NCBI RefSeq assembly: GCF_900240285.1
Contig: NZ_OESS01000003.1
Coordinates: 1 to 64,000, forward strand
DNA length: 64,000 bases
Reading direction: 5' to 3'
DNA from: Halobacillus sp. Marseille-P3879
GTDB taxonomy: Bacteria > Bacillota > Bacilli > Bacillales > Halobacillaceae
Within the stretch, counting starts at the first letter, position 1. Every line of letters starts with the position of its first letter. Under the pieces are notes generated by a model. It saw nothing but the letters and a program-made list of their open reading frames with translations. It was not told where the DNA came from and ran no database searches. This document shows positions 1 through 64,000 of the stretch, in pieces. The translations under genes were made by a program, and so were the position numbers.

Positions 1-11
1 CACCTCTATAT

Positions 12-128
12 GATGTGGTGGCGACAGCGAAGAGGTCACACCTGTTCCCATGCCGAACACAGCAGTTAAGCTCTTCAGCGCCGATGGTAGTCGGGTTTAC
101 CCCCGTGAGAGTAGGACGCTGCCACGTC
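12..128 (+). rRNA. rrf: 5S ribosomal RNA
   Basis: The sequence carries the standard Firmicutes 5S core: GGTGGCGACAGCGAAGAGG, then CCTGTTCCCATGCCGAACAC, then GTGAGAGTAGGACG. The 5' GATGTGGTGGCG pairs with the 3' CGCTGCCACGTC to close helix I, which sets the ends to within a few bases. It is the last rRNA of an operon whose 16S and 23S genes lie left of the window. Two tRNA genes follow. Confidence 0.95.
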
Positions 129-193
129 GTTTCATTTTTTCAGTACTCATTGCTGATATTTCATGGAAACTAAATAATAGTTATCCACATTAT

Positions 194-352
<159 letters not shown>

Positions 353-435
353 AGCATCGAAGAAAAAGTGACTTTCAATTAATTCAGCGGAGGACGTTGA
401 ATTATATTAGCAATTACACTTACAATTTAAATAAC

Positions 436-512
436 GGTCCGGTAGTTCAGTTGGTTAGAATGCCTGCCTGTCACGCAGGAGGTCGCGGGTTCGAGTCCCG
501 TCCGGACCGCCA
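436..512 (+). tRNA. tRNA-Asp (GTC anticodon)
   Basis: A 77-nt cloverleaf. The acceptor arms GGTCCGG and CCGGACC pair fully, followed by G and an encoded CCA. The anticodon loop is CTGTCAC (GTC), and the T-arm is GCGGGTTCGAGTCCCGT. It is the last tRNA before a strong terminator. Confidence 0.96.
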
Positions 513-528
513 TTACATCTTAAATTAC

Positions 529-558
529 AGCCTTAGGGGTTCCTTCCTAAGGCTTTTC
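529..558 (+). terminator. Intrinsic terminator of the rRNA/tRNA operon
   Basis: A perfect 9-bp stem (AGCCTTAGG / CCTAAGGCT) is followed by TTTTCTTTTG, 17 bp after tRNA-Asp. It separates the rRNA/tRNA operon from thiL. Confidence 0.85.
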
Positions 559-634
559 TTTTGTTCTTTTTTATTTTCGCGTCCTTCCTTGGTATAATGG
601 GTTTATTGTGAAGAGGCGTGAGAGGAGTTTTTCT

Positions 635-1603
635 ATGGACGAGTTTTCTTTTATACGATCAATTCAGCCTTCTACTTATTCTCAGTCATCTTTGATTAAG
701 GGAGTGAGTGATGATGCGGCAGTCTTTCGTCAACCATCCGAGGATATTGTGACGACGGTGGATACTATGGTGGAAGATGTTCATTTCTCAAAAAAGACAA
801 TGGATCCCTATCATGTAGGCTATCGGGCGTTGGCTGCGAATCTAAGTGACCTGGCAGCTATGGGTAGTACGCCTGCCTTTTATTTAGTCTCCCTGGTGGT
901 TTCAGATGAGTGGTCGGAGGAAGAACTTAAGGAGTTATATCGCGGCATGAGCACACTGGCTGAAGACTATCGTATTGACTTAATTGGCGGTGATACGGTA
1001 TCTGGAAAGCAGTTGTGTTTATCGATTACAGTGTTTGGCTATGTTTTAAAAAATAAAGCGCGTTATCGTAGTGTTGCTCGTCCAGGTGATGTTGTATTTG
1101 CAACAGGGACGTTAGGAGATGCGCGGGGCGGGCTTGAATGTTTACTTACCGATCTTTATGACCCTTATTTAGTAAAGAGACACCGAATGCCTGATCCGCG
1201 GGTGAATTTTGCTATAAGCTTAGCAGCTCTGTCACGTGTATGCTTAAATGATGTAAGTGACGGTATTGCAAATGAAGCTAATGAAATCGCTGAGTCTTCT
1301 GATGTCGTACTTGATTTAAACGTTGGCGACATTCCTTTTTCTCCTCAACTTGCGAAGCTTTTTCCTGACCACTATGAAGAATGGATGCTTTCAGGTGGGG
1401 AAGACTTTGAATTAATTGGGACGGTTAGTGATAAGGAATGGCCGCTTGTGCTTGAGGCTGGCAAGCGAACGAATACCTCGGTCAATCAGATCGGCCGTGT
1501 AATAGAGAGTAAAGGTAAGCCATCTGTCCATCTTTCTAAAGAAGGGAAACGATCACTGTTAACTAAATCAGGGTATACCCATTTGCAAGAGGAACGTGGT
1601 TAA
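635..1603 (+). CDS. thiL: Thiamine-monophosphate kinase ThiL
   Basis: ThiL phosphorylates thiamine monophosphate to the cofactor thiamine diphosphate in the cytoplasm. The 322-residue product has the PurM/AIR-synthase-like order of the family: an N-terminal ISDDAAV-type segment (GVSDDAAVF), the VDTMVEDVHF metal/nucleotide region, LAANLSDLAAMG near residue 75, GGDT near residue 120, and a C-terminal SGGEDFEL. The ATG at 635 is preferred over an in-frame GTG at 608 because AGAGGAG lies 7 bases upstream and the protein then starts MDEFSFIR, as homologues do. It opens the thiL-tsaE-tsaB-rimI-tsaD operon; tsaE starts one base after its stop. Confidence 0.95.
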   Translation: MDEFSFIRSIQPSTYSQSSLIKGVSDDAAVFRQPSEDIVTTVDTMVEDVHFSKKTMDPYHVGYRALAANLSDLAAMGSTPAFYLVSLVVSDEWSEEELKELYRGMSTLAEDYRIDLIGGDTVSGKQLCLSITVFGYVLKNKARYRSVARPGDVVFATGTLGDARGGLECLLTDLYDPYLVKRHRMPDPRVNFAISLAALSRVCLNDVSDGIANEANEIAESSDVVLDLNVGDIPFSPQLAKLFPDHYEEWMLSGGEDFELIGTVSDKEWPLVLEAGKRTNTSVNQIGRVIESKGKPSVHLSKEGKRSLLTKSGYTHLQEERG

Positions 1604-1604
1604 T

Positions 1605-2057
1605 ATGACAATGATATGGAAGACACATTCAGAAGAAGAAACGAAGGAGTTTGCCGAACAACTTGGGCGCTTACTGACCGCTGGTGATGTGCTGACACTT
1701 GAGGGAGGTTTAGGTGCTGGAAAAACGACCTTTACAAAAGGACTGGCCCAAGGTCTCGGAGTTAAGCGAACCGTGAACAGTCCAACGTTTACGATTATAA
1801 AAGAGTATATGGGACGGCTGCCGTTTTATCATATGGATGTGTATCGTTTAGAGGAGAGCGATGAGGATTTGGGTTTTGAGGAGTTTTTCCATAGTGAAGG
1901 GGTGACGGTAGTGGAATGGTCGCAGTTCATTGAGGACTACCTCCCTGAAGAGCGTTTAGACATCGTTATTACGCAAGTTAGTGAAACATCGCGTACGATT
2001 TCGGTTACACCCCGGTCGCCTCATTTTGAACAAGTGTGTAAGGAGTTGGACTCATGA
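1605..2057 (+). CDS. tsaE: t6A biosynthesis ATPase TsaE
   Basis: TsaE is the ATPase partner of TsaB and TsaD in making N6-threonylcarbamoyl-adenosine at position 37 of ANN-decoding tRNAs. A Walker A loop GGLGAGKTTF lies about 35 residues in, followed by NSPTFTI and, later, HMDVYRL and VVEWSQF, all typical of the family. At 150 residues it has the usual length. The ATG at 1605, with AAGAGGA about 11 bases upstream, is favoured; the GTG at 1596 is too close to that site. The 3' end overlaps tsaB by 4 bases, so translation is probably coupled. Confidence 0.95.
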   Translation: MTMIWKTHSEEETKEFAEQLGRLLTAGDVLTLEGGLGAGKTTFTKGLAQGLGVKRTVNSPTFTIIKEYMGRLPFYHMDVYRLEESDEDLGFEEFFHSEGVTVVEWSQFIEDYLPEERLDIVITQVSETSRTISVTPRSPHFEQVCKELDS

Positions 2058-2740
2058 ATATACTAGCGATCGATACGTCAAATGATGTGTTAGGTCTTGC
2101 GGTTGTCAAAGACGGAGTCGTCTCTGGAGAGCTGATGACCAATGTGAAGAAAAATCATTCGGTACGGCTGATGCCAGCGATCGATCAACTGATGCGCGAA
2201 ACACAGACGAAGCCGGCGGAGTTAGACCGGATAGCCGTGGCGCACGGTCCGGGTTCTTACACGGGAGTAAGGATCGGATTAACCACCGCAAAAACTATGG
2301 CCTGGTCGTTACATATTCCGGTGATCGGGATATCAAGCCTAGAAGCAATGGCGAGTCAGGGACAGCTTTTCGAGGGGCTGATTTGTCCATTTTTTGATGC
2401 GAGAAGAGGGCTTGTTTATACAGGTCTTTATGATCACAATATGGAAGTTATCAAAGAGGAAGCGAATGTGGTTATGACGGATTGGCTTAGCTCCTTAAAG
2501 GAGATGGAGGAATCAGTTCTGTTCGTCAGTCAAGACCTTACATTGCACGAGGATGTGATTAAAGAGTACCTTGGGGAGAAAGCGGTGTTTCCTGGTGCAG
2601 GGTATCATTATCCGCGTCCGTCTTATTTAGGTCTGGCGGCAATTGATAAAGAGCCAGGGTCTTTACATGAGCTCGTTCCGAACTACTTACGGCTCCCGGA
2701 AGCTGAGGCAAAATGGCTTGCGCAGCAGGAGAAACAGTAA
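2054..2740 (+). CDS. tsaB: t6A biosynthesis scaffold TsaB
   Basis: TsaB is a non-catalytic paralogue of TsaD that dimerises with it and recruits TsaE. The product (228 residues) has the ASKHA-type start LAIDTSNDVLGLAV and the hallmark HGPGSYTGVRIGLTTAK near residue 65. It lacks the HxxxH metal site of TsaD, as expected. It overlaps tsaE by 4 bases and abuts rimI with no gap, so it belongs to the same transcript. Confidence 0.95.
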   Translation: MNILAIDTSNDVLGLAVVKDGVVSGELMTNVKKNHSVRLMPAIDQLMRETQTKPAELDRIAVAHGPGSYTGVRIGLTTAKTMAWSLHIPVIGISSLEAMASQGQLFEGLICPFFDARRGLVYTGLYDHNMEVIKEEANVVMTDWLSSLKEMEESVLFVSQDLTLHEDVIKEYLGEKAVFPGAGYHYPRPSYLGLAAIDKEPGSLHELVPNYLRLPEAEAKWLAQQEKQ

Positions 2741-3187
2741 ATGGCACAGATTCGGCAAATGCTTGAAAGTGACGTAAAGCAGGTGATGGACGTCGAACAC
2801 GCAACGTTTACTGTGCCCTGGTCGGAGGAAACGTTCAGGAGTGAAGTAAACGGAGAGAATCCTTACGCTCACTATTACGTGATTGAAGAGGATGGAAAAG
2901 TGTTCGGCTATTGCGGCGTGTGGTTAATTATTGATGAAGCACACGTTACAAATATCGCGATCCATCCTGACTATCGGGGGAAAAAGTACGGAGAGCAGTT
3001 GTTTCGGTATTCATTTGAACAAGTGATTGAAATGGGTGCCATTCAGCTGAGCTTAGAAGTGAGGGTGTCCAACACGGCTGCCCAGTATCTTTACCGCAAG
3101 TTCGGACTCGTTCCCGGCGGCATAAGGAAAAACTATTATACGGATAATGGTGAAGACGCATTAGTGATGTGGGTGGGGTTAAAATGA
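2741..3187 (+). CDS. rimI: Ribosomal protein alanine N-acetyltransferase RimI
   Basis: This is a 148-residue GNAT protein. The acetyl-CoA loop is seen as [16 protein letters not shown] near residue 72, and the C-terminal motif [16 protein letters not shown] is typical of RimI. RimI acetylates the N-terminus of ribosomal protein S18 in E. coli; the target here is assumed. The gene is embedded between tsaB and tsaD and shares an ATGA overlap with tsaD, the usual Firmicutes arrangement. Confidence 0.9.
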
Positions 3188-4212
3188 AGAATCAATATAT
3201 TTTAGCGATTGAAACGAGCTGTGATGAAACAGCTGTTGCCATTGTAAAGAATCAACGTGAACTTGTAACTAATGTAGTTGCTTCACAAATTGAGAGTCAT
3301 AAGCGATTTGGCGGTGTCGTGCCGGAAATCGCTTCCCGGCATCATATTGAACAAATAACAGTTACTCTTGAAGAAGCACTAACTAAGGCAGAGCTTTCGA
3401 TCGACGATATTGAGGCGATTGCCGTGACAGAAGGCCCTGGACTTGTCGGAGCCTTGCTTGTCGGTGTAAATGCTGCAAAAGCTCTAGCGTTTGCAAAGCA
3501 GAAACCGCTTGTCGGTGTTCATCATATTGCGGGACATATTTACGCCAACCGTCTGGAAAAAGAATTTGAATTTCCACTGCTTTCTCTTGTCGTCTCAGGG
3601 GGGCATACAGAGCTGATTATTATGGACGAGCACGGAAGCTTCGAAGTAATAGGAGAGACACGTGACGATGCCGCAGGAGAGGCCTATGACAAAGTGGCGC
3701 GTACGTTAAAGCTTCCTTATCCCGGTGGACCGCAAATTGACAAGCTTGCCCAGCAAGGAGAAGTGTCGATCGATTTTCCCCGGGCCTGGCTTGAAGAAGA
3801 CTCGTTTGATTTCAGCTTCAGTGGTTTAAAGTCCGCAGTTATCAACAAGATGCACAATGCAAAACAGAAAAATGAAGATCTTCCTCCACAGGATGTGGCG
3901 GCAAGCTTTCAGGCAAGTGTTGTAGATGTGTTATCCACAAAAACGTTCCGAGCGGCAGAAGCGTATGGCGTTAAGCAGGTGATCGTTGCAGGCGGGGTGG
4001 CTGCCAACAGCGGCTTACGTAAGGCGTTGGAACAGAAGTTTGAAGCTGTGGATTGTGAATTGTTAATCCCGCCGCTTCACTTATGCACAGATAACGCAGC
4101 AATGATAGCAGCTGCTGGGGCTGTTGCTTATCAACAGGGGCATCGAGCCGGGTATGATTTAAACGCGAATCCTGGTCTTAACCTTGAAATGTACGGCAGA
4201 AGAGGCTCTTAA
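3184..4212 (+). CDS. tsaD: tRNA threonylcarbamoyltransferase TsaD
   Basis: TsaD transfers the threonylcarbamoyl group to A37 of tRNA. Seen in the 342-residue product: [14 protein letters not shown] at the start, [14 protein letters not shown], the metal-binding pair in [11 protein letters not shown] near residue 110, [17 protein letters not shown] and the C-terminal CTDNAAMIA aspartate. The ATG at 3184 overlaps the rimI stop (ATGA) with GGTGGGG upstream, and is chosen over a GTG at 3169. A consensus DnaA box (TTATCCACA, 3931-3939) happens to lie inside the gene, just before the cluster downstream. Confidence 0.96.
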
Positions 4213-4240
4213 ACTCCCTTTTATAAAAGGGAGTTTTCTT
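4211..4240 (+). terminator. Terminator of the thiL-tsaD operon
   Basis: The stem AACTCCCTTTT / AAAAGGGAGTT with a short loop is followed by TTCTTTG, directly after the tsaD stop codon. Confidence 0.85.
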
Positions 4241-4253
4241 TGTATCTGTTTAG

Positions 4254-4427
4254 TTATACACAGACGTATATTTATACAGTGGATGAAATAATTATTTGGT
4301 TGAATTTAAAGTATAGAAAACGTTCCCATATTTTGTGGATAACTTAACTGTTATTTGTGGATAATGTGAATAAACTTGTTGAAAACCGATGATATCCATA
4401 CACAACTGTTGAAAAGTGTGTGGATAG
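4254..4427. promoter_or_regulatory. DnaA-box cluster downstream of tsaD
   Basis: Within this 340-base non-coding gap there are four exact matches to the DnaA box TTATNCACA (or its complement): TTATACACA 4254-4262, TGTGGATAA 4334-4342, TGTGGATAA 4356-4364 and TGTGAATAA 4365-4373. The last two abut. A one-mismatch box TGTGGATAG lies at 4419-4427, and weaker matches sit at 4272 and 4396. Three of the exact boxes share orientation. DnaA-box clusters outside oriC that titrate DnaA or regulate genes are known in B. subtilis, and I recall one next to gcp (tsaD). Binding here is inferred. Confidence 0.7.
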
Positions 4428-4552
4428 TAATACTTCTGTCATACAACTCTATGCAAATCTAATTCCACTCCTAAATGATCAGCTTAAATTGAAAAACCCT
4501 AAAACTACTGATAACATTATTGAAAAACGTACTTTATAAATGAGGGAAGAAC

Positions 4553-5095
4553 ATGCCAAGAGAATCGAAACGGCATAAAATTTTAGAAGCAGCTGCATTG
4601 ATTGTAAAAGAACAGGGCAGTGATGCTTTGACGTTGGATGCTGTAGCTAAAAGAGCACAAGTCAGCAAAGGAGGTCTCCTGTATCATTTTTCAACAAAAG
4701 AAGCTCTGGTGGAAGGGCTCGTACAGCACATGAACGATATCTACCGCGGGAATGTGGAGGAGCTTGTTGAGAAAGACGATGGAGAGACAGGGAAATGGGC
4801 GAGATCGTTTATCAACGTCATGCATGCGAAAAGTGTGGAAAACGAAACGATCAGTGCCGGCATGTTGGCAGCTCAGGGGATAAATCCCAAACTGCTTAAA
4901 CCATTACAGGATACATATGCAGATTGGCAGAATCATATTGAACACGACGGAATTGATCAAGTGGATGCGACAATTCTGCGTCTTGCTGTGGATGGCTTGT
5001 GGTTATCTGAAATTTTTGGTCTTGGTCCCTTGAATCCGAGTCTTAGGAAAAAAGTGCTTGAGCGGTTAACGGACCAAACGCATCCCACGGATTAA
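4553..5095 (+). CDS. TetR/AcrR family transcriptional regulator
   Basis: This 180-residue protein has an N-terminal TetR helix-turn-helix (KILEAAALIVKEQG, then LTLDAVAKRAQVSKGGLLYHF) at residues 10-50 and a C-terminal ligand domain of the TetR_C_6/YcdC-like kind. GAGGGAAGAAC precedes the ATG. The gene stands alone between the DnaA-box cluster and csbD, with no efflux pump beside it, so its target is unknown. It may regulate itself. Confidence 0.85.
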   Translation: MPRESKRHKILEAAALIVKEQGSDALTLDAVAKRAQVSKGGLLYHFSTKEALVEGLVQHMNDIYRGNVEELVEKDDGETGKWARSFINVMHAKSVENETISAGMLAAQGINPKLLKPLQDTYADWQNHIEHDGIDQVDATILRLAVDGLWLSEIFGLGPLNPSLRKKVLERLTDQTHPTD

Positions 5096-5239
5096 CAACC
5101 TGTTAAAGGGTATAAGTCATCAGGACCTTTCTGGGAAATGGTGGCTTTTTTCTATTTCATGTAAACAGGAATAAAAGAATAGGATCGTTCTTAAACGGGT
5201 ATATATTCTCCAAACGTTTAAAAAGGAGAGTGAAGATCG

Positions 5240-5425
5240 ATGGCTGATAATAATGGGATGACTGATAAAGTAAAAGGTCAGAAGAATAAGGCCGAGGGAG
5301 AAGTGAAGAATCAAACAGGAAAGCTTAAGAACGATCCTAAAATGGAGAGTAGAGGAAAGAAGGATAAAGCAAAAGGAAAAGCCCAGAAAGGGATTGGAAA
5401 TATTAAAAATGATATAAATAATTAA
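5240..5425 (+). CDS. CsbD-like stress protein
   Basis: A 61-residue, lysine-rich, highly hydrophilic protein with the CsbD-family pattern: GMTDKVKGQKNKAEGEVKN, then TGKLKNDPKMESRGKKDKAKGKAQ. CsbD is a general-stress protein of unknown mechanism, under sigma-B in B. subtilis. AAAAGGAGAG lies upstream of the ATG. A sigma-B-like -10 GGGTAT sits at 5197-5202, but I see no matching -35, so sigma-B control is not shown. A strong bidirectional terminator follows. Confidence 0.85.
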   Translation: MADNNGMTDKVKGQKNKAEGEVKNQTGKLKNDPKMESRGKKDKAKGKAQKGIGNIKNDINN

Positions 5426-5448
5426 ATCTGCTTGATTGCAGAGAAAGC

Positions 5449-5497
5449 AAAAACACCTCCAAAGTTGTAAAATGATTTTACATTTGGAGGTGTTTTT
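5449..5497. terminator. Bidirectional terminator csbD / brnQ
   Basis: The 15-bp stem AAAAACACCTCCAAA / TTTGGAGGTGTTTTT has an A-tract on one side and a T-tract on the other. It lies between two convergent genes, so it can terminate both. Confidence 0.85.
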
Positions 5498-5513
5498 TAT
5501 ATAGCTTCCTAAT

Positions 5514-6881
5514 TTAATTTTCAACTGTCCTGTACTGTGGAGTGGAATCGTCCTGTCCCGTCCAGAAACAACCGATCAAAGCACCTGCTAACGCTGGAAG
5601 AATCCAGCCGAGTCCGATGTCGTAAAGGGGTAAATAATGAACATAAAACTCCCTGACGGCTTCAATCGAGGAAAGGGAGGCTCCTGGTAAACTTTCAACT
5701 AAAGTATGGTACCCATCGACGATACTGACGAAAAACGTTAAAAACATAGATACAGCGTAAACACTGCGTTTATGAGCAAACAGAGGGGAGCTCAGTCCTA
5801 ATAAAATAAGAACAATTGCAAGCGGATATAAGAACATCAATACCGGCAGAGCAAACTGAATAATATTGTTTAAGCCAAAGTTTGCAATCGTAAAGGAAAC
5901 CAGGCATAGGATCAGCACGAACGTCTTATAGCTCACTTTTGGAAAGGTGTTATGGAAAAATTCACTGCACGAGCTGATCAAGCCGATACTTGTTTTTAAA
6001 CAAGCGAGTACGATTATAATCGCAAGTAAAACCGCGCCAAAAGATCCGAAATAATATTGAGCGACAGCTGCAAAGATCAGCCCGCCGTTATCCAGTGTAC
6101 CAACAGCCGATACACTGGAAGCCCCCATGTAGGTGATGAGGCCATAAATGAGCATCATTAAGCCCATAGCGAAGATTCCTGCTTTCCACGTAGCTTTTGC
6201 GATAGCCTTCGTGTCTGTAATTCCCTGGCTCTTAATGGCGTGAATAACGACAATCCCGAAAGCGAGAGAGGCTAGAGCATCCATCGTGTTATAGCCTTCT
6301 TTAAACCCGGTCATAAACGCCAGTTGAGAGTAATCGCCTGCTGGTACTCCAAAATTCCCCATCGGCCGTACGATTGCCACGATAATTAATAGGAATAAGA
6401 ACACTAAGAATGTCGGCGTTAAGTACTTTCCGATATAATCCATAATTTTGGCAGGATTGAGAGAGAAATAATAGACAATCCCAAAAAACAAGAAGCTGAA
6501 GACACCAAGCCATAAGCTTGCTTGATCAGGATTCATAAAAGGTTCAAAACCGACCACAAAAGGTACCGTTGCAGTACGGGGAATAGCGAAAAACGGGCCG
6601 ATTGTTAAATAAAGGATGAGACTAAATATAAGTCCAAAAAGTGGATGGACGCGGCTTGCTAAATCGCGCACTCCATTACTTCCTGACAAACCAATCGCCA
6701 GAATTCCTATAAACGGCAGCCCGATTGCTGTCACTATAAAGCCGATCAGCGCCGGCCAGAAGTTTGTCCCGGCCATTTGCCCTAATTGGATCGGAAAAAT
6801 TAAGTTCCCGGCCCCGAAGTATAGCCCAAACAGCATCGTCCCGATGAGGGCATACGTTGAAAATGGTATTTTTTTCTGCAT
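5514..6881 (-). CDS. brnQ: Branched-chain amino acid carrier BrnQ
   Basis: A LIVCS-family cation symporter for leucine, isoleucine and valine. The 455-residue protein is hydrophobic throughout, with about 12 membrane segments. The family signature is near the N-terminus (LFGLYFGAGNLIFPIQLG), followed by GLPFIGILAIG and a SSCSEFFH segment about two-thirds along. The ATG at 6881, preceded on the minus strand by GAGAAGGGAAC, gives MQKKIPFSTYALIG, as in homologues; an upstream in-frame start would add about 16 unrelated residues. No T-box or other leader motif is recognisable upstream. Confidence 0.92.
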   Translation of the reverse strand: MQKKIPFSTYALIGTMLFGLYFGAGNLIFPIQLGQMAGTNFWPALIGFIVTAIGLPFIGILAIGLSGSNGVRDLASRVHPLFGLIFSLILYLTIGPFFAIPRTATVPFVVGFEPFMNPDQASLWLGVFSFLFFGIVYYFSLNPAKIMDYIGKYLTPTFLVFLFLLIIVAIVRPMGNFGVPAGDYSQLAFMTGFKEGYNTMDALASLAFGIVVIHAIKSQGITDTKAIAKATWKAGIFAMGLMMLIYGLITYMGASSVSAVGTLDNGGLIFAAVAQYYFGSFGAVLLAIIIVLACLKTSIGLISSCSEFFHNTFPKVSYKTFVLILCLVSFTIANFGLNNIIQFALPVLMFLYPLAIVLILLGLSSPLFAHKRSVYAVSMFLTFFVSIVDGYHTLVESLPGASLSSIEAVREFYVHYLPLYDIGLGWILPALAGALIGCFWTGQDDSTPQYRTVEN

Positions 6882-7231
6882 ATTTCTTTGTTCCCTTCTC
6901 GTTGTAAAATGTGTCTCTATTTTTAACAATAAAGATAATATTAACAGGGATTGAGAAAAGGGACAACACGCTTAAGCTAAATAGGCTGCTGCAGCTTTCA
7001 ATTACATAATCGATCAGCGGCTTTCCTAAATAAGAATGAGTGCATTGGAATAAGCTATATGTATAAAAAACCTACTATGGGGCTGTTTTCTACTTTAAAA
7101 ATTAAAAAAAACTAAGACTTTCGCCAAAGGGACCAAGTATTTCACATATATTTTTACATTAAATTGTTAAAATTTTCTGTTTAATCTGCTAAGGTTAAAG
7201 GGACTACAATATTGAAGGAGGAAAATACATA
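6882..7231. other. Divergent intergenic region brnQ / dacC
   Basis: A 350-base AT-rich gap between divergently transcribed genes. It must hold both promoters, but I find no convincing -35/-10 pair or operator. The only clear signal is the ribosome-binding site GGAGG at about 7217 for the carboxypeptidase gene. Confidence 0.5.
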
Positions 7232-8728
7232 ATGAGGCTGTCCATCAAAAGTAAGCAAATGCTTATCCTGTTCCTTGCCGTGTTCTTAACGTTTACTCCT
7301 TCTCAAGCCATGGAGGAGCCTCAGGTAAAGGCATCACCTGAGGAAGGATCTATGTCCGATCAAATTGATGAAATAGTAAGTGATGAAAGATTAGACGGAG
7401 CATTAGCGGGAGTCAGTGTGCGTTCGGCTGACAACGGTGAGGTGAGTTATGAACATGATGGTGATGTTCGTTTAAAACCCGCCTCTAATATGAAGCTGCT
7501 GACAGGAGCTGCTGCACTCGAGACGCTCGGGGAGGATTACACGTTTACGACGGAAGTCTTTGTGGATGGCAGTATTAAGGGAAAGAAGCTGCATGGTGAC
7601 TTGTATATAAAAGGAGAAGGCGATCCAACGTTAATGCAAGAGGATTTTGAAGCGTTCGCCCAATCCGTGAAAGAGAACGGAATTCAGGAAGTCAAAGGGG
7701 ACCTCATCGCTGATGATACTTGGTACGACGATATCCGCTTATCTGAAGACATTTCATGGAACGATGAAACCAACTATACAGCTTCACAAATCTCAGCACT
7801 GACTGTATCTCCAAATGAAGACTATGATGCGGGAACTGTGATTGTCGACGCGTATCCTGCAGAGACAGAAGGCGATCCGGCGGAGGTGCAAGTCACCCCG
7901 GAGAATGACTATGTAGAAATCGTGAATAAAACAGTTACCACAGCCTCTAGCCAGTCCAGGGACATTTCTATTGAAAGGGAGCATGGCACGAATCAGATTA
8001 TTGTTGAAGGGGAAATTCCACTGGAAGGGAGTCGTTCACGGTCCTGGGTAGCTGTTTCTGAACCGACAGGACTTGCCCTGAACTTATTTCACAAGGCATT
8101 AGCCGAAGAAGGAATCAAAGTCAAAGGTGAAGAGCGTGCAGGTGAAAAAACGCCCGAAGCAGCAGACTCACTTACTTCAAAAGAGTCTATGCCGCTAAAA
8201 GAGCTGTTTATACCATTTATGAAGCTCAGTAACAACGGGCATGCGGAAGTGCTGATAAAAGAGATGGGCAAAGTGGTTCATGGTGAAGGCAGCTGGGATA
8301 AAGGTCTTGAAGCAGTGGAAGAGTTTCTTGAAGGCAACGATGTTAACGCTGATGAGATGAGACTGCGTGACGGTTCCGGGATGTCACACGTCAATATGGT
8401 CCCGGCAAATGAAATATCACAACTTCTTTATCAGGTTCAAGACAAAGAGTGGTTCCCGACTTACTTAAATTCACTGCCGGTCGCTGGAGTAAGTGACCGC
8501 TTCGTCGGTGGAACGCTGCGCAATCGAATGGGCAATACCGCCGCAGAGGATAACGTGCAAGCTAAAACAGGTTCTTTAACAGGTGTGAATTCTCTATCTG
8601 GGTATGTGACAACAAAGGACGGGGAAAAGCTCATCTTCACGATTCTTTTAAACAATTACCTTGGAGCAGCTCAATCGATAGGAGATGAAGTTGCTGTTGC
8701 GTTAGCGGAGTATGAATCCGGCGAATAA
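7232..8728 (+). CDS. dacC: D-alanyl-D-alanine carboxypeptidase, PBP4a type (S13)
   Basis: A low-molecular-weight penicillin-binding protein that trims D-alanine from peptidoglycan stem peptides outside the cell. The 498-residue protein begins with a signal peptide (MRLSIKSK, hydrophobic core, TPSQA-ME near residue 26). All three S13 motifs are present: SxxK as SNMK at residues 85-88, SxN as SNN near 330 and KTG in AKTGSLTG near 445. The long insertion between the first two motifs (domains II and III) fits the DacC/PBP4a class. GAAGGAGG precedes the ATG. It is transcribed alone and ends at a strong terminator. Confidence 0.92.
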   Translation: MRLSIKSKQMLILFLAVFLTFTPSQAMEEPQVKASPEEGSMSDQIDEIVSDERLDGALAGVSVRSADNGEVSYEHDGDVRLKPASNMKLLTGAAALETLGEDYTFTTEVFVDGSIKGKKLHGDLYIKGEGDPTLMQEDFEAFAQSVKENGIQEVKGDLIADDTWYDDIRLSEDISWNDETNYTASQISALTVSPNEDYDAGTVIVDAYPAETEGDPAEVQVTPENDYVEIVNKTVTTASSQSRDISIEREHGTNQIIVEGEIPLEGSRSRSWVAVSEPTGLALNLFHKALAEEGIKVKGEERAGEKTPEAADSLTSKESMPLKELFIPFMKLSNNGHAEVLIKEMGKVVHGEGSWDKGLEAVEEFLEGNDVNADEMRLRDGSGMSHVNMVPANEISQLLYQVQDKEWFPTYLNSLPVAGVSDRFVGGTLRNRMGNTAAEDNVQAKTGSLTGVNSLSGYVTTKDGEKLIFTILLNNYLGAAQSIGDEVAVALAEYESGE

Positions 8729-8738
8729 AGTAAAAAAG

Positions 8739-8775
8739 TCACCAGCTTCCCTATGGAAGGGCTGGTGATTTTTTG
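8739..8775. terminator. Bidirectional terminator dacC / CMD gene
   Basis: The hairpin TCACCAGC-TTCC / GGAA-GGGCTGGTGA is flanked by an A-run and followed by TTTTTTGG. It lies between convergent genes. Confidence 0.8.
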
Positions 8776-8776
8776 G

Positions 8777-9181
8777 TTAAGCGTATGCAGCTTCTTTGGA
8801 TCGTTCGTGAAAAACGTGCTGTGCCTGTTTTACTGCATTGATGACAGTTGGAAAACCGACATACGGAATGAGTTGAATCATGGCTTCTACAATTTCTTCT
8901 TCTGTTAAGCCCACGTTGAGCGCGGTATTAATGTGCAGTTCAAGCTGCGGAAGACTCCCCGCCCCTTGGGTAACCAGACTTGAAAGGACGGTCAGAGCAC
9001 GATGCTTATTGCTTAAATTACTGCGGCTGTAAATATCCCCGTAAGCAAATTCAACAATATATTTTCCGATATCAGGAGCAATGTCTTCAAGTCCTTTCAT
9101 CAGTTCAAAATGGTTTGTTCCTTTTTCTTCATTTGTATAATCGCGTAACTTCTCGATTCCTTTTTCATAGCGTGTTTTCAT
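8777..9181 (-). CDS. Carboxymuconolactone decarboxylase (CMD) family protein
   Basis: A 134-residue single-domain CMD/AhpD-fold protein, with the family core LSNKHRALTVLSSLV and HINTALNVGLTEEEIVEAMIQLIPYVGFP. There is no CxxC pair, so it is not an AhpD-type peroxidase-system protein; it resembles PcaC-type decarboxylases. It follows the BCCT carrier gene by only 14 bases on the same strand, so it is probably part of the carnitine module. Its reaction there is unknown, and nothing else suggests protocatechuate metabolism nearby. Confidence 0.8.
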   Translation of the reverse strand: MKTRYEKGIEKLRDYTNEEKGTNHFELMKGLEDIAPDIGKYIVEFAYGDIYSRSNLSNKHRALTVLSSLVTQGAGSLPQLELHINTALNVGLTEEEIVEAMIQLIPYVGFPTVINAVKQAQHVFHERSKEAAYA

Positions 9182-9195
9182 GGTGTGAACTCCTT

Positions 9196-10746
9196 TTACG
9201 ATGCATTTTTTTCTTCTTCTTGCGCTTCAGCTGCTTCTTTATCTTCGTTTACAAGTTTAATAAATGACCAGCCTAAGATCGGGAGAATGATCAGCAGTGG
9301 AAAGCCTCCGATGATACTTATCGTCTGCAGGGTTGTCAGTCCGCCCAGATACATGAATACCATTGGCAGTACAGAAAGAGCGAGAGCCCAAAACAGTCGG
9401 TTTAAGCGGATCGGTTCCTTTTCAACACGTTTTTGAACGACAGAGGCGATAACGTAAGAGCCTGAGTCATACGTTGTTGACAAAAAGACGACTGCCAGTA
9501 ATACAAATACGATGATGGCAAGTGTTGAGAATGGCAGCTGCGTTAAGGTTCCGATGATGGCTGCAGCATCTCCCTGCTCATTTAACGTATCCACTACAGA
9601 GTATTGTCCGGTCAGCTCCAGGTGCATGGAGAAGTTTCCTAGAATTCCAAAGAATAAGATCGTACCTAAACTTCCAAAGAGCACCGTCCCGAAGACGATT
9701 TGACGAATTGTACGACCTTTAGAAATCCGTGCAATAAACAAACCGACAAACGGAGCGTAAACAATCCACCATGCCCAGTAAAACACAGTCCAGCCTTCCG
9801 GGAAGCCGGTCTGTTCAAAGCCGCCAAGGTCATTAAAAGGTTCGGCCCACATGCTCATAAGAAAGAAGTTGTCCATCATGCGGCCAAGTGCTGTACCTGT
9901 TGATTCCATAATAAATGTCGTCGGTCCCACAGCAAAAATGAACAGCAGCAGGACAAAGGCCATCCACAAGTTAATATCACTAAGCAGACGAATCCCTTTC
10001 TGCAATCCAGAATAGGCACTGAATCCAAAAATCATCGTACATATGAGCAGGATTATTGATTTTGTGAAGATCGTATCGGGCATACCGACCAGGTGATTCA
10101 GACCGGCTGAAATAATCGGTGCAGACAGGGCAAGACCGGTCCCTCCTCCTCCGAGTAAACCGAACATGAACAGCACATCAACCAGTCGGCCGATCGGACC
10201 ATCGGTGTATTTTCCAAGCACCGGACGGCAGGCTTCACTGATTTTAAATACATCCGTCTTTTTCACAAAAAACAAATAGCCAATCGGAAGGGCCGGGATC
10301 GCAAACATTGCCCAGGCAATCGGGCCCCAGTGGAAGAATCCGTAAGTAGAAGCCCATTGAATTGCTTCTTTAGATTCGGCTTCCATTCCAAAGGGAGGCC
10401 CCTGATAATAATAGGCCCATTCAATAACGCCCCAATAAAGAATTCCGGTTCCGATCCCGCTTGTAAACAGCATCGCCGCCCACGAGCTTGTTTTAAATTC
10501 CGGTTTCGTCGCTCGATCCCCTAGCTTAATGTCTCCGTAGCGGCTTATTCCTACGAAGATTAGAAAGAGAAGCATCACTAATCCTACTGATAGAAATAAG
10601 AATCCTAATCTCTGAGTGACAATATCGTTCGCTGCTAACACGACCTCTTTTCCTTTTTCCGGGAAAATGATCAGCGGGAGCGATACACAAATTAATAAGG
10701 ACAATGCTCCCCAAAATGTTTTCCAATCCATGAGTTCTTTCCTCAC
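9196..10746 (-). CDS. BCCT family carnitine/betaine transporter
   Basis: A betaine-choline-carnitine-type carrier of 516 residues with 12 predicted membrane helices. The glycine-rich substrate segment reads TSGIGTGILYWGVIEWAYYY near residue 95. The core helix 8 region contains WTVFYWAWWIVYAPFVGLFI, with the tryptophan/aromatic box typical of trimethylammonium carriers. The C-terminal tail is short and acidic (EAAEAQEEE). The GTG at 10746 follows AAGGAGG. Its divergence from the carnitine-degradation operon and the shared promoter element suggest L-carnitine as substrate. Glycine betaine or choline remain possible. Confidence 0.9.
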   Translation of the reverse strand: MRKELMDWKTFWGALSLLICVSLPLIIFPEKGKEVVLAANDIVTQRLGFLFLSVGLVMLLFLIFVGISRYGDIKLGDRATKPEFKTSSWAAMLFTSGIGTGILYWGVIEWAYYYQGPPFGMEAESKEAIQWASTYGFFHWGPIAWAMFAIPALPIGYLFFVKKTDVFKISEACRPVLGKYTDGPIGRLVDVLFMFGLLGGGGTGLALSAPIISAGLNHLVGMPDTIFTKSIILLICTMIFGFSAYSGLQKGIRLLSDINLWMAFVLLLFIFAVGPTTFIMESTGTALGRMMDNFFLMSMWAEPFNDLGGFEQTGFPEGWTVFYWAWWIVYAPFVGLFIARISKGRTIRQIVFGTVLFGSLGTILFFGILGNFSMHLELTGQYSVVDTLNEQGDAAAIIGTLTQLPFSTLAIIVFVLLAVVFLSTTYDSGSYVIASVVQKRVEKEPIRLNRLFWALALSVLPMVFMYLGGLTTLQTISIIGGFPLLIILPILGWSFIKLVNEDKEAAEAQEEEKNAS

Positions 10747-10807
10747 AATAATCCTCCTTCATTTGATTTAATATTTATTTCAAGTTGTTTTCTTCTGCCT
10801 TTAAAAC

Positions 10808-11034
10808 TGTACAATCCAGACGGTTTTCTTTCAAAATAGAGATAAGGGAGCAAATTAGAGTATATAGGATCATATAGAAGATAGTTGATAATATAAGACT
10901 TTTATCACAGATTTTGAATTGCATCAGTTTTTAATAGGTTATTACACGGAATAAGCGGAAGAATCTTAAAGTCTTCTTAGTTTTTAACAGGATATGAGAA
11001 AAAGGGATTGAAAATAAACAGTCCGGATGGTACA
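10808..11034. promoter_or_regulatory. Divergent promoter region with a mirrored 16-bp element
   Basis: The element CAGTCCGGATGGTACA at 11019-11034 (plus strand) matches CCGTCTGGATTGTACA at 10823-10808 (minus strand) in 13 of 16 positions. Each lies about 55-62 bases before the start codon of the gene it faces (cdhC and the BCCT carrier), and weak similarity continues just downstream. This symmetry suggests one regulator or one promoter class controls both directions. It does not fit the sigma-54 consensus because the GC of the -12 element is missing. Confidence 0.55.
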
Positions 11035-11088
11035 CTTTGAAGCGTTGAACAATCAGAACTAAATCTAATTCAAAGGAGGACCTTTGGA

Positions 11089-11979
11089 ATGAATAATAAA
11101 GTATTACTCACTTCTGCCGTTACAGGTGCAGGAGACACGCTAGAAAAAAATCCAAACGTACCGGTCACACCGAAAGAAATCGCAGAATCAGCGATTGAAT
11201 CGGCGAAAGCAGGGGCAACGGTTGCCCATGTGCATGCACGTGATCCAAAGACAGGCGGCATCAGTCACAATCTTGAGCACTACCGTGAAATTGTGGATCG
11301 CATTCGAGAGTCTGAAACCGATGTGATCATTAATATTACGTCCGGGGGCGGGGGAGATTTTATCCCAAGTCTCAATACACCGGCTGCCGGCGGTGATGGA
11401 ACTGATATCCAGACACCAGCAGAACGACACGAGCCGGTTGGTGAGCTGCTTCCTGAAATGTGTACTCTGGACTGCGGAAGCACGAATTTCGGCAACATGA
11501 TTTATATGAGCCCGACAGACTGGCTGAGAGATCAGGCTAAGCTGATACAAAAAAGCGGCGTAAAGCCTGAGCTTGAATGTTTCGACACGGGTCACATTCG
11601 ATTTGCCAGCCAATTAGTGAAAGAGGGACTGATTGATGGGGATCCGATGTATCAATTCTGTCTGGGAATTCCCTGGGGAGCGGCTGCAGATGCAGAAACG
11701 ATGATGTATATGAAGAACCGCATTCCAGAGAACGCGCACTGGTCTGCTTTTGGAATCGGTCGGATGCAGCTCCCGATGGCTTCTCAGACCGCACTTCTTG
11801 GAGGGAACATCCGTGTCGGGCTGGAGGATAACATCTATCTCTCCAAAGGGGTTCCGGCAAAAAATGAGCAACTGGTCGATAAAGCAGTCACGATGCTGAA
11901 CGGACTCGACCTTGAACCAATGACACCACAGGAAGCTCGTGAATATCTCAATCTTCGGAATCCGCTTGGAGGGAAATAA
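11089..11979 (+). CDS. cdhC: Beta-keto acid cleavage enzyme, probably 3-dehydrocarnitine cleavage
   Basis: A BKACE (formerly DUF849) family protein of 296 residues, a zinc-dependent enzyme that condenses a beta-keto acid with acetyl-CoA and splits it to acetoacetate and a new CoA ester. The sequence shows the family start VLLTSAVTGAGDT, the metal pair in AHVHARDP near residue 46, INITSGGGG, and the C-terminal IRVGLEDNIYLSKG. Next to an L-carnitine dehydrogenase gene and a thioesterase gene, the expected substrate is 3-dehydrocarnitine and the product betainyl-CoA. It is the first gene of a three-gene operon, with CAAAGGAGG upstream. Confidence 0.9.
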   Translation: MNNKVLLTSAVTGAGDTLEKNPNVPVTPKEIAESAIESAKAGATVAHVHARDPKTGGISHNLEHYREIVDRIRESETDVIINITSGGGGDFIPSLNTPAAGGDGTDIQTPAERHEPVGELLPEMCTLDCGSTNFGNMIYMSPTDWLRDQAKLIQKSGVKPELECFDTGHIRFASQLVKEGLIDGDPMYQFCLGIPWGAAADAETMMYMKNRIPENAHWSAFGIGRMQLPMASQTALLGGNIRVGLEDNIYLSKGVPAKNEQLVDKAVTMLNGLDLEPMTPQEAREYLNLRNPLGGK

Positions 11980-11982
11980 GTG

Positions 11983-12927
11983 ATGAAAATTGCAATTGTT
12001 GGCACAGGAGTTATCGGAAATGGCTGGATTGTACGCATGCTTGCTCAAGGGTATGATGTAGTAGCAACGGATCCGGCAGAAGGGGCAGAAGAACGAATGC
12101 GTAAAGCGGTTGAGCAATCATGGCCTTACGTGGAAGCACTTGGATTGGCGGAAGGTGCATCTAAAGATCGATTAACGTTTGAACAAGAATTAGCAGATGC
12201 CGTTAAGGGTGCTGATTTTATTCAGGAAAACGTGCCTGAGGTCGAAGAATTAAAACAAACCGTACTACAGACGATTGACCAGCATGCAAAGCCGGATGCG
12301 CTGATTGGATCAAGCACGTCGGGGATCATGCCGTCAGAACTGCAGGAGAACCTTCAGCATCCCGAGCGGTTTGTCGTTGCGCACCCTTTCCACCCCGTCT
12401 ATATCCTGCCGTTAGTGGAGGTTGTGCCTGGAAAACATACTACGCTTGAAAACGTGGAAAAAGCGAAGAACTTTTATGAAAGCATCAATATGAAAGTGCT
12501 GCTCGTTCGGCACGAGATTGAAGGACACATTGCCGATCGCTTAATTGAAGCAATTTGGAGAGAATCTCTTCATATTGTTAATGAAGGCATTGCGACCACA
12601 GAAGAAGTCGACAAAGCGTTTACTCACGGAGCAGGACTTCGTTATGCACAGTACGGACCTTTCCTGACCTTCCATTTAGCAGGCGGAGAGGGTGGTATGC
12701 GTCATATGCTGAAGCAGTTTGGGCCGGCACTGAAAAAGCCGTGGACGAAGCTGGAAGCTCCTGAACTGACCGATGAACTTTATGATAAAGTAGTATCAGG
12801 ATGTGAAGCACAGTCGAACGGCATGTCGATGTCTGAGCTCGATCAAAACCGTAATGAGTTTTTGATCCGTTTATATGATTTAGTTCAGGAATACTGGCCA
12901 AAAGAGCAAGAGAAAACACGAGTGTAA
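11983..12927 (+). CDS. cdhA: L-carnitine dehydrogenase
   Basis: A 3-hydroxyacyl-CoA dehydrogenase-fold enzyme of 314 residues (also named lcdH) that oxidises L-carnitine to 3-dehydrocarnitine with NAD. It has an N-terminal Rossmann loop VGTGVIGNGW, the FIQENVPE segment, STSG, and the catalytic region VAHPFHPVYILPLVE with the active histidine. The helical domain contains THGAGLRYAQYGPF, typical of the carnitine dehydrogenases. The ATG at 11983 is favoured over GTG 11980, with TTGGAGGGA 9 bases upstream, inside the end of cdhC. The order cdhC-cdhA-cdhB matches known carnitine operons. Confidence 0.92.
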   Translation: MKIAIVGTGVIGNGWIVRMLAQGYDVVATDPAEGAEERMRKAVEQSWPYVEALGLAEGASKDRLTFEQELADAVKGADFIQENVPEVEELKQTVLQTIDQHAKPDALIGSSTSGIMPSELQENLQHPERFVVAHPFHPVYILPLVEVVPGKHTTLENVEKAKNFYESINMKVLLVRHEIEGHIADRLIEAIWRESLHIVNEGIATTEEVDKAFTHGAGLRYAQYGPFLTFHLAGGEGGMRHMLKQFGPALKKPWTKLEAPELTDELYDKVVSGCEAQSNGMSMSELDQNRNEFLIRLYDLVQEYWPKEQEKTRV

Positions 12928-12939
12928 AGGAGAGGTCAT

Positions 12940-13410
12940 ATGGAACAATCCTTTCTATTCAGACAAACCGTCCCTGCAGATTGGGTGGATTACAACGGGC
13001 ACATGAACGATGCAGAATACAACCGTGCATTCAGTCAGGCGACAGATGCATTTATCGATCACCTCGGACTTGATGAAGAGGCACGCGCCCACTTTTCTTA
13101 CACGATTTTTACCCTGGAAACCCACACGTGTTACTTGCAGGAAATGAAACAAGCGTCAGCCTTTGAAATTACAGCCCGTGTACTCGATTATGACGCCAAA
13201 CGCATCCATTTATTTTTATTTATGCATGATGCAGACGGCAATATCGTGGCAACCTTGGAGGAAATGCTTATGGGAATTGATCAGAACGAAGGAAGAGGAG
13301 CACCATTCCCGGAGGCCATTAAAGAAAGTATTGCAGGCTTCTATGAGAAATGGTCGGAACACGATCTGCCTAAGCAAGCAGGCCGTACCATCGGTATTCG
13401 AAGAAAATAA
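12940..13410 (+). CDS. cdhB: Hot-dog thioesterase, probably betainyl-CoA thioesterase
   Basis: A 156-residue 4-hydroxybenzoyl-CoA thioesterase-like protein. The hallmark PADWVDYNGHMNDAEYNRAF is near residue 12 with the conserved aspartate, asparagine and histidine, and a YDAKRIHLFLFMHDADG strand follows. Coming after the cleavage enzyme and the dehydrogenase, it should hydrolyse betainyl-CoA to glycine betaine, the final osmolyte. AAAGGAGAGG precedes the ATG. It ends the operon at a good terminator. Confidence 0.88.
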   Translation: MEQSFLFRQTVPADWVDYNGHMNDAEYNRAFSQATDAFIDHLGLDEEARAHFSYTIFTLETHTCYLQEMKQASAFEITARVLDYDAKRIHLFLFMHDADGNIVATLEEMLMGIDQNEGRGAPFPEAIKESIAGFYEKWSEHDLPKQAGRTIGIRRK

Positions 13411-13417
13411 ACACCTC

Positions 13418-13458
13418 AAAAGGCAAGCAGTCTAGCATAACTAGAGGCTTGCCTTTTT
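13418..13458 (+). terminator. Terminator of the carnitine operon
   Basis: The 11-bp stem AAAAGGCAAGC / GCTTGCCTTTT, with an 18-base loop, ends in a T-run. Confidence 0.8.
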
Positions 13459-13537
13459 ATATGGGGATGGGGAAATTGTGAAAGATGAAACCTTTTCTTG
13501 TTAAGTTCGTAGAAAAGACAGAAAGCAGGTGACGAAC

Positions 13538-15184
13538 GTGAAAAAAATAATCAGTGTATTTCTTCTTTTCTTTCTCTTAGGATTCCCTGTTACGGTAGCT
13601 GCGGTTGATTTTGAGATTGATGAAACGAACATAACAGCTTCCTTGCAGGCAAATGGTCAAGTGGCAGTAAAAGAAACCCACACGTACAGTTTTGACGGAG
13701 ACTTTAACGGAATTACACGGACGCTTATTCCTAAAAAGAATACGGCGATCGCCAATGTACGCGCTGCTGAAGGAGACACCAGCTTGAAGGTTGAACAGGA
13801 AGATAACCTTTACAAGGTTTACCGCAGCGGTTCGGATGAAACGGTGACGGTCGACTTGTTTTATACCATTAAAGATGGTGTGAGTGTGTATGATGACGCT
13901 GCCGAGTTTTATTGGCCGTTTTTTGATGAAAGCAATGAATCGACGTATCATAATATGACGATCACGATTGAGCCCCCTGAACCTACTGAGGCAAAAGCGG
14001 CTTACGGCGAGGATGAAGCCTACGATACGGCAGTAACCAACGAGGACGGGAGTGTAACCTTCGAGCTTGGCGAGGTACCTGATGGAGAGAATGGAGATAT
14101 CCGCGTAGCGTATGATCCACACCTTTTTCCTGCCACCCCTGTAACGAGTGAAGAACCGATGCTGGAAACCATTCAATCCGAAAAAGAGGCTTTAGATGAA
14201 GCGGTGGCCGCCAGAGAGGAGCAGCATGCACGCTGGGGAACCATTGGAGCATACACCACAGGCAGTTTAATACTTGCTGGCTTAGTATTAATCATACAAG
14301 GTTGGAGAAAAAGACAGGAAACCCTGCGTGAAGCAGAGCGGCAAAGTGATGGGGCAAGCCGTTTTCCATCCGTTTCAATGAGCCTCCCCGCTATGCTTGC
14401 TTTTACGAATCACGGGCACCTGCCGACCACATCGCTAACAGCTGCATTGCTTGACCTTGTTCGAAAAGGAAAGGTAGAGAAAGTGTCGGAAAAAGAATTT
14501 AAATTGGTTGACCGTTGGACCGACCATGAACATGAACGTCGTTTAATAGAGTGGTTGTTTGATGAGATCGCAAATAAAGAAACATTTCATGTGGATGATC
14601 TTACTGCTTATGCTGAGAACAAAGATAACCATGAAAGCTATCAACTGAACTACAGCGCCTGGCGAGATACGGTGAAGAACGAATATCTCCAATATGATTT
14701 ATATAAAACCTCTGAGAAACCGAGGTGGATCGCAGGAATAGCTGCACTGATAACGCTGCCGCTTGTCATTCTCTTCCCTTATTATGAGCAGTTCGGCTGG
14801 ATGGCTGCTTCCATTGCGTTACTTATCTTTTTTGTTGGCTTCGCAATTGGTTACCGTCCACTTACTATAGAAGGACACAAAATTAAGCTCGCGCTGCAGC
14901 CGCTTAAACATGGGGACCAGTGGAAAACATGGGAGAAAGAAGATCAGGTGCCTGCCCTTTTATATCAAATTGGTTCAGGCAGACGCGATCTGTTATCAAA
15001 CCCTAATCCTGCTGTATCTTCATCAAACGACGACTGGGTCCTCTTCCTGCTGCTCGGAACCACTTTGCATAGCAGCTTTAAGAAAGCTGACGAGCACGCC
15101 TCTGTTTCCGCTGCTTCAAGCGTTGGCTCCGGCGGTGGAGGTGCTGGTGTCGGTGGCGGAGGAGGAGGTTCTGGCGCTTTTTAA
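13538..15184 (+). CDS. DUF2207 domain membrane protein
   Basis: A 548-residue predicted membrane protein of unknown function. It has a signal peptide (KKIISVFLLFFLLGFPVTVAA), then an extracytoplasmic beta-rich DUF2207 domain (about residues 25-200; FDGDFNGITRTLIP, FYWPFFDES), a charged helix, a first membrane segment near 250, a cytoplasmic part with a winged-helix-like stretch, two more membrane segments near 400-430, and a glycine-rich tail ending SGAF that is usual for this family. GTG 13538 with AGGTGA upstream is preferred to GTG 13529. It is transcribed alone; its role, perhaps envelope-related, is not known. Confidence 0.85.
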   Translation: MKKIISVFLLFFLLGFPVTVAAVDFEIDETNITASLQANGQVAVKETHTYSFDGDFNGITRTLIPKKNTAIANVRAAEGDTSLKVEQEDNLYKVYRSGSDETVTVDLFYTIKDGVSVYDDAAEFYWPFFDESNESTYHNMTITIEPPEPTEAKAAYGEDEAYDTAVTNEDGSVTFELGEVPDGENGDIRVAYDPHLFPATPVTSEEPMLETIQSEKEALDEAVAAREEQHARWGTIGAYTTGSLILAGLVLIIQGWRKRQETLREAERQSDGASRFPSVSMSLPAMLAFTNHGHLPTTSLTAALLDLVRKGKVEKVSEKEFKLVDRWTDHEHERRLIEWLFDEIANKETFHVDDLTAYAENKDNHESYQLNYSAWRDTVKNEYLQYDLYKTSEKPRWIAGIAALITLPLVILFPYYEQFGWMAASIALLIFFVGFAIGYRPLTIEGHKIKLALQPLKHGDQWKTWEKEDQVPALLYQIGSGRRDLLSNPNPAVSSSNDDWVLFLLLGTTLHSSFKKADEHASVSAASSVGSGGGGAGVGGGGGGSGAF

Positions 15185-15198
15185 TCTTCTGTATAGAG

Positions 15199-15258
15199 AA
15201 GGGGCAGGGAAAAAGCTCTCCAAAAAGGTAAAACGGAGATCCTTTTTTCCAGCCCCTT
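15199..15258 (+). terminator. Long hairpin after the DUF2207 gene
   Basis: AAGGGGC, AGGGAAAAA and CTCTCC on the left arm pair with GGAGAT, CCTTTTTTCC and AGCCCCTT on the right, an imperfect stem of about 20 bp ending in TTTG. It probably terminates the DUF2207 transcript. The remaining 200 bases to the ABC gene show nothing clear. Confidence 0.5.
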
Positions 15259-15475
15259 TGTTCATAAACGCCTCGCTGAAAGTGTTAGAAATCATAGATG
15301 GATAGAGTTATTTATAATAGAATAAATGATAATCACAAACAAAAATCCATGACAATAGTGGGACATGGGTGATATTTGCTTGAATCCTGTGAATCATCAT
15401 AGTTTGAATTTAAATAAGGGAGAAACCTATTTTAATTAAACTAGACAGCTCAAGTATTAGAAGGGAGTCTTACAT

Positions 15476-16267
15476 ATGGTACTAGAGATGGAGAACGTGT
15501 CGATCAGACGGGGAGACAGCTGGATCTTGAAGGACATTAATTGGAAGGTGGAAAAAGGGGAGCATTGGGTGCTGCTTGGTCTGAATGGTTCAGGAAAAAC
15601 ATTTATGCTCAATCTGATGAATGCGTATACGTTTGCGACCAAAGGTAACGTCAATGTCCTCGGTCTGCAGTTTGGCCAAACCTATCTTGCTGAGAAGCTG
15701 CGGCGGCAAATCGGGTTTGTATCTTCAGCAATTCAACAGAAGATCCATCAGGGGGATAACGCGTTTGAAGTCGTCCTAAGCGGAGCCTTTGCGTCGATCG
15801 GCCTGTATGAAAAACCGACAGACGAAATTAGGCAGAAGGCTATTTCCCTCCTTGAAGATCTTGGCTGCATAGAGTACGCCAACCGGGAATATGAAACGTT
15901 GTCTCAAGGGGAACGACAGCGTGTACTCATTGCCCGGGCACTAATGGCAGATCCTAAGCTGCTCATTCTTGATGAGCCGACCAATGGGCTCGATTTTATA
16001 GCCCGTGAACGATTGCTTGAAGCGATTGAAGATCTGGCAAAGAAACCAGACGCACCTACCATTATTTATGTGACCCATCACGTTGAAGAAGTTTTACCCG
16101 TGTTTCAGAAAACGCTGCTGCTGAAAGAAGGAGAAGTATTTGGCTCAGGCGATACTAAAGAAATGATATCAACCCGGCAGCTTACTCAGTTTTTTGACCT
16201 CCCAGTTGAGGTAAGCTGGCATAACGATCGGCCTTCTCTTTCTAAGGTGCAGATGGCGAAAAAGTAA
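15476..16267 (+). CDS. Orphan ABC transporter ATP-binding protein
   Basis: A single ABC ATPase domain of 263 residues, resembling B. subtilis YlmA and ModF-type ATPases. It has Walker A GLNGSGKT near residue 41, the Q-loop region GFVSSAIQQ, the signature LSQGERQR near 145, Walker B LLILDEPTNGLD and the switch histidine in YVTHH. There is no membrane subunit or binding protein nearby, so its transporter partner (if any) is elsewhere. GAAGGGAG precedes the ATG. It is convergent with the ABC-F gene. Confidence 0.9.
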   Translation: MVLEMENVSIRRGDSWILKDINWKVEKGEHWVLLGLNGSGKTFMLNLMNAYTFATKGNVNVLGLQFGQTYLAEKLRRQIGFVSSAIQQKIHQGDNAFEVVLSGAFASIGLYEKPTDEIRQKAISLLEDLGCIEYANREYETLSQGERQRVLIARALMADPKLLILDEPTNGLDFIARERLLEAIEDLAKKPDAPTIIYVTHHVEEVLPVFQKTLLLKEGEVFGSGDTKEMISTRQLTQFFDLPVEVSWHNDRPSLSKVQMAKK

Positions 16268-16300
16268 AAAAGTTCAGCGTGATGTTCACGCTGAACTTTT
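16268..16300. terminator. Bidirectional terminator between convergent ABC genes
   Basis: A perfect 15-bp stem AAAAGTTCAGCGTGA / TCACGCTGAACTTTT with a 3-base loop. It serves the ATPase gene on the left and the ABC-F gene on the right. Confidence 0.9.
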
Positions 16301-16302
16301 CG

Positions 16303-18243
16303 TTATGAATCGAGACTTTCCCACTCTTCGAGCAATGCTTCCATCTTTTCCTGCAATTGTTCATTTTCTTCTGTAAGTTCAAGCGACTTCTCATGATCCT
16401 GGAAGACTTCAGGCTCACATAAGCGCGCATCATTTTCTTCGACTTTCGCTTCAAGCTGTTCAATTTCCTGCTCGATTTCTGCGATGCGGCGTTTACGTCT
16501 GCGTGCTTCGCTTTTTTGTGCTTTATCCTGCTGGAAGCTGTTTTTTACGTCCTGCTCCTGCGTCTTTGTGGCCGCAGCCTGTTCCGCAAGCTCGGCTTCC
16601 TCGATCTCCCTTAGCTCACGTTCTTCCTGCTTCTTATGAAGATAATAGTCGTAGTCACCGAGGAAGACGCGCGTTTCTTCAGGCTGCATTTCAACAATCT
16701 GTGTTGCGATTTTGTTAATGAAATAACGGTCGTGTGAAACGAAAAGAATCGTCCCCGGGTAATCAACAAGTGCAGATTCAAGCACTTCCTTGCTGTCTAA
16801 ATCGAGATGGTTCGTCGGCTCATCCAGGATCAGCAGGTTGGCTTCCTGCATCATCAGTTTCGCGAGCGAAAGACGTGCTTTTTCGCCGCCGCTTAGCGCA
16901 GAGACCGGCTTTAATACATCTTCTCCTGTAAATAAAAAGTTTCCGAGAATCGTGCGGATGTCTTTTTCATTTTTCAATGGATAATCATCCCACAACTCGT
17001 TCAGCACGGTTTTTTTTGAGTTCAGCTTTGTCTGCTCCTGATCGTAGTAACCGATTTGAACATTCGTGCCGATCATTATATTGCCTTCGGCCGCCTTTAA
17101 GTCTCCAATAATCGTTTTTAAAAGCGTCGTTTTCCCGACACCGTTAGGTCCGACTAAAGCAAACGAATCGCCACGCTGTAAGTCAAATGAGAGCTGTTCG
17201 AACACATTGGCGGACGACTCATCGTAGCGAAACGCGAGGTCACGGATCTTCAGCACATCATTTCCGCTTTTCTTCGCAGTCTGAAAACTGAAGCTTGCAG
17301 ACTTCTGATCGGCTTTTGGTTTATCGAGCTTATCCATTTTCTCCAGCTGCTTGCGCCGGCTTTGCGCACGTTTACTCGTCGTCGCCCGCACGATATTCTT
17401 TTGAATAAACTCTTCCATCTGCTTAATCTCGCTCTGCTGCTTTTCATAATGCTTCAGCTCAAGCTCATAATCTTCTTCTTTCTTCTTTAAATAGTCACTG
17501 TAGTTGCCGTGGTATTTCTTCGAGCCCTGGTGGGCGATCTCATAGACAGTATTGACGATCTTATCTAAGAAATAGCGGTCGTGTGAGACGATGACAACCG
17601 CACCCTCATAACCCTGTAAATACGTTTCAAGCCATGAAAGCGTATCGATATCCAGGTGGTTCGTCGGCTCGTCTAATATCAATACGTCCGGTTTTGTTAA
17701 CAGCAGCTTACCAAGCGCCAGGCGTGTCTTTTGCCCACCGCTTAATGTCGCAATCGACGTGCTCCAATCGAAATCATGGAAGTTCAGTCCATTTAATACG
17801 GCTTTGATCTCAGCTTCATATTGATAGCCGCCTGCCATCTTAAAATAATCCTGCTTCTCATCGTATTTCGTAAGCAGCTGCTGATATTTATCCTGATCAG
17901 CAAGCAGGTCAGGGTCGGCCATGTCAGCTTCCATCTGTCTCAGTTCACGCTCAAGCTTCTGCAGATGAGCAAACACTTTATTCATTTCATCCCAAATTGA
18001 ATCGTCTGACTGCAGTCCAGTGTTCTGCGCCAGGTAGCCCATCGAGACTTCTTTCGGTTTAAAAATGTCTCCCTCATCATGGCTCATTTCTCCCGCCATC
18101 ATCTTAAGAAGCGTACTTTTACCGGCCCCATTTCGTCCCACAATTGCAATCCGGTCATTCATTTGTACATCCAGTTTAATATTTTTTAAAATTAACTCGG
18201 CGCCAAACCGTTTCGTTAATTGATTTAGTTGCATGAGAATCAT
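16303..18243 (-). CDS. ydiF: ABC-F family ATPase (YdiF-like)
   Basis: A soluble tandem-ABC protein of 646 residues, of the ribosome-associated ABC-F class. The first domain has Walker A VGRNGAGKST near residue 38, LSGGQKTRL and VLILDEPTNHLDI. Then comes the P-site tRNA-interaction linker, rich in lysine, arginine and glutamate (about 245-310), the second Walker A VGPNGVGKTT, LSGGEKARL and LLILDEPTNHLDL. The C-terminal tail is a charged coiled coil (about 540-640). No membrane segment is present. The ATG at 18243 follows GAGGTGA. Its position before moaC and rex matches B. subtilis ydiF. Confidence 0.92.
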   Translation of the reverse strand: MILMQLNQLTKRFGAELILKNIKLDVQMNDRIAIVGRNGAGKSTLLKMMAGEMSHDEGDIFKPKEVSMGYLAQNTGLQSDDSIWDEMNKVFAHLQKLERELRQMEADMADPDLLADQDKYQQLLTKYDEKQDYFKMAGGYQYEAEIKAVLNGLNFHDFDWSTSIATLSGGQKTRLALGKLLLTKPDVLILDEPTNHLDIDTLSWLETYLQGYEGAVVIVSHDRYFLDKIVNTVYEIAHQGSKKYHGNYSDYLKKKEEDYELELKHYEKQQSEIKQMEEFIQKNIVRATTSKRAQSRRKQLEKMDKLDKPKADQKSASFSFQTAKKSGNDVLKIRDLAFRYDESSANVFEQLSFDLQRGDSFALVGPNGVGKTTLLKTIIGDLKAAEGNIMIGTNVQIGYYDQEQTKLNSKKTVLNELWDDYPLKNEKDIRTILGNFLFTGEDVLKPVSALSGGEKARLSLAKLMMQEANLLILDEPTNHLDLDSKEVLESALVDYPGTILFVSHDRYFINKIATQIVEMQPEETRVFLGDYDYYLHKKQEERELREIEEAELAEQAAATKTQEQDVKNSFQQDKAQKSEARRRKRRIAEIEQEIEQLEAKVEENDARLCEPEVFQDHEKSLELTEENEQLQEKMEALLEEWESLDS

Positions 18244-18401
18244 GTCGTTTCACCTCAATGAAATAAGTGTATCTCACATTGGACGAGGCTAGCAAGGAGA
18301 GGTACTTAAGAGATTGTGAACGCTTTAACACTTTCGTTTGATTTTTTGATAAAATAAGAGTAGTGTTTGAGTAACTACCCGTGTAGCAAAGGAGTCACCG
18401 C

Positions 18402-18878
18402 ATGTCTGAATTTACGCATTTCAATGAGCAGGGGCGGGCCCGTATGGTCGATATTTCCGAGAAGAAAGATTCCGTACGTACCGCGCTTGCTCATTCAAGT
18501 ATTGAAGTAAATGAAACCATATATCATAAAATTACAAACGGCAGTATTGAGAAAGGGGACGTGCTTTCTGTCGCCCAGATCGCTGGGATTATGGCGGCAA
18601 AGAAGACACCCGACTTTATTCCAATGTGTCACCCACTTCCATTAAAAGGAATTGACGTTAACTTTGAGTGGGAGACGGAAGAGAACTACGTGCTGCACAT
18701 TCTTGTATCAGTGAAAACGAAAGGAAGTACGGGTGTTGAAATGGAAGCACTAACCGCTGCATCTGCGACAGCTTTAACCGTTTACGACATGTGCAAAGCA
18801 GTCGATAAAGGCATGGTCATCGGACCGACCTATTTAGAAGAGAAAACAGGAGGGAAATCCGGCGACTTTAAACGATAA
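18402..18878 (+). CDS. moaC: Cyclic pyranopterin monophosphate synthase MoaC
   Basis: MoaC acts after MoaA in molybdenum-cofactor synthesis, converting 3',8-cyclo-7,8-dihydro-GTP to cyclic pyranopterin monophosphate. The 158-residue product has the full family signature: [31 protein letters not shown] with the substrate-binding [25 protein letters not shown], and the C-terminal [16 protein letters not shown] lies upstream of the ATG. No other moa, mob or moe gene is in the window. It is 24 bases before rex on the same strand. A possible Rex half-site TTGTGAA lies at 18314. Confidence 0.95.
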
Positions 18879-18902
18879 AGCCGTTAAGGGGAGGTTAAAC
18901 CA

Positions 18903-19556
18903 ATGGATGAAGAAAATGCAAAAATCCCACAGGCGACTGCAAAGCGCCTGCCATTATACTATCGGTTCATTAACAATCTCCATAGCCAGGGCAAGCTGAG
19001 AGTTTCCTCGAAAGAGCTGAGTGAAGCTGTCAAAGTCGATTCCGCAACGATTCGGCGCGATTTTTCTTACTTTGGAGCCTTAGGAAAAAAAGGCTATGGA
19101 TATAACGTCGAGTACTTACTCTCGTTCTTCCGGAAGACGCTCGATCAGGACGAAACGACAAGCGTCGCCTTAATCGGAGTCGGGAACTTAGGAACTGCGT
19201 TTTTAAATTATAATTTTATGAAAAATAATAATACGAAAATTGAAGTGGCATTTGATGCGAGAAATGAACGGATCGGTCAGACAGTCGGCGGCGTGCCGAT
19301 TAAGCATATCGATGACTTAGAGAAATATATGGAAGGAATATCTGTAGCGATTTTAACTGTTCCTTCTTCCGCCGCTCAGGGAATTGCCGACCGTTTGGTG
19401 AAGGCGGGGATCTCCGGCATATTGAATTTCACCCCGGCGCGTATTACCGTGCCCTCAAGCGTCCGTGTGCACCACATTGATTTAGCCGTCGAGCTGCAGG
19501 CGCTCGTGTATTTCTTAAAGCATTATCCTTTAGACGAAGAAGAGGACAACGAATAA
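18903..19556 (+). CDS. rex: Redox-sensing transcriptional repressor Rex
   Basis: Rex senses the NADH/NAD ratio and represses fermentation and respiration genes. The 217-residue product has an N-terminal winged helix ([17 protein letters not shown], then [24 protein letters not shown] at about residues 37-60) and a Rossmann domain ([15 protein letters not shown] near 95), with a C-terminal swapped helix ([13 protein letters not shown]). GGGGAGG precedes the ATG. It is probably co-transcribed with moaC, as in other Bacillaceae. Confidence 0.95.
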
Positions 19557-19571
19557 GGTTGTTCTCTTTTT
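19541..19571 (+). terminator. Terminator overlapping the end of rex
   Basis: AGAGGACAAC pairs with GTTGTTCTCT (one G-U pair), followed by TTTTTATA. The left arm lies inside the last codons of rex. Confidence 0.75.
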
Positions 19572-19627
19572 TATACTTTAATAATGTTTAACTTTGTTAA
19601 AGGGCTAATGTATAAGAAGACTTCAAC

Positions 19628-19650
19628 TTCCGCCATTGGACATGGCGGAA
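19628..19650. promoter_or_regulatory. Perfect 9-bp inverted repeat between rex and the MFS gene
   Basis: TTCCGCCAT and ATGGCGGAA are separated by 5 bases. There is no T-run, so it is more operator-like than terminator-like. A 28-codon frame starting at the ATG in its right arm (19642) has no ribosome-binding site and is probably not a gene. Confidence 0.4.
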
Positions 19651-19793
19651 ACAATCAAACGATTTTGGAAAGCAGAAGACATTGCAGGTGATGTAGGGTA
19701 TTTGCCTGATGAGCAGCAAACGATGTGATGTCAATTTATAGAAGTGATAAAATAAGGGTTATACAATAGTCCAGAGTAATGAAGGTGAGTACT

Positions 19794-21197
19794 TTGAAAA
19801 AAATACCGAGCAAATGGCTGGTCGTTCTATCCGTTTTATTCGGAACATTCACCGTCATTTTAAATAACAGTATGTTAAACCCGATCCTTCCGCGCTTCAT
19901 TGAAGTATTTGATTCCAATGCCGTTTCGGTTGGCTGGATTTTAACCATATTTATGGTCTCCATGGGAATGACGATGCCGTTGACCGGCTATTTAGGCGAT
20001 CGCTTTGGGAAGAAGAAAGTCTATATCACCGGGCTCTCTCTGTTTATCATTGGTTCGATCTCCGGTATCTTGTCTCAGACATTAAGCATGGTTATTATGT
20101 CACGAGCTGTGCAGGGGATGGCAGGCGGGATGATGATGCCGATTGCGATGGCGCTGATATTCAATTCATTTCCGCGTCATGAACGAGGATTGGCTGTCGG
20201 TGTATATGGTGTTGCCGCAATGGTGGCACCGGCGATTGGACCTACAATCGGTGGATTCATCATTCAGTTTCTCGAATGGCCATGGCTGTTCGCATTTAAT
20301 ATTCCGTTTGGTGTCCTTGGTCTTCTCTTATCAATAAGGTTCCTTGAGCCAACAGAAACCCACCCCGAGAAGAAGTTCGATTATCCCGGCTTCCTTATGA
20401 TTACGCTCGGGATTGGGGCGGTCCTGCTTGCACTCGGCCGGGGACGAGAGCTTGACATGCTCCTCGACCCTTTCAACGTAACGCTTATCATTGCAGGTTT
20501 AGCTGCCATCGTGGTGTTTGTTTTCTATGAAAATCGTCAGAACGATCCGCTTCTGAACTTATCGGTATTTAAAGTGCCTACGTATTCTGTCTCAATTCTA
20601 GTTACATCAGCGGCTTCAATTGGTTTATTCTCCGGTATCTTTTTGCTGCCGCTGCTCATTCAAGTCGTCTACGGTTTAAATGAAGTCATGACAGGCCTTC
20701 TGTTTTTACCGGCCGCGGCAGCCAGCGGCATCTTCATGTCGATCGGCGGACGATTACTTGATAAAAAAGGTCCGCGCTATGTCGTGCCGCCTGGTCTCGC
20801 CATCATGGCTGCAGCTACGATCGGACTAGGCATGCTGCACGTCTCCACCCCATATTGGATGATCCTGCTGCTAAATACCGTGAGGGGGCTCGGCATGGGA
20901 ATGGGGAATATGCCGGCTACAACTTCAGGGATGAACTCGATTCCTGAGCATCTCGTCGCACAAGGGTCAGCGATGAACAACATCATCCGGCAAATCTCAT
21001 CATCTTTTGGTATCGTATTTTTTTCGATTTACTATGAAGTGCGGCGCGCACAGGTGGCAACAGCACCTGATATGGACATGCAGTCCGCTACATTGCAAAC
21101 GTTAAACGAAGCATTTCTCGTTTCAGCCGCCGTTCTCTTAATTGCGCTGCCGTTCTCCTTTGTGTTAAAAGGCGTACAAGATGATAAGCAGGCATAA
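19794..21197 (+). CDS. MFS drug exporter, DHA2 (EmrB/QacA) family
   Basis: A 467-residue proton-driven multidrug-type exporter with about 14 membrane segments. It has motif A GYLGDRFGKKKVY near residue 65, the RAVQGMAGGMMMPIAMALI stretch (motif B region) near 105, and motif C GVYGVAAMVAPAIGPTIGG near 135. TTG 19794 is preferred because AAGGTGAG lies 5 bases upstream; the ATG at 19779 overlaps that site. It is transcribed alone after the rex terminator. In B. subtilis tatAy-tatCy occupy this place. The substrate is unknown. Confidence 0.9.
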   Translation: MKKIPSKWLVVLSVLFGTFTVILNNSMLNPILPRFIEVFDSNAVSVGWILTIFMVSMGMTMPLTGYLGDRFGKKKVYITGLSLFIIGSISGILSQTLSMVIMSRAVQGMAGGMMMPIAMALIFNSFPRHERGLAVGVYGVAAMVAPAIGPTIGGFIIQFLEWPWLFAFNIPFGVLGLLLSIRFLEPTETHPEKKFDYPGFLMITLGIGAVLLALGRGRELDMLLDPFNVTLIIAGLAAIVVFVFYENRQNDPLLNLSVFKVPTYSVSILVTSAASIGLFSGIFLLPLLIQVVYGLNEVMTGLLFLPAAAASGIFMSIGGRLLDKKGPRYVVPPGLAIMAAATIGLGMLHVSTPYWMILLLNTVRGLGMGMGNMPATTSGMNSIPEHLVAQGSAMNNIIRQISSSFGIVFFSIYYEVRRAQVATAPDMDMQSATLQTLNEAFLVSAAVLLIALPFSFVLKGVQDDKQA

Positions 21198-21242
21198 AAA
21201 AATGCTGAAGGAGCTACTCCAGCTCTTCTTCAGCATTTTTTT
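21196..21242. terminator. Bidirectional terminator MFS / GNAT
   Basis: AAAAAAATGCTGAA pairs with TTCAGCATTTTTTT, with an inner GAGCT / AGCTC pair. The right half overlaps the last codons of the convergent GNAT gene. Confidence 0.8.
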
Positions 21243-21780
21243 CTTTCTGCTCGCGCCACTCGCGTGCAAGCAGACCATAAATAAACATATCGTACGCTTC
21301 CCCGTCGCGTAGGATAAACTCACGCTGAGCACCTTCGTACGCAAAGCCGAGCTTTTCATACAGCCATAACGCCGGCTGATTGTACTCAAAGACTGTCAAT
21401 TGCAGACGGTGAAGGTTCAGCTCATGGAAGGCGTAGTTGATTAACAGCTCCATCGCTTCACTTCCGTAGCCTTTTCCTTGAAGGTCAGCATCCCCAATTG
21501 CAATGCTGACCCAGCCATTACGCTGATTCCACAAGATGCTGTCAAGCTCCACGAAGCCAATGAACGTCTCCCCGTCACATATGGAGAAAAGAAAATCACT
21601 GTCGCTTTTATTCGCCTCATCGCGCCATTTCTTTAACGAATCATAAGAGCGCGGACGGGCAGCTGCGGCATCGAAGCGGCGCAGAAAAAGTGAGTGGTTG
21701 AACCATGATGAGATTTGTTCCAGATGCTCATCTGTCACAGGGCCGAGCCGAACACGGTGTCCGTGTAAGATGGCTTTCAT
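21214..21780 (-). CDS. GNAT N-acetyltransferase, RimJ/SpeG-like
   Basis: A 188-residue single GNAT domain of the Acetyltransf_3 type. It starts VRLGPVTDEHLEQISSW, has the acetyl-CoA loop VSIAIGDADLQGKGYGSEAM near residue 95 and the final LHRLQLTVFEYNQPALWLYEKLGF near 125. AGGAGG precedes the ATG. It is probably co-transcribed after ydiL and ydiK, 18 bases apart. The acetyl acceptor is not evident. Confidence 0.85.
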   Translation of the reverse strand: MKAILHGHRVRLGPVTDEHLEQISSWFNHSLFLRRFDAAAARPRSYDSLKKWRDEANKSDSDFLFSICDGETFIGFVELDSILWNQRNGWVSIAIGDADLQGKGYGSEAMELLINYAFHELNLHRLQLTVFEYNQPALWLYEKLGFAYEGAQREFILRDGEAYDMFIYGLLAREWREQKEKNAEEELE

Positions 21781-21798
21781 AGCCTAAACCTCCTGTCC

Positions 21799-22008
21799 CT
21801 ATTTCTTATTCTCATTCTTCTTCTGTTTAATCTTTAGGTGAATGTTGATTAAGCGAATCGTCACCGCAAAGTTAAATGTCGCAATCACAGCGGGGAACAG
21901 CGTCGGAAAATCCCAGATCGTATCAGAAGTCGGACGCGCCGCGATATACGTAAAGGCAACTCCCATAAAAAAGTAAATAGCCGCCATGGTAAGCGGAGAG
22001 GCTCTCAT
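21799..22008 (-). CDS. ydiK: YdiK-like small membrane protein (DUF4305)
   Basis: A 69-residue protein with two hydrophobic segments (AAIYFFMGVAFTYIAA and LFPAVIATFNFAVTIRLI) and a lysine/asparagine-rich tail. Size, topology and position next to ydiL match B. subtilis YdiK (DUF4305), whose function is unknown. Its ATG starts one base after the ydiL stop, with AGGAGGG inside the end of ydiL, so translation is coupled. Confidence 0.8.
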   Translation of the reverse strand: MRASPLTMAAIYFFMGVAFTYIAARPTSDTIWDFPTLFPAVIATFNFAVTIRLINIHLKIKQKKNENKK

Positions 22009-22009
22009 A

Positions 22010-22720
22010 CTAGAACAACCCTCCTAATAAGATCGTCTGCAGCTCTTCCTGCATGCGGCGGATATCTTCCTCAGTATAGAACAGCTGGGTAATGACAACC
22101 ATTGAGTTCATCGCCATATGAGCTATGATCGGTGTAATGATGCTCTTCGTTTTTACATATAGGAAGGCAAACACAACACCCATAGAGAAATACACCAGCA
22201 TATGAAGGAAGTCAAAGTGAAACGCACCGAAGATGACAGAAGACAAGAGAACGGCAAGCAGGAAGTTCGTACGCTTATAAACCTGCCCGAAAATCACTTT
22301 ACGAAAAATAATTTCTTCGGTTATGGGTGCGAACACAACGGGTAATAGAATGAACAGTGGTGATTCTCTAGCGATACTCATTAAATCCATTGTATTCTCA
22401 GATCCAGCAGGTATACCAAAAACCTTCGTTTCGATTGTAGCGGCAATTCCCTGTGCAAATAACGCCATGAACACACCTAGAATTGACCAGAGGACAATCT
22501 TCCCGGAACTTGAGCGCTCGCCGCGCAGCTGAGGATCGGTCATATCAGGTTTTAACAGACGCAATATAACAATCGTGGCAATGGTGAAGCTGATAATGGA
22601 CCATACCGCAATTGCATCAGACTCACCGAGTCCAACCATAAGCATCAACGGCAGTCCAATAAAGGAAGACAGCTGAGCAATAATATATGTGATAATGATC
22701 CACCAATATCGTTTTGGCAT
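22010..22720 (-). CDS. ydiL: CPBP intramembrane metalloprotease (YdiL-like)
   Basis: An Abi/CAAX-protease-type membrane protein of 236 residues with about seven hydrophobic segments. The catalytic motifs are EEIIFRKVIFG (EExxxR) near residue 145, FGAFHFDFLHMLVYF (FxxxH) near 180 and HMAMNS near 215. The ATG at 22720, with AAAAGGAG upstream, gives MPKRYWWIIITYI; the longer in-frame start lacks a ribosome-binding site. It is divergent from groES, as in B. subtilis. Its substrates are unknown. Confidence 0.88.
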   Translation of the reverse strand: MPKRYWWIIITYIIAQLSSFIGLPLMLMVGLGESDAIAVWSIISFTIATIVILRLLKPDMTDPQLRGERSSSGKIVLWSILGVFMALFAQGIAATIETKVFGIPAGSENTMDLMSIARESPLFILLPVVFAPITEEIIFRKVIFGQVYKRTNFLLAVLLSSVIFGAFHFDFLHMLVYFSMGVVFAFLYVKTKSIITPIIAHMAMNSMVVITQLFYTEEDIRRMQEELQTILLGGLF

Positions 22721-22868
22721 GTGGCATAACTCCTTTTTAATTGGAAAAGCAGGGTGTTTCCATACTTTATGTATTTTATCATAATTTAAAAACAACCCCT
22801 AAGAATAAAGGCTTATAAAGGCTGCGGTAATTGTAGAAAAAAGTTGATAAAAAAATGATAGTTTCTAC

Positions 22869-22934
22869 TTGAAAATCAAAAGTGAATTGATTATTATAAG
22901 AATTGTGTTAGCACTCGGGTGTATCGAGTGCTAA
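22869..22934 (+). promoter_or_regulatory. Sigma-A promoter and CIRCE operator of groESL
   Basis: TTGAAA (22869-22874) and TATTAT (22892-22897) are 17 bases apart. Directly downstream is a perfect CIRCE element, TTAGCACTC-N9-GAGTGCTAA at 22908-22934, the HrcA operator. Heat-shock control of groES-groEL by HrcA follows from this; hrcA itself is not in the window. Confidence 0.95.
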
Positions 22935-22982
22935 CAAGCGACATGAATCGAAATATTAACCTGACTAAGGAGGGTGTCCTAA

Positions 22983-23267
22983 TTGTTAAAGCCATTAGGT
23001 GATCGTATTGTTATTGAATTAGTAGAGGAAGAACAAACGACGGCAAGCGGAATCGTACTTCCGGACTCTGCCAAAGAGAAGCCGCAGGAAGGTAAAGTGA
23101 TCGCGGTTGGTACAGGCCGTGTAACAGACAATGGAGAAAAGGTAGCACTTGAAGTAAGTGCTGGCGACCATGTCATTTACTCTAAGTTTGCTGGTACTGA
23201 AGTGAAGTACGAAGGCAACGAATACTTAATTATTCGCGAGAGCGATATTTTAGCAGTCGTTCAGTAA
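22983..23267 (+). CDS. groES: Co-chaperonin GroES
   Basis: The 94-residue heptameric lid of the GroEL chamber. It starts [19 protein letters not shown], has the mobile-loop segment [15 protein letters not shown], and ends [15 protein letters not shown]. The start codon is TTG, preceded by AAGGAGGGTG. It is the first gene of the CIRCE-regulated operon, 57 bases before groEL. Confidence 0.97.
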
Positions 23268-23309
23268 GACCTTAAGCACAATCAATTCTATCGATACGAA
23301 TTTTGATAA

Positions 23310-25020
<1,711 letters not shown>

Positions 25021-25046
25021 TTAAAAATCGTTTACTAAATCTACTG

Positions 25047-25085
25047 GCCTCTCATGAGTTCATAAACTTTTGAGAGGCTTTTTTT
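25047..25085 (+). terminator. Terminator downstream of groEL
   Basis: GCCTCTCA pairs with TGAGAGGC, followed by seven T residues. A similar hairpin with the same GCCTCT / AGAGGC core follows repeat copy C at 59402-59445. Between it and the next gene (25086-25589) I find no recognisable gene or regulatory site. Confidence 0.8.
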
Positions 25086-25589
25086 ATTCATAAATATGAG
25101 CCGGAAGGATGTTTTCACTATGATTAATAATTTGGAGATGTTTACGGAAGAAGAACGAACGAGGGGCTTTCTTTTTTTGTGTCCCCAGCTGCCTAGGATT
25201 GAAAGAATGTTTTGCATGTGAGACACTTACTAAAACTTTCTCTACCCCTAAATGAAGAGATATTTCCCCATGGTGTCTCGTCGTTAGCCTGGGAATAATT
25301 TAGCCTATCGTCTCTTTTTTGTAATCTCTAAGATTTTTTATATTATGCTTAGCGTACGTTTTCCGCGTTTTGCTGGTTGTACCCCTTATATAGCAGCTTT
25401 AACAACGTTAATATTCCCCACAAAAAAGACAACCGCAACAACCTGCGATCGCCTTACTTTGATCTGTTTTTTCTCTTTTCAATTTCCTGTTTGATTATCG
25501 GTATCCTTTTTCTTTAACCGCTTTTTTCACTTTAGGATTATTCCGCAGTTTTGCAACCTTAGCCAGTAAACTACAAAGGGGGAATTTTG

Positions 25590-26063
25590 GTGAGCTATAT
25601 AATGCTTCGAAACGTAATTGAAGATGATCTTCCGGTTTTTTTTAAACACCAACAGGATCGGGATGCAAATCACATGGCGGCATTTACAAGTAAGGACCCG
25701 GGGGATTGGAACAGCTTCTTAACCCACTGGAATAAAATTCTGACGGATAAAGACATCATCAAGCAAACGATCACTGTTCAAAATAAGGTTGCTGGAAATA
25801 TTCTATGTTTTGAACAGTTCGGCGTACCAGGGGTTAGCTACTGGATAGGAAAAGAATATTGGGGCAAAGGAATCGCTACCAGTGCCTTAAGGGAATTTTT
25901 AAAACACGTTACCATCCGTCCACTTTATGCTCGTGTTGCCAAAGACAACATTAGGTCACTCAAGGTTCTGGATAAATGTGGTTTTAGAATCTCTGGCGAA
26001 GATAGTGGTTTTTCTAACGCACGTGGTGAAGATGTCGAAGAATTTGTTCTTACACTTGAATAA
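25590..26063 (+). CDS. GNAT family N-acetyltransferase
   Basis: A 157-residue GNAT protein of the RimJ/RimL type. It has the acetyl-CoA region SYWIGKEYWGKGIATSALRE near residue 90, then PLYARVAKDNIRSLKVLDKCGF. GTG 25590 is preferred to TTG 25587, with AAAGGGGG 7 bases upstream. It is the only intact gene in the 2.3-kb segment between repeat copies A and B. The acceptor is unknown. Confidence 0.85.
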   Translation: MSYIMLRNVIEDDLPVFFKHQQDRDANHMAAFTSKDPGDWNSFLTHWNKILTDKDIIKQTITVQNKVAGNILCFEQFGVPGVSYWIGKEYWGKGIATSALREFLKHVTIRPLYARVAKDNIRSLKVLDKCGFRISGEDSGFSNARGEDVEEFVLTLE

Positions 26064-26141
26064 AGATTATTTACAGTGTGTCAGTAAGTTACTGTGAGAC
26101 TTGGTTTTAAAAATATTTTAAAAAACATAGTTTATTCTGTT

Positions 26142-26178
26142 AAAGGGTGTAATTAAAGAAAATTGAATTACACCCTTT
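26142..26178 (+). terminator. Hairpin after the GNAT gene
   Basis: A 13-bp stem AAAGGGTGTAATT / AATTACACCCTTT with an 11-base loop and a weak T-tract (TTTGTTCC). Confidence 0.6.
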
Positions 26179-26347
26179 GTTCCATTTTAGGGAAATATTG
26201 GCTAATACGAAGGATCGCTTTTTTTAACGTGAAAGGATAATTGAAAGCGAAGTTTTTATTATCTTTGCTTTTAAAATCCTATCAGGCATACTTGCATCAT
26301 AAAGCAGGTACGTCTTTATAGTAATGACATTTCGTCCACTTTAGTTA

Positions 26348-26527
26348 TTATTTCATAACCTCGTACTCCAGCTTCATTGCATCACTATTTCCATAAACTT
26401 CAGTATTTAAGAGTTTTAAACCGTTCTTTATTATTATGTTGATAGCCACTCCCAAGTTAAAAGTAACCCAAGCTCTCCTGTTACCTCCCAAAGATACGTC
26501 TTTTGCGTATGCAATAAATATATACAT
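26348..26527 (-). pseudogene. 59-codon reading frame, likely gene remnant
   Basis: An open frame of 59 codons runs on the minus strand and reads like protein (AKDVSLGGNRRAWVTFNLGV, then LNTEVYGNSDAMKLEYEVMK before the stop). It has no ribosome-binding site at its ATG, and upstream sequence does not extend it. I do not recognise the family. It looks like the 3' end of a gene truncated during rearrangement. The rest of 26179-26776 shows no other gene. Confidence 0.35.
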
Positions 26528-26776
26528 CCACCTTGTATTTCACGGACACTAGAGAGTTGCTGTGTTGGCTTCAACCAATTCGATTGTGTGATTCTCACAT
26601 TTTTATTAATTGAAAGGAATTTTGCTTCCCGCCCAAGAAAGTGTTAGGGAGACCAAAAAAATTAAATTATTGTCGATTCAGTAAAGGTTAGTTCGTCGTA
26701 TATATAGAAGCGGAATTACCCGAATGAATGTTACAAGGGTTAACAAAGCTTCAAAAAATAAAGGAGGTAAACACAT

Positions 26777-27042
26777 ATGAGATTTATGATCATTGTCAAG
26801 GCTACAACAGATTCAGAAGAGAAGGTTATGCCGAGTGAGGAACTTTATAGTGCCATGCAAAAGTACCATGAAGAATTGAGAGAGCTGGTGTTTTGCTCGA
26901 TAGGGCTGGGCTGCAGCCTAGCTCAAGCGGAATACGGCTTTCCTATCCAATACCTGGAGAAAAACCGAAAGTCATTGATGGTCCGTTTACGGAAGCTGAA
27001 AAGGAGCTTTTATTGAACCGGGTAAATGATTGTGAGTCCTAA
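26777..27042 (+). pseudogene. Frameshifted, truncated YCII-family protein gene
   Basis: The first frame gives MRFMIIVKATTDSEEKVMPS and SAMQKYHEELR, the start of a YCII (DGPF) protein. The match then continues in another frame near 26885: AGVLLDRAGLQPSSSGIRLS and GEKPKVIDGPFTEAEKE, ending at a stop at 27040-27042. Normal members have about 110-140 residues, so the gene is both frameshifted near 26885 and cut short after the DGPFTEAKE region. AAAGGAGG still precedes the ATG. Confidence 0.75.
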
Positions 27043-27302
27043 AGCATTGAATTAACTTTCTTCGCCTTGTCGATTGTAGCGTTCCTCGTTCGTCGCTTCA
27101 AAAGTCATCTTCCGACAAGTAGGAATTAAAGATTCTTTTCTTCTAGTCTGAAATATAGGAGAAGTTTTGGTGACTGGATAATTACTGGATACTGTCCATA
27201 AAGTATTAAAACTTATTGTGTTTAATTAATTTAGTTACTAAGGAAAACCTTGGTATAATAAGGTTCTACAAGATCTGTTATGGTATATATAGCTAAGCAA
27301 GT
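27043..27302. other. Non-coding stretch before repeat copy B
   Basis: No gene is seen. From about 27157 it carries a degenerate sequence (AGGAGAAGTTTTGGTGACTG, then ACTGGATACTGTCCATAAAG) that resembles 60441-60475 near the far end of the accessory region and the TGACTGG units of the groEL repeats. Confidence 0.5.
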
Positions 27303-27383
27303 GAATGGGCGGCATGATGTGATAGCGCCCAAAACCCTTTCAACATAGGGTTTGAGAACAATTTGACTGGATTTTGACCGGTT
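27303..27383 (+). repeat. groEL 3'-end repeat, copy B
   Basis: It starts GAATGGGCGGCATGATGTGA, the exact end of groEL including the two stop-region codons, and continues through AACCCTTTCAACATAGGGTT and the two TTGACTGG/TTGACCGG units. Only two differences from copy A are visible over 81 bases. No groEL coding sequence precedes it, so it is a transplanted copy at the junction of two accessory segments. The next 430 bases hold no recognisable gene; a fragmentary open frame ends near 27597. Confidence 0.9.
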
Positions 27384-27813
27384 TTTTAAAAAGTGCTACA
27401 AAATTTAACAAAAACTCTAGAGGATACTGCATGTAGTGGATATTTATCCCTGCGATCTTTGGCTTTTGGAAAAAGTCATTTCAAATAAAGCCTTTGGAGT
27501 TGCTTATGGACGAGGATACGGATCCTCTATGAAGAGTAATTGTGTAAAATGGATATTATTTATCATGCTCGTATTATTTGTGAGTTTGAAATTTTAGGGT
27601 ATGTAACAAGAAAGAATAGTAAAAGAGAGAAAAAATGGGAATTACTATAATGCGCTTGAATATTGCAAAGGTATATTTTTTTTGGTAATATCGTTTCATA
27701 GCTAACGATTATGAAAATTAAAAGGGAGGTTTGTTGTTATTCATTCATTTAATGAGGATGGGGAGTTATTACCTGATGAGAAGGATACGATCAATCTCTT
27801 AGCTAAACTTCCT

Positions 27814-28251
27814 TTGGATTCACTTGACTTAGATGCTATTTCAGTTGTTACGAATATTTATAAAGTTGCGCAAGGACTAAGAAATAAAATGGAACGTGAA
27901 GTTTTATCAGAGTTTGGGTTATCGTGGACATCCTTTTCATTGCTTTATGATTTGTGGATCTGGAAATCGATAGAAACAAAAAAGTTAGCAAAATCAGCAG
28001 GAGTTACAAAAGCTACTATAAGCAATATTACAAAAACAATGGAACGAAGAGAGCTTTGTTTTCGAAAAAGGGATAACAGAGATAGACGGATTACTTACGT
28101 AAAGATAACAGATAAAGGAAAAAAAGTAATGGAGAAGTTATATCCGCATTTTCATAAGAGTGAAGTAGATATTGTTTCAACATTAACTTTAGATGAACAA
28201 AGAAACATTTCGAAGTTACTAAGAAAGGTAATTATAGAGAATGATTTTTAA
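27814..28251 (+). CDS. MarR family transcriptional regulator (YwaE-like)
   Basis: A winged-helix MarR protein. The recognition helix segment is AKSAGVTKATISNITKTMER and the wing is KRDNRDRRITYVKITDKGK. No ATG, GTG or TTG fits well. The TTG at 27814 has no ribosome-binding site, while the reading frame stays open upstream to about 27737, where AAGGGAGG (27722-27729) lies 8-9 bases before an in-frame ATT (27739). The true protein may start there and be about 25 residues longer. It lies directly before a T-box tyrosyl-tRNA synthetase, as ywaE lies before tyrZ in B. subtilis. Confidence 0.8.
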   Translation: MDSLDLDAISVVTNIYKVAQGLRNKMEREVLSEFGLSWTSFSLLYDLWIWKSIETKKLAKSAGVTKATISNITKTMERRELCFRKRDNRDRRITYVKITDKGKKVMEKLYPHFHKSEVDIVSTLTLDEQRNISKLLRKVIIENDF

Positions 28252-28269
28252 ACAATTTAATAGTTAAAA

Positions 28270-28508
28270 AGCGAGGACAGGAAAGACAGTAGTAGTTATC
28301 TCACTGTATTCAGAGAGTCGATGGGTGGTGTGAATCGACGCAAAGGTAATACGAATTACATTCCTTGAGCTTTCTTTGTGCATTAAAATGTAGCAAAGAA
28401 CGGACGAACCGTTAATCATAGAGTGGGAGGATTAAATGATCCTTCAATTAGGGTGGTACCGCGTGAAAAAGTTAACCACGTCCCTTTTTCTTAGGGATGT
28501 GGTTTTTT
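28270..28508 (+). promoter_or_regulatory. T-box riboswitch of the tyrosyl-tRNA synthetase gene
   Basis: The leader contains stem I elements (AGAGAGTCGATGG ... GAATCGAC), a candidate specifier TAC at 28350-28352 within GGTAATACGAATTACA, the conserved T-box core GGGTGGTACCGCG at 28451-28463, and a terminator AACCACGTCCC / GGGATGTGGTT followed by seven T residues at 28474-28508. Uncharged tRNA-Tyr binding should permit read-through into the synthetase gene. Confidence 0.93.
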
Positions 28509-28534
28509 TATATTTAAATTTAGGAGGAAGAGGA

Positions 28535-29779
28535 ATGAGTAATTTTCTAGAACAATTAAGCGAGGAACAACTAAAAGAAGTAAAGAGACAAATGAAAATC
28601 TATAGCCAGGGAGTTCAAGAAATTATTCCAACTGAAGAGTTAGAAAACAAGGTGGCAAAATCTATCATAGAGAATAAACCACTTAAGATAAAATTGGGTC
28701 TAGATCCTTCTGCTCCAGATGTACACCTTGGGCATACAGTTGTTCTAAACAAGATGAGGCAGTTTCAGGAGAATGGTCACATAATCCAACTCATTATAGG
28801 AGACTTCACGGGAAAAATCGGTGATCCAACAGGTAAATCAGTGGCAAGGAAACAATTAACGGATGAAGAAGTAAAGCATAATGCGGAAACATACTTCGAA
28901 CAATTTGGAAAGGTAATTGATATGGAAAAGGTAGAGCTTCATTATAATTCCAAATGGTTATCTCAATTAAATTTTGAAGATGTTATCCAGCTTGCAGGAA
29001 AAATAACGGTAGCACGTCTATTAGAACGAGATGACTATGAAGAGCGTATGGCTATGGGCAAAGCTATTTCCTTACACGAATTCTTTTACCCTTTAATGCA
29101 AGGTTATGATTCTGTCATGTTAGAATGCGATATAGAGCTGGGTGGAACAGACCAGCATTTCAATATTTTAATGGGAAGGCATTTTCAAGAGAGATTCGGG
29201 AAAGAAAAACAAGTAGCATTGTTAATGCCACTATTAGAGGGGCTTGATGGTGTTGAAAAGATGTCTAAGTCCAAGAAAAACTATATTGGTATTTATGAGA
29301 GTCCACAAGAAATGTTTGGGAAAACTATGTCTGTTCCAGATGAATTAATGATTAAATACTTCGAATTGGTAACAGATTTTACTCCAGAACAAATACAAAA
29401 AGTAAAAGAGGATCTAAAATCCGGTGTATTGCATCCAAGAGATGCTAAAATGCTGCTTGGTAAGACAATTGTTAGAATGTACCATGGCATTGAAGCGGCA
29501 GAGCAAGCAGAACATCATTTTGTTTCGGTCTTCCAAACAGGTTCTATGCCTGATGATATTCCAGTAATAGAGTGGGAAGGAAATAAGGAAGTATCAATCG
29601 TTGAGCTGTTGGTTGATTTGCAAATTTTAAATTCTAAAAGTGAAGCGAGAAAAATGATTAAAAATAATGGCGTTAAAGTAAATGGAAATAAGGTAGAAGA
29701 CCCATATTTACACCTTGCAATCACTGACGGATTAATTGTTCAGGTAGGTAAACGTAAATTTGTAAAATTGAAATTATAA
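28535..29779 (+). CDS. tyrZ: Tyrosyl-tRNA synthetase, TyrZ type
   Basis: A class I synthetase of 414 residues. The HIGH motif is [12 protein letters not shown] near residue 50 and the KMSKS motif is [11 protein letters not shown] near 230. The tyrosine pocket segment is [21 protein letters not shown]. The C-terminal S4-like RNA-binding domain is [19 protein letters not shown]. The [11 protein letters not shown] version and the MarR plus T-box context match the second (TyrZ) synthetase of B. subtilis rather than TyrS. The ATG at 28535 follows AGGAGGAAG. It lies inside the accessory region, so the main TyrRS is probably elsewhere. Confidence 0.92.
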
Positions 29780-30071
29780 TGTAAAAAATAACCACTAGAT
29801 AAGGATGGTAATTATACAGTTTTAAAAATAAGGACTGGGTATTATTTGGAGTAGGAATTGACCTTCAAGATTCGAACTCAACGGACAGAGGAAAATATTA
29901 ATTTCACATGGTTATTTTCATTTAATTAATGGTTTAGGTAGATTTCAATTGAAATTGAAAGGTGGCTAACAATGCATTCTCTATCGGATGTCAAGTTTTT
30001 TTAAAATTAACGGTACGATCACACGAATAGCGCCTATAGGGACTCTGAAAAAATCTAAAGTTTATAAAATG

Positions 30072-30106
30072 TAAAAAGAGTGGGAGTAGTTGCTCCCACT
30101 CTTTTT
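30072..30106 (+). terminator. Terminator in the tyrZ - hpaG1 gap
   Basis: AAAAAGAGTGGGAG pairs with CTCCCACTCTTTTT. It lies about 290 bases after tyrZ. The sequence between (29780-30070) contains short protein-like fragments but no gene I can support, and 30107-30400 is AT-rich and featureless. Confidence 0.75.
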
Positions 30107-30404
30107 ATGCTTTTTTAGACCTTTCAATTAACTAAGATAAGTATATTGAAAGTGTTTATTTAAGTAATAGCCAGAAGGAGGAGCTCTCAAATAGCGTAAT
30201 TGTTAGGAAGTTGGGGGGATTCTTTTGGATTGAAGTCTCTCCAAACAAGAGTACTTTTTTGCTTTTTCCTTTCCATTCCTTCGCAATCGTTTATATTCTT
30301 CTTCTACTTTAGATTGGCTTAAAAACAAAGCAATTAGACTCCACAAACAATAGGTTTAACTGTGGGTACTGCAGTTGTATATTTTTTTAATATGATAAAC
30401 GTAT

Positions 30405-30424
30405 ATTATAGATATTTTAAATAT
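30405..30424. promoter_or_regulatory. Putative LysR operator upstream of hpaG1
   Basis: ATTATAGATATTTTAAATAT is identical in 19 of 20 positions to 36741-36760, which lies between lysR and hpaE. Flanking similarity (a TAAA-type stretch before, AATG-GTG after) extends the match. The AT-rich ATA-rich dyad fits the T-N11-A type of LysR-family sites. It probably lets the LysR regulator control this operon as well. Confidence 0.6.
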
Positions 30425-30500
30425 GAATGTGTGGGTGTTAGTTTAATATCAGATACTTCTGAAAATATAAAAAAAGAAAAACTTAAGAGGAGTGTATTTT

Positions 30501-31253
30501 ATGCCATATGCTAAAGCTGTTTTTGGAGGAGCAATACAAGAGTCAAGAATTGAACTTCCATCTTCTAACTTCAAAGCCACATCAGATGATCACAATGATA
30601 TAGAAGGTTTTTGGAACCCACCGATCACTGGGACGATTTACGGTACTCTATTAAACTATCGTGGAAGTCTAGAGGACATGGGAAGTGCCCTTCATAACGA
30701 TCCTTATAAATCACCCCCAAAAGCCCCTGTTCTTTATATTAAACCAAGGAACACCTTGGTAGGCCATAAAGGGATTATTCCAATACCTGAAGATACCGAC
30801 GAATTAGCGGTTGGCGCAAGTATTGGGATTGTGATCAGTAAAAAAGCCACTCAAATCACACAAGAAAATGCGGAGGATTATATAGAGGGATATACGATTA
30901 TTAACGATATAAGCATTCCCCATTCAAGCGTTTTTCGGCCAGCTATCAAAGAAAAAGCACGAAACGGATTTTGTCCTGTTGGCCCATGGGTGATGGAGAA
31001 AGACGCTATAGACAATATAAATGATATTGAAACTAAAGTTTTCATTAACAACGATCTTAAACAACAAAACACCACAAAGAACTTAGTTAGATCTGTGGAA
31101 GAATTGCTTCAAGATGTAACTGAATTCATGACATTAAATAAAGGTGATATATTAATGGTAGGAGTGTCAGAGAACCCTCCCATTGCAACCAAAAACGATA
31201 AAGTACGTATCGAAGTGGAAAACATCGGTGTATTAGAAAATACTATCCAATAA
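30501..31253 (+). CDS. hpaG1: Homoprotocatechuate pathway decarboxylase, FAH family (HpaG1-like)
   Basis: A fumarylacetoacetate-hydrolase-family protein of 250 residues, similar to the N-terminal half of HpcE/HpaG. It probably decarboxylates 5-oxopent-3-ene-1,2,5-tricarboxylate (OPET). Seen: the GTIYGTLLNYRG entry motif, VLYIKPRNTLVGHKGII, the acidic metal-ligand region DELAVGASIGIVI, YTIINDISIPH and CPVGPWVM. The ATG at 30501 with AAGAGGAG upstream is preferred to a GTG at 30492. It leads hpaG1-hpaG2-hpaF; the next gene starts 26 bases on. Confidence 0.82.
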   Translation: MPYAKAVFGGAIQESRIELPSSNFKATSDDHNDIEGFWNPPITGTIYGTLLNYRGSLEDMGSALHNDPYKSPPKAPVLYIKPRNTLVGHKGIIPIPEDTDELAVGASIGIVISKKATQITQENAEDYIEGYTIINDISIPHSSVFRPAIKEKARNGFCPVGPWVMEKDAIDNINDIETKVFINNDLKQQNTTKNLVRSVEELLQDVTEFMTLNKGDILMVGVSENPPIATKNDKVRIEVENIGVLENTIQ

Positions 31254-31279
31254 TAGATAGAATGGGGAGGAATTTATAC

Positions 31280-32017
31280 ATGAAAACAGCACGTATAGCT
31301 TATCAAGGAGATATTCATTTCGCTAAATCGACAAAAAATGGGATTGAATTGGAAAATGGAAAGGCGGTGGGTGAAGAAGAAGTTGTTTGGCTTCCACCCA
31401 TTGAGCCCCAAACCTGCTTTGCATTAGGGCTTAATTATTTTGATCATGCTAGTGAGTTATCTTTCGAAGCACCTGAAGAGCCACTAGTTTTTTTAAAAGG
31501 ACCTAACACCTTCATCGGTCATCGTGGTTTTACCCGCAGACCGGCGGATGTCAGAAATATGCATTATGAATGTGAATTAGCTGTAGTGATTGGAAAACAA
31601 GCAGAGAAAGTTTCCAAAGAAAATGCGTTGGAATATGTATCAGGGTATACCATTGCTAATGATTATGCATTTAGAGATTATTTGGAGAACTATTACCGAC
31701 CTAACTTACGGGTTAAAAACAGAGATGACAGCACCCCATTAGGGCCCTGGTTGGTTGACGTAGAAGATATTGCCGACCCGATGGACCTCTCTCTGCGCAC
31801 CTACGTTAATGGTGAAATTGTTCAAGAGGGATCGACGAAAGATATGATTTTTGATATTCCTTCTTTAATTGAGTATTTGAGTGGCTTTATGACGTTGAGC
31901 CCTGGAGACATTATTCTGACAGGTACTCCAAAAGGGACAATCGACACGAAGGTAGGGGATGAAGTAGTTACAGAAATTGAAGGTCTCGGAAAACTTACGA
32001 ATACGATTATTGCCTAA
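31280..32017 (+). CDS. hpaG2: 2-hydroxyhepta-2,4-diene-1,7-dioate isomerase, FAH family (HpaG2-like)
   Basis: A 245-residue FAH-fold enzyme matching the C-terminal half of HpcE/HpaG, which isomerises the decarboxylated OPET product. It has ALGLNYFDHA, EPLVFLKGPNTFIGH, the metal-binding YECELAVVIGK with its glutamates, YTIANDYAFRDY, TPLGPWLV and the C-terminal GDIILTGTPKGT. The ATG at 31280 (GGGGAGG upstream) is chosen; the ATG at 31262 lies before that site. The two halves that are fused in enterobacterial HpaG are separate genes here. Confidence 0.87.
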   Translation: MKTARIAYQGDIHFAKSTKNGIELENGKAVGEEEVVWLPPIEPQTCFALGLNYFDHASELSFEAPEEPLVFLKGPNTFIGHRGFTRRPADVRNMHYECELAVVIGKQAEKVSKENALEYVSGYTIANDYAFRDYLENYYRPNLRVKNRDDSTPLGPWLVDVEDIADPMDLSLRTYVNGEIVQEGSTKDMIFDIPSLIEYLSGFMTLSPGDIILTGTPKGTIDTKVGDEVVTEIEGLGKLTNTIIA

Positions 32018-32030
32018 GGGGGAGAGAGTC

Positions 32031-32411
32031 ATGCCACACGTCATTTTAGAATATACAGACAACCTTTCATCTCATACCAACATTCAACTATTAGTGGAAA
32101 AAATTATCCAAGTATTGGCCAAAAAAAATGAAACATATCCGACCGGCGGAATCAGGGTTAGAGCATATGAAACCAATTATTACAGTATTGCGGATGGGAA
32201 AGAAGACGATGCATTTCTACATGCCATTGTAAAAATAGGAAAAGGACGAAGTGAAAAAGAAAAAGAAGAAACTTGTGAAGATGTTTTTTCTGTTATGACT
32301 TCTCACTTAAATGATTATTCCAATAACCATTACTTAGCATTATCACTTGAACTGATAGAGTTTCAACAAAGGACCTATAAATGGAACAATATACACGAAA
32401 GGTTCAAATAG
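32031..32411 (+). CDS. hpaF: 5-carboxymethyl-2-hydroxymuconate isomerase
   Basis: A small CHMI-family tautomerase of 126 residues with the expected N-terminal catalytic proline (MPHVILEYTDNL), which acts as general base after removal of methionine. The substrate is 5-carboxymethyl-2-hydroxymuconate and the product OPET. GGGGGAGAG precedes the ATG, and the long upstream extension of the open frame overlaps hpaG2 and is not used. It is the last gene of the hpaG1-hpaG2-hpaF set. Confidence 0.88.
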   Translation: MPHVILEYTDNLSSHTNIQLLVEKIIQVLAKKNETYPTGGIRVRAYETNYYSIADGKEDDAFLHAIVKIGKGRSEKEKEETCEDVFSVMTSHLNDYSNNHYLALSLELIEFQQRTYKWNNIHERFK

Positions 32412-32472
32412 ACGGTATATCCATATTAGGCAATGATCAAGCTCCATGGATAACACATTTTAGACTATTACT

Positions 32473-32486
32473 TGAAAGCGTTTGCT
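32473..32486 (+). promoter_or_regulatory. Weak catabolite-response (cre-like) element
   Basis: TGAAAGCGTTTGCT matches the CcpA cre consensus except at two positions. It lies 23 bases before the aldehyde dehydrogenase start. A much better site occurs at 33992. Confidence 0.3.
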
Positions 32487-32508
32487 ATAAAATGAGGAGG
32501 TTACTATT

Positions 32509-33951
32509 TTGACAACTACCGATTCAATCAAAAAAGAAAAGCTTTTTATCAATGGACAGTGGACAGAAGGACACGACTATACAGACCTTATTTCCCCGTT
32601 TAGTGAAGAGTTGATTGCCGAAATACCAGTTGCTTCTTTAGAAGAAGTCAATGGAGCAATTGAAGCAGCATATACGGCCAAAAGCAAGATGAAATCCTTA
32701 TCTGCATATGAACGTGCTGAAATTTTAGAAGAACTTGTTGTGCTTTTAAAGGAAGAAAAGGAAAGAGCAGCAGAAATTATTGCTTTGGAAGCAGCCAAGC
32801 CTATTTCTACTGCGAAAGGGGAGGTAGAACGAACAATACAAACCTATAAATTTGCTGCAGAAGAGGCTAAACGTAATCATGGAGAGATGGTATCCATGGA
32901 TGCTTCTCCGGGTGGGAAAAATAGAATCGGTTATACCAAGTACGAACCCGTTGGTGTAGTCGGAGCTATTACCCCTTTTAACTTTCCGATGAATCTAGTC
33001 GCACATAAAGTTGGTCCGGCCATCGCTGCAGGAAATACCATAGTACTAAAGCCGGCATCTCAAACCCCATTATCTTCCTTTTTCCTAGCAGAATTGTTAG
33101 AAAGAGTAGGCCTTCCTAAAGGAGCACTTAATGTGGTTACAGGCAGAGGTAGCGTAGTAGGGAATGCCCTTGTAGAAGATGAGCGTATAAATATGATTAC
33201 TTTTACCGGCAGTCCAGAGGTCGGAAAGGAAATTAAAAATAAAGCAGACTTGAAAAAAGTAACACTAGAATTAGGTTCTAATGCTGCACTGATAGTGGAT
33301 AAAAGCACGGATATCCATTCTATTATTTCTAGATGTGTCACAGGTGCCTTCACGTTCCAAGGTCAAGTCTGTATTTCCTTACAACGTATTTATGTTCATG
33401 AAGATCTTTATGAAGAATTCTTACAAGCATTTGTGAAAGAAACTAAAAAGCTTAAACTTGGAGATCCTCTGGATGAAACCACTGACGTGTCTTCCTTAAT
33501 TTCTCCATCTGAAGTCGATCGTGCCTTAATTTGGATCAATGAAGCAGTACATGAAGGCGCTAACATAGCAACTGGTGGAGAAAGAGAAGGCAACATGCTG
33601 AAACCTACAGTCCTGACAGATGTAAATTCTCATATGAAAGTATCTTGTCAGGAAGTATTTGCTCCAATTGTAATTATTGATAAAGTCTCATCCTTAGAAG
33701 AAGGGATTGAAAAAGTGAATGATTCTAAATACGGCCTGCAAGCTGGGATCTATACCGAATCTATTTCTGCAGCTTTAGAAAGTGCGGATCAGCTGGAAGT
33801 TGGTGGGGTAATCATCAATGATTTTCCAACTTTCCGGGTCGATAATATGCCTTATGGCGGGGTCAAGGAAAGCGGTACAGGTAAGGAAGGTGTGAAATAT
33901 TCTTACGAAGAAATGTCTGAAATAAAATTTGTAGTTATAAACAAAAATTAA
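32509..33951 (+). CDS. NAD(P)-dependent aldehyde dehydrogenase (candidate succinate-semialdehyde dehydrogenase)
   Basis: An ALDH-superfamily enzyme of 480 residues. It has GAITPFNFPMNLVAHKVGPA, the FTGSPEVGKEI cofactor segment, the catalytic glutamate in TLELGSNA near residue 252, the catalytic cysteine in FQGQVCISLQR near 286, and EVFAPIV. The start is TTG with GAGGAGG 8 bases upstream. In the 4-hydroxyphenylacetate pathway the final aldolase releases succinate semialdehyde, and this is the most likely enzyme for it. The assignment rests on context, because HpaE is clearly a different gene (36887). Confidence 0.85.
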   Translation: MTTTDSIKKEKLFINGQWTEGHDYTDLISPFSEELIAEIPVASLEEVNGAIEAAYTAKSKMKSLSAYERAEILEELVVLLKEEKERAAEIIALEAAKPISTAKGEVERTIQTYKFAAEEAKRNHGEMVSMDASPGGKNRIGYTKYEPVGVVGAITPFNFPMNLVAHKVGPAIAAGNTIVLKPASQTPLSSFFLAELLERVGLPKGALNVVTGRGSVVGNALVEDERINMITFTGSPEVGKEIKNKADLKKVTLELGSNAALIVDKSTDIHSIISRCVTGAFTFQGQVCISLQRIYVHEDLYEEFLQAFVKETKKLKLGDPLDETTDVSSLISPSEVDRALIWINEAVHEGANIATGGEREGNMLKPTVLTDVNSHMKVSCQEVFAPIVIIDKVSSLEEGIEKVNDSKYGLQAGIYTESISAALESADQLEVGGVIINDFPTFRVDNMPYGGVKESGTGKEGVKYSYEEMSEIKFVVINKN

Positions 33952-33991
33952 CCATTATAATTGTTTATTTTCAATTATTGTCACAACAGAA

Positions 33992-34007
33992 ATGTAAGCG
34001 TAAACAA
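33992..34007 (+). promoter_or_regulatory. cre (CcpA) site before the symporter genes
   Basis: ATGTAAGCGTAAACAA fits the consensus WTGNNARCGNWWWCAW at all 16 positions. It lies 15-31 bases before the small accessory protein start. CcpA binding here could block transcription into the symporter when better carbon sources are present; this is inferred. Confidence 0.65.
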
Positions 34008-34022
34008 AAAAGGAGGAATAGA

Positions 34023-34139
34023 ATGATAGGGTTTGAAGACTTTTGGGTTGGATTCGTTTGGTTCGGAACCATCATAGCCCCTATTTTTTGTATAGTTTAC
34101 GGTGCATTGATGTGGAATAGAGGGGGCGAGGAAGAATGA
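34023..34139 (+). CDS. Symporter small accessory protein (38 aa)
   Basis: A 38-codon gene with AAAGGAGGAATAG before its ATG. The product starts MIGFEDFWVGFVWFG, has one membrane helix (FVWFGTIIAPIFCIVYGALMW) and ends in a charged RGGEEE tail. Its stop overlaps the start of the sodium symporter gene (ATGA), so the two are translationally coupled. Tiny single-helix proteins directly before SSS-family symporters are known and are described as symporter small accessory proteins. It probably forms part of the transporter. Confidence 0.85.
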   Translation: MIGFEDFWVGFVWFGTIIAPIFCIVYGALMWNRGGEEE

Positions 34140-35731
34140 ATTTGACGATTTTGATTCCCCTCCTGCTTATCTACATCGGTGTCATGTCAGCACTGGCTTA
34201 TTATGGTTATAAAAAAACCGTCACCCAGGAAGATTATCTAATAGGAGGAAGAGATACCAACCCAATTATTATGGCCCTTTCCTATGGAGCTACATTCATT
34301 AGTACTTCCGCAATGGTTGGTTTCGGAGGAGTTGCTTCCGTTTATGGGATGGGATTACTATGGTTGGCATTCCTGAACATAGTTTTAGGTATATTTGTAG
34401 CATTTGCTATTTTTGGAAAACGGATAAGAAGAATGTCAAAAAAAATGAATGCTACCACTTTTTCTACTTTTCTTGGAAAATACTATGATTCTAATTTTAT
34501 AACCACTTTTTCGGGTGTTATGATATTCATCTTTATGCCGGCTTACACTAGCATAGTACTAATCGGAGGAGGGAGATTCATTCAAGAAACGCTCTCTCTT
34601 AATTACAATATTGCTTTATTGTTAATTGCTTTAATAGTAGCTGTTTATGTCATTACCGGGGGAATCAAAGCAGTCATGTATACAGATGCCTTCGGGGCAA
34701 TTATTATGTTGGTCGGCATGGCGATTTTCCTTGCTATCACCTATTACGCGGTGGGTGGTGTAGTGGATGGTCATAACGCGTTAAGAGCATTATCCACTAT
34801 GGTACCTGAGGGAATGGTTGGCGATGGACATAATGGTTGGATGAGTATGCCTGATGTGGGATCTACCATATGGTGGACACTCGTGAGTTCACTGATCTTA
34901 GGAGTAGGTATTGGCGTTCTAGCACAGCCCCAGCTGGTCATGCGTTCGATGACCGTAAATAGTGATAAGTCCTTATATCGTTCCGTAATAGTAGGCGGTA
35001 TTTTCATATTTTTTATGGCAGGTTCTGCTTATATGATTGGACCATTAAGTAATGTTTATTTCATGGAAACAACCGGACAACTGGCTATTGAAGCTGCAGG
35101 GGGAAATACCGACATAGTGATACCTAAGTTGATTAATTCATTAATGCCAGATTGGTTTGTCTATCTATTCACATTAAGTTTGATTTCTGCAACAATCTCT
35201 ACGGTAAGCTCGTTAATCCATGTGCAAGCAGCAGCATTCAGTGAGGATATTTTGGGCACATTAGGATTTAAGGGACCCCTATGGAATAAAATAAATCCAG
35301 CGAAATTAGGGGTGATTATCGGGGTGATACTTGCCGTTCTGTTGGCTTATCTTCTTCCTGGTGGAGTTATTGCCCAGGCAACCGCGTTCTGGTTTGGGAT
35401 TTGTGCTGCAGGATTTTTGCCTTCTCTCGTAGGGGCTATGTTTTGGAAAAAGGCTACCAAAAGAGGGGCTGAAGCCAGCATTATTGTCGGCTTTTTGACA
35501 AGTGTCTTAGGATTCTTATTTTTAAAAAGCTCCCAGTCTACAGCATTCGGTCTTTCACAAGCACTATTCGGAAAAGACTATCTGCTTCCTTATCCTTGGA
35601 CGCATATCGATCCTTTGGTATATTCCCTTTCTTTATCAACACTAGTCTTTATAACGGTAAGTCTCAAAACAAAGTCTCAGGAAGAAATCCTGGAAAAGGA
35701 TTGGCAACAAGAAAACGTCGCAGAGCAATAA
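34136..35731 (+). CDS. Sodium:solute symporter family transporter
   Basis: An SSS-family carrier of 531 residues with about 13 membrane segments. It begins with the periplasmic N-terminus and TM1, then DYLIGGRDTNPIIMALSYGA, STSAMVGFGG with the sodium-site region, YVITGGIKAVMYTDAFGAII (family signature, residues about 160-185) and a late SATISTVSSLIHVQAAA. It lies within the 4-hydroxyphenylacetate gene cluster and probably imports an aromatic or related carboxylate; the substrate is not shown by sequence. It ends at a terminator shared with lysR. Confidence 0.88.
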   Translation: MNLTILIPLLLIYIGVMSALAYYGYKKTVTQEDYLIGGRDTNPIIMALSYGATFISTSAMVGFGGVASVYGMGLLWLAFLNIVLGIFVAFAIFGKRIRRMSKKMNATTFSTFLGKYYDSNFITTFSGVMIFIFMPAYTSIVLIGGGRFIQETLSLNYNIALLLIALIVAVYVITGGIKAVMYTDAFGAIIMLVGMAIFLAITYYAVGGVVDGHNALRALSTMVPEGMVGDGHNGWMSMPDVGSTIWWTLVSSLILGVGIGVLAQPQLVMRSMTVNSDKSLYRSVIVGGIFIFFMAGSAYMIGPLSNVYFMETTGQLAIEAAGGNTDIVIPKLINSLMPDWFVYLFTLSLISATISTVSSLIHVQAAAFSEDILGTLGFKGPLWNKINPAKLGVIIGVILAVLLAYLLPGGVIAQATAFWFGICAAGFLPSLVGAMFWKKATKRGAEASIIVGFLTSVLGFLFLKSSQSTAFGLSQALFGKDYLLPYPWTHIDPLVYSLSLSTLVFITVSLKTKSQEEILEKDWQQENVAEQ

Positions 35732-35732
35732 T

Positions 35733-35774
35733 AAAAGAACCGCAAGCTTCTATTCGGAAGCTTGCGGTTCTTTT
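35733..35774. terminator. Bidirectional terminator symporter / lysR
   Basis: A perfect 18-bp stem AAAAGAACCGCAAGCTTC / GAAGCTTGCGGTTCTTTT with a 6-base loop. The right arm overlaps the last codons of lysR. Confidence 0.9.
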
Positions 35775-36691
35775 ATGTCAGGAATGGGTGTTACATTTAG
35801 ATTTTCATTGAATTGGTCTTTTATTCTCTGAATAAACCGTTCAGAAGCTTTTGATAGATAGCGACCTTTATGCCAGATCAACACAGACTCAGCTTTGATG
35901 TTAATATCAGCAAATTGATAACTCTTCAGGTTACTGAAACTAAAAGCATGCAGAGTAGACGCGGGCACAATGGTGGCTCCCATCCCGCTTGAAACTAAAG
36001 AAAGGAGCATTGTTGGTTCTGGACATTCACAAACAATGCGAGGTTCTATCCCATGCGCTTGGATCTCATCCAAGATGAGCTCAAATTGGCCTTCCCCTTT
36101 AAGTCGGTGAAGCAGCATTAAAGGTATGTCTGTTAAGATATCAAACTCTACATATTCGCCGCTATGATCGAGTTCCCATGAATCCGGGACCACAAGGACA
36201 TATGGTTCGGAAGGTAACGGAAAAATATCAAAATTTTCGGATTGTAAAGGTAAACGTACTACACCTAACTCAATCTCTCTGTTTCGAATCGCTTCTTCAA
36301 GGAAATAGGTATCGCCTTCACGAAGCTGATAAGTAATATTAGGATAATCAAGTGTAAACTGGCCGAAAACGGAACTCACAAAGGAAAAACATGTTTTGTT
36401 GGTCCCTATGTTTATCTTTCCTTGAACCCCTTCACTGGTTTCTTGAACTTCAGTCATAGATTCTTCAAATAAAGCTATTATATCTCCAGCTTTTTTATAA
36501 AGAATCTCTCCAGCTTTCGTCAATTCCAGCTTTCGACCTTGTCGATCAAATAATTTCATCTGTAATTCTTCTTCCATTAACTTAATTTGTTGACTTAAGG
36601 GTGGTTGAGACATATGTAGTTTTTCTGCCGCTTTGGTTACTTGTTTTTCCTCGGCTACAGTACGAAAGTAGCGTAACTGCTTGAGATCCAA
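35750..36691 (-). CDS. LysR family regulator of the 4-hydroxyphenylacetate cluster
   Basis: A 313-residue LysR-type regulator. The N-terminal helix-turn-helix is QVTKAAEKLHMSQPPLSQQI (residues about 18-40). The co-inducer domain begins near 90 (GKINIGTNKTCFSFVSSVFG). TTG 36691 is chosen because AAAGGTGG lies 8 bases upstream and the protein then starts MDLKQLRYFRTVAE, the usual LysR beginning; GTG 36703 has no ribosome-binding site. It is divergent from hpaE. An AT-rich dyad between them recurs before hpaG1, which suggests that it controls both operons. Confidence 0.9.
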   Translation of the reverse strand: MDLKQLRYFRTVAEEKQVTKAAEKLHMSQPPLSQQIKLMEEELQMKLFDRQGRKLELTKAGEILYKKAGDIIALFEESMTEVQETSEGVQGKINIGTNKTCFSFVSSVFGQFTLDYPNITYQLREGDTYFLEEAIRNREIELGVVRLPLQSENFDIFPLPSEPYVLVVPDSWELDHSGEYVEFDILTDIPLMLLHRLKGEGQFELILDEIQAHGIEPRIVCECPEPTMLLSLVSSGMGATIVPASTLHAFSFSNLKSYQFADINIKAESVLIWHKGRYLSKASERFIQRIKDQFNENLNVTPIPDIKEPQASE

Positions 36692-36740
36692 CGTGATTTC
36701 CACCTTTCTAACATATATCTAAAATATATAGTAAATAGAT

Positions 36741-36760
36741 ATTATAGATATTTTTAATAT
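36741..36760. promoter_or_regulatory. Putative LysR operator between lysR and hpaE
   Basis: ATTATAGATATTTTTAATAT sits 50 bases before the lysR start and 127 before hpaE. It is a near-identical copy of 30405-30424 (one mismatch). This is the classic location for a LysR activation and autoregulation site. Confidence 0.62.
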
Positions 36761-36828
36761 ACTAATGCGTGTGATACTTTAAATATACAGAGTTAATTGA
36801 ATTTTTACAAACTTTATTGAAAGGGGTT

Positions 36829-36855
36829 ACAACATTGTCAGCTTAACAATGTTGT
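36829..36855 (+). promoter_or_regulatory. Inverted repeat in the hpaE leader
   Basis: ACAACATTG and CAATGTTGT flank a 9-base spacer, 32 bases before the hpaE start. There is no T-run, so it is not a terminator. It may be an operator for a second regulator or an RNA hairpin that affects translation or mRNA stability. Confidence 0.5.
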
Positions 36856-36886
36856 TTCCGAAACATTTTTAGAAGGAGGAAGAAAT

Positions 36887-38407
36887 ATGAGTAATGTCAA
36901 TGTCGTACATAAAGTACGTCAAGAACTCCAAGAAAAAGTGAAAGATGTCAAATTATATATTGATGGAAAGTTCATAGTTGCTGAATCAAATGAACAATTT
37001 GACAATATCGAACCGTTCACCAATGCAAGAATTAACTCAGTTGCTTCTGGTGCAAGAACCGATATTGATAAGGCAGCTAAGGCAGCTAGAAAAGCATTTA
37101 AAGGGGAATGGGGAGGCTTACCGCAACAACAACGATTGGATTATATATATAAGATTGCCGATTCCATTGATCGCCACGTAGAAGAGCTGGCTCACCTGGA
37201 ATCTTATGACACTGGATTGCCAATCTTCCTGACGAAAAAAATGGTAAGTCGTGCTTCTAAGAATTTCCGCTTTTATGCGGAAATGGTTTCCAGTCAAATG
37301 TACGGAGATGCCTATCAGGTTGACGATGAATTTTTAAACTATACCATTCGCAAACCAGTTGGTATTGCTGGTTTGATCACTCCATGGAATGCACCTTTCA
37401 TGCTAGAAACTTGGAAAATAGCGCCCGCACTAGCAACCGGAAATACGGTGATCCTTAAGCCAGCGGAATGGTCGCCACTAACGGCGAACAAACTGGCGGA
37501 AATCATTGACGAAGAAGTCGATCTACCGGATGGCGTTTTCAATGTTGTCCACGGCTACGGAGAGACCGCCGGAGCTTCCCTGGTAGCTCATGAGGATGTC
37601 GAGCTCATTTCCTTTACTGGGGAAACGACTACAGGCTCAGAGATCATGAAAAATGGAGCGGATTCACTGAAACGTTTTTCCATGGAGCTTGGGGGAAAAT
37701 CGCCGATTATCATATTCGATGATGCGGATTTAGACAGGGCTTTGGATGCCTGTACATGGGGGATATTCTCTTTCAACGGAGAACGGTGTACGGCGAATTC
37801 AAGATTATATGTCCATGAAGATATTGCTGAAGATTTTGTCAAAGCATTAAAAGAAAGGATAAGCAATATCAAAGTAGGCGATCCATTGGATGAAAAAACC
37901 GAAGTCGGACCGTTGATCCATACCAATCATTATAAAAACGTTAAAGGGTACATCGAACTAGCGGAACAGGAAGGATGCGAAGTCTTTCAAGGAAATGTTC
38001 CTGAAGAGCACAGTCAAGGTAATTATATTCCGCCTACGATTCTATTGAACGCTGATAATTCCATGAGAGTAGTTCAGGAAGAGGTTTTTGGTCCAGTACT
38101 TACAGTTATGACTTTCAAAGAGGAAGAGGAAGTTATTGAAAAGGCAAATGATGTCCGTTACGGATTGGCTGGTTATGTTTGGACGAAAGACATCCAACGG
38201 GGCCATCGGGTATCACAAGCGGTAGATGCCGGTATGCTCTGGATCAATTCACAGAATGTTCGGGATCTGCGCACACCGTTTGGTGGTTCTAAGCATAGTG
38301 GAATTGGCCGTGAAGGCGGTTACTACGCTTTTGAATTCTATACCGAAATGCAAGTCATTCACGTAGCTATTGGAGAACACAGAATTCCACAATTCGGTAA
38401 AAATTAA
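36887..38407 (+). CDS. hpaE: 5-carboxymethyl-2-hydroxymuconate semialdehyde dehydrogenase
   Basis: An ALDH-superfamily enzyme of 506 residues that oxidises the ring-cleavage product of homoprotocatechuate with NAD. It shows LITPWNAPFMLETWKIAPAL, SFTGETTTGSEIM, the catalytic glutamate in FSMELGGKSP near residue 270, the cysteine in FNGERCTANSR near 304 (typical of HpaE), and EEVFGPVLTVM. GGAGGAAG precedes the ATG. It is the first gene of hpaE-hpaB-hpaD-hpaC-ribF-like-dapA-like, with gaps of 10-40 bases. Confidence 0.92.
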   Translation: MSNVNVVHKVRQELQEKVKDVKLYIDGKFIVAESNEQFDNIEPFTNARINSVASGARTDIDKAAKAARKAFKGEWGGLPQQQRLDYIYKIADSIDRHVEELAHLESYDTGLPIFLTKKMVSRASKNFRFYAEMVSSQMYGDAYQVDDEFLNYTIRKPVGIAGLITPWNAPFMLETWKIAPALATGNTVILKPAEWSPLTANKLAEIIDEEVDLPDGVFNVVHGYGETAGASLVAHEDVELISFTGETTTGSEIMKNGADSLKRFSMELGGKSPIIIFDDADLDRALDACTWGIFSFNGERCTANSRLYVHEDIAEDFVKALKERISNIKVGDPLDEKTEVGPLIHTNHYKNVKGYIELAEQEGCEVFQGNVPEEHSQGNYIPPTILLNADNSMRVVQEEVFGPVLTVMTFKEEEEVIEKANDVRYGLAGYVWTKDIQRGHRVSQAVDAGMLWINSQNVRDLRTPFGGSKHSGIGREGGYYAFEFYTEMQVIHVAIGEHRIPQFGKN

Positions 38408-38428
38408 TTTTATAAGGAGGAATATTTT

Positions 38429-39904
38429 ATGCCAGCAAAAACAGGTGCTGAGTACATTGAACGATTGAAAAAAGCGAAAAACAACATTTACATTCATGGA
38501 GAAAGAGTAGAAGATCCAACCAGCCATCCTGCGTTTAAAAACGTGATTCAATCCATGTCTAAGTTATATGATCGACAATATGAAAAGCCAGATAAAATGC
38601 TTTACACTTCCCCTCAAACTGGGGATAAGGTGGGGATGACTTTTCACCGACCAGAGACGGTTGAAGACTTGATCAACAGAAGAGAAGCTATCCAAGAGTG
38701 GGCGAGAATTTCCGGTGGTATGATGGGACGTACCCCAGATTATTTGAACGCCGAAGTCATGGCAATGGGTGTAGCAAATAACTTGTTTGCAGAAGCTGAT
38801 CCAATGTTCGCTGAAAATGCGAAAAACTACTATGACTATGCTCGAGAAAATGATGTTAGTTTAACGCATACGTTAATCCATCCTCAAGTAAACCGACAAA
38901 AAGCACAGCATGAGCAAAAAGATGCAAACGTTGCTTTGCATTTGGTAGAGGAACGATCCGACGGAATTATCGTGGATGGTGCTCGACTCCTGGCTACGCA
39001 GGGTGGCATCACAGATGAAATTCTAGTTTTTCCTTCAACCGTGAAAAAAGCAGGCGAGCTGGATGACCCGTACTCTCTAGCATTCGTCGTACCAAACAAC
39101 ACACCTGGGTTGAAATATATCAGCCGTGAATCGTTTGACTACGGTAAAAACGAATGGGATCACCCAATGAGCAGCCGATTCGAAGAAGGAGACTCCATCG
39201 TTTATTTTGATAACGTTTTCGTACCTTGGGAGAAAGTATTTGTATGCGGAAACTCATCTATCTGTAATCGGACTTTCTTAGAAACGAACGCTGTTGTGCA
39301 TATGTCCCACCAGGTAGTCGCTAAGAACATTGTTAAAACGGAATTCGTACTCGGGGTTATCTTGAGTGTCATGGATGCTATCGGTATTGATAAGTTCCAA
39401 CATGTGATGGATAAAGGAACGGAAGTTATGTTGATTCTCGAAAATATGAAATCCCATCTATACAAGGCTGAACATAACGCAAAACTAGATAAATGGGGAA
39501 CGATGACCCCAGACTTTGAAGCATTGAATGCCGCAAGAAATTGGTATCCGAGAGTCTACCCTAGAATTACAGAAATTCTACGTATTTTAGGTGCTTCTGG
39601 ATTGATGGGTATTCCATCAGAAGCAGATTTTCACCATGAAGAAATCGGTCCACTGCTAGATCGAGCTTTACAGGCCAAAAATCTTCAAGGTTATGACCGG
39701 GTTAAGCTTTTCCGTTTAGCGTGGGATATAACGATGAGTGCTTTCGGAAGCAGACAAACGCACTATGAATACTACTTCTTTGGTGATCCAATTAAAATGG
39801 GAATGACTTATTTTGAACAATTTGATAAAGAGCCGATGAAAGCGTATGCACAGGATTTTTTGAAGAATATCAAGTCGTCTAAACCAGATCTTTCAAGAGT
39901 GTGA
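38429..39904 (+). CDS. hpaB: 4-hydroxyphenylacetate 3-monooxygenase, oxygenase component
   Basis: HpaB hydroxylates 4-hydroxyphenylacetate to 3,4-dihydroxyphenylacetate with FADH2 supplied by HpaC. The 491-residue product starts GAEYIERLKKAKNNIYIHGE and contains SGGMMGRTPDYLNA near residue 93, LTHTLIHPQVNR near 140, the flavin/substrate loop LLATQGGITDEILVFPS and MSSRFEEGDSIVYFDNVFVPWE, all typical. AAGGAGGAA precedes the ATG. Its stop overlaps the hpaD leader. Related 4-hydroxybenzoate or phenol hydroxylases share this fold, but the neighbours fix the role. Confidence 0.94.
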   Translation: MPAKTGAEYIERLKKAKNNIYIHGERVEDPTSHPAFKNVIQSMSKLYDRQYEKPDKMLYTSPQTGDKVGMTFHRPETVEDLINRREAIQEWARISGGMMGRTPDYLNAEVMAMGVANNLFAEADPMFAENAKNYYDYARENDVSLTHTLIHPQVNRQKAQHEQKDANVALHLVEERSDGIIVDGARLLATQGGITDEILVFPSTVKKAGELDDPYSLAFVVPNNTPGLKYISRESFDYGKNEWDHPMSSRFEEGDSIVYFDNVFVPWEKVFVCGNSSICNRTFLETNAVVHMSHQVVAKNIVKTEFVLGVILSVMDAIGIDKFQHVMDKGTEVMLILENMKSHLYKAEHNAKLDKWGTMTPDFEALNAARNWYPRVYPRITEILRILGASGLMGIPSEADFHHEEIGPLLDRALQAKNLQGYDRVKLFRLAWDITMSAFGSRQTHYEYYFFGDPIKMGMTYFEQFDKEPMKAYAQDFLKNIKSSKPDLSRV

Positions 39905-39915
39905 GGAGGAAAAAT

Positions 39916-40896
39916 ATGAGCTTTGACATTATTCGTTCAGGTAGAGCCGTGCTCCATGTAACCGACCTAGAAGAATCAAAGAAATTTTATGATGCCCTGG
40001 GGTTTATTGTAACTGAAGAATCGGACACAGAACTTTATTTACGTGGGTTGGAAGAACATAACCATCATAGTTTGCTGCTTAAGAAAAAAGAATCTCCGAT
40101 ACTTGAAGTCATCAGTTATAAAGTGAGGACAGATGACGATTTAGATCAATTAGCTGCTAAACTCGAGCAGGATGGTAACCAAATTAAATGGCTTGACAAA
40201 GGAACACAAAAAGCATTGGGAAGAGCGTTCCGCTATCAAGATATTTCCGGTTTACCCGTCGAATTTTATGTAGAAATGGATACAGTAGAAAGAAAACTTC
40301 AACAATATCAACTTTATAAAGGGGCAAAAGTCCAGCGTATTGATCATTTTAACTGCATGGTATCTGATGTAGAACAAGCCCATGATTACTATATTGAAGA
40401 ACTAGGTTATGCTTGCTCAGAATACACGGCCGGTGAAGAAGATAAAATTTGGGCGGCATGGCTTCATCGAAAACCAAGCGTTCACGACGTCGCTTTCATG
40501 AATGGTCCCGGACCTAGACTCCACCATATTGGGTTCTGGTTGAACGATCCAATGAGCTTGATCCATGGATGTGATGTTCTAGCTTCTCTTGGCTATAGTC
40601 CGAATATTGAAAGAGGTCCAGGCCGGCACGGACTGTCCAATGCTTTCTTCCTTTATTTACGCGATCCGGATGGACATCGAATTGAGCTATATAATGGAGA
40701 TTATTTCACCGGGGATCCAGATTCCAAACCTCTACGCTGGGAACTGGATGACCCTATGAGGCAAACGTTCTGGGGACATGAAGCACCAGATAGCTGGTTT
40801 GATGAAGCCACAGAAGTATTGAATGTTTACACGAATGAAAAAGTTGAAACTAAGGAAGCCAAGTTAAAGAAAAGAAAACCGACGTTTGTCATTTAA
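39916..40896 (+). CDS. hpaD: 3,4-dihydroxyphenylacetate 2,3-dioxygenase (VOC type)
   Basis: A type I extradiol dioxygenase of 326 residues with two vicinal-oxygen-chelate domains. The first covers about residues 1-125 (AVLHVTDLEESKKFYDALGF). The catalytic second domain carries the three metal ligands: His in RIDHFNCMVSD near 142, His in PRLHHIGFWL near 203 and Glu in DPDGHRIELYNGDY near 255. Iron or manganese binding is expected. ATG 39916 with GAGGAGGAAAA upstream is preferred. It opens the ring between hydroxylation by HpaB and oxidation by HpaE. Confidence 0.92.
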   Translation: MSFDIIRSGRAVLHVTDLEESKKFYDALGFIVTEESDTELYLRGLEEHNHHSLLLKKKESPILEVISYKVRTDDDLDQLAAKLEQDGNQIKWLDKGTQKALGRAFRYQDISGLPVEFYVEMDTVERKLQQYQLYKGAKVQRIDHFNCMVSDVEQAHDYYIEELGYACSEYTAGEEDKIWAAWLHRKPSVHDVAFMNGPGPRLHHIGFWLNDPMSLIHGCDVLASLGYSPNIERGPGRHGLSNAFFLYLRDPDGHRIELYNGDYFTGDPDSKPLRWELDDPMRQTFWGHEAPDSWFDEATEVLNVYTNEKVETKEAKLKKRKPTFVI

Positions 40897-40934
40897 CGAA
40901 TGGATATCAAAAAAACAAATAAGAGGTGATCAAG

Positions 40935-41393
40935 ATGGACGATCGCATGTTCAGATCGGCAATGGGTAAATTCGCTACAGGAGTCACTGTCATTGCCTCG
41001 GAATCAAATGGAGAAACACACGGAATGACCGCTAATGCTTTTATGTCTGTATCTTTGGACCCTAAATTGGTATTGATATCTGTAGGATCCAACGCGAAAA
41101 TGAACAAGGTCATTCAAGAATCTCAAAAGTTCACGGTAAATGTTTTATCTGGAACCCAGAAAGAAATGTCTATGATATTTGCTGGCCAAATCAAACAAGA
41201 GCAAGAGGTAGACTTTGGACTTTTTGAGGGAATGCCGATCATTGAAGATTCGTTAGTAAGCTTAGCTTGCAATGTTTATGATACACATGAAGCGGGTGAT
41301 CATACCCTTTACATCGGGGAAGTAATCAACCTGAATCTTAAAGATGGTGAACCTTTAGCGTTTTTCGAAGGAAAGTATAAACAAGTGATGTAA
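40935..41393 (+). CDS. hpaC: Flavin reductase, HpaC component
   Basis: A short-chain NAD(P)H:flavin reductase of 152 residues (Flavin_Reduct domain). It has FRSAMGKFATGVTVIAS, THGMTANAFMSVSLDPKLVLISV and KFTVNVLSGTQKEMS, then DHTLYIGEVINL. It supplies reduced flavin to HpaB. ATG 40935 follows AAGAGGTGATC. It lies 38 bases after hpaD and 25 before the FAD-synthetase-like gene. Confidence 0.9.
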   Translation: MDDRMFRSAMGKFATGVTVIASESNGETHGMTANAFMSVSLDPKLVLISVGSNAKMNKVIQESQKFTVNVLSGTQKEMSMIFAGQIKQEQEVDFGLFEGMPIIEDSLVSLACNVYDTHEAGDHTLYIGEVINLNLKDGEPLAFFEGKYKQVM

Positions 41394-41418
41394 AACTATT
41401 ACAGAGGAGGGACGGAAC

Positions 41419-42294
41419 TTGAAGACGATTAAAGTAGATTACCCTATACAAAATAACGTGAGGAAGAATAAAGAAGATTGTGTGATAGCCTTAGGTTTCT
41501 TTGATGGAGTGCATTTGGGTCATCAGAAAATTATACAGACTGCCAAAAAAATAGCTGCCAATAATAATTTAAAGTTAGCCGTGATGACTTTTTTTCCTCA
41601 TCCCTCTTCTGTAATAAAAAAAGGAAAACAAATCACAAGCTATCTTACTCCATTGGCCGTAAAAGAGAAAAGGTTCAAAGAGCTGGGTGTCGATATCATG
41701 TATGTAGTCGAATTCAATGAAAAGGTAGCAAAGATCCCTCATTATAAATTCGTCGATGACTACCTATGTGGATTGTCTTGCAAACATGCGGTAGCTGGAT
41801 TTGATTATAAGTATGGGTTCAAAGGAAAAGGAGACATGGCACAACTTCCTATCGATAGTAAAGGGAGGTTCGAAGTCACTACTGTGTCTAAACTCTCGAT
41901 GTACGAACAAAAAGTAAGTTCAACTTTACTTCGGAGTTTTCTGTCTACTGGAAAGGTAGAAAATATCCCTGATTACTTGGGAGACCGCTATAAAATGCTA
42001 GGAACCATGATAGGGAGGGGCAAAGAGATCGCATTTTATTTTGACCCCGATTACTCCCTCCCTTGCATGGGAACCTATGAAGTGACTATTTCCACTAGCA
42101 ATATGGAAGCCAAAGGGTTTTGTGAAGTGGATATGAATGCGTTACCAGGAAAACTGCTCGTCACTCTTTTCCATGATTCCATCATAGGATCTTATGAGAT
42201 TGTCGAGCTTAATTGGAATAACTTTATTGCAGATTTACAAATGAATGAGCTTCACGCTCAAACCGATTTTAACCATATGTATGTCAGTCAATGA
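41419..42294 (+). CDS. RibF-like FAD synthetase without a recognisable riboflavin-kinase motif
   Basis: This 291-residue protein carries the FMN adenylyltransferase domain of RibF. The nucleotidyltransferase loop is GFFDGVHLGHQKI near residue 28, followed by FFPHPSSV, GFDYKYGFKGKGD near 125 and SSTLLRSFLSTGKVE near 160. The usual RibF riboflavin-kinase domain should show GRxxGxPTANI after that; here the segment reads GTMIGRGKEIAFYFD with no PTAN, so kinase activity is doubtful. The start is TTG with GAGGAGG upstream. Within the FAD-dependent hydroxylase operon it probably makes FAD from FMN for HpaB and HpaC. Confidence 0.82.
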   Translation: MKTIKVDYPIQNNVRKNKEDCVIALGFFDGVHLGHQKIIQTAKKIAANNNLKLAVMTFFPHPSSVIKKGKQITSYLTPLAVKEKRFKELGVDIMYVVEFNEKVAKIPHYKFVDDYLCGLSCKHAVAGFDYKYGFKGKGDMAQLPIDSKGRFEVTTVSKLSMYEQKVSSTLLRSFLSTGKVENIPDYLGDRYKMLGTMIGRGKEIAFYFDPDYSLPCMGTYEVTISTSNMEAKGFCEVDMNALPGKLLVTLFHDSIIGSYEIVELNWNNFIADLQMNELHAQTDFNHMYVSQ

Positions 42295-42328
42295 TTGAAT
42301 GATTGTTTATTAATGAGGAGGAATTATA

Positions 42329-43249
42329 ATGGCAAGAGATTATACGGAAATCAAATCTAGATTAAGAGGTTCTATCACCCCTGTTATTACACCATTTAAA
42401 GCAAACCATGATGTGGATTTAGATAAATTCGCGGAATTGATTGAATTTCAATTGGAGAATGGTACCCATGGTATCTCCGTCACAGGTACTTCAGGCGAAC
42501 CTAGTTCCTTAAGTGTTGAAGAAAGAGAACAAGTAATGCAAAAAGCGATTAAAACAATCAATGGGCGAGTCCCTTTCGTACCCGGAACCGGGTCTACCAA
42601 TCACGAGGAAACCATGCGCTTAACGAAAAAGGCTGAGGCGCTGGGTGCAGATGCTGCTATGGTCATCGTACCGTATTATAATAAACCTAACCAACAAGCA
42701 TTATATAAACATTTTAAAACAGTGGCTGATGCGGTTGATATCCCGATTATCATCTATAATATTCCAGGGCGTACCGCGACCAACCTTCATGTCGATACTT
42801 TGGCTAAACTGAATGAGGATTGCCCGAACATTATTGGTGTTAAAGAGTCAAATAAGGACTTTGAACATGTCAATCGTGTACTGCAGCGATGTGGCAAGGA
42901 TTTTCTCCTATTATCAGGAATTGAACTCCTCTGTTACCCAATGCTTACGATTGGAGGTGTAGGATCCGTCAGTGCTACAGCGAATGTTTTGCCTGGTAAA
43001 GTGGCACAAATGCATGATGCTTGGTTCGATGGAGATGTGGAAACCGCACAAAATCTCCACTATGAGCTCATGGAATTGAACGATGTCTTGTTCAAAGATA
43101 CCAACCCAGCCCCGGTGAAAGCAGCACTCGGCATGATGGGAAGAATCGAACCTGTTTTAAGACTCCCAATGGACCTGCCATCACAAGAATTGCAGGATGA
43201 AATCCAACAAACTTTAGAGAAATATGGTATTGCCTTGCAATACGCTTAA
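42329..43249 (+). CDS. DapA-family aldolase, probably pathway aldolase (HpaI role)
   Basis: A TIM-barrel N-acetylneuraminate lyase/DapA family protein of 306 residues. The pyruvate-binding loop is VTGTSGEPSSLS near residue 48, the tyrosine is in IIIYNIPGRTATNL near 138, and the Schiff-base lysine is in IIGVKESNKD near 167. In this operon it is well placed to split 2,4-dihydroxyhept-2-enedioate into pyruvate and succinate semialdehyde, a near relative of the pyruvate plus aspartate-semialdehyde chemistry of DapA. No classical HpaI is present. It could still be a biosynthetic DapA. GAGGAGGAA precedes the ATG. Confidence 0.82.
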   Translation: MARDYTEIKSRLRGSITPVITPFKANHDVDLDKFAELIEFQLENGTHGISVTGTSGEPSSLSVEEREQVMQKAIKTINGRVPFVPGTGSTNHEETMRLTKKAEALGADAAMVIVPYYNKPNQQALYKHFKTVADAVDIPIIIYNIPGRTATNLHVDTLAKLNEDCPNIIGVKESNKDFEHVNRVLQRCGKDFLLLSGIELLCYPMLTIGGVGSVSATANVLPGKVAQMHDAWFDGDVETAQNLHYELMELNDVLFKDTNPAPVKAALGMMGRIEPVLRLPMDLPSQELQDEIQQTLEKYGIALQYA

Positions 43250-43252
43250 ACA

Positions 43253-43294
43253 GAGAACAGGATGCCCACAAGGGGATCCTGTTCTTTCCTTTTT
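43253..43294 (+). terminator. Terminator of the hpaE operon
   Basis: AGAACAGGAT pairs with ATCCTGTTCT, followed by TTCCTTTTT, right after the aldolase gene. Confidence 0.8.
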
Positions 43295-43516
43295 AATAGT
43301 AAACTTTTAGATGTGATGTTTTTTACTTGGAGTACCTCTCTATGATTCTCTATGATATTGTCATTAAATTAAAAGAATGTTTTATTTACAGAGCTTTTTT
43401 TAAAAAGGGTCCAGGGTGTGATAGGGGGGCCTTGATTTTCACTAGTTTTTTGGTAATGGGGAAGAGTAAAGAAAGCAGACTGTTCTTTCCTTTTTCTCGG
43501 ATGAAAGAGGATTGGA

Positions 43517-43887
43517 ATAGGCATTAAAGCTGCTATTAAGTATTACACTAACATAGGCTTTGAACTAGAAGCCTAACACTTATTCGGCCAATCGGTAACT
43601 TGTGGGGTTAACGAAGAGGACAACCCTTTGTTTTTAACTGCATCTGATTTTGCACGTTACCACCAATGGGAGGGGCTTGTACCCAACCCAAGGAAAAAGA
43701 TCCTATTCATTGATAAAAGTATAATGGATATCAAGTTTCATATGTTTACTATCATATTAAAAGGCTTCCAGAAAAAGATAGGAAGGTGGCAGAACAGCTT
43801 ATGAGGTTGCACATTCCCTCTAACGTAATTTCAATAACGATAGCGAAAACAACACGGATTCCCCAGGGGGGACAAAGGTTTCGCTAA
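43517..43887 (+). pseudogene. Decayed coding sequence, unrecognised
   Basis: Broken reading frames run through this part of a 715-base gap. One reads AAIKYYTNIGFELEA (the opening of a VOC/glyoxalase-like domain), then a stop, then NPLFLTASDFARYHQWEGLV. After a shift near 43730 another reads YVYYHIKRLPEKDRKVAEQL and ends at 43885-43887. They look like one gene disabled by a stop and a frameshift. The family is uncertain. The rest of 43295-43516 shows nothing. Confidence 0.35.
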
Positions 43888-43964
43888 TATATTGAATTTA
43901 TTTTACTAACCAAAAAAATTGGTGATCCGCCATCATGCAGACCACCAATTTTTTATACTCCGTA

Positions 43965-45443
43965 TTAAAAAGGATATTCAAGCTTTTCCTTCTGCACTGA
44001 TATCCATTTTGTTGTGGTGAATTCCTCGACAACCCAATCATGACCAAAACGGCCAATACCGCTATTCTTAACACCCCCGAAGGGAACATTGCTTTCTAAA
44101 ACTGCAGGCATATCGTTTACATGGGTTGTACCTGCTTCAATTTCGAGTGCTAAACGTTCACCTTTTTGGATATCATTCGTAACAATTGCTGCTGAAAGAC
44201 CGAATTCTGTATCATTTGCGATACGGATGGCATCATCATCATCTTCAGCAATAATAATTTGAGCAACAGGACCGAAAACCTCCGTAGAAGCAAGTGTGGA
44301 GTCATTGGAAACATTGGTAAAGACAAATGGAGAAATTACATTTCCATTACGCGCACCTTCGACTGCAACTGTTAATCCTTCCTCTTTTGCTTTTTCTACT
44401 ATTCCCATGATTTTATCGGCTTGTTTATTATTGATAACAGGTCCGATCACTGTTGCAGGATCTTTTGGATCGCCTACTTTGAGTGATTTTACTCGTTCTA
44501 CATATTTCTCTAGAAAAGCATCATATATTCCCTGATGAACAATAATTCGATTTGTGATTGCACAAATTTGACCATTATGCATGAATTTACCGAATATGGC
44601 AATATCTACAGCCTGATCGATATTTGCATCTTCCAAAATTACCAATGGGTTATTTCCACCTAGTTCCAGAGCCATTTGTTTCATTGTGTTTCCAGTTTTT
44701 TCTCTAATATGCTGGCCAACAGCAGTAGAACCGGTGAAACTGATAAAGTCTGAATTTGGGTTGATGATAAATTCGTCTCCTGATTCTTCCGTGTCTGTCA
44801 AAATCGAATTGAATACACCAGCAGGGAGTCCTGCTTCCTCAAGTGCTTTCGCGAAAATCTGTCCTCCAACGAGACCAACCTGAATATCTGGTTTATGCAC
44901 TACAGCATTTCCTAAAGCTAAGGCGGGAAAAATCGTTCTGGTAGCCATATTAAATGGAAAGTTAAAAGGTGTAATCGAAGTAATCACACCTAGAGGCAGG
45001 CGGTAAACACGATTCACCTTGCCTGGTGTATTGGAAGAATATTCTTTCGGAGCATAGATTTTTTCTACCATCGGGATAGCATCATTAATGTCACTGATAC
45101 CGAAACCGAATTCTACTTCCCCTTTTAATGCTGTTCCGCCAGTTTCGCGGATAACCAACTGTATAATATCTTCTTTATTTTCTTCCAAAAAGTTCAATGC
45201 TTTAGTTAAAACTTCTCTTCTTTCCTCAGCACTAGTTCTTGCCCATTCTTTCTGAGCTTTATTTGCTGTTTCAAAAGCATTCCTTATTTGCTCTTTATTT
45301 GCTAATTTAACCGTAGATACCGTTGAGTGATCATACGGGTCTTTAATCTCGTAATCTCTGCCGCTTTTTCCGTCTACCCATTGCCCTCCAATGTAGCTTT
45401 TGTTTATTTGATCTAGTAAAGAGATATCTAATGTTTTTGGCAT
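43965..45443 (-). CDS. Aldehyde dehydrogenase (YfmT/vanillin dehydrogenase-like)
   Basis: A 492-residue ALDH-superfamily enzyme. It has SITPFNFPFNMATRTIFPAL, FTGSTAVGQHI, the catalytic glutamate in MALELGGNNP and the cysteine in HNGQICAITNR (the asparagine-glycine-glutamine-isoleucine form found in benzaldehyde/vanillin-type enzymes), then EVFGPVAQII. ATG 45443 with GGAGGT upstream is chosen over a longer start. It is followed upstream by the iron alcohol dehydrogenase on the same strand, so an alcohol-aldehyde-acid route is likely. The aldehyde is unknown; aromatic aldehydes fit the island. Confidence 0.85.
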   Translation of the reverse strand: MPKTLDISLLDQINKSYIGGQWVDGKSGRDYEIKDPYDHSTVSTVKLANKEQIRNAFETANKAQKEWARTSAEERREVLTKALNFLEENKEDIIQLVIRETGGTALKGEVEFGFGISDINDAIPMVEKIYAPKEYSSNTPGKVNRVYRLPLGVITSITPFNFPFNMATRTIFPALALGNAVVHKPDIQVGLVGGQIFAKALEEAGLPAGVFNSILTDTEESGDEFIINPNSDFISFTGSTAVGQHIREKTGNTMKQMALELGGNNPLVILEDANIDQAVDIAIFGKFMHNGQICAITNRIIVHQGIYDAFLEKYVERVKSLKVGDPKDPATVIGPVINNKQADKIMGIVEKAKEEGLTVAVEGARNGNVISPFVFTNVSNDSTLASTEVFGPVAQIIIAEDDDDAIRIANDTEFGLSAAIVTNDIQKGERLALEIEAGTTHVNDMPAVLESNVPFGGVKNSGIGRFGHDWVVEEFTTTKWISVQKEKLEYPF

Positions 45444-45623
45444 GTAATCTACCTCCAAATATAGTAAAATGACGAATCTGAACATTCCCCTTAAATCGAC
45501 CTCATTACTTTAGCAACTTGTTCGATGGATGATTTCTTTATTCTTATAAGGCATTAATAAAATCCTGAACTATGCTACCAATTATTACTTTCAATAGCAG
45601 TGTTTCTATCCAACCCTATTTTC

Positions 45624-46829
45624 TTATTTTCTTAAGGGACTTTGTACATATTTTAAATCCTTAACATCCGAACCAACGTAAGCGGTTTCAATAAGGTCTA
45701 AAATATCTTCTTTTGAAACGTCTGTAGGGTTAGCCATGATACTTATTTCTTCGTTTAATGTTGCCTCAGCTAAAATATCAAATTGGTCTCTCCTTACTCC
45801 AGCCTCACTTAACGTGGGGATATGCACTTGTTCGGCTAAGGATTTAACTGCTTCAATGGCCTTGTAAGAAGCTTCCGCATCAGATAGATTATTTACTTCG
45901 ATTCCCATGTGTCTTGCAATATCTCTATGTCGATATTGGACATGCTCATCTGTTGCGTTGAATGCCATTACATAAGGCAAAGTAGAAGCATTTGCTACCC
46001 CGTGGGGAAGACCACAATATACACTTAATGGATGGGCAATCGCATGCACTACTCCAAGTAAGGCTGAATTAAAGGCGTATGCAGCTAGCATACTACCAAG
46101 CATCATATTATGGCGGGCTTCTAAATTATTGCCATTTTTATATGCTTCAACTAGATTATTAGAAATAAGTTCGATGGCTTTTAAGGCATTCACATCACTT
46201 GGTACGGAGGCAAATTTGGAAACATAAGCTTCAATTGCATGTGTTAGCGCGTCCATACCTGTTGCTGCTGTGATGGAAGGAGGTAATGCAATCGTGAGTT
46301 CTGGATCCACTAGTGCAATATCTGCTCCACAGTGACGACCGCCAATAACCATTTTCCTTTTCTTTTCTGTGTCTGTGATAACAGTAATAGAAGTTGCTTC
46401 ACTTCTGGTCCCTGCAGTTGTGGGAATGGCAATTAATGGTTTTGTCTGATTCTTTACCATATTGATTCCATCATATTGATTAATTGGACCAGGGTTCGTT
46501 AGTAGAATATTAATTGCTTTTGCAACATCAATCGAACTCCCTCCACCAATAGCAACGATTCCATCTACTTCTTCATTTCTACCTAATTTTGCTCCTTCAT
46601 TCAAAATTGTATCAGGCGGATTTGGTACCACTTTTGAAAAGGAAACTGTTTCTACTTGGTTTTCTTCCATATAGGACTTCACTTTGTCAACAATCCCCGC
46701 TTGCTCAACGCCTTGGTCATAGATAAGCAAAACTTTTGTTGCTGATAATTCACTTAATACTTGACCAATATTTTTAACAGCCCCATTCCCAAAAGTTACT
46801 TGACAAGGAATACCAAATTGAAATTGCAT
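45624..46829 (-). CDS. Iron-containing alcohol dehydrogenase
   Basis: A group III (Fe-ADH) enzyme of 401 residues. The N-terminal NAD domain has GGGSSIDVAKAI near residue 95 and PTTAGTRSEAT (usually GTGSE; arginine replaces glycine here). The metal ligands are the Asp in DPELT near 195 and the histidines in MDALTHAIEAY, VHAIAHPLS and GLPHGVANA. AAAGGGG precedes the ATG. It lies 180 bases upstream of the aldehyde dehydrogenase on the same strand, perhaps in one transcript. Confidence 0.9.
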   Translation of the reverse strand: MQFQFGIPCQVTFGNGAVKNIGQVLSELSATKVLLIYDQGVEQAGIVDKVKSYMEENQVETVSFSKVVPNPPDTILNEGAKLGRNEEVDGIVAIGGGSSIDVAKAINILLTNPGPINQYDGINMVKNQTKPLIAIPTTAGTRSEATSITVITDTEKKRKMVIGGRHCGADIALVDPELTIALPPSITAATGMDALTHAIEAYVSKFASVPSDVNALKAIELISNNLVEAYKNGNNLEARHNMMLGSMLAAYAFNSALLGVVHAIAHPLSVYCGLPHGVANASTLPYVMAFNATDEHVQYRHRDIARHMGIEVNNLSDAEASYKAIEAVKSLAEQVHIPTLSEAGVRRDQFDILAEATLNEEISIMANPTDVSKEDILDLIETAYVGSDVKDLKYVQSPLRK

Positions 46830-47449
46830 CTTTATTCCCCTTTCGTATAAATTAATATTTTATTTTTATAAATCTGCACAGACCTAATATTTCGATTCTT
46901 CTTCCCTTAAAAAATGTCATATGGGAATGAAACTAAACTTCTCCTTTCTAACCATAGAACACCAGTTCAAATAATTCTTCTGTTAAATACGATTGCAAGC
47001 CCTTACATTTCGATGTATTCATACTAATGGTCAGTACATTTTAGGGTTAATAAGGTCTTTCACCATAGATATTTTAAAAATTTTTTAAAGAGGGATCGAG
47101 AGTAACTGGAGTATCTCATAGACTTTTAAAATATGGTTATTTCGGATGATTAAATGGAATTTGGAATGTTAAATTTTGAAACTGGTGTCTCAGCTCTAAA
47201 ATTGTCTATAGCATATGGGGGAAGCACTTCACTTAAATCAGCATTTTAATTTCCTAATTTTCAGAAGTGACTGATATTAATCTAACACTCTTGAAGGCAT
47301 AATTAAAATATATATAATGTTCGTTTTTTATATGAAAAACGTATACGACAGGTCAACACTCAAATTTATCTGTAGTTGAATTAGCAATAAATATATAAAT
47401 TTGATGGAAAGAATACAAAACTTTCATCTTTCCCATTCAGTATGTTGGT
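46830..47449. other. Non-coding gap between Fe-ADH and the LuxR gene
   Basis: A 620-base, very AT-rich stretch. I find no gene, RNA or clear operator. The promoter of the Fe-ADH/ALDH unit must lie in its left part. Confidence 0.5.
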
Positions 47450-48208
47450 TTAGATGGAATTCAGTTTAAAAAGAAGACCTGATCGATTATTCACATCGAA
47501 CTTTTGGTAGAGGCTACGGATATGTTTTTTTACTGTATTAACACTAATAAAGAGATTCTCTCCAATTTCTTTGTTGGAATAACCTTGCCGAATAAGTTTT
47601 AATACTTCTATCTCCCGGTCGGTTAAATTATATTCTGCATTTTTGAATGCGTTTTCAAAATTATCCGTATAAAACCTATCATTCAATTTTTGGGCTATAC
47701 ATCTAGAAAGTATTTCTAGAGTCATTTGTTCACTTTCATCTATAATTCCTTCATTTTTTTCATTTTTTTCGGAAACAAAGTCTACTAATCCGATTATATT
47801 CTTGTTTTTGACCAAGAATATCCCTGTATTGTTGTAGAAGCCGTATTTTTTCATGAAGCTATTATAATATTCGCTGTTTTCGTATTCTTTTTTGGATTGA
47901 ATGTCAAGCAGGCTTATAACTCTTCGTTTCGGTATCCAATGTTGCGATAGTTTGTGAGGAACTAAATGGTCCATATCCATGTAATTATTTAGGTAATCTT
48001 TCGTAATAGACTGATTTGTATTTAAAGTAATGGGATCATATAATTGATTGTTTTCATCACAAAACCAGAAATTCAATTGGTGGAATCCAAACCAATGTTC
48101 AAATGCTAATAATACTTCTTTTCGGAAATTTTCGTTAATAATTGAGATCTCGTCCATAAACCCAAGTACTTTTTTATACTTATCGTCACTCAAAAAATGA
48201 GAGACCAT
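47450..48208 (-). CDS. LuxR-type transcriptional regulator
   Basis: A 252-residue protein with a C-terminal LuxR helix-turn-helix, NLTDREIEVLKLIRQGYSNK followed by EIGENLFISVNTVKKHIR, at about residues 190-240. The N-terminal 180 residues resemble a GAF/PAS-like sensor (GIFLVKNKNIIGLVDFVSEK) with no phosphoacceptor aspartate pattern of a response regulator. AAGGAGG precedes the ATG. It is divergent from the amine oxidase operon and may control it, or the Fe-ADH/ALDH unit on its own strand. Codon use is markedly AT-rich. Confidence 0.85.
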   Translation of the reverse strand: MVSHFLSDDKYKKVLGFMDEISIINENFRKEVLLAFEHWFGFHQLNFWFCDENNQLYDPITLNTNQSITKDYLNNYMDMDHLVPHKLSQHWIPKRRVISLLDIQSKKEYENSEYYNSFMKKYGFYNNTGIFLVKNKNIIGLVDFVSEKNEKNEGIIDESEQMTLEILSRCIAQKLNDRFYTDNFENAFKNAEYNLTDREIEVLKLIRQGYSNKEIGENLFISVNTVKKHIRSLYQKFDVNNRSGLLFKLNSI

Positions 48209-48500
48209 GTTTAGCCTCCTTGTCTTTAATTAATCTAATATACACGTTTAGACTAATGATGTTCTCTTAAGAATTATGTAAATTATATACATGGATACTG
48301 AATTATTCAAATAGTCAGTCAATATGGTCCCTTTGGGTAATAGATTTATTCTCGCCCTTCATACAAAATAAAATTATAAAGAAATTTATTCAAAAGAGAG
48401 GAGACCATGTACATATAGACCAAGATATGTGTAGACAGATTGAAACAACGAACATTTAATTGGTTTAGTTTGTAAGAGTAGTAAGGTAGGAGGGATTTAT

Positions 48501-49823
48501 TTGAATAATGAAAACTATGATGTCATTATAATCGGAGCTGGATTTGCGGGGGTTACATCGGCACGAGAGTTAAGTCAAAAAGGGTACCGTGTTCTGATTT
48601 TAGAAGCAAGAGATCGCTTGGGAGGCCGAACTTGGCTTGACCAGCGCCTGGGGAGGAGCCTGGAAATAGGAGGAACCTGGGTCCATTGGTATCAACCACA
48701 CGTTTGGTCAGAGATTACCCGTTACGGATTAGATGTGGTACCGTCCCCGGAACCTGACAAGGCTTATTGGGTTGCTGATGGAAAAAGGTATAATGGCACA
48801 CCTGATGGTCTATTTGAAATATTAGATGAAGCCAATGAAGCCCTGCTTGCGGATGCCCGAAAATACTTTCCTCTTCCGTATCAGCCTTTTACCTCGAAGG
48901 AACTAAAGGACATTGATTATTTAACTGTATCTGAACAAATTAAAAAGCTTAAATTAAGCAAAGAGATATCGGATTTAATGCATAGTATGTGGTCGTTAAA
49001 TTTCAACGGACCGACAGAAAAAGCTGGAATCACTCAAGCAATGCGCTGGGCGGCATTATCTGATTATAATTGGAAATTGATGATGGAAATATGTGCCAGC
49101 TTTAAAATCGAAAAAGGTACAAAAGCATTGATCGACAGTATTTTTAATGATGCTAAAGCAGAAATATTCTATTCAAAAGTAGTTTCCCTCGTGGAAAAAA
49201 CAACGAATGGATTTAAGGTTCAAACGGAAGAGGGGGAACAGTTCAATGGTAAGACAGTTATTGCTACTCTCCCACTCAACGTGTTAAACACAATTGAATT
49301 TGATCCTCCGTTGTCAGAAGTTAAATGTAAAGCAGCAGACGAGGGACAGACGAGCAAAGGTATGAAGTTCTGGGCGAAGGTCAAAAACTTTACAACTCCA
49401 TTTTTCGCTTTTGCTCCAGCCGATTACCCAATTAATTATGCACAACTGGAATATACGGAAGGGGATGACGGAATCATTGTGGGGTTTGGTCCAGATGCGG
49501 GTGAATTGGAACCGGAAAATAAGGCTGGAGTCGAAGAGGCTCTTAGACATATGATCCCTCAGATAGAGGTTATTGAGTCCGTCGGACATGACTGGGTGGA
49601 CGATAAATTTTCAGGAGAAACTTGGGCGATGCAGAGTAATAATCAGCTGACAAATTATTTATCAGAACTGCAAAAGCCAGAAGATGGATTATTTCTTGCT
49701 GGATCCGACTATGCAAACGGATGGGCAGGTTTTATAGACGGTGCTATTGAAAGCGCTTTCTCAGTAAGTGGAAAGGCAAATAAATATCTAACAAATAGAT
49801 TGCAGAAGGAAGTAACTATTTAA
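48501..49823 (+). CDS. Flavin monoamine oxidase family protein
   Basis: An FAD-dependent amine oxidase of 440 residues. The dinucleotide-binding fold is IIIGAGFAGVTSARELSQKG at residues 8-30, followed by LEARDRLGGRTW near 36 and GGTWVHWYQPHVW. The C-terminal FAD segment is GLFLAGSDYANGWAGFIDGA near 400. The start is TTG with TAGGAGGGA upstream. Such enzymes oxidise primary amines (for example tyramine, phenethylamine or putrescine) to aldehydes. Tyramine would give 4-hydroxyphenylacetaldehyde and link to the hpa genes; this is inference. Confidence 0.88.
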   Translation: MNNENYDVIIIGAGFAGVTSARELSQKGYRVLILEARDRLGGRTWLDQRLGRSLEIGGTWVHWYQPHVWSEITRYGLDVVPSPEPDKAYWVADGKRYNGTPDGLFEILDEANEALLADARKYFPLPYQPFTSKELKDIDYLTVSEQIKKLKLSKEISDLMHSMWSLNFNGPTEKAGITQAMRWAALSDYNWKLMMEICASFKIEKGTKALIDSIFNDAKAEIFYSKVVSLVEKTTNGFKVQTEEGEQFNGKTVIATLPLNVLNTIEFDPPLSEVKCKAADEGQTSKGMKFWAKVKNFTTPFFAFAPADYPINYAQLEYTEGDDGIIVGFGPDAGELEPENKAGVEEALRHMIPQIEVIESVGHDWVDDKFSGETWAMQSNNQLTNYLSELQKPEDGLFLAGSDYANGWAGFIDGAIESAFSVSGKANKYLTNRLQKEVTI

Positions 49824-49843
49824 TAAAAAAGGAGAGAACATTC

Positions 49844-50203
49844 ATGATACATCTAAAAAACAGCGTGGTATACGAATTGTCAAAAAATACAGAGGAATGG
49901 GAACCTTTTATCGTAGAAGGAAACGAAATTGGACAAGTAAGCTGGCTAAGGCAGACGCAAGATGAAAATGGAGTTTTGGCTGCTGGGCTATGGAGGCATC
50001 TTCCAGAGGAACATCCAGTTGGAATGCCTTATGGAGTTGCAGGAAACGAGACATTTTACGTAGTGAGTGGAGAAGCAGAAGTTGTGACAGACAAAGGAGA
50101 GAAAGTGGAACTCAAAGAAGGCAATTCTTATTCCTTTACTGATGGCTTCGCTGGAACTTGGACAACAAAAAAAGCCTTCGTAAAATTCTTTATCGTCAGC
50201 TAG
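49844..50203 (+). CDS. Cupin domain protein (DUF861-like)
   Basis: A 119-residue single cupin. Its second half shows the beta-barrel pattern GNETFYVVSGEAEVVTDKGE and VELKEGNSYSFTDGFAGTW, as in the Cupin_3 family. Only some of the usual metal-binding histidines are present. AAAAAGGAGAG precedes the ATG. It sits 20 bases after the amine oxidase in the same operon, so it may act on or bind an amine product; the function is unknown. Confidence 0.8.
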   Translation: MIHLKNSVVYELSKNTEEWEPFIVEGNEIGQVSWLRQTQDENGVLAAGLWRHLPEEHPVGMPYGVAGNETFYVVSGEAEVVTDKGEKVELKEGNSYSFTDGFAGTWTTKKAFVKFFIVS

Positions 50204-50264
50204 TTGCTAATAGAAAATCAACTATGAGGTGAAAGAATATTCTTATAAGAAGGTGGCTTTTCCT

Positions 50265-51905
50265 ATGAAGATAAGTGAACAAACATATGTTGCACTGATG
50301 AATGGAAAAATCATTACCGTGGATGATCAGGATTGTATCGAGGAGGCGGTTTTACTAGTTGGAGACCGCATAGCAGCTGTAGGGACAAACCAAGAAATTC
50401 ACGATTTGCTTCCAACGAATGGTACAGCCGTAGACTTAGGTGGTAGGTCAGTCATTCCAGGTATCGTGGATAGTCATGTCCACACTGAGCTAACTGTTAA
50501 TAGTTTAACGAATGCAGTGAGTGCACATACTCCTCCTTACACTAGTGTGGAACAAATTTTGAACGTTATTAAAGAACGAGTTGATCATACACCGAAAGGC
50601 AAATGGGTCATTGCAAGAGGGTCTAATGCTCTGCCAGAGAAGTTAAAAGAAGCCCGTCTGCCTACAAGGCAGGAATTAGATAGGATTGCTCCGGAAAACC
50701 CTATTATTTTTAACATGGAAGTCCATGTGAATATCATGAACACAATGGCTATTGAAAAGATGGGGTGGACGCAAGAGTCATGGCTTCCAAATGGAGCAAC
50801 GTTAGGAAGGGATTATCAGACCGGAGAATTAACAGGTGTTTTTACAGAGGGGTGGGAAGGTCTTCCATTGATGCCTTGGGGGTATGAAAAGCTTTTAGAT
50901 GCTTTGCGCGTAGGTACAGTCGAACATTTTGTATCCAAAGGTGTGACTTCTGTCCATGAACTTCCGTATTCTACGGATGGTATACGAGCATGGCAACAAC
51001 TGCAAAGGCAGGGAGATTTACCCCTAAGGCTTAGACTTTATCTTCAGCACCCAAACTTAACTGATATTGATCAAATTATAAATACAGGATTACAATCGGG
51101 ATTTGGAGATGAATGGCTAAGTTTAGGAGGCATCAAGTTATTTGTAGATGGACAGGGAATCCATGCAAACTTGCATCCTGTCTTTGATAGTAAATATACA
51201 CAGGAATAACTTAATAAACTGGTTTATAAAGTGCATTCATCTGGATTACATCTATGGACACATGTAGCAACAGAACCGGCATTGGAAATGGGGCTAAAGG
51301 CATATGAATATGCTTTAAAAAGGTATCCACGTCAAGACCATAGATTAAGGTTAGAACATGCAGCCGAACAAATTAACCAATATAGTGATTCCGAGGAAAA
51401 AATACAACGAATGCAGAGTCAAGGTATTGTTCCTATCATGACACCTCAATTTACTCATTGTTTACCTGATTTTGTTTCTCCAACTCTCCGTGATTATATT
51501 GACAGAGGACTTGTGCTTCCAGGGAATTCTGACTCTACAGGTTCTCAACCGGAAGGATGTAATCCGTGGCATAGCATTTGGGTGGCTGTAACGCAGGAAA
51601 ACTATTATGGAAAACGGAAAAACCTTGACCAAGGGATCTCTCCGCTAGAAGCAATTAGAATGTTTACAATGTGGGGGGCGTGGGGAGGCTTTGAAGAGAA
51701 AATAAAAGGTTCCATTGAGCCAGGAAAGCTAGCAGACATAGTAGTATTAGGTGATCACCCACTAACTTGTGATCATGCAGCCCTTAGAGAAATGACTACA
51801 GAGCTTGTCATTATTGGCGGAAGAATAAAATTTGCAGGACCTAATTTTCAAGGAATTGATATTTCTGATATGGTATATCATCACACGGGGGGTTCGCACA
51901 TATGA
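50265..51905 (+). pseudogene. YtcJ-like amidohydrolase, interrupted by one in-frame stop
   Basis: The frame encodes an Amidohydro_3/YtcJ-type enzyme: VALMNGKIITVDDQD, VIPGIVDSHVHTELT with the HxH metal motif near residue 75, a central IKLFVDGQG, RLEHAAEQ and, late, LPGNSDSTGSQPEGCNPWHS and GKLADIVVLGDHPLT. A single TAA at 51207-51209 (YTQE-stop-LNKLVYKVH) divides it, with both sides in the same frame; a CAA to TAA change would explain it. ATG 50265 follows AAGGTGG. It overlaps the DMT permease start. It is inactive unless read through; a sequencing error is possible. Confidence 0.82.
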
Positions 51906-52837
51906 GAAGAGGAACGATGTTCATTGTTCTTGCAATGGCATGTATCGGAGCAAGTATCCCACTTGGAGATTCAATGATGGAGACGTTTCCCGTCTGGGTT
52001 TTCACGTGTATTACTCTAATGATTGCAACGATCATATTAGTGCCCTTTTCGACAGCGTATGAGAAAACAAAATGGACTAAGCTCGGTTGGAAAAACTATT
52101 ACGGAATGTTTATGCAGGCATTACTAACTGCCACGTTATACACAATATTTTTGCTTTATGGTGTGATTCATGCAAGTGCCATCTCGGTAGGTATCATCAG
52201 TAGTATCACACCGGCGGTTGTATTTATTTTGTCTTTCCTATTATTAAGGGAAAAATTGAATCTTAAAAAAGCAATATCAATCTTATTAGCCATAGTCGCA
52301 GTGTTGATTATGAACGTGGCAGGTGTTCATACTAATGGCGAAGCAAGCCTTTTGGGAATTACTTTTATGCTTTTGGCTGTTCTCGCGTTATCCTTGTTTT
52401 TTATCTATGCGAAGAAATTCTCTGTTGAACTACCTCCTTACACACTTGCTGCAGGTCTAGTATTTTTCGGAACATTGCAGACCTTACCCATGGCATTATT
52501 TGAATTAAGTTCTCTAGATTTATCTGTCTTCTATGATGGTTCGGTTTGGTTGGGAATCCTATTATATAGCCTTTTAGGGTGGATGTTTGCCTACTCTTTA
52601 ACATTTATTGCTATGCCCCGAATTAACGCGAGTACAGCAGGAATGGCTAATGCTGTAATACCTGTAGTTGCTTCAGTGGTGGCTCTAGTTTTTTATGGGG
52701 CATCCATACGATTTGTTGATGGTATGGCATTGCTTCTTGTCATCGCCTCTATCATTATAGCTGAATTTCAAGAGAAGAATAATGAAGTTACCATGGATGC
52801 CATACCTTCAGAAAAGTTAGAGGAAAAATCGATATAG
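51902..52837 (+). CDS. DMT family transporter (EamA), paralogue 1
   Basis: An EamA-domain carrier of 311 residues with ten membrane segments in two five-helix halves. The first half ends near residue 140 (ITPAVVFILSFLLLREKLNL) and the second carries INASTAGMANAVIPVVASVV near 250. Its start overlaps the amidohydrolase stop (ATGA), so translation is coupled. It is clearly similar along its whole length to the product of 56937-57857. It may import or export an amine-related compound of the operon; direction and substrate are unknown. Confidence 0.88.
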   Translation: MRRGTMFIVLAMACIGASIPLGDSMMETFPVWVFTCITLMIATIILVPFSTAYEKTKWTKLGWKNYYGMFMQALLTATLYTIFLLYGVIHASAISVGIISSITPAVVFILSFLLLREKLNLKKAISILLAIVAVLIMNVAGVHTNGEASLLGITFMLLAVLALSLFFIYAKKFSVELPPYTLAAGLVFFGTLQTLPMALFELSSLDLSVFYDGSVWLGILLYSLLGWMFAYSLTFIAMPRINASTAGMANAVIPVVASVVALVFYGASIRFVDGMALLLVIASIIIAEFQEKNNEVTMDAIPSEKLEEKSI

Positions 52838-53438
52838 AGTGGCAGGGGCTTCTACTATTGATAGATGTAGAATATGATAGTATTTGGAGATATTATTTAG
52901 ATGAAAAATTCGTAAAGGGACAGTTCTTCCATTCATACTGTCCCTAATTTATTTCGGTGTATGATTTTATAAATTTTAACAATCATTTTTCAACCAATTT
53001 AAAGGCCTTTGCTAAAAGTAGCAAGGCTTTTTTATATCAGCCGGTGGCAAGGTAATGAATAATATTCTTTTTCCCTGATAATTGTATTTCCAATTACTCC
53101 ATTCTACCTGCATAACCAGACCTATCTAAAAATACCTCTAACCATTCTTTTAAATTCCCATGAAAAGACATATTTTAAATCCAATAAAAGGTCTACAATC
53201 TGAATAGGGGATGCTTATATTTCTTCCAAATGACACTATGATGGAGGGTAGCTTCTTGGAAATGTATAATTGAAATAAACGTTGGTCCCTTCATAGTTAT
53301 TTAAAATCTATTTCGGTACAAGCGAAGGGATCCCAACAAAAACGATACAGGCTATAGTTGAAAACGTTAGATATTAAAGTACAATGTAAGCTCGCTAACG
53401 GGACTCCGACAATGATCAAGGACACAGGGGGAAAAGCA
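52838..53438. other. Gap with a terminator-like hairpin, before a TetR gene
   Basis: A hairpin GCCTTTGCT / AGCAAGGC with a T-run at about 53003-53035 can end the amine operon. The open frame extending upstream of the TetR gene from 53358 lacks a ribosome-binding site. Nothing else is recognised. Confidence 0.5.
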
Positions 53439-54014
53439 ATGACTACTTTAACTAGAAACAAAATCATAACAAGTGCCTTACACCTTTTCATCGAAAAAGG
53501 CTACAACGGGACATCGCTAACAGATATTGGGGAGGATGTCGGGATAAAAAAACAATCAATATATGCCCATTTCAAAAATAAAGACGATCTTTTTTTGCAA
53601 GTGATGGAGAAAATAATCAAAGAAGAAATTACCTTTTTAAGAGGTTTTTTTGAACAAGAGAAAAATGAATCGATTGATCATATTTTATACCACTTTATCG
53701 TTGACTTAAAAAGTAGATATAAGTCGGGGGGGAGGAATATTAAGTTTTTGCTTCAGATGATGTTTTTGCCGCCTCGTCATTTAGAAGAACATGTTATTAC
53801 AAAGTCTTTTACATATTATAATCAGCTGCATACTGCTATCGAAGAAATTTTTAAGGTTCATCAGGGTTCCTTAGGTGTGGATCCCGAAGACGGAGCGGTC
53901 TCATTTTTGAATTTTATTGACGGGCTGCTTGTGGAACTTATTTATAATCACGAAAATTTCGAGAAGCGTTTTACTGTAGCATGGGCTGTATACTGGCGGG
54001 GGATTAAAAAATAA
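53439..54014 (+). CDS. TetR/AcrR family transcriptional regulator
   Basis: A 191-residue TetR protein. The helix-turn-helix is NKIITSALHLFIEKGYNGTS and TDIGEDVGIKKQSIYAHFKN (residues about 6-46). The C-terminal half is a helical ligand domain. ATG 53439, preceded by AGGGGGAAAAGCA, is preferred over the open frame from 53358. It lies 94 bases before the aminotransferase gene, with a perfect palindrome between them that is probably its operator. Confidence 0.88.
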   Translation: MTTLTRNKIITSALHLFIEKGYNGTSLTDIGEDVGIKKQSIYAHFKNKDDLFLQVMEKIIKEEITFLRGFFEQEKNESIDHILYHFIVDLKSRYKSGGRNIKFLLQMMFLPPRHLEEHVITKSFTYYNQLHTAIEEIFKVHQGSLGVDPEDGAVSFLNFIDGLLVELIYNHENFEKRFTVAWAVYWRGIKK

Positions 54015-54057
54015 AAATCGACTGTTGTAAATATTCTGAATCTTATTTATACTAAAA

Positions 54058-54075
54058 CTGACGAACGTTCGTCAG
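54058..54075. promoter_or_regulatory. 18-bp perfect palindrome, probable TetR operator
   Basis: CTGACGAACGTTCGTCAG is fully self-complementary. It lies 43 bases after the TetR gene and 33 bases before the aminotransferase start, overlapping the expected promoter. TGAC-GTCA-type palindromes are common for AcrR-like repressors. Confidence 0.75.
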
Positions 54076-54108
54076 GTAAACTTTAAAATTTTCAAGGAGG
54101 TAACTTTT

Positions 54109-55497
54109 ATGAGTGAACCATTAACGGAACAAAAGATTCATCCCGACTTTTTGCACCAGGCCGACAAAGATTTTTATTTTCACCCGACGACACCACTGAA
54201 GCAACAGCAGCAAGAAGGTCCGGGGTTGATCTTGAAAGAGGGAAAAGGTATTCACGTGACGGATGTCAATGACGAGGTTTATTTGGATGGAGTGTCCTCT
54301 TTATGGAACGTAAACATTGGTTATGGCAGGGAGGAGATGGCCGAAGCAGCGAAGCAGCAGATTTCGAAGCTATCGTATGGATCATCTTTTTTCAATAATT
54401 CTCATGATCAGGTTATCAAGTTGTCGCAAAAACTGTCAGAGTTAACACCAGGAGATTTAAATGTCAGCTTTTTTACCTCTGGCGGATCAGAATCCAACGA
54501 AACCGCCTTTAAGATTGTTCGACATTACTGGAAGCTGAAAGGAAAGCCGGAACGAACAAAAATTATTGCTCTTGACCTCAGTTATCATGGGGTGACGATG
54601 GGGGCAACCAGTGCAACAGGCGTTCGTGAATTTGATAATATGATCACTTCGTCTGCACCGAATTTCTTCCATGCTACCCCTTATCTGACCGCTTGCGAAC
54701 AAGGGGACAAGTCGCATCCTGACTATGAAAAAAGCATCCGAGGAATGATTGAAAATGAAGGTCCCGAAACCATCGCTGCGGTAATCTTAGAACCTGTTCA
54801 GGGGGTTGGGGGAATCAATATTCCGCCAGAAGGATATTTGAAAGCTGTAAGAGAGCTATGTGATGAATATGGGATATTTATGCTGGCAGATGAAGTGATC
54901 TGCGGTTTTGGCCGTACTGGAAAAATGTTCGGTGTCGACAACTGGGAGGTCGTACCGGATATGATGTCGGTAGCCAAAGGGATTACCAGTGGCTATATGC
55001 AGCTCGGGGCTGTGCTTATGAGAACGAAAATCAGAGATGAACTTGTCGAAATATCCGAGGGTGTATTCTTTCATGGGTTTACTTACAGCGGCCATCCAAC
55101 CGCCTGTGCGCTTGCTCTTAAAAATATAGAAATTATCGAGAGGGAAGGACTCGTCGATCATGCCAGACAAATGGAGACCGAACTGAAAAAAGGTCTGGCA
55201 TACTTAGAAGACAAGCACAGCATAACGGCAAAAAGTAGAGCGATCGGTTTATTAGGAGCGATCGAGCTGTTTGAAGACCGCGACAATGAAAAAGGATTTG
55301 ATCCTTCCGTAAATGCCGCCCCACAAGTCGTAGAAGAATGCTTAAACCGAAATCTCCTGCTGAGGCCTTTAGTATTTGGAGGTATAAACGCGATAGCTTT
55401 GGCACCGCCACTGGTTGTAACAAAAGCTGATATTGAAACAATTATTGGTAAGCTGTCTGATTCCATTCAAGCCTTTGAAAAACGATATAAGAAGTAA
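54109..55497 (+). CDS. Class III (omega) aminotransferase
   Basis: A PLP enzyme of 462 residues in the omega-amino-acid:pyruvate / putrescine aminotransferase group. It shows SSLWNVNIGYGR near residue 65, FFTSGGSESNETAFKIVRHY near 125, LSYHGVTMGATSATG, ADEVICGFGRTGKMFG near 265 and the PLP lysine in MSVAKGITSGYMQLGAV near 291, then THGF-like FHGFTYSGHP. AAGGAGG precedes the ATG. It is followed in order by the HDAC-like enzyme, a DMT permease and alanine dehydrogenase, so pyruvate is a likely amino acceptor. The amine donor is not known; polyamine-derived amines fit. Confidence 0.9.
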   Translation: MSEPLTEQKIHPDFLHQADKDFYFHPTTPLKQQQQEGPGLILKEGKGIHVTDVNDEVYLDGVSSLWNVNIGYGREEMAEAAKQQISKLSYGSSFFNNSHDQVIKLSQKLSELTPGDLNVSFFTSGGSESNETAFKIVRHYWKLKGKPERTKIIALDLSYHGVTMGATSATGVREFDNMITSSAPNFFHATPYLTACEQGDKSHPDYEKSIRGMIENEGPETIAAVILEPVQGVGGINIPPEGYLKAVRELCDEYGIFMLADEVICGFGRTGKMFGVDNWEVVPDMMSVAKGITSGYMQLGAVLMRTKIRDELVEISEGVFFHGFTYSGHPTACALALKNIEIIEREGLVDHARQMETELKKGLAYLEDKHSITAKSRAIGLLGAIELFEDRDNEKGFDPSVNAAPQVVEECLNRNLLLRPLVFGGINAIALAPPLVVTKADIETIIGKLSDSIQAFEKRYKK

Positions 55498-55511
55498 AAT
55501 GGGGGAGCCCA

Positions 55512-56612
55512 ATGAGAAATAACACAGGATTTATTTGTGATGAACGCTATTTTTGGCACGATACAGGAAATGGTGCTTTGTTTCTACCACCAGGTGGATG
55601 GATCGAGGCGGATGAGCATGGGGAAAGTCCGAAAAGCAAACGACGGATAAAGAATTTGCTGGAGAGAAGTGGATTTATCGATGAATTGACGGGCATACGT
55701 CCAAGGGCTGCAACCCAGGAAGAGATCGAGTTCGTTCATCGCTCTTCTTATGTGGAGAAGGTAAAGCAGTTAAGTGATACGCTCGGCGGGGATGCAGGAG
55801 AACTTGCCCTTGTTGGCAGAGGTTCCTATGAAATCGCACTGCTATCTGCAGGTGGTGTCATGACAGGCGTGGATGCGGTAATGGAAGGGGAGGTAGACAA
55901 TGTCTATGCTTTAACTAGACCGCCTGGCCATCATGCAGAAACCGAACAGGGAATGGGCTTTTGCCTTTTTAATAATGTGGCGGTTGCCGCGCGGTATGCG
56001 CAAAAGAAGTATGGCCTTAAACGAATCCTGATTTTGGATTGGGATGTTCATCATGGCAATGGGACGGAAAATGTCTTTTATGACGATCCCGATATCTTGT
56101 TTATTTCGCTTCATCAAGATGGGAACTTTCCGCCAGATCGAGGTGCAAGAGAAGATATCGGGGAAGACGCTGGTAGAGGCTACAATATCAATATCCCATT
56201 ACCTGCAGGAACAGGAAATGCCGGTTATCGATATGCATTAGAAAAAGCGGTTGCCCCCATTGCTGATCAATTTAAGCCAGAGCTTATTCTAGTATCTGCA
56301 GGCCAGGATGCCAGTGTATTCGACCCACTAGCTCAAATGATGGTGACAGCTCAAGGATTTGGCGAGATGGGAACAATCGTAAAGGACATAGCTGAACGTC
56401 ACTGTAAAGGTCGTCTAGTAGCCTGCCACGAAGGTGGATATAGCCCGGCTTACGTTCCATTTTGTACCTTAAGAATTATTGAAGCTCTTAGTGGAGTGCA
56501 AAGTAAAGTAATAGAAGACCCTTATTATAATGCTATTAAAGGTTTACCGACAGAAGTATTAACTAAGGAACAAAAAGAAGCGGTAGATCAAGTGATCGCT
56601 ATTACACATTAG
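55512..56612 (+). CDS. HDAC-like deacetylase, candidate acetylpolyamine amidohydrolase
   Basis: A class II histone-deacetylase-fold zinc hydrolase of 366 residues. The two catalytic histidines are in TRPPGHHAET near residue 140. The zinc ligands are Asp and His in LDWDVHHGNGTE near 178 and Asp in SAGQDAS near 265; GYSPAYVPF carries a late loop. The aspartate-for-tyrosine position cannot be judged by eye. GGGGGAG precedes the ATG, 15 bases after the aminotransferase. In bacteria such enzymes remove acetyl groups from polyamines or other amides, which would supply a free amine to the aminotransferase. Confidence 0.85.
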   Translation: MRNNTGFICDERYFWHDTGNGALFLPPGGWIEADEHGESPKSKRRIKNLLERSGFIDELTGIRPRAATQEEIEFVHRSSYVEKVKQLSDTLGGDAGELALVGRGSYEIALLSAGGVMTGVDAVMEGEVDNVYALTRPPGHHAETEQGMGFCLFNNVAVAARYAQKKYGLKRILILDWDVHHGNGTENVFYDDPDILFISLHQDGNFPPDRGAREDIGEDAGRGYNINIPLPAGTGNAGYRYALEKAVAPIADQFKPELILVSAGQDASVFDPLAQMMVTAQGFGEMGTIVKDIAERHCKGRLVACHEGGYSPAYVPFCTLRIIEALSGVQSKVIEDPYYNAIKGLPTEVLTKEQKEAVDQVIAITH

Positions 56613-56730
56613 TTTTCTATTAATATTGAGTGCATAGGAACTATAGCCCGTAACAACAAGTTCGTAACTTAAAACCTTTAGCTTAGAGACGGGAGGAAAG
56701 CTCCTCAAATTATTTTTGATGATACCAATT

Positions 56731-56746
56731 TTGAAAGCGTTGTCAA
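56731..56746 (+). promoter_or_regulatory. cre-like site before the second DMT permease
   Basis: TTGAAAGCGTTGTCAA agrees with the CcpA consensus WTGNNARCGNWWWCAW at 15 of 16 positions and is near-palindromic. The 324-base gap also has a hairpin AGAACTAAGC / GCTTAGTTCT at about 56879-56904, without a T-run, just before the permease ribosome-binding site. Confidence 0.5.
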
Positions 56747-56936
56747 TCATGTTTTTCCGAAGGACAAGTTTGTTCTCAGTTCGAGAATAAACAAGTCATG
56801 GATATGTCTACAGAACAAAGATTGTTTAGTTGATTTGTACTATGAACGTATGGTTTGGTGTGGCATTTATCATTACGGAGAACTAAGCGGAAGGCTTAGT
56901 TCTCTAAGTCAAACTTGAATAAAAATGGGGGAGTCT

Positions 56937-57857
56937 ATGAATAAAGGGTTTCTTTATATCTTGTTGGTAATGTTCTTTTTGGGTATTAGCATTCCAATTG
57001 GAGATTATGCAATGAGGACAGTACCTGTATGGTTATTCACCGCTTTAACTCTAGCTGTTTCCAGTATTGTTCTACTACCAGCTGCCAAACGTTACGATAA
57101 GGTGAAATGGCGGAAACTTGGAAGAAATAATTATTATGGGATTTTTATGCAGGCACTTTTTACTTGTGTGCTATATACTGTCTTTTTATTATATGGTCTC
57201 ACTTACACGAATGTTATCTCGGCAGGTATTATCAATAGTATGGTCCCCGCTATCGTTTTGCTTCTTTCTTTTTTCCTTCTGGGGGAAAGGCTGAATATGC
57301 GAAAAATTATAGCTATTACTTTAGCAATCCTTGCCGTTATGGTTATGGAAGTAGTTGGAGTTGAACCAAATCAAGAAGCTAGTTGGTTAGGAAACATATT
57401 TATGATTTTGGCTGTGGTATCATTAGCCATGTTTTACGTATATGCGAAAAAATTTGCTGTAAAAATTGCCCCCATTACAATGGCGGCGGGTTTATGTGTG
57501 ATAGGGCTTATTATGACATTGCCTATGGCTATTTATGAAGCCTTCTCTTTTGATTGGAGCTCCTTAAATTCTTCCCTTTGGGTAATGATTCTTGCCTATG
57601 CTTTTTCAGGGTGGATTCTTGCCTACACCTTTACGTATTTAGGTATGCCAAAAGTGCCGGCAAGTACCGTGGGAATGGCTACGGCGATCATCCCTGTAAC
57701 GGCAACCATAATTGCAGTCCTTTTTCTGGGGGAATCCTTAAGTTTGTTTGACGGAGTCGCTTTACTCATGGTTATTGCCTCGATATTTATCGCAGAAACC
57801 AACAATCATTCTAAAATCGATGATGTAGAACTTGAACCTCAAAAAGAAACTATTTGA
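56937..57857 (+). CDS. DMT family transporter (EamA), paralogue 2
   Basis: A ten-helix EamA carrier of 306 residues. It matches the permease at 51902-52837 throughout, for example NNYYGIFMQALFTCVLYTVF against NYYGMFMQALLTATLYTIF, and PASTVGMATAIIPV against NASTAGMANAVIPV. ATG 56937 is chosen because TGGGGGAG lies just upstream; ATG 56925 precedes that site. Its neighbours suggest an amine, amino-acid or deacetylation product as cargo. Confidence 0.88.
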   Translation: MNKGFLYILLVMFFLGISIPIGDYAMRTVPVWLFTALTLAVSSIVLLPAAKRYDKVKWRKLGRNNYYGIFMQALFTCVLYTVFLLYGLTYTNVISAGIINSMVPAIVLLLSFFLLGERLNMRKIIAITLAILAVMVMEVVGVEPNQEASWLGNIFMILAVVSLAMFYVYAKKFAVKIAPITMAAGLCVIGLIMTLPMAIYEAFSFDWSSLNSSLWVMILAYAFSGWILAYTFTYLGMPKVPASTVGMATAIIPVTATIIAVLFLGESLSLFDGVALLMVIASIFIAETNNHSKIDDVELEPQKETI

Positions 57858-58005
57858 GACATAAATGGTATTCGGAAAAGTACGTAGGAATCCCCATCTA
57901 CGAACTAACATACAAGGTTTTAATTGATAGCATTTTATCCGGACTTTATTTAGAACTAAAGATATAAGATGCAAACAAAATGATTATTCTTAAGGAGGAA
58001 ATCAT

Positions 58006-59142
58006 ATGCGTATCGGTGTACCGACGGAAATAAAAAATAATGAAAGCAGAGTAGCCTTATCGCCTGCAGGAGTGCAACACTTGGTTTCGATGGGGCATGA
58101 GGTTGTGGTGGAAACAGGTGCAGGGGTGGATTCAGGATTTACTAACAATCAATATAAAGAAGCAGGGGCAGAGATTGTTTCGACAGCTGAAGAAACATGG
58201 GCGATGGAAATGGTAATGAAAGTAAAGGAGCCGCAGCCGGTGGAGTATACCTATTTTAGAGAAGGGCTGATCTTGTTTACTTACTTGCATCTTGCTGCCG
58301 AACCTGAACTAACTAAAGCACTTGTAGAAAGTAAAGTCGTAGGTATCGCATACGAAACGATTCAGAAAGAAGATGGCTCTCTTCCGTTGTTGACGCCAAT
58401 GAGTGAAGTCGCCGGACGTATGGCCGCACAGCTCGGTGCTCAATATCTTGAAAAACCAAAAGGCGGCTTGGGAGTTCTGTTAAGTGGTGTTCCTGGTGTT
58501 AAGCGCAGCAAGGTAGCCATCATCGGTGGGGGAGTTGTAGGGACTAACGTGGCAAAAATAGCCATCGGTCTCGGAGCTAATGTGACTATTTTGGATCTTA
58601 ATCCAGACCGTTTGCGTGAATTGGATGATCTTTTTGGAAATGATGTCAATACCTTGATGTCTAATCCATTGAATATTACAGAAACCGTCGGGGAATCTGA
58701 TCTTGTCATTGGAGCTGTTCTTATACCAGGGGCAAAAGCACCTAAACTGGTTACGGAAGAAATGGTGAAATCCATGAAAGAAGGGAGCGTTATTTTAGAT
58801 GTTGCGATTGATCAGGGAGGGATTTTTGAAACCGTAGATCGAATTACTACTCATGACAATGCAACTTACGTTAAACATGGGGTTGTCCATTATGCGGTAG
58901 CAAATATCCCTGGAGCCGTGCCTAGAACATCTATTATAGGTCTTACAAATGTAACTGTGCCGTATGCTCTTGAAATTGCCGGGAAAGGTTATGCTAAAGC
59001 TAGCCTGGAAAACTATGCGATTATGAAGGGAATCAATACTCTTGAGGGCGCTGTGACTTACCAAGCTGTTGCGGATGCTCATAAGCTGGAATACAAGTCA
59101 GCAGGAACTTTACTATCTGCCAAAATGTCTGTAGTTTCATAG
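58006..59142 (+). CDS. ald: Alanine dehydrogenase
   Basis: NAD-dependent alanine dehydrogenase of 378 residues, interconverting alanine with pyruvate and ammonia. It starts [18 protein letters not shown], has the substrate lysine in VMKVKEPQP near residue 75, the catalytic histidine in [11 protein letters not shown] near 96, and the Rossmann loop [14 protein letters not shown] near 175. AAGGAGGAA precedes the ATG. Placed after an omega-aminotransferase, it probably regenerates pyruvate and releases ammonia. It is the last intact gene before repeat copy C. Confidence 0.95.
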
Positions 59143-59165
59143 TATAGATTTTTTGAACGTGTAAC

Positions 59166-59188
59166 TTATTGACTGGCTTTTGACTGGA
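59166..59188 (+). repeat. Partial copy of the TGACTGG repeat
   Basis: ATTGACTGGCTTTTGACTGG matches the end of the groEL 3' repeats (TTTGACTGGATTTTGACTGG) with two differences and continues ATACCGTTCATTAA, similar to 27186-27201 and 60461-60472. It lies just after ald. Confidence 0.6.
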
Positions 59189-59303
59189 TACCGTTCATTA
59201 ATATTGATATCTTATTTAGCAATAACCTAACACTTTAAAGTGGAAACACTGGTAATATAGGCATCTTTAACACCTATTTTTAAGTATTTCGTCTATTCAG
59301 AGT

Positions 59304-59390
59304 ATGGGTGGCATGATGTGATAGCCTCAAAAACCCTTTCAATATAAGGTTTGAGAACGATTTGACTATATTATGACTGTATTTTAAAAA
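59304..59390 (+). repeat. groEL 3'-end repeat, copy C (attR-like)
   Basis: It starts ATGGGTGGCATGATGTGATA and continues AAACCCTTTCAATATAAGGT to TTTGAC and TATGAC units. About 75 of 87 bases agree with copy A by eye, far less than copy B does. No groEL coding sequence precedes it. It marks the right edge of the catabolic region. Confidence 0.8.
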
Positions 59391-59401
59391 ATATTGAAGA
59401 G

Positions 59402-59445
59402 AAAAAGCCTCTCAGTAGTTCAAGTTATCTACTTAGAGGCTTTTT
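59402..59445 (+). terminator. groEL-type terminator after copy C
   Basis: AAAAAGCCTCT pairs with AGAGGCTTTTT, with an inner AGTAG / CTACT. The core matches the terminator after groEL at 25047-25085, so the repeat unit at copy C includes the terminator. Confidence 0.75.
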
Positions 59446-59524
59446 AGATATTAGTATTGGATGTAAATTGAAGTATGCAGGAACTATAGTCATTTTCTAT
59501 AGGATAATAGCCTGAGACAGCATC

Positions 59525-60116
59525 TTATTTTTCAAACAACACTCCGAAATGATAAGAGGCGAGGTCTGCTTGTTTTAAATGAGTTAACCCTGCTTTTTCT
59601 CCCCAATATTTTATTTTTTCAGGGGTTGGCCGAATGGCCATGGAAGGTCCTCTTGGTGTTTTGTGTGGTTTCCAATGAATAACACCTAGTTTTCCTTCTG
59701 TTTGTAGGAGTTGCGCCGTTCGGTTTAGAAGTTCGAAAGGTTCTTCGCAATGCAACATGTTAAAAACTAATATAATCCACCTATGGAATATTTCGGGGTA
59801 TGTTCTGAAGAGTTTTATTGTGAGATAAGTCCCCATGGATTAAATGTGTATTTTGAATGTCTTCCTCCACTATTCGTTTCCTACAAATATCTAATTATTC
59901 TTCATTAATATCTATCCCAATGACAGAACCAGAAACAATTTTTGCTGCAGGAATTAGAAAGGTACCAAAACCCCATCCTACATCAACATAGTTTTTTGTG
60001 TGATGATCCACTTCTAATATATTAAGGAAAGAAACTGGATCGAAGAAGGTTGCCCACAAGGCCGCATCCGGCAAATCAAACTCTCTGTATTGCAAGGTTA
60101 ATCCCCTAGTCTTCAA
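59525..60116 (-). pseudogene. Decayed SAM-dependent methyltransferase gene
   Basis: The N-terminal part (60116-59895) gives WATFFDPVSFLNILEV and the SAM-binding region YVDVGWGFGTFLIPAAKIVS, then VIGIDINEE and a stop. In intact relatives that loop is usually DIGCGYGTF, so a conserved small or cysteine residue is replaced by tryptophan. A second frame (59836-59525) gives FELLNRTAQLLQTEGKLGVI and HWKPHKTPRGPSMAIRPTPE. The middle carries a stop and at least one frameshift. It is a disabled class I methyltransferase. Confidence 0.7.
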
Positions 60117-60768
60117 TTTACATTTTCTCTTCCATTACATACTATATTCATCAGAGGAAAAATGTTTAATTGGAGTTTTTAAGCATCCATTTGAAGCGTT
60201 TCTTTCATTTTTGTCCAAGCGAATCTTTACGTCTAGCTCTTTGTTAATATAGAAGTTTTGTTTTATAGTTTCTGGTTCGCTGAAAAGTTTTTTGTCTCAT
60301 CTATATGGATCCATAATATCCATAGAAAATAGTGGTCTGGCAGTTTCAGGTTTTATTTTTTCATTTCAGTTGGTGAACCAGATATTTTAAAAATGTATTA
60401 GTTCACCAGGTTAAAGATCCATTTCTTTTAGGATCAACCTAGGAGGTGTTTTAGTGACTAGATACTGTTCATCGTACCAGGGATCAGACCCCAAAACTAT
60501 TAATGTATTTTTAGCTTTTTTTAAGTCTCGTTAATATTATATTGGAACTTAAAAGCGATCCCTTCTCTTTTGCATTAGTGTATTTCCATAGATTAAATAA
60601 GTTATCATTATGATTTATTACACACGAGGGACTTTTGGAAAATTTAAAAAAAGAATTACTAGGGAAGGGATTTTCCATATTAAAATCGTGTTTTCTGACA
60701 TACCTCTGACACATTCAAGTTTTATAGTGAAATCATAATTTAAATCTTATGAAACGAGGGCTTAGGAA
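60117..60768. other. Gap with a short degenerate repeat
   Basis: No gene is recognised. At 60441-60491 lies AGGAGGTGTTTTAGTGACTA, GATACTGTTCATCG and CCAGGGATCAGACCCC; its first part resembles 27157-27201, and the last part looks like the GGTCAGACCCC-type ends seen with REP-associated transposases. The htrA promoter must lie in 60650-60760 but is not clear. Confidence 0.4.
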
Positions 60769-61923
60769 ATGAGAGAAAAGAAACGGTCTCTTTTTAAATT
60801 AATCGGGTTATCTATGTCCGCTGGTGTTTTAGGTTCTGCGCTTACGTTAGGGATCACTTCTTACGATGACAATACAGACGTGAATCCAACTGCTGTTGAA
60901 AGTACATTTGAAGAAACGGTTGATGTCGACGTATCACAAATGTCTGCAGATTCATATTTATCTACAGCTGATATTGTTGCTGATGCATCCGATGCAATAG
61001 TCGGAGTCGTTAATATGACGATGCAAAGTAGTCCATTCCAAAATACTGAAGAGGTAGTAGAAAGTGGAACGGGATCGGGTGTCATCTATAAGGTTACGGA
61101 TGATGCCGCTTATATCGTTACAAACAATCACGTAGTAGAAGGGGCCTCCGAAATTCAAATTTCTCTTAACGATGGGAAAGAAGTGACGGCTGAACTGGTT
61201 GGAGCAGATGCCCTCACTGATATCGCCGTATTGAAAATTGAAGGCGACTACGACATGACACCGCTGGCATTCGGGGATTCCGAAGATATTCGGGCGGGAG
61301 AAGAGGTTATTGCTATCGGTAATCCTTTAGGGCTTGACTTATCCAGGACTGTTACCCAAGGCATTATTAGTGCGAAGAATCGAACGATTTCCGTGTCAAC
61401 TTCTGCTGGGGAGTGGGATCTGGATGTCATTCAAACCGATGCAGCGATCAATCCTGGAAACAGTGGGGGGGCACTTATCAATTTCTCCGGCCAATTGATT
61501 GGGATTAATAGTCTGAAAATAGCAAGTGATGATGCAGAAGGACTTGGCTTTGCCATACCTAGTAACAATGTTGAGGAGTTGATCGAAGATATCACAAAGG
61601 ATGGCAAAGTGGATCGTCCATATCTTGGATTAGGCGTGATGACGATAAACCAAGTTCCTTCTTATTACTCGCAGTCGCTTCCTGAGGATGTGAAAGAAGG
61701 GGTCATTATTGGGTCTATAGACGATATGTCTGCTGCAGCGAAAGCCGGACTGAAGAAAGAGGACATTATTGTATCTCTCGAGGATCAGTCAGTAACTAGT
61801 GCAAGTGATCTTCGCAAGTATCTTTACACGAATCACAAAGCCGGTGACAAAGTGGACATCAAGTTTTATCGTGACGGAGAAGCACAGACAATCCAAGTCA
61901 CGCTGACAGATCAGCCTGAATGA
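60769..61923 (+). CDS. HtrA/DegP-type serine protease
   Basis: A membrane-anchored envelope protease of 384 residues. It has a cytoplasmic start (MREKKRSLFK), one membrane anchor at about residues 10-29, then a trypsin-like domain. The catalytic triad is His in VTNNHVVEGA near 123, Asp in ALTDIAVLKI near 153 and Ser in NPGNSGGALI near 235. A single PDZ domain follows (RPYLGLGVMTI to the end). It is 24 bases before a PrsA-like foldase gene. B. subtilis has three paralogues (HtrA, HtrB, HtrC), so I give no symbol. Regulation by CssRS is usual but no box is recognised. Confidence 0.92.
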   Translation: MREKKRSLFKLIGLSMSAGVLGSALTLGITSYDDNTDVNPTAVESTFEETVDVDVSQMSADSYLSTADIVADASDAIVGVVNMTMQSSPFQNTEEVVESGTGSGVIYKVTDDAAYIVTNNHVVEGASEIQISLNDGKEVTAELVGADALTDIAVLKIEGDYDMTPLAFGDSEDIRAGEEVIAIGNPLGLDLSRTVTQGIISAKNRTISVSTSAGEWDLDVIQTDAAINPGNSGGALINFSGQLIGINSLKIASDDAEGLGFAIPSNNVEELIEDITKDGKVDRPYLGLGVMTINQVPSYYSQSLPEDVKEGVIIGSIDDMSAAAKAGLKKEDIIVSLEDQSVTSASDLRKYLYTNHKAGDKVDIKFYRDGEAQTIQVTLTDQPE

Positions 61924-61947
61924 AAATAAGACAAGGGGGAAGGTAGA

Positions 61948-62817
61948 ATGAACAAAAAAATAATGATAGGAGGCGGAGTATTTCTCGTTGCGGCGGTGCT
62001 CTGCATCTTCCTTATTATAAAAATGTATGCAGAAGAAAGTGTAGCGACAGTCAATGGAGAAGAGATTGAGAAGGAAGACCTGTATGATTTGCTTGTCAGT
62101 CAATATGGAGATGAGGCACTGGATTCTTTAATTACAAGCAAAATTGTACAATTAGAAGCAGAGAAAAACGATATTGACGTGAGTCAAGAGGATATTGATG
62201 AGGAGATGGCTATCTATTACGATCAGTATGGCGGTGAAGAAGCTTTTCAAAGTACCTTGGAAGAAAGCGGTGTGACTATTGCTGATTTCAAAGAAGACTT
62301 GGAAGAATATTTGGCTATGAATCAACTACTTAAAGATAGAATTTCTGTTACGGATGAGGAAAAGGAAGCGTATTTCGAGGAGAATAAAGAGAGTTTCAAC
62401 CAACCAGAACAAGTGACTGCAAGACATATTTTAACTGAAACAAAAGAAGAGGCTCAAACGGTTCTTGATAAGCTGGAAGAAGGAGAAGACTTTGCTGATC
62501 TCGCGGCAGAATATTCGACGGATGACACCACGAGTGAATCTGGAGGTGACCTCGGTACCTTCGGCGAAGGAGAAATGGTGGAAGCTTTTGATAAGGCTGC
62601 CTTTTCCATGGAAGCTGGGGAAGTGAGTGATCCGGTAGAAACGGAATACGGCTTTCATATCATCGAAGTGACTGATCGTACGGATGCGAAAGAAGCTGTC
62701 TATGAAGATGTGGAAGAGGAAGTAACAGATGCACTGTACGATTCCAAGCTAAATGAAGAATACAGTGTTTGGCTCGAAGAAAAAATGACAGAGTATGAAA
62801 TTAACAATAACCTATAA
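61948..62817 (+). CDS. PrsA-like parvulin foldase with a membrane anchor
   Basis: An extracytoplasmic peptidyl-prolyl isomerase of 289 residues. An N-terminal SurA-like chaperone part (VATVNGEEIEKEDLYDLLV) is followed by a parvulin domain at about 140-245 (QVTARHILTETKEEAQTVLD, GGDLGTFGEGEMVEAFDKAA and TEYGFHIIEVTD). PrsA is normally a lipoprotein, but the only early cysteine (VLCIFLIIK, residue 19) lies within the hydrophobic stretch and does not form a lipobox, so a transmembrane anchor is more likely. AAGGGGGAAGG precedes the ATG. It is co-transcribed with the protease. Confidence 0.88.
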   Translation: MNKKIMIGGGVFLVAAVLCIFLIIKMYAEESVATVNGEEIEKEDLYDLLVSQYGDEALDSLITSKIVQLEAEKNDIDVSQEDIDEEMAIYYDQYGGEEAFQSTLEESGVTIADFKEDLEEYLAMNQLLKDRISVTDEEKEAYFEENKESFNQPEQVTARHILTETKEEAQTVLDKLEEGEDFADLAAEYSTDDTTSESGGDLGTFGEGEMVEAFDKAAFSMEAGEVSDPVETEYGFHIIEVTDRTDAKEAVYEDVEEEVTDALYDSKLNEEYSVWLEEKMTEYEINNNL

Positions 62818-62829
62818 GATAAGTGGAGA

Positions 62830-62863
62830 AAAAAGATCAGTCGAAAAAACGACTGGTCTTTTT
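62830..62863 (+). terminator. Terminator of the protease-foldase operon
   Basis: AAAAAGATCAGTCG pairs with CGACTGGTCTTTTT around a six-A loop. Confidence 0.85.
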
Positions 62864-63278
62864 GTATAGTGGTGAATCGCCGATTATTGATTTATAGATC
62901 GAGCACTTACTTAAAAGCGAAAAAAGTAATGAGAGTACACGTTCAGTACCTGCATGAGACGAAATAATGGTTGGTGCACAAAAGAAAAGGACACTAGTTT
63001 CCCAAATGTCTCACATGAATACAATGATGAGATTGGTCAAAAGACGCTTATGAAGGCTGCCTGCCAGAAACTTTTTCGGTTATAAATTATAACGAAAAAC
63101 AGACCATAATAATCCCGAGGAAACAGGATACCTCGCAATATGAGTTTCAAGAGCGCGCTCGGGTGTTTGTCCGCAGAAAGAGAATGGTCTGGTGCTCCTG
63201 AAGACAAGAAAAAAGCTTGTAGAAAACACAGGGTTTCTCTACAAGCTGAAAAGACTGCCGAGCTATCGGCAGTCTTTG
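62864..63278. other. Gap with tandem hairpins before the CotH-family gene
   Basis: No gene is seen. At the right end are two hairpins: AGCTTGTAGAAA / TTTCTCTACAAGCT (about 63214-63246) and AAAGACTGCCGA / TCGGCAGTCTTT (63250-63278). The second abuts the stop of the minus-strand CotH gene and is probably its terminator. Confidence 0.6.
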
Positions 63279-64000
63279 TTAAGCACGATATCTTTTGAAA
63301 AGGTTGATAAACACGGTTGTTCCAAGCAATAAGATGACTAGCACGGAAACGGAAATCAGGTTTCTTTTTTGGGAAGCTGTGTCAGCAGTTGAACTGCCTT
63401 CCATCCCGCGCATACCTTGTGGTCTTTCTCCGCCCATGCCTTCAGGCCCCCTCCCATCTGGCATGGCGGGTATTTCACCGTCCTGCATTCCTTCTGGCAT
63501 TTGACCTTCTTCCATTCCCTCTGGTCTATCACCATTTCCTTGTCCGCCCATCCCTGGCATGCCGCCACTGTTTTCACTCATTCCTTCTCCATCGTCATAG
63601 CTAGGAATATCTCCATCCAGTTGCTGTTGAACGTTCTCTATCCTTTGTTCAAGGAAGCTGGTGATTGCTGGATACCCGTCAACAGCTCCGCTGCCTGTAT
63701 TAGCCTGGAATTCGTCATACGTATAAAAAGCAGTAGGGTCCTCCTTTACAGAATCACTGATTAAATCTTTCACTTCACTTACTCGTTGTTCAATATTATC
63801 GAGTTTATTTAATGTTTGTTGAATGTACGTGTGATAGGTTTCTTTATACTGGTCATCTGATAGCACGTAATCCGTCAAAGGGTGTTGTTCTACAGAACCT
63901 ATCGTAGGTTCGTCGATAAGCATGGTGATTTGTTCTTCATCCCCCATTCCCCCTATGGACATGTTGTGGTCCCATGGAAGGAAAGTGAATATACCGTCTT
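63279..64000 (-). CDS. CotH kinase family protein, C-terminal part (runs off the window)
   Basis: The frame is open to the right edge, so the start is missing. The first visible residues, DGIFTFLPWDHNMSIGG, are the conserved end of the CotH kinase fold with its metal-binding aspartate. A helical segment follows, then a low-complexity region of about 60 residues rich in Gly, Met, Pro and Glu (MPGMGGQGNGDRPEGMEEGQ and similar GM/PEGM repeats), and a final membrane helix ISVSVLVILLLGTTVFINLF with a basic KRYRA end. CotH proteins are atypical protein kinases of spore coats; the membrane-anchored form with the repeat-rich linker may act at the cell surface instead. Confidence 0.8.
   Translation of the reverse strand, partial: DGIFTFLPWDHNMSIGGMGDEEQITMLIDEPTIGSVEQHPLTDYVLSDDQYKETYHTYIQQTLNKLDNIEQRVSEVKDLISDSVKEDPTAFYTYDEFQANTGSGAVDGYPAITSFLEQRIENVQQQLDGDIPSYDDGEGMSENSGGMPGMGGQGNGDRPEGMEEGQMPEGMQDGEIPAMPDGRGPEGMGGERPQGMRGMEGSSTADTASQKRNLISVSVLVILLLGTTVFINLFKRYRA

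Follow-up and report, generated by a model that had tools for sequence, protein, structure and literature searches.

A kinase-less FAD synthetase gene in a 4-hydroxyphenylacetate operon of Halobacillus and its probable role in FAD supply to the hydroxylase

Cofactor synthesis is usually regarded as a housekeeping function. Why, then, does a gene for an apparent FAD synthetase lie inside an operon for the breakdown of 4-hydroxyphenylacetate, and what would such an enzyme do there? The question arises from the gene at positions 41419 to 42294 (plus strand) of the window, by which we mean the whole 64,000-nucleotide stretch of Halobacillus sp. Marseille-P3879 DNA that was analyzed. The open reading frame list, profile matches, and alignments indicate that it encodes a kinase-less FAD synthetase (FMN adenylyltransferase by sequence) of 291 amino acids, read from a TTG start.

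The surrounding genes identify the pathway. On the plus strand, hpaE (semialdehyde dehydrogenase, 36887 to 38407; TIGR02299, 797.5 bits), hpaB (oxygenase component of 4-hydroxyphenylacetate 3-hydroxylase, 38429 to 39904; TIGR02309, 773 bits), hpaD (3,4-dihydroxyphenylacetate 2,3-dioxygenase, 39901 to 40896; TIGR02295, 435.6 bits), and the gene for an HpaI-type aldolase of the DapA family (42329 to 43249; TIGR02313, 498 bits) all score above the NCBIfam cutoffs, as expected of a homoprotocatechuate (hpa) operon. An hpaC-type flavin reductase gene (40926 to 41393, plus strand; PF01613) precedes the synthetase gene. Its product matched Flavin_Reduct at 131.8 bits and the best HpaC model at 132.4 bits against a cutoff of 200; since it falls under every HpaC cutoff, the name HpaC rests on position. 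HpaB-type hydroxylases are FADH2 dependent, and the free FADH2 is supplied by a separate reductase. The gaps from hpaE to the aldolase gene are 21, -4, 29, 25, and 34 bp. An earlier note, made from the letters of the window, had placed the synthetase gene in the same operon as the hydroxylase, with 25 bp separating it from hpaC upstream and 34 bp from the aldolase gene downstream; the measured gaps are identical, and the position of the gene among the hpa genes is borne out by the profile scores and by the gene order conserved in close orthologues (see below). The only terminator-like match on the plus strand lies inside hpaC, among seven matches in total compared to 5.9 expected. The genes may be cotranscribed. 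No RNA element, riboswitches included, was detected near the operon with Rfam models; between 30000 and 50000 there were four weak matches, all below gathering scores. A regulator gene, labeled LysR type from its sequence without a profile, is divergent from the operon (35750 to 36703, minus strand), and its homologues are also divergent from hpa operons. Downstream, at 43965-48208 on the minus strand, genes for an aldehyde dehydrogenase, an Fe-alcohol dehydrogenase, and a LuxR-type regulator make up a separate set.

The adenylyltransferase (FMNAT) half of the protein retains its characteristic residues. A Shine-Dalgarno-like sequence, GAGGAGGGA (41404 to 41412, plus strand), judged to be a good ribosome site, lies upstream of the TTG start. 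The FMNAT module (41464 to 41925, plus strand; residues 16 to 169) matches Pfam FAD_syn (PF06574) at 161.5 bits against a cutoff of 27. Its three motifs are intact in the alignment, in agreement with the earlier claim that all FMNAT motifs of RibF are retained: the nucleotide-binding HxGH motif as GFFDGVHLGH (41494 to 41523), the loop N/D motif within AGFDYKYGFKGKGD (41794 to 41835), and the SSTxxR motif as SSTLLR (41917 to 41934), all on the plus strand. The RibF equivalog models matched only below their cutoffs and within residues 1 to 245; for instance, TIGR00083 gave 136.1 bits, below its cutoff of 184.35. The histidines of HxGH are essential in CaFADS (PMC3509593). In alignments of RibF-type proteins from the fetched loci (72 sequences, later 96), all 57 operon-linked genes have both of these histidines, together with Asp in the AG-F/Y-D loop and the Ser of the SSTxxR-type motif. 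A few of these genes have Gly in place of the preceding Ser or Lys in place of the final Arg of the SSTxxR-type motif, and one (L166) reads GFFDSVHLGH in the HxGH region. The window protein has Asp at the position of CaFADS Asn125, where the N125D change abolishes the activity of CaFADS (PMC3509593). However, Asp is also present at this position in 26 of 27 bifunctional Bacillota proteins, in Escherichia coli RibF, and in the pneumococcal FADS structure 3op1, and the residue is therefore a lineage difference. The FMNAT half is clearly constrained and under purifying selection, with dN/dS values of 0.06 to 0.23 in the seven of eight close pairs that gave a value. AlphaFold2 modeling of the window protein with one relative (L091) yielded a mean pLDDT of 39.8.

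The second half is different. Alignment and HHalign mark a decayed riboflavin kinase barrel at 41989 to 42234 (plus strand), with the PTAN loop missing, the module end shortened, and Leu in place of the Glu of E-V-H, a residue which we take to be catalytic in the bifunctional relatives. The PTAN part of the kinase loop, a substrate-binding motif (PMC2972280), is gone, and Flavokinase (PF01687) is absent among the Pfam matches of the window protein at an E value of ≤1. The protein thus lacks the PF01687 match with G-x-PTAN and Glu that marks a bifunctional (type I) RibF. Neither PTAN nor its Asn occurs in any of the 57 operon-linked genes; in the aligned kinase columns, the Thr is found in 11 of them and the E-V-H Glu in 8, and the window protein has neither. 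Among 27 bifunctional relatives, by comparison, the Thr and the Glu are present in all 27 and the Asn in 26. Profiles of the C-module, cut just after the SST motif, still match the riboflavin kinase barrel with an HHalign probability of 99.4%, and the alignment shows a gap at the G-x-PTAN loop. The C-module is less constrained than the FMNAT half, with dN/dS values of 0.07 to 0.83 across eight close pairs, and is nearly free in the pair at 0.83. The kinase therefore looks dead while its barrel is retained. The earlier note had called the G-x-PTAN segment degenerate and the kinase apparently missing. The first point stands, and no intact kinase site was found in the C-terminal half by motifs or by PF01687; the second holds for the motifs and the profile match, but not for the half itself, which persists as a recognizable decayed barrel. 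A C-terminal tail, W-N-N-F-I-A-D...H-A-Q (42214 to 42261, plus strand), is kept among the close hpa-type orthologues and is a possible docking site.

Operon-linked genes are not the only ones without the kinase motifs. These are also lost or weakened in eight RibF proteins of family members, encoded at truB-type loci (L045, L046, L034, L035, L054, L055, L031, and L024), although L024 still gives a flavokinase match. All of the genomes concerned have a strong flavokinase match elsewhere.

How regularly does the gene accompany the pathway? A close orthologue is present in 15 of 44 genomes of the family, including that of the window, the others being 58 to 69% identical (E < 1e-110). In all 14 close orthologues from the 43 other genomes, the order HpaE-B-D-C-RibF-HpaI is identical. 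Nineteen strong HpaB loci (>765 bits) were found in 18 family genomes, and 15 of them carry the synthetase gene. The remaining four are otherwise collinear from HpaE to HpaI. One locus, L043, has between hpaC and hpaI (4893-5009) a 39-residue relic of the synthetase tail (38% identity, E value of 3e-5), which points to secondary loss of the gene. A synthetase relic is also seen at L183 (12083-12238), an hpa locus without an intact gene in view. The window's own genome has a second hpa operon, HpaE-B-D-C-HpaI, from which the synthetase is absent (G000:C8:265844-271295; L041 5845-11296), and this operon offers a natural control inside one cell. The same genome encodes two further FAD synthetases, both with flavokinase. 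All 44 family genomes have a Flavokinase match well above the cutoff, and none of the 19 operon-linked family genes, i.e., the 15 close orthologues and four shorter ones (G029, G040, and G042), is among these matches.

Beyond the family, a synthetase-type gene lies within 12 kb at no fewer than 24 of 87 HpaB loci (≥690 bits) in an order-level sample of 397 genomes; this is a lower bound, based on the short-frame entries among the matches listed, and 5 of the 24 loci belong to the window's own family. One extra synthetase locus (L184) was found among the 20 loci read of the 63 that remained. A profile search at the level of the phylum (E ≤ 1e-70) matched in 9 of 398 genomes, only two of which, G591 and G665, are outside the order. 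Both group with bifunctional RibF, the G591 protein (L150) despite having no PTAN match. A scan of named genomes with the single protein gave one locus, in Thalassobacillus cyri. The synthetase is thus a frequent but optional part of hpa loci. The earlier note had asked whether the gene is absent from related hpa operons, which it is not, and had called the arrangement unusual; that description does not suit the family, where most hpa loci have the gene, but agrees with its optional occurrence across the order.

The operon-linked genes also share a history. In a tree of the FMNAT module, 43 of them form one clade (99/93) apart from bifunctional RibF. When more genes were added and one long branch was left out, 56 linked genes formed one clade (97/85) with L168 as its sister (96/92). 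The window protein groups with these genes of aromatic-hydroxylase operons and apart from type I RibF. Most clade loci are hpa operons or phenol-type meta operons, the latter with genes for an HpaB-like hydroxylase, a reductase, a catechol 2,3-dioxygenase-like protein, acetaldehyde dehydrogenase, and a DmpG-type aldolase; a few (L159 to L161 and L163) have another arrangement. Some clade genes are on named plasmids of Peribacillus asahii and Priestia aryabhattai.

Gene neighborhoods were tallied at 58 loci. Fifty-seven were chosen on the basis of sequence score and frame length; L184, found via its context, was omitted from this set. An HpaB-family gene is in view at 52 and a reductase gene at 47 of the 57 loci, and at least one of HpaB, reductase, and ring-cleavage dioxygenase is in view at 56 of them, or at 53 of 54 without L036 to L038, where a nearby HpaB hit had already been noticed before fetching. 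The sole exception is L168. By comparison, neither HpaB nor HpaC was seen at nine contrast RibF loci of at least 12 kb, located at truB-type or other places (L040, L045, L046, L047, L052 to L055, and L115). At 44 of the 58 loci, the synthetase gene is no more than 70 bp from a flavin reductase gene of the same strand; it directly follows the reductase gene at 39 of these loci, whereas it overlaps the reductase gene or lies on its other side at 5. A reductase gene was not seen at 10 of 58 loci, a count that is uncertain because the picking of nonoverlapping reading frames missed overlapping genes such as the L184 reductase. A strict pairing of HpaC with RibF was rejected in view of these 10 loci. 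The clade-type gene at L168 (4906-12086), where hpa genes are absent, is near genes for an acyl-CoA-dehydrogenase-fold protein, a putative cyclase, an ammonium transporter, and a heme-dependent oxidative N-demethylase-like protein. Our guess is that the acyl-CoA-dehydrogenase-fold protein might be a group D flavin monooxygenase.

Parallel cases exist in other phyla. They were found by similarity and read selectively and show recurrence, not frequency. A plasmid search with clade members, from which 10 of 18 records of one search were read, gave two bifunctional genes and eight kinase-less FAD_syn genes, the eight forming one alphaproteobacterial clade; the alphaproteobacterial cases surfaced through plasmids only. 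An HpaB-family hydroxylase is in view at seven of the eight kinase-less genes. It lies 0.9 kb away in Thioclava, 2.5 kb away with a flavin reductase between in Aminobacter sp. MSH1, 5.7 kb away in Sinorhizobium sp. RAC02, and about 5.3 kb away, on the opposite strand and with two LysR-type genes between, on four Paracoccus plasmids; none is in view at the Neorhizobium gene. On a plasmid of Cupriavidus oxalaticus X32, the kinase-less gene (L210) adjoins genes for a LysR-type protein, a flavin reductase, an HpaB-family hydroxylase, and a chlorocatechol-type dioxygenase. Catabolic plasmids of Pseudarthrobacter chlorophenolicus A6 and Arthrobacter sp. YC-RL1 each carry a gene annotated as FMN adenylyltransferase, with no HpaB-family gene in view. 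Nearby genes encode a single-component FAD-dependent ring hydroxylase and a maleylacetate reductase in the former and an intradiol dioxygenase and a flavin reductase in the latter. A multi-phylum tree places the Bacillota operon genes (100/97) inside Bacillota RibF (100/99) and the alphaproteobacterial genes in a separate clade (100/99); the two arthrobacterial genes have as their sister an Arthrobacter RibF from a truB locus, which retains GFPTAN (98/90). The deep branches are weak, and the Cupriavidus gene has no firm place. Operon-linked kinase-less synthetases likely had at least three separate origins by this tree, which does not support a single origin for all of them.

The best explanation, and in our judgment a probable one, is that the gene encodes a pathway-dedicated FMN adenylyltransferase that would convert FMN to FAD for the operon's hydroxylase. 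A bifunctional Bacillota RibF would have been duplicated, one copy would have retained the barrel without the riboflavin kinase site, and this copy would then have become fixed in operons of FADH2-dependent aromatic hydroxylases. The other RibF proteins of the cell would supply FMN. Upon induction of the operon, the synthetase, which we infer to be catalytically active, would make FAD from FMN when free FAD is required by HpaC and HpaB; cofactor supply would rise together with the enzyme that uses FAD, presumably to the benefit of the hydroxylase. The proposal of the earlier note that the pathway has its own FAD supply fits well with the motif loss, the conserved position in 14 of 14 orthologues, the clade, and the flavokinase encoded elsewhere in all 44 family genomes. 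However, some observations go against a dedicated role. The gene is missing from 4 of the 19 family hpa loci and, as far as seen, from most hpaB loci of the order sample; L168 is a clade-type locus without such neighbors; and kinase loss occurs at the truB-type locus as well.

A specific form of this explanation is that HpaC reduces FMN, the synthetase adenylylates the FMNH2, and FADH2 goes straight to HpaB. Such use of HpaC-derived FMNH2, with release of FADH2, is plausible but more speculative, and we regard the whole sequence of steps as a tentative possibility. The pneumococcal FADS adenylylates reduced FMN only, and early work cited in the same paper described Bacillus subtilis enzyme preparations specific for reduced flavins (PMC5548840). 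The spacing of 70 bp or less between 44 of 58 synthetase genes and a reductase gene is also as expected. However, CaFADS needs no flavin reduction (PMC5548840), and several loci, including L101, L162, L164, L165, and L167 among the 10 noted above, have no reductase gene in view. Somewhat more doubtful is a broader version, in which hydroxylase operons would repeatedly have evolved a module of reductase, kinase-less synthetase, and hydroxylase that converts FMNH2 directly to FADH2, with the dead barrel as a docking surface.

Other readings separate the gene from the hydroxylase. The synthetase could raise the general FAD pool with the operon as no more than a convenient promoter, and the kinase-degenerate RibF at the truB-type locus of several family members is in line with this; the presence of hydroxylase, reductase, or ring-cleavage genes at 56 of 57 clade-type loci makes it unlikely. 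A role other than FAD synthesis, such as FAD pyrophosphorolysis, FAD delivery, use of a different flavin or nucleotide substrate, or regulation, is suggested by the reverse reaction that FADS enzymes also catalyze (PMC3509593) and by the retained barrel, which may have a non-kinase use. It is quite improbable given that all 57 genes retain the residues needed to catalyze FAD synthesis and that the FMNAT module is under purifying selection. Even the kinase might be active in a divergent form, considering that the barrel is recognizable by HHalign, that variants of PTAN are tolerated elsewhere (PMC2972280), and that some linked genes, though not that of the window, keep the Thr (11 of 57) or the Glu (8 of 57). 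Yet PTAN or its Asn is found in none of the 57, and a Flavokinase match is absent from the window protein and all 19 linked family genes, so we consider this very improbable. Finally, a chance neighbor or a decaying duplicate with no role in the pathway would account for the many hpa loci where the gene was not seen and for the one pair of eight with a nearly free C-module (dN/dS of 0.83), but it is contradicted by the position kept in 14 of 14 orthologues, the clade, the selection on the FMNAT half, and the recurrence in other phyla, and is scarcely credible.

Kinase-less FAD synthetases as such are already known. Yruela et al. (2010) described "FADS-type II" proteins in Oceanobacillus, Listeria, Arthrobacter chlorophenolicus, and others, a type defined by sequence whose members do not make one class (PMC2972280). 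The window gene has the same features, i.e., FMNAT kept, PTAN lost, a shorter C-module, and a type I protein encoded elsewhere in the genome. However, its group forms a single supported clade with ties to hydroxylase operons, whereas type II is described without operon context in the accessible text of that paper (PMC2972280). Compared to the bifunctional type I enzymes (B. subtilis RibC, CaFADS, and SpnFADS), the window protein has the same FMNAT module, motifs, and two-module layout, but it has lost the PTAN loop, and its gene sits in an aromatic-catabolism operon and not in a truB-rpsO type of locus, as seen for Listeria. The Listeria monocytogenes FADS-II (L191; 246 amino acids, encoded beside glmS) is likewise short and kinase-less and is, we infer, the assayed LmFADSII, which makes FAD in vitro with reductant (PMC5548840). 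It is only 30% identical to the window protein, and it groups with the C5 bifunctional RibF of the window genome (100/99) and not with the hpa clade, which fits type II not being one class. The plant plastid proteins AtRibF1/2 also combine an adenylyltransferase module with a C-module in which kinase activity was undetected (PMC2972280), but they are eukaryotic and are likened here by description, not by sequence. The phe operon of Geobacillus stearothermophilus similarly joins a Bacillota two-component phenol hydroxylase to a meta pathway, but an FAD synthetase is absent from its ORF table (PMC2590616).

In the literature searched, the scope of which excluded supplements, preprints, and most subscription journals, we found no description of an FAD synthetase in aromatic-hydroxylase operons; in the accessible text of PMC5481743, FAD synthetase is named once, in the reference list. 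Within that searchable literature, the clade of operon-dedicated genes and the repeated recruitment appear to be novel. Here cofactor synthesis is built into a catabolic operon, with similar genes near operons of this kind in unrelated bacteria. For genes that carry only labels such as "FAD synthetase family protein," "FMN adenylyltransferase," or "hypothetical protein," this points to a function. According to a review, FADH2 availability strongly affects the activity of flavin-dependent monooxygenases in engineering, and raised FAD synthesis improves product yield with these enzymes (PMC10958861). The operon synthetases would be a natural, matched answer to FADH2 availability, and they make FAD limitation of free-flavin hydroxylases directly testable. 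Another flavin-linked context was observed on a plasmid of Ligilactobacillus acidipiscis, where a short FAD synthetase gene (L114, 7977-8819) lies between spxB (pyruvate oxidase) and the riboflavin genes (ribD, riboflavin synthase, ribA, and ribH).
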